DNA of 5,432 nucleotides from positions 1 to 5,432 of the forward strand of contig JAEXUU010000684.1 of the NCBI GenBank assembly GCA_023452965.1, given 5' to 3'. Shown here in pieces: positions 1 to 5,432 of this stretch. The position numbers and the translations under genes were made by a program. The stretch's first letter is position 1. Every line of letters starts with the position of its first letter. The notes beneath the pieces are model-generated. The model made no database searches, was not told the DNA's origin, and saw nothing but the letters and a program-made list of their open reading frames with translations. Source of the DNA: Pseudomonadota bacterium. GTDB lineage: Bacteria > Pseudomonadota > Alphaproteobacteria > Rhizobiales > Beijerinckiaceae.

Positions 1-431
1 GGCCCGCTCAGCGGCGAGGGCGCTCCGAGACCCAGAAAGAGCCATTGCTGGATACGCCGCTTCATCGGCTCGCCGTGGGGCATCAGGCTGGCGACGTTGA
101 GCGAGGAGACCCCCGCCGCCTCAGCCAGGTCCGGCGATCGCCTCGACCCTCGCCGAGGTCGCCGAGGAGTTGGACCGCGAGGCGGGAGAGATCACCCGTC
201 GCCTTGATCAGTTGGAAGAAGCCCCGGCGCGCAAGTCGCTCTTTGAGCGCATCATGATCCGGGCGCGTTGCAGGCGAACGATCTTGCGAGCATTCTCCTT
301 GGCCGTAAGTGCGTACGGTCAGGATGGAGTGCGGCGCCAGGCCATACATCGATCCCATGGGAGCGTCTTCGACCATGACGACGCCATATCAGGTTTTTCG
401 ACCGCCGCTTACAACTCGGCGCCGAGCCCGG
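1..431. other. Edge region with no assignable gene; coding-like fragments in shifting frames
   Basis: I cannot name a gene here. On the minus strand, one frame is open from about base 137 to the left edge. It reads like protein (LAEAAGVSSLNVASLMPHGE, then a KRRIQQWLFLGLG stretch) and most of its codons end in G or C. Above base 137 that frame becomes Arg/Pro-rich and unconvincing. On the plus strand, about 131-262 reads as an amphipathic, possibly coiled-coil stretch (TLAEVAEELDREAGEITRRL), also with G/C-ending codons, in a different frame from the plausible plus frame at 1-130. No frame covers the whole region with a good start. It could be the decayed 3' end of a gene continuing off the left edge, or chance GC-rich open frames. 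A perfect 12-bp palindrome, CTCGGCGCCGAG (415-426), lies just past the hydrolase stop but has no T-run, so I do not call it a terminator. Confidence 0.3.
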
Positions 432-1403
432 TCAGTCCGTAAGAAAGCCGGCGAGCGAGGCCATGTCTGAAGCGCAGTGGCCGCCGTAGATCGGGCGCCA
501 CTCCGTCTGCACCCCGTGCTTGGCCGCTCGTTCCGCCAGCAATCTAGACCCTTCATAGTTGCCGTAGGCGTCGTAGAGACCGTTGGACAGATAGAGTGCG
601 GGGAAGTCCGGACCGGCACGCTCGATCAGCGCCAGCGGCGAGATGCGACGCCACTCGGCTTCGTCGGCGAGGTATTTTCGCGCCAACAGCCAGATTCCAA
701 AGGCCATCTTGGGGTTGGCTCCCGTGCGCTCGATCGCCGCCTTCGTCTGCGGCAGAGGGCCGAACGGCGAAGCGACATACACCCCCGGACACAGAGCCGC
801 GATCTTGTCGAACGACTGCGGTCGGGACAGCCCCGCCACCAGAACATTGAGGCCGCCCATGGACTCGCCCATCAGAAGACGACGGCGTGGCGCGCCGATC
901 TTCGTCTCGATCTCGGGCAGGCGGCTCATCATGTCGTCCAACAAGCCGCTTTCGGGGCGCGCGCCCTTGGGCGTCAGCAGCCAGGTCGGCCCATAGGAAA
1001 GCGTCACCACCGTAGGGGGCGGCGTCCCGCGATCTCGCCACTGCGCCTGCAGCATGGCGGTGAGGTAGGTGTCATCGTTCCAGATGCGCTCGTCCAGACC
1101 GCGACCGTGCAGGTGGTAGAGCACATCGCCGTTCGTCCCCTGCCTGGCCCGATAAACGCAATAACGAAGCGCCCCCGAGGCGTCGCAGGTCGTCGCAGCG
1201 GGCTCGAAGTGAACCGCCTGATCCCCCCAGGGGCGGGTCAATCGCGACCATCCATTGTGGGCGATCAGGCCGATCACGAGAAACGCGGCGAGGCCCCACA
1301 GCCAGGGGCGGCGCAGAACGCGCAGGACAGTTTTGGACATGTGTTCAGCTTTCTTGAAATCAGCGACGCTCGCCCCGGCGACGACCTTCGACGGGCGATT
1401 CAT
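432..1403 (-). CDS. Membrane-anchored alpha/beta hydrolase, esterase D / tributyrin esterase-like
   Basis: This encodes a 323-residue serine hydrolase, probably an esterase facing the periplasm. From the first Met, a basic stretch precedes one hydrophobic segment (about 33-50, PWLWGLAAFLVIGLIAHNGW), which looks like an uncleaved signal anchor. The alpha/beta hydrolase fold follows. Visible parts are the HGRG oxyanion-hole motif (H99-G100), the nucleophile elbow GESMGG (Ser181), a late acid in GLYDAYGN (Asp278) and the catalytic His309 in GGHCAS. The order Ser-Asp-His and the elbow fit the esterase D / putative esterase family. Cys73 and Cys82 could form a disulfide outside the cytoplasm. The substrate is unknown. 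The start is uncertain: ATG 1403 has no Shine-Dalgarno sequence and lies 2 bp from an operator-like palindrome, so it could be leaderless. Met22 (base 1340) gives a cleaner signal anchor (MSKTVLRVLRRPWLW) with AAGAAAG upstream. The gene is divergent from padR and probably under its control. Confidence 0.88.
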   Translation of the reverse strand: MNRPSKVVAGASVADFKKAEHMSKTVLRVLRRPWLWGLAAFLVIGLIAHNGWSRLTRPWGDQAVHFEPAATTCDASGALRYCVYRARQGTNGDVLYHLHGRGLDERIWNDDTYLTAMLQAQWRDRGTPPPTVVTLSYGPTWLLTPKGARPESGLLDDMMSRLPEIETKIGAPRRRLLMGESMGGLNVLVAGLSRPQSFDKIAALCPGVYVASPFGPLPQTKAAIERTGANPKMAFGIWLLARKYLADEAEWRRISPLALIERAGPDFPALYLSNGLYDAYGNYEGSRLLAERAAKHGVQTEWRPIYGGHCASDMASLAGFLTD

Positions 1404-1405
1404 AA

Positions 1406-1427
1406 TAAATCTATCTATGTAGATTTA
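1406..1427. promoter_or_regulatory. Operator-like inverted repeat 1, next to the hydrolase start
   Basis: Perfect 8-bp arms TAAATCTA (1406-1413) and TAGATTTA (1420-1427) flank a 6-bp spacer TCTATG. The 22-bp site ends 2 bp from the hydrolase ATG at 1403 and is AT-rich in a GC-rich setting, so it should overlap the -10 region of a minus-strand promoter. It matches the second repeat at 1463-1484 at 15 of 22 aligned positions. Binding by the adjacent PadR protein is inferred. Confidence 0.7.
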
Positions 1428-1462
1428 GAGTCAATGTTGCGAACCCAGCTATGGTCCGATTT

Positions 1463-1484
1463 CAATTCGACCTATATAGAATTG
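1463..1484. promoter_or_regulatory. Operator-like inverted repeat 2, next to the padR start
   Basis: Arms CAATTC (1463-1468) and GAATTG (1479-1484) flank a 10-bp centre containing most of the perfect palindrome CTATATAG (1472-1479). Like repeat 1 it is 22 bp long, and the two share AA.TC.A.CTAT.TAGA.TT across their length. It ends 4 bp before the padR ATG. TATATA/TATAGA inside it (1473-1480) could be the -10 element of a promoter giving a leaderless or nearly leaderless padR transcript, since no Shine-Dalgarno sequence is visible. The likely role is autorepression. Confidence 0.68.
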
Positions 1485-1488
1485 GTCG

Positions 1489-1791
1489 ATGACCCGCTCC
1501 CGATCCTTGTCGCCTGCCGCCCGGGCCGTCCTGTTTCTGCTCGCCGAAGCAGGCGCCGGCTGGTCCCATGGCTATGACCTTTGCCGCAGAGCCAATGTGA
1601 AATCCGGCACCCTCTATCCCCTGCTGATCCGCCTTGAGGAACAGGGACACCTGGAAGCGCAATGGATGCCGGCGGAGCCCGGACGTCCGCCCAGACATGC
1701 CTACAGGCTCACTGCCCAAGGACGCCGCCTTGCGATTGAGAATCCTCCGCGCACGTCCCCCTCGTCGACGCCGGTTGAACGCCCGGCATGA
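1489..1791 (+). CDS. PadR-family transcriptional regulator
   Basis: This encodes a 100-residue winged-helix DNA-binding protein. Family features visible are LSPAARAVLFLLAE (7-20, helix 1), the SHGYDL turn (26-31), the recognition-helix region VKSGTLYPLLIRLEEQGHLE (37-56) and the wing GRPPRHAYRLTAQGRR (65-80). PadR proteins usually act as dimeric repressors. Here the protein stops soon after the wing with a Pro/Ser-rich tail (ENPPRTSPSSTPVERPA), so the C-terminal dimerisation helix of longer PadR proteins is missing or very short. Start ATG 1489 is chosen because the domain begins right after it; later ATGs fall inside the HTH. There is no Shine-Dalgarno sequence, so translation may be leaderless. 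The stop overlaps the next gene by ATGA, making a two-gene operon. Two matching inverted repeats in the upstream spacer are the likely binding sites. The ligand or signal cannot be read from sequence. Confidence 0.92.
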   Translation: MTRSRSLSPAARAVLFLLAEAGAGWSHGYDLCRRANVKSGTLYPLLIRLEEQGHLEAQWMPAEPGRPPRHAYRLTAQGRRLAIENPPRTSPSSTPVERPA

Positions 1792-2954
1792 CTGCCGCCG
1801 AGTGGATAGTCCGGCGGATGTGTCGCCTGCTTCCCCCACGCCTGACCGACTGGGGCGAGGCGATGGCTCAGGAAGCCGCCTCGATCGAGCGGCCCAGCGC
1901 CGCCTTGATCTTCGCTGTCGGCTGCGTGGCCTGGGTCATCCGTCAAGCTCTGGGACAGGCGCTGCAATCAGCGCGGACTCCTTCAAAGGCGACTTCCGAC
2001 CAACCGTCGCGATCTCGCACGACGGCGCTGGCTTGCGCGATCGCGGCGACGGGGCTGGGCCTCGTGTATCTCGCGGTCGCCGGCGCGCCGATGCGCCACC
2101 TGACCTTGAACGCAACGGCCTTGATCGCAGGCTTGATCCTCGCCCTGCCCTTCCGCCGGCGCGACCCCGTCTCGCCCCCGTTCATCGGCGTGATTTCGAT
2201 AGCGCTAGGCATAGGCCTTCTCCTGACCGCAGCCTTGGGCGATGAAGCCTCAGGAGCAAGACGCTGGATATCCCTGGGCGACGTGGTTCTTCAGCCGAGC
2301 CTTATCGGCCTCCCCTTTCTTCTTGTGGCGTTCGCACGAACTCGAAACATCCTCACCGCTGCAGGCGTCATTCTGGCGGTCGTCGCCCTCGCCTGGCAGC
2401 CCGACGCTGCGATGGTCGGAGCCGCAGTCGCCGCCCTCGGCGCCGCAACCTTGACGAGACGCGACCGGCCATCCCTGATCGTGCTGGCTGTCGCCTCGGC
2501 CTGTTTCCTCGTAGCGCTCGCTCGGCCAAACGCGGTCCCTGCAGCACAGTTTGTGAACGGCGTGTTCCGCACCGCCTCAGCAGCCGGCGGCGTCGCGAGC
2601 CTCGCGGTGTGGATAGGCGCCCTGCTTCTGCTGCTGCCGTCTTTGTCGGGCCTCCGACGAGATCGAGAAGCGGCAGCGGCTCACACCGCCTTCGGCGCGA
2701 CCTGGCTGGCGATCATGGCGGCGGCCCTTTTCGGCGACTACCCCACCCCGGTGGTCGCCTACGGCGGAAGCGCCATTGTCGGATACCTGCTATCGACGCT
2801 CGCTCTTCCGCGAGAGAGCCAAGGAGCCCCACTGCAGGCTCCAGAGGTCGCCGGTCCCGTGTCCAAGGCAAAGTCTGGTCGTCTCTCCGACGCGGGAAAT
2901 CGTCGCCGTATCGCGGGGCATCCGGCTCGCACGCACACTCGGCTCTCTTCCTAG
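1788..2954 (+). CDS. Polytopic membrane protein resembling SEDS (FtsW/RodA) proteins, probably not catalytic
   Basis: This encodes 388 residues, translationally coupled to padR (ATGA at 1788-1791). Residues 1-60 form a separate N-terminal part (LLPPRLTDWGEAMAQEAASI, then a hydrophobic FAVGCVAWVI helix), which I recall from other proteins encoded beside PadR genes. About ten hydrophobic helices follow. Several signatures match SEDS glycosyltransferases in the correct order: GARRWISLG (156-164) with QPS (169-171), like the family's RWI..G....QPSE; a helix ending in QPD (204-206), like the family's QPDxGT; and PTPVVAYGGSAIVGYLL (319-335), like the conserved PLPFVSYGGSS near the C-terminus. The catalytic H.DFIFA motif is not seen: the nearest counterpart, FVNGVF (255-260), has Asn257 where Asp is expected. 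QPSE is QPSL here, and GT after QPD is absent. A role in the envelope is likely but enzymatic polymerase activity is not. The last ~47 residues (342-388) are polar and basic, with weaker codon bias. Confidence 0.85.
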   Translation: MTAAEWIVRRMCRLLPPRLTDWGEAMAQEAASIERPSAALIFAVGCVAWVIRQALGQALQSARTPSKATSDQPSRSRTTALACAIAATGLGLVYLAVAGAPMRHLTLNATALIAGLILALPFRRRDPVSPPFIGVISIALGIGLLLTAALGDEASGARRWISLGDVVLQPSLIGLPFLLVAFARTRNILTAAGVILAVVALAWQPDAAMVGAAVAALGAATLTRRDRPSLIVLAVASACFLVALARPNAVPAAQFVNGVFRTASAAGGVASLAVWIGALLLLLPSLSGLRRDREAAAAHTAFGATWLAIMAAALFGDYPTPVVAYGGSAIVGYLLSTLALPRESQGAPLQAPEVAGPVSKAKSGRLSDAGNRRRIAGHPARTHTRLSS

Positions 2955-3233
2955 ACTTGAACTTTTCGCCTGCTCATTGCGCCGCCGCGCGCTTCAGGTC
3001 TTCCAGTCGGTGCAGACGACCGTTCCCCACCACGGCCGCTGGAATGCCGCCTTCGACGTGCAGTTCCGCTTCGCGCGCGAAGCTGACGCCCGGCGCTTCA
3101 GCAAGCCGCCTCCGCCCGACAGAGGCGACCGCAGCTTGACTGATTGCCGAATTCGTGGCGAAGCAAAGCTTCGGCGTCGGCGACATCACATGAATGACCC
3201 CGCTGACAGCGCCGTCCATGGGGGGACCGCTTG
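2955..3233. other. Intergenic stretch between the SEDS-like gene and the lipoprotein gene
   Basis: About 280 bp. The only candidate gene is the minus-strand ORF listed separately. On the plus strand TTGACT (3136-3141) could be a -35 element for the lipoprotein gene, but no good -10 follows at 16-18 bp. I see no clear terminator after the SEDS-like stop, so read-through from the padR operon into the lipoprotein gene cannot be excluded. The run GGGGGGA (3220-3226) serves as the Shine-Dalgarno sequence of the lipoprotein gene. Confidence 0.4.
2974..3219 (-). CDS. Doubtful small ORF, or remnant of one; function unknown
   Basis: An 81-codon ORF fills most of the gap between two plus-strand genes. 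I do not recognise the family. The second half reads like a natural protein end (LHVEGGIPAAVVGNGRLHRL, then EDLKRAAAQ), with a mix of hydrophobic beta-like and amphipathic helical segments, and roughly 70% of its codons end in G or C. That is suggestive but below the neighbouring genes. The first ATG (3219) has only a C-rich stretch upstream. Met12 (3186) has AGCGGGG about 10 bases upstream and is the better start, giving about 70 residues. No signal peptide or membrane segment is visible. It would be antisense to any transcript reading from padR to the lipoprotein gene. It may be a real small protein, the end of a decayed gene, or chance. Confidence 0.3.
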   Translation of the reverse strand: MDGAVSGVIHVMSPTPKLCFATNSAISQAAVASVGRRRLAEAPGVSFAREAELHVEGGIPAAVVGNGRLHRLEDLKRAAAQ

Positions 3234-3746
3234 GTGAAACAAATTACGCTGATCGTCTCAATGGCGATGGCCCTGACGGCCTGCGCATCCGCGCCTACGC
3301 CTGCTTCTGCGCCCGTAGTGGAGACAAAGCCTGAGGCCCGCTCCTATCACGTGAGCGACAATGCGTCGGCCGACGTGGACCTTGCGCTGACGCGCGCCAG
3401 ACAGTCGGGAAAGCGAGTCCTGCTGGTGATGGGCGCCAACTGGTGCAGCGACAGTCGCGCTCTTGCCGGCTGGCTGGCGACCGACCGCTTCGCCGAACTG
3501 ATCGAACGCAAATACGAACTCGTCTTCGTGAACATCGGGATGCCCCGCAGCGGTGATGGACACAATCTGGGCATCGCGCGTCGCTTCGGGGTTTCGGAGT
3601 TGCCAGGTCTGCCGAACGTGCTGGTGCTTACGGGTGACGGGGTTCTGGTGAATCCCACCACCGCAACCAGTTGGCGGGACGCCGAAAAGCGGACCGGCGA
3701 CGCGATCTACAATGAGTTGTCGACCCTGGCCGATCTTCCAATCTGA
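3234..3746 (+). CDS. Thioredoxin-fold lipoprotein with CxxS active site
   Basis: This encodes a 170-residue envelope protein. The N-terminus is a short lipoprotein signal peptide with lipobox LTAC (Cys17). Ala at +2 gives no inner-membrane retention signal, so outer-membrane anchoring is likely. A Pro/Ala linker (PTPASAPVVETKP) leads to a thioredoxin-like domain: strand KRVLLVMGANWCSDSRALAGWL (60-81) with active site W70-C71-S72-D73-S74, a VFVNIG strand (98-102) and LPGLPNVLVL (123-132), with a probable cis-Pro at 127. The usual second Cys of CxxC is Ser74, so simple dithiol oxidoreductase activity is not expected. Such CxxS proteins may bind or isomerise thiols through mixed disulfides. Start GTG 3234 is preferred over TTG 3231 because it is 7 bases from the GGGGGGA ribosome site, while TTG is only 4. 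The gene appears to stand alone and is convergent with the OYE operon. Confidence 0.85.
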   Translation: MKQITLIVSMAMALTACASAPTPASAPVVETKPEARSYHVSDNASADVDLALTRARQSGKRVLLVMGANWCSDSRALAGWLATDRFAELIERKYELVFVNIGMPRSGDGHNLGIARRFGVSELPGLPNVLVLTGDGVLVNPTTATSWRDAEKRTGDAIYNELSTLADLPI

Positions 3747-4035
3747 CCTGGCAGGCCTGCCGATCCGTAGAAAATGAGCGGAAGATCCGCTCTTCGGTCA
3801 TCAGCCCATTTTTCAAACGCCCCACTGCGGACATCGCTTCTGACAAACGACGCTCGCGACTAGAATCTCAGCCTTCGCCGCCTGACGCGGGATTCCAGAC
3901 AGCAGAAAGCCCCGAGGCGTATGCCATCGGAGCTTTATAAGTTTGGGTGCGGGAATTCGTGCTGGTCAGCACAGCATCGGCGGCGCGATGAGCATCTCAG
4001 CCTGAACCGAAACACCTATCCCGCCGCCTACGTAG
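3747..4035. other. Convergent intergenic region with hairpins, no gene seen
   Basis: About 290 bp between the lipoprotein stop and the OYE stop. It contains the perfect palindrome GGCAGGCCTGCC (3750-3761) right after the lipoprotein stop, the hairpin at 3776-3792 listed separately, and the repeat GTGCTG/CAGCAC (3959-3964/3967-3972) about 63 bp past the OYE stop, which has no T-run. The short plus-strand open frame overlapping the OYE 3' end is antisense noise. I see nothing else. Confidence 0.6.
3776..3792 (-). terminator. Possible intrinsic terminator of the Rid/OYE operon
   Basis: A 7-bp perfect stem, GAGCGGA / TCCGCTC, has a 3-base loop. Read on the minus strand it is followed by ATTTTCT, a short U-run. 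Read on the plus strand it is followed by TCTTCGG, a weaker tail but only 30 bp past the lipoprotein stop, so it could work in both directions. The OYE stop is about 240 bp upstream on the minus strand, which is far. The U-run is short, hence low confidence. Confidence 0.35.
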
Positions 4036-5187
4036 TCAGCAGGAAAGCGTCGCACGACCATATCGGTCCGCATTCTGGAGATCTGCGATCGGAGACAAGA
4101 CGCCGGGATCAAACGGGTCCAAGCGCATGTGCGCCGCGATCCGACGGGGACGATCCGGATAGGCGAGCGCGCCCCGCCCCAGCGAGATGAAGTCCGCCTC
4201 CTTGCGCTCGACCAAGCCGACCGCCTGATCCAGGTCATGTAGCGATCCATTGGCCAATACTGGAACGGAGACGTGCCGCTTCGCTAGAGCCGCAAGGCTC
4301 TCACCCGCATCGAAGGCGGGACGCCAAGCCTCGAACTCCGTTGTGTGGAGGTAGTCGATCGGCAAGCGCCCCAGCTGCTCGAAGATGGCGACGGCCTCGC
4401 CCTCTCCCTCCCACTTGTACAGGAAGTCGTTCACCTTGCCTTGCGAGATGCGCAACCCCACGATGAAGCTTGGACCGACAGCCGCTCGCACGGCCAGCAC
4501 GACTTCGACGATCAGCCTCAGTCTCCCCTCGAGATCGCCTCCGTAGCGATCGTCGCGGTGATTGACGCCTTGCGACAGGAATTGGTCGAGCAGATAGCCG
4601 TTGGCGCCATGGATCTCCACACCGTCAAAACCCGCCGCCTGCGCAAGACACGCCGCCTGAACGAAACCGGCCACCGCCTCGCAGATCTCTGCGAACGACA
4701 TGGCGCTCGGAAGCGGATAATCGCCCGCGCCGCGATAAAAGGCCATTTGCCGCCCCTTGGGGCGCACAGCCGAAGGCCCTCGCGTGTCGCCACGATGGGG
4801 GTTGCCTTGTGAAAGCGCCCCAGCATGCATGAGCTGCGCGATCATGACCGCACCTTGGCCGCGGACACGCTGGATGATCGGCCTCCAGCCGCTTTCGTGA
4901 GTTGGATCAATCAGCCCAGGCTGAAACAGATATCCTTGGGAAAAGGCCTTGTCGGTGTAGAGGCCCTCCGTAATGACCAGGCCAAATCCGCCATCGGCGA
5001 AAGACGCATAGTAGTCGGCCATTCTTTGCGTCGGCACGCCCTCCGCAGTGGCGCTCACCCGCGTCATCGGCGCGACAGCGAACCGGTTCCGAAGAGTGAG
5101 GCTCCCAAGCTTCAGAGATGAGAACAGAGCATCCGTTTCAATCGGATCATCTTTTCGATTTTCCAGTAAAGCGTTCATGATCATCAT
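4036..5187 (-). CDS. Old Yellow Enzyme family FMN oxidoreductase (NADH:flavin oxidoreductase / ene-reductase)
   Basis: This encodes a 383-residue cytoplasmic TIM-barrel flavoenzyme. The family reduces activated C=C bonds (enones, sometimes nitro compounds or nitrate esters) with NAD(P)H through bound FMN. Visible are the first barrel strand LGSLTLRNRFAVAPMTR (27-43), MIAQLMHAG (115-123), and the active site EIHGANGYLLDQFLSQGVNH (191-210) with substrate-binding His193/Asn196 and proton donor Tyr198, followed by RDDRYGG. Arg246 in VGLRIS, LANG (311-314) and SLGRGALAYPD (335-345) fit the FMN phosphate end of the barrel. The H-x-x-N pair points to classical OYE ene-reductases rather than HGAH-type 2,4-dienoyl-CoA reductases. 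About 20 residues precede the usual start of the domain. ATG 5187 overlaps the upstream Rid stop by ATGA; Met4 (MNALL, base 5178) is an alternative start. The natural substrate is unknown. Expression is probably coupled to the Rid gene. Confidence 0.93.
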   Translation of the reverse strand: MMIMNALLENRKDDPIETDALFSSLKLGSLTLRNRFAVAPMTRVSATAEGVPTQRMADYYASFADGGFGLVITEGLYTDKAFSQGYLFQPGLIDPTHESGWRPIIQRVRGQGAVMIAQLMHAGALSQGNPHRGDTRGPSAVRPKGRQMAFYRGAGDYPLPSAMSFAEICEAVAGFVQAACLAQAAGFDGVEIHGANGYLLDQFLSQGVNHRDDRYGGDLEGRLRLIVEVVLAVRAAVGPSFIVGLRISQGKVNDFLYKWEGEGEAVAIFEQLGRLPIDYLHTTEFEAWRPAFDAGESLAALAKRHVSVPVLANGSLHDLDQAVGLVERKEADFISLGRGALAYPDRPRRIAAHMRLDPFDPGVLSPIADLQNADRYGRATLSC

Positions 5188-5432
5188 GCTCTGCGCGAGC
5201 GGACAGCCGCGATCGCTTCAATCTCAATCTCGACCTCAGGATCGTATAGGGCGCTCACCTGCGCGATCGTGTCCGCGGGATAAGGCTCCGAAAAGAACTC
5301 CCGCCTCAGCTCCACGACATCCTTGAAGTTATTCATATCAGTGACGAAAATCGTCACCTTGATCACGTCGTCAAGACTGGCCCCTCCTGCCTCCAAGGCA
5401 CGTCGAAGATTGGCGAACGCTTGCTCGCCCTG
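5184..5432 (-). CDS. Rid (YjgF/YER057c/UK114) family protein, 5' end outside the window
   Basis: The last 82 residues are visible; the start lies beyond the right edge, because the frame is open to base 5432 and already inside the domain (QAFANLRRALEAGGASLDDV). A TTG at 5396 is internal and not the start. The family forms trimers, and archetypal RidA hydrolyses reactive enamine/imine intermediates. Matching features are KVTIFVTDM (strand), the F..V...REFF helix and the C-terminal strand EVEIEIEAIAAV with its conserved Glu. The usual PARS motif, whose Arg binds the substrate carboxylate, is PADT here, with Asp (codon 5271-5273). This suggests a non-archetypal Rid subgroup with a different substrate. 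The gene is first in the visible operon and overlaps the OYE gene by ATGA. That fits pairings in which a Rid protein clears intermediates of a catabolic flavoenzyme pathway, but the substrate is not inferable. Confidence 0.9.
   Translation of the reverse strand, partial: QGEQAFANLRRALEAGGASLDDVIKVTIFVTDMNNFKDVVELRREFFSEPYPADTIAQVSALYDPEVEIEIEAIAAVRSRRA

Follow-up and report, generated by a model that had tools for sequence, protein, structure and literature searches.

SEDS proteins are cell-wall polymerases. What is a membrane protein resembling them doing in an operon with its own PadR-family regulator, and is it still an enzyme of that kind? The question arose in a 5,432-nucleotide stretch of DNA (the window), positions 1 to 5,432 of contig JAEXUU010000684.1 in a Beijerinckiaceae assembly (Alphaproteobacteria). 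A minus-strand esterase gene is followed there by an 85-base control region, the padR gene and the SEDS-like gene, whose start overlaps the padR stop as ATGA (Table 1). The regulator passes the PF03551 cut-off (45.6 bits against 27), and the PadR operon described in the first-pass annotation stands. We found no link between this cassette and the genes further along the window, which encode a thioredoxin-like protein, an FMN oxidoreductase and a partial L-PSP-like protein.

Table 1. Features of the cassette and its control region, in window coordinates.
Feature	Position	Strand	Remarks
SEDS-like integral membrane protein, PadR-linked form with N-terminal domain, 388 aa	1788..2954	+	
N-terminal three-helix PadR-partner domain, residues 1-62	1788..1973	+	profile match common to 20 other proteins, PadR frame beside each
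GARRWISLGDVVLQPSL motif, residues 156-172	2253..2303	+	RW invariant; QPSE Glu replaced by Leu
QPD motif, residues 204-206	2397..2405	+	D206 in 123/123 and Q204 in 121/123 rows
Asn257 codon (AAC), just N-terminal of TM8	2556..2558	+	the family's conserved Asp/Glu position
PTPVVAYGGSAI motif, residues 319-330	2742..2777	+	P321 in 123/123 rows; aligned to the SEDS P..YGGS region
PadR-family winged-helix regulator, 100 aa	1489..1791	+	PF03551 E=7.3e-12
PadR-proximal degenerate palindrome AATTCGACCTATATAGAATT	1464..1483	.	ends 5 bases 5' of the PadR ATG; 15/20 against consensus
Better palindrome copy AAATCTATCTATGTAGATTT, facing the esterase	1407..1426	.	3 bases from the esterase ATG; 17/20 against consensus
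TTGACT, candidate -35 element of the esterase promoter, beside the palindrome	1429..1434	-	arrangement shared with L001 and L064
Divergent esterase, 323 aa	432..1403	-	PF00756 E=3.7e-10

The SEDS-like protein has the SEDS fold, with the RW-motif Trp, the QP Gln, QPD and P..YGGS all present in SEDS order, so that the ordered signatures reported at first reading were borne out. Of the two checks on kinship proposed there, the fold agreed and the Pfam profile fell short: PF01098 gave 22.7 bits, under the gathering score of 26.4, and one relative (L059, in G113) exceeded it with 28.6 bits, neighbours in frame included. We aligned 123 members of the family, dropping one row that has no SEDS part (L089) and leaving out the near-copies P0001, P0002 and P0004 (L001 and P0075 are identical). 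R159, W160, D206 and P321 are invariant among them, Q204 is found in 121 and P176 in 122.

Compared with 26 canonical SEDS proteins from 13 genomes, the family shares the fold and motif order of RodA and FtsW (PF01098) and departs from them in several respects. The Glu and Lys of QPSE..K occur at the aligned columns in 26/26 canonical proteins (column 172 for the Glu) and are mainly Leu in the family; the window protein has Leu for the Glu, a loss that the annotation had correctly picked out, as it had the absence of GT after QPD, which here has no following G. The spacing between QPD and residue 257 measures 49-55 residues in the family and 98-105 in those canonical proteins (17 of the 26) where the pattern recognised both motifs. 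The stretch before the Asp region and TM8 is thus about 50 residues shorter and ECL4, the loop through which RodA and FtsW contact their PBP according to the passages on it in PMC8078798, is not full. That the whole family lacks the Glu/Lys pair and these residues argues against ordinary lipid II polymerisation. The proposal of a divergent SEDS-fold branch within a PadR operon is supported, and the protein is probably an envelope sensor or an enzyme with another substrate, not an ordinary cell-wall polymerase. A family keeping much of the pocket without the Glu/Lys pair and most of the PBP-facing loop would show reuse of the SEDS fold.

The catalytic Asp of T. thermophilus RodA is D255, where ECL4 ends. 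In FtsW the putative catalytic Asp, D275 in P. aeruginosa, sits in a conserved cleft, as described in the part of PMC7614612 that deals with it. Replacement of this region (H.DFIFA by FVNGVF) had been put forward as the key trait of a pseudo-enzyme, and this does not hold across the family: residue 257 is acidic in 110/123 rows (D 77, E 33, N 9, T 2, S 1, gap 1). Three near-identical records (95-98% identity to the window protein) have Asp where the window has Asn. Because of these records and the acidic majority, Asn257 looks like a recent change in the window copy of a family that as a whole keeps an acid, and loss of the Asp as a defining feature was rejected. The pseudo-enzyme proposal, as far as it rests on the replaced Asp, is weakened. 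All 13 exceptions to an acid fall in rows with the N-terminal domain; the 53 rows without it all have D or E, and some of these records may simply start late. On the tree, residue 257 changed between acidic and non-acidic at least four times. The register of the catalytic Asp is itself uncertain in the family, since hhalign placed residue 257 on the SEDS Asp in 3/5 covering alignments and MAFFT placed residue 254 there in 4/4, a difference of three residues.

The additional N-terminal domain seen at first reading is present and has a profile in common with 20 other proteins. Its modelled helices span residues 3-12, 17-32 and 36-63; the third has a marginally TM-like score in the window protein, so the domain may not lie wholly in the cytoplasm. 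In 42 loci (the window, L001 and L063-L102) we found 21 proteins with the domain, six of them SEDS-like and fifteen without a SEDS part. We searched for PadR (E<=1e-4) up to about 5 kb on each side. A PadR frame adjoins 21/21 genes for domain-bearing proteins and 0/21 SEDS-like genes without the domain (Fisher 4e-12, which is not an independent-sample probability because the loci are related, were picked via the family profile and also supplied the PadR profile). In these loci the link to PadR is strong. One SEDS-like branch joined to a regulator-partner domain would be a further sign of fold reuse. The fifteen proteins without a SEDS part (L088-L102) are small and TM-like, with called lengths of 192-296 aa, 2-4 TM-like segments and the same kind of site 5' of padR; they are a wider PadR module in this group.

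The closest known systems are the HAAS-PadR dyads and the lstR-lmo0421 pair of Listeria. HAAS-PadR dyads (Ravi et al. 2024, PMC11237479; also PMC12419801) are described in the relevant section of PMC11237479 as a three-helix N-terminal domain on a multi-TM protein, always with a PadR gene and with FtsW/RodA among the partners. An adjacent PadR and three helices before the multi-TM part are likewise present in our cassette. The domain itself differs: Pfam returned no family at E<=10 for the window domain and no HAAS for any of the 21 members. Identity with HAAS by profile (PF22564/PF08006) was rejected after hhalign gave a probability of 0.1% and a score of 6.3, against 9.1-12.8 for the eight best of 40 column-shuffled controls. 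True HAAS domains occur at other loci in 8/8 tested genomes of these loci and on two Deinococcus plasmids (one under the cut-off); all ten HAAS loci have a PadR frame beside them, and their HAAS domains have no detectable profile in common with the domain described here. A PF08006 search of 200 phylum-level genomes returned no match, as did its controls, and so shows no absence. Since profile similarity to HAAS is lacking, a signalling role for the domain would rest on the PadR pairing and the helix count.

In the Listeria sigC operon a PadR gene, lstR, is likewise paired with an FtsW/RodA-like protein, Lmo0421, which on overproduction fails to replace FtsW1 or the RodAs, according to the account of this operon in PMC6624303. 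We compared the two systems by description only. They differ in that SigC belongs to the Listeria operon, and no sigma factor was found among the six window proteins scanned with Pfam; in that the Listeria protein carries a HAAS domain, as stated in the passage on it in PMC11237479; and in that the control region of the window is shared with an esterase. The cassette follows a known kind of arrangement, from which it differs in partner domain, in lineage (named relatives are mostly Brevundimonas, with one Caulobacter) and in the added esterase, and it bears on the PadR-linked protein of Listeria. No published description of it was found in the open-licence literature searched.

Signs of the cassette's own PadR control, another proposal of the annotation, were found as palindrome-like sites. 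A site like AACTCTACATATGTAGAGTT or AAATCTACATAGGTAGATTT lies 5' of each of the 21 padR genes, with best scores of 14-20 of 20 against a consensus derived from the very loci scored with it. The distance from site to PadR profile match is 25 to 28 bases in 20/21 (37 in L101), and TTGAC precedes the site in 19/21, the window and L090 being the two without; several sites have only one good half. As a control, 42/4000 random 150-base pieces from the same loci reached a score of 14, some surely being the sites themselves. At the three loci with a divergent esterase (the window, L001 and L064), the copy facing the esterase is the better one (17/20) and comes with a TTGACTC of its own; the copy near padR scores 15. 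The short site-to-ATG distance in the window suggests leaderless mRNAs; in L001 the esterase start lies further from the site.

Allowing up to two mismatches in five genomes, we found exactly one perfect site per genome, always at the cassette locus. All remaining sites carried two mismatches, including one at another PadR locus in G120. Such sites are at background level, since the reversed pattern used as a control gave matches in G120 and G127 as well, two of the five genomes. The regulon looks local, as judged with a pattern drawn from the same loci. An identical two-mismatch palindrome, AAATCTATTTAGGTAGAGCG, recurs away from PadR loci in G001, G079 and G120.

The divergent esterase has a GESMGG motif and a hydrophobic N-terminal segment, both recognised by eye; the segment suggests anchoring, and no segment scored above the TM threshold used. 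Its counterparts in L001 (79% identity), L064 (73%), L066 (68%) and the Sphingomonas plasmid L106 (66%) each stand beside a SEDS-like gene. Across 149 genomes of the same taxonomic family, the PadR-linked SEDS-like gene was found in five, with the best 13 candidates a genome at most scored, and the esterase (E<=1e-30) in three, always beside the cassette. No such esterase is present at L063 or L065, two of the six PadR-linked SEDS-like loci. When 74 SEDS-like records were set against the best 120 of 801 esterase records, 13 pairs had exactly equal longest-contig size, against 0 to 3 in shifted controls. As the esterase family has more members than the SEDS-like family, many esterases may occur on their own. 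In class-level surveys, the SEDS-like family and the esterase were each found in at least 1/289 genomes, G001 itself in both cases, among the matches listed and with at most six (SEDS-like family) or seven (esterase) candidates scored per genome. Rarity outside the taxonomic family is uncertain, because few candidates were scored per genome and the protein database includes Sphingomonadales members of the family.

Other hydrolases accompany the SEDS-like part elsewhere. In eight protein records of at least 590 aa (P0044, P0055 and P0075-P0080; also L001:5875-8196) it is fused to a different alpha/beta hydrolase, an esterase of PF00326, PF07859 or PF20434, and in P0044 and P0055 a lipobox-like segment, seen by eye, lies between the two parts. 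L067, a family member without PadR, has an adjacent upstream Abhydrolase_1 gene, a third kind of hydrolase. Repeated hydrolase pairing is the best clue to function. A remnant of the fused esterase in the window (best tblastn E 0.55) and close kinship between the divergent and fused esterases (best BLAST E 4.9) were both rejected. On the Sphingomonas hankookensis plasmid (L106:3552-5337), the SEDS-like gene overlaps that of the esterase; an IS3 transposase lies immediately upstream, and PadR was not found among the listed features.

We propose, with a probability of about 0.5, that the locus is a self-regulated envelope-response cassette consisting of PadR, a SEDS-like membrane partner and an esterase output. 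PadR would bind palindromes in two promoters, one driving its own operon and the other the divergent esterase, and hold expression from both at a low level, as the conserved sites suggest. The second gene of the operon would supply a membrane protein combining a SEDS-fold multi-helix part with the N-terminal three-helix PadR-partner domain. A ligand in the SEDS-like pocket, or action on it (our guess is a lipid-linked glycan or its carrier lipid), would alter the N-terminal domain, which would hold or release PadR and so induce operon and esterase. PadR binding, the signal, the direction of signalling and the esterase's periplasmic place and substrate are what we infer here. Such a cassette would be a compact PadR circuit with one repressor, two candidate sites and two outputs. 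A fuller version, in which a SEDS-fold protein is the membrane sensor of a PadR system, a lipid-linked glycan is read by what was once the lipid II pocket, a non-HAAS partner domain signals and a dedicated esterase is the output, is tentative and on balance doubtful; if it were true, PadR-partner domains would have more than one origin and the SEDS fold would serve in a role other than polymerisation.

Evidence against a sensor cassette includes the degenerate PadR-proximal site in the window, which lacks a preceding TTGAC, the absence of such an esterase at L063 and L065, and the conservation of R159, W160, D206, P321 and the acid at 257 even in rows lacking the N-terminal domain. Because of this conservation an enzyme fits at least as well as a sensor, and the closest competitor is a possible reading, less probable but not far behind: an active SEDS-fold glycosyltransferase whose lipid-linked donor is not lipid II, in an operon that PadR merely switches, with the esterase trimming or deacylating the product. 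The four invariant residues (123/123), the acid at 257 (110/123) and the repeated alpha/beta hydrolase pairing (a divergent or downstream PF00756 enzyme, the eight fused records, the Abhydrolase_1 gene of L067) all agree with it. Loss of the QPSE Glu and its Lys, the roughly 50 missing residues, the changes at 257 to or from a non-acidic residue and the Asn in the window copy count against it.

It is unlikely that the SEDS-like protein binds and modulates canonical FtsW/RodA, whose regulation the first-pass annotation had suggested, or their PBPs. Two canonical SEDS proteins do exist besides it in 13/13 genomes searched, and the SEDS fold would suit such a role; however, ECL4, in the passages of PMC8078798 the PBP-contacting loop, is much shorter here, no PBP or canonical SEDS protein was found among 20 neighbour proteins run against Pfam, and the partner that proved conserved is an esterase. 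Still less probable is a degenerating gene, the window copy drifting after loss of the conserved acid: Asn257 stands where the closest relatives have Asp, yet the 388-aa frame is intact, the overlap with padR and the invariant residues are kept, and the regulatory site and esterase partner are conserved.

Some relatives without the N-terminal domain have a different neighbourhood. At L068-L075, L078 and L079 such SEDS-like genes lie near ruvAB and ybgC-tolQRAB-pal, with the RuvB cluster in nine of these loci and the TolQ cluster in nine. Pfam names were checked in L068 alone, where the genes run ruvA-ruvB-SEDS-like-ybgC-like-tolQ-tolR-(gene)-tolB-pal-like. Proximity of a SEDS-like gene to Tol-Pal could have a bearing on envelope constriction. 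At L079:4094-5950, the SEDS-like part and a 4HBT thioesterase share a single open frame, as a fusion or a frame run-on.
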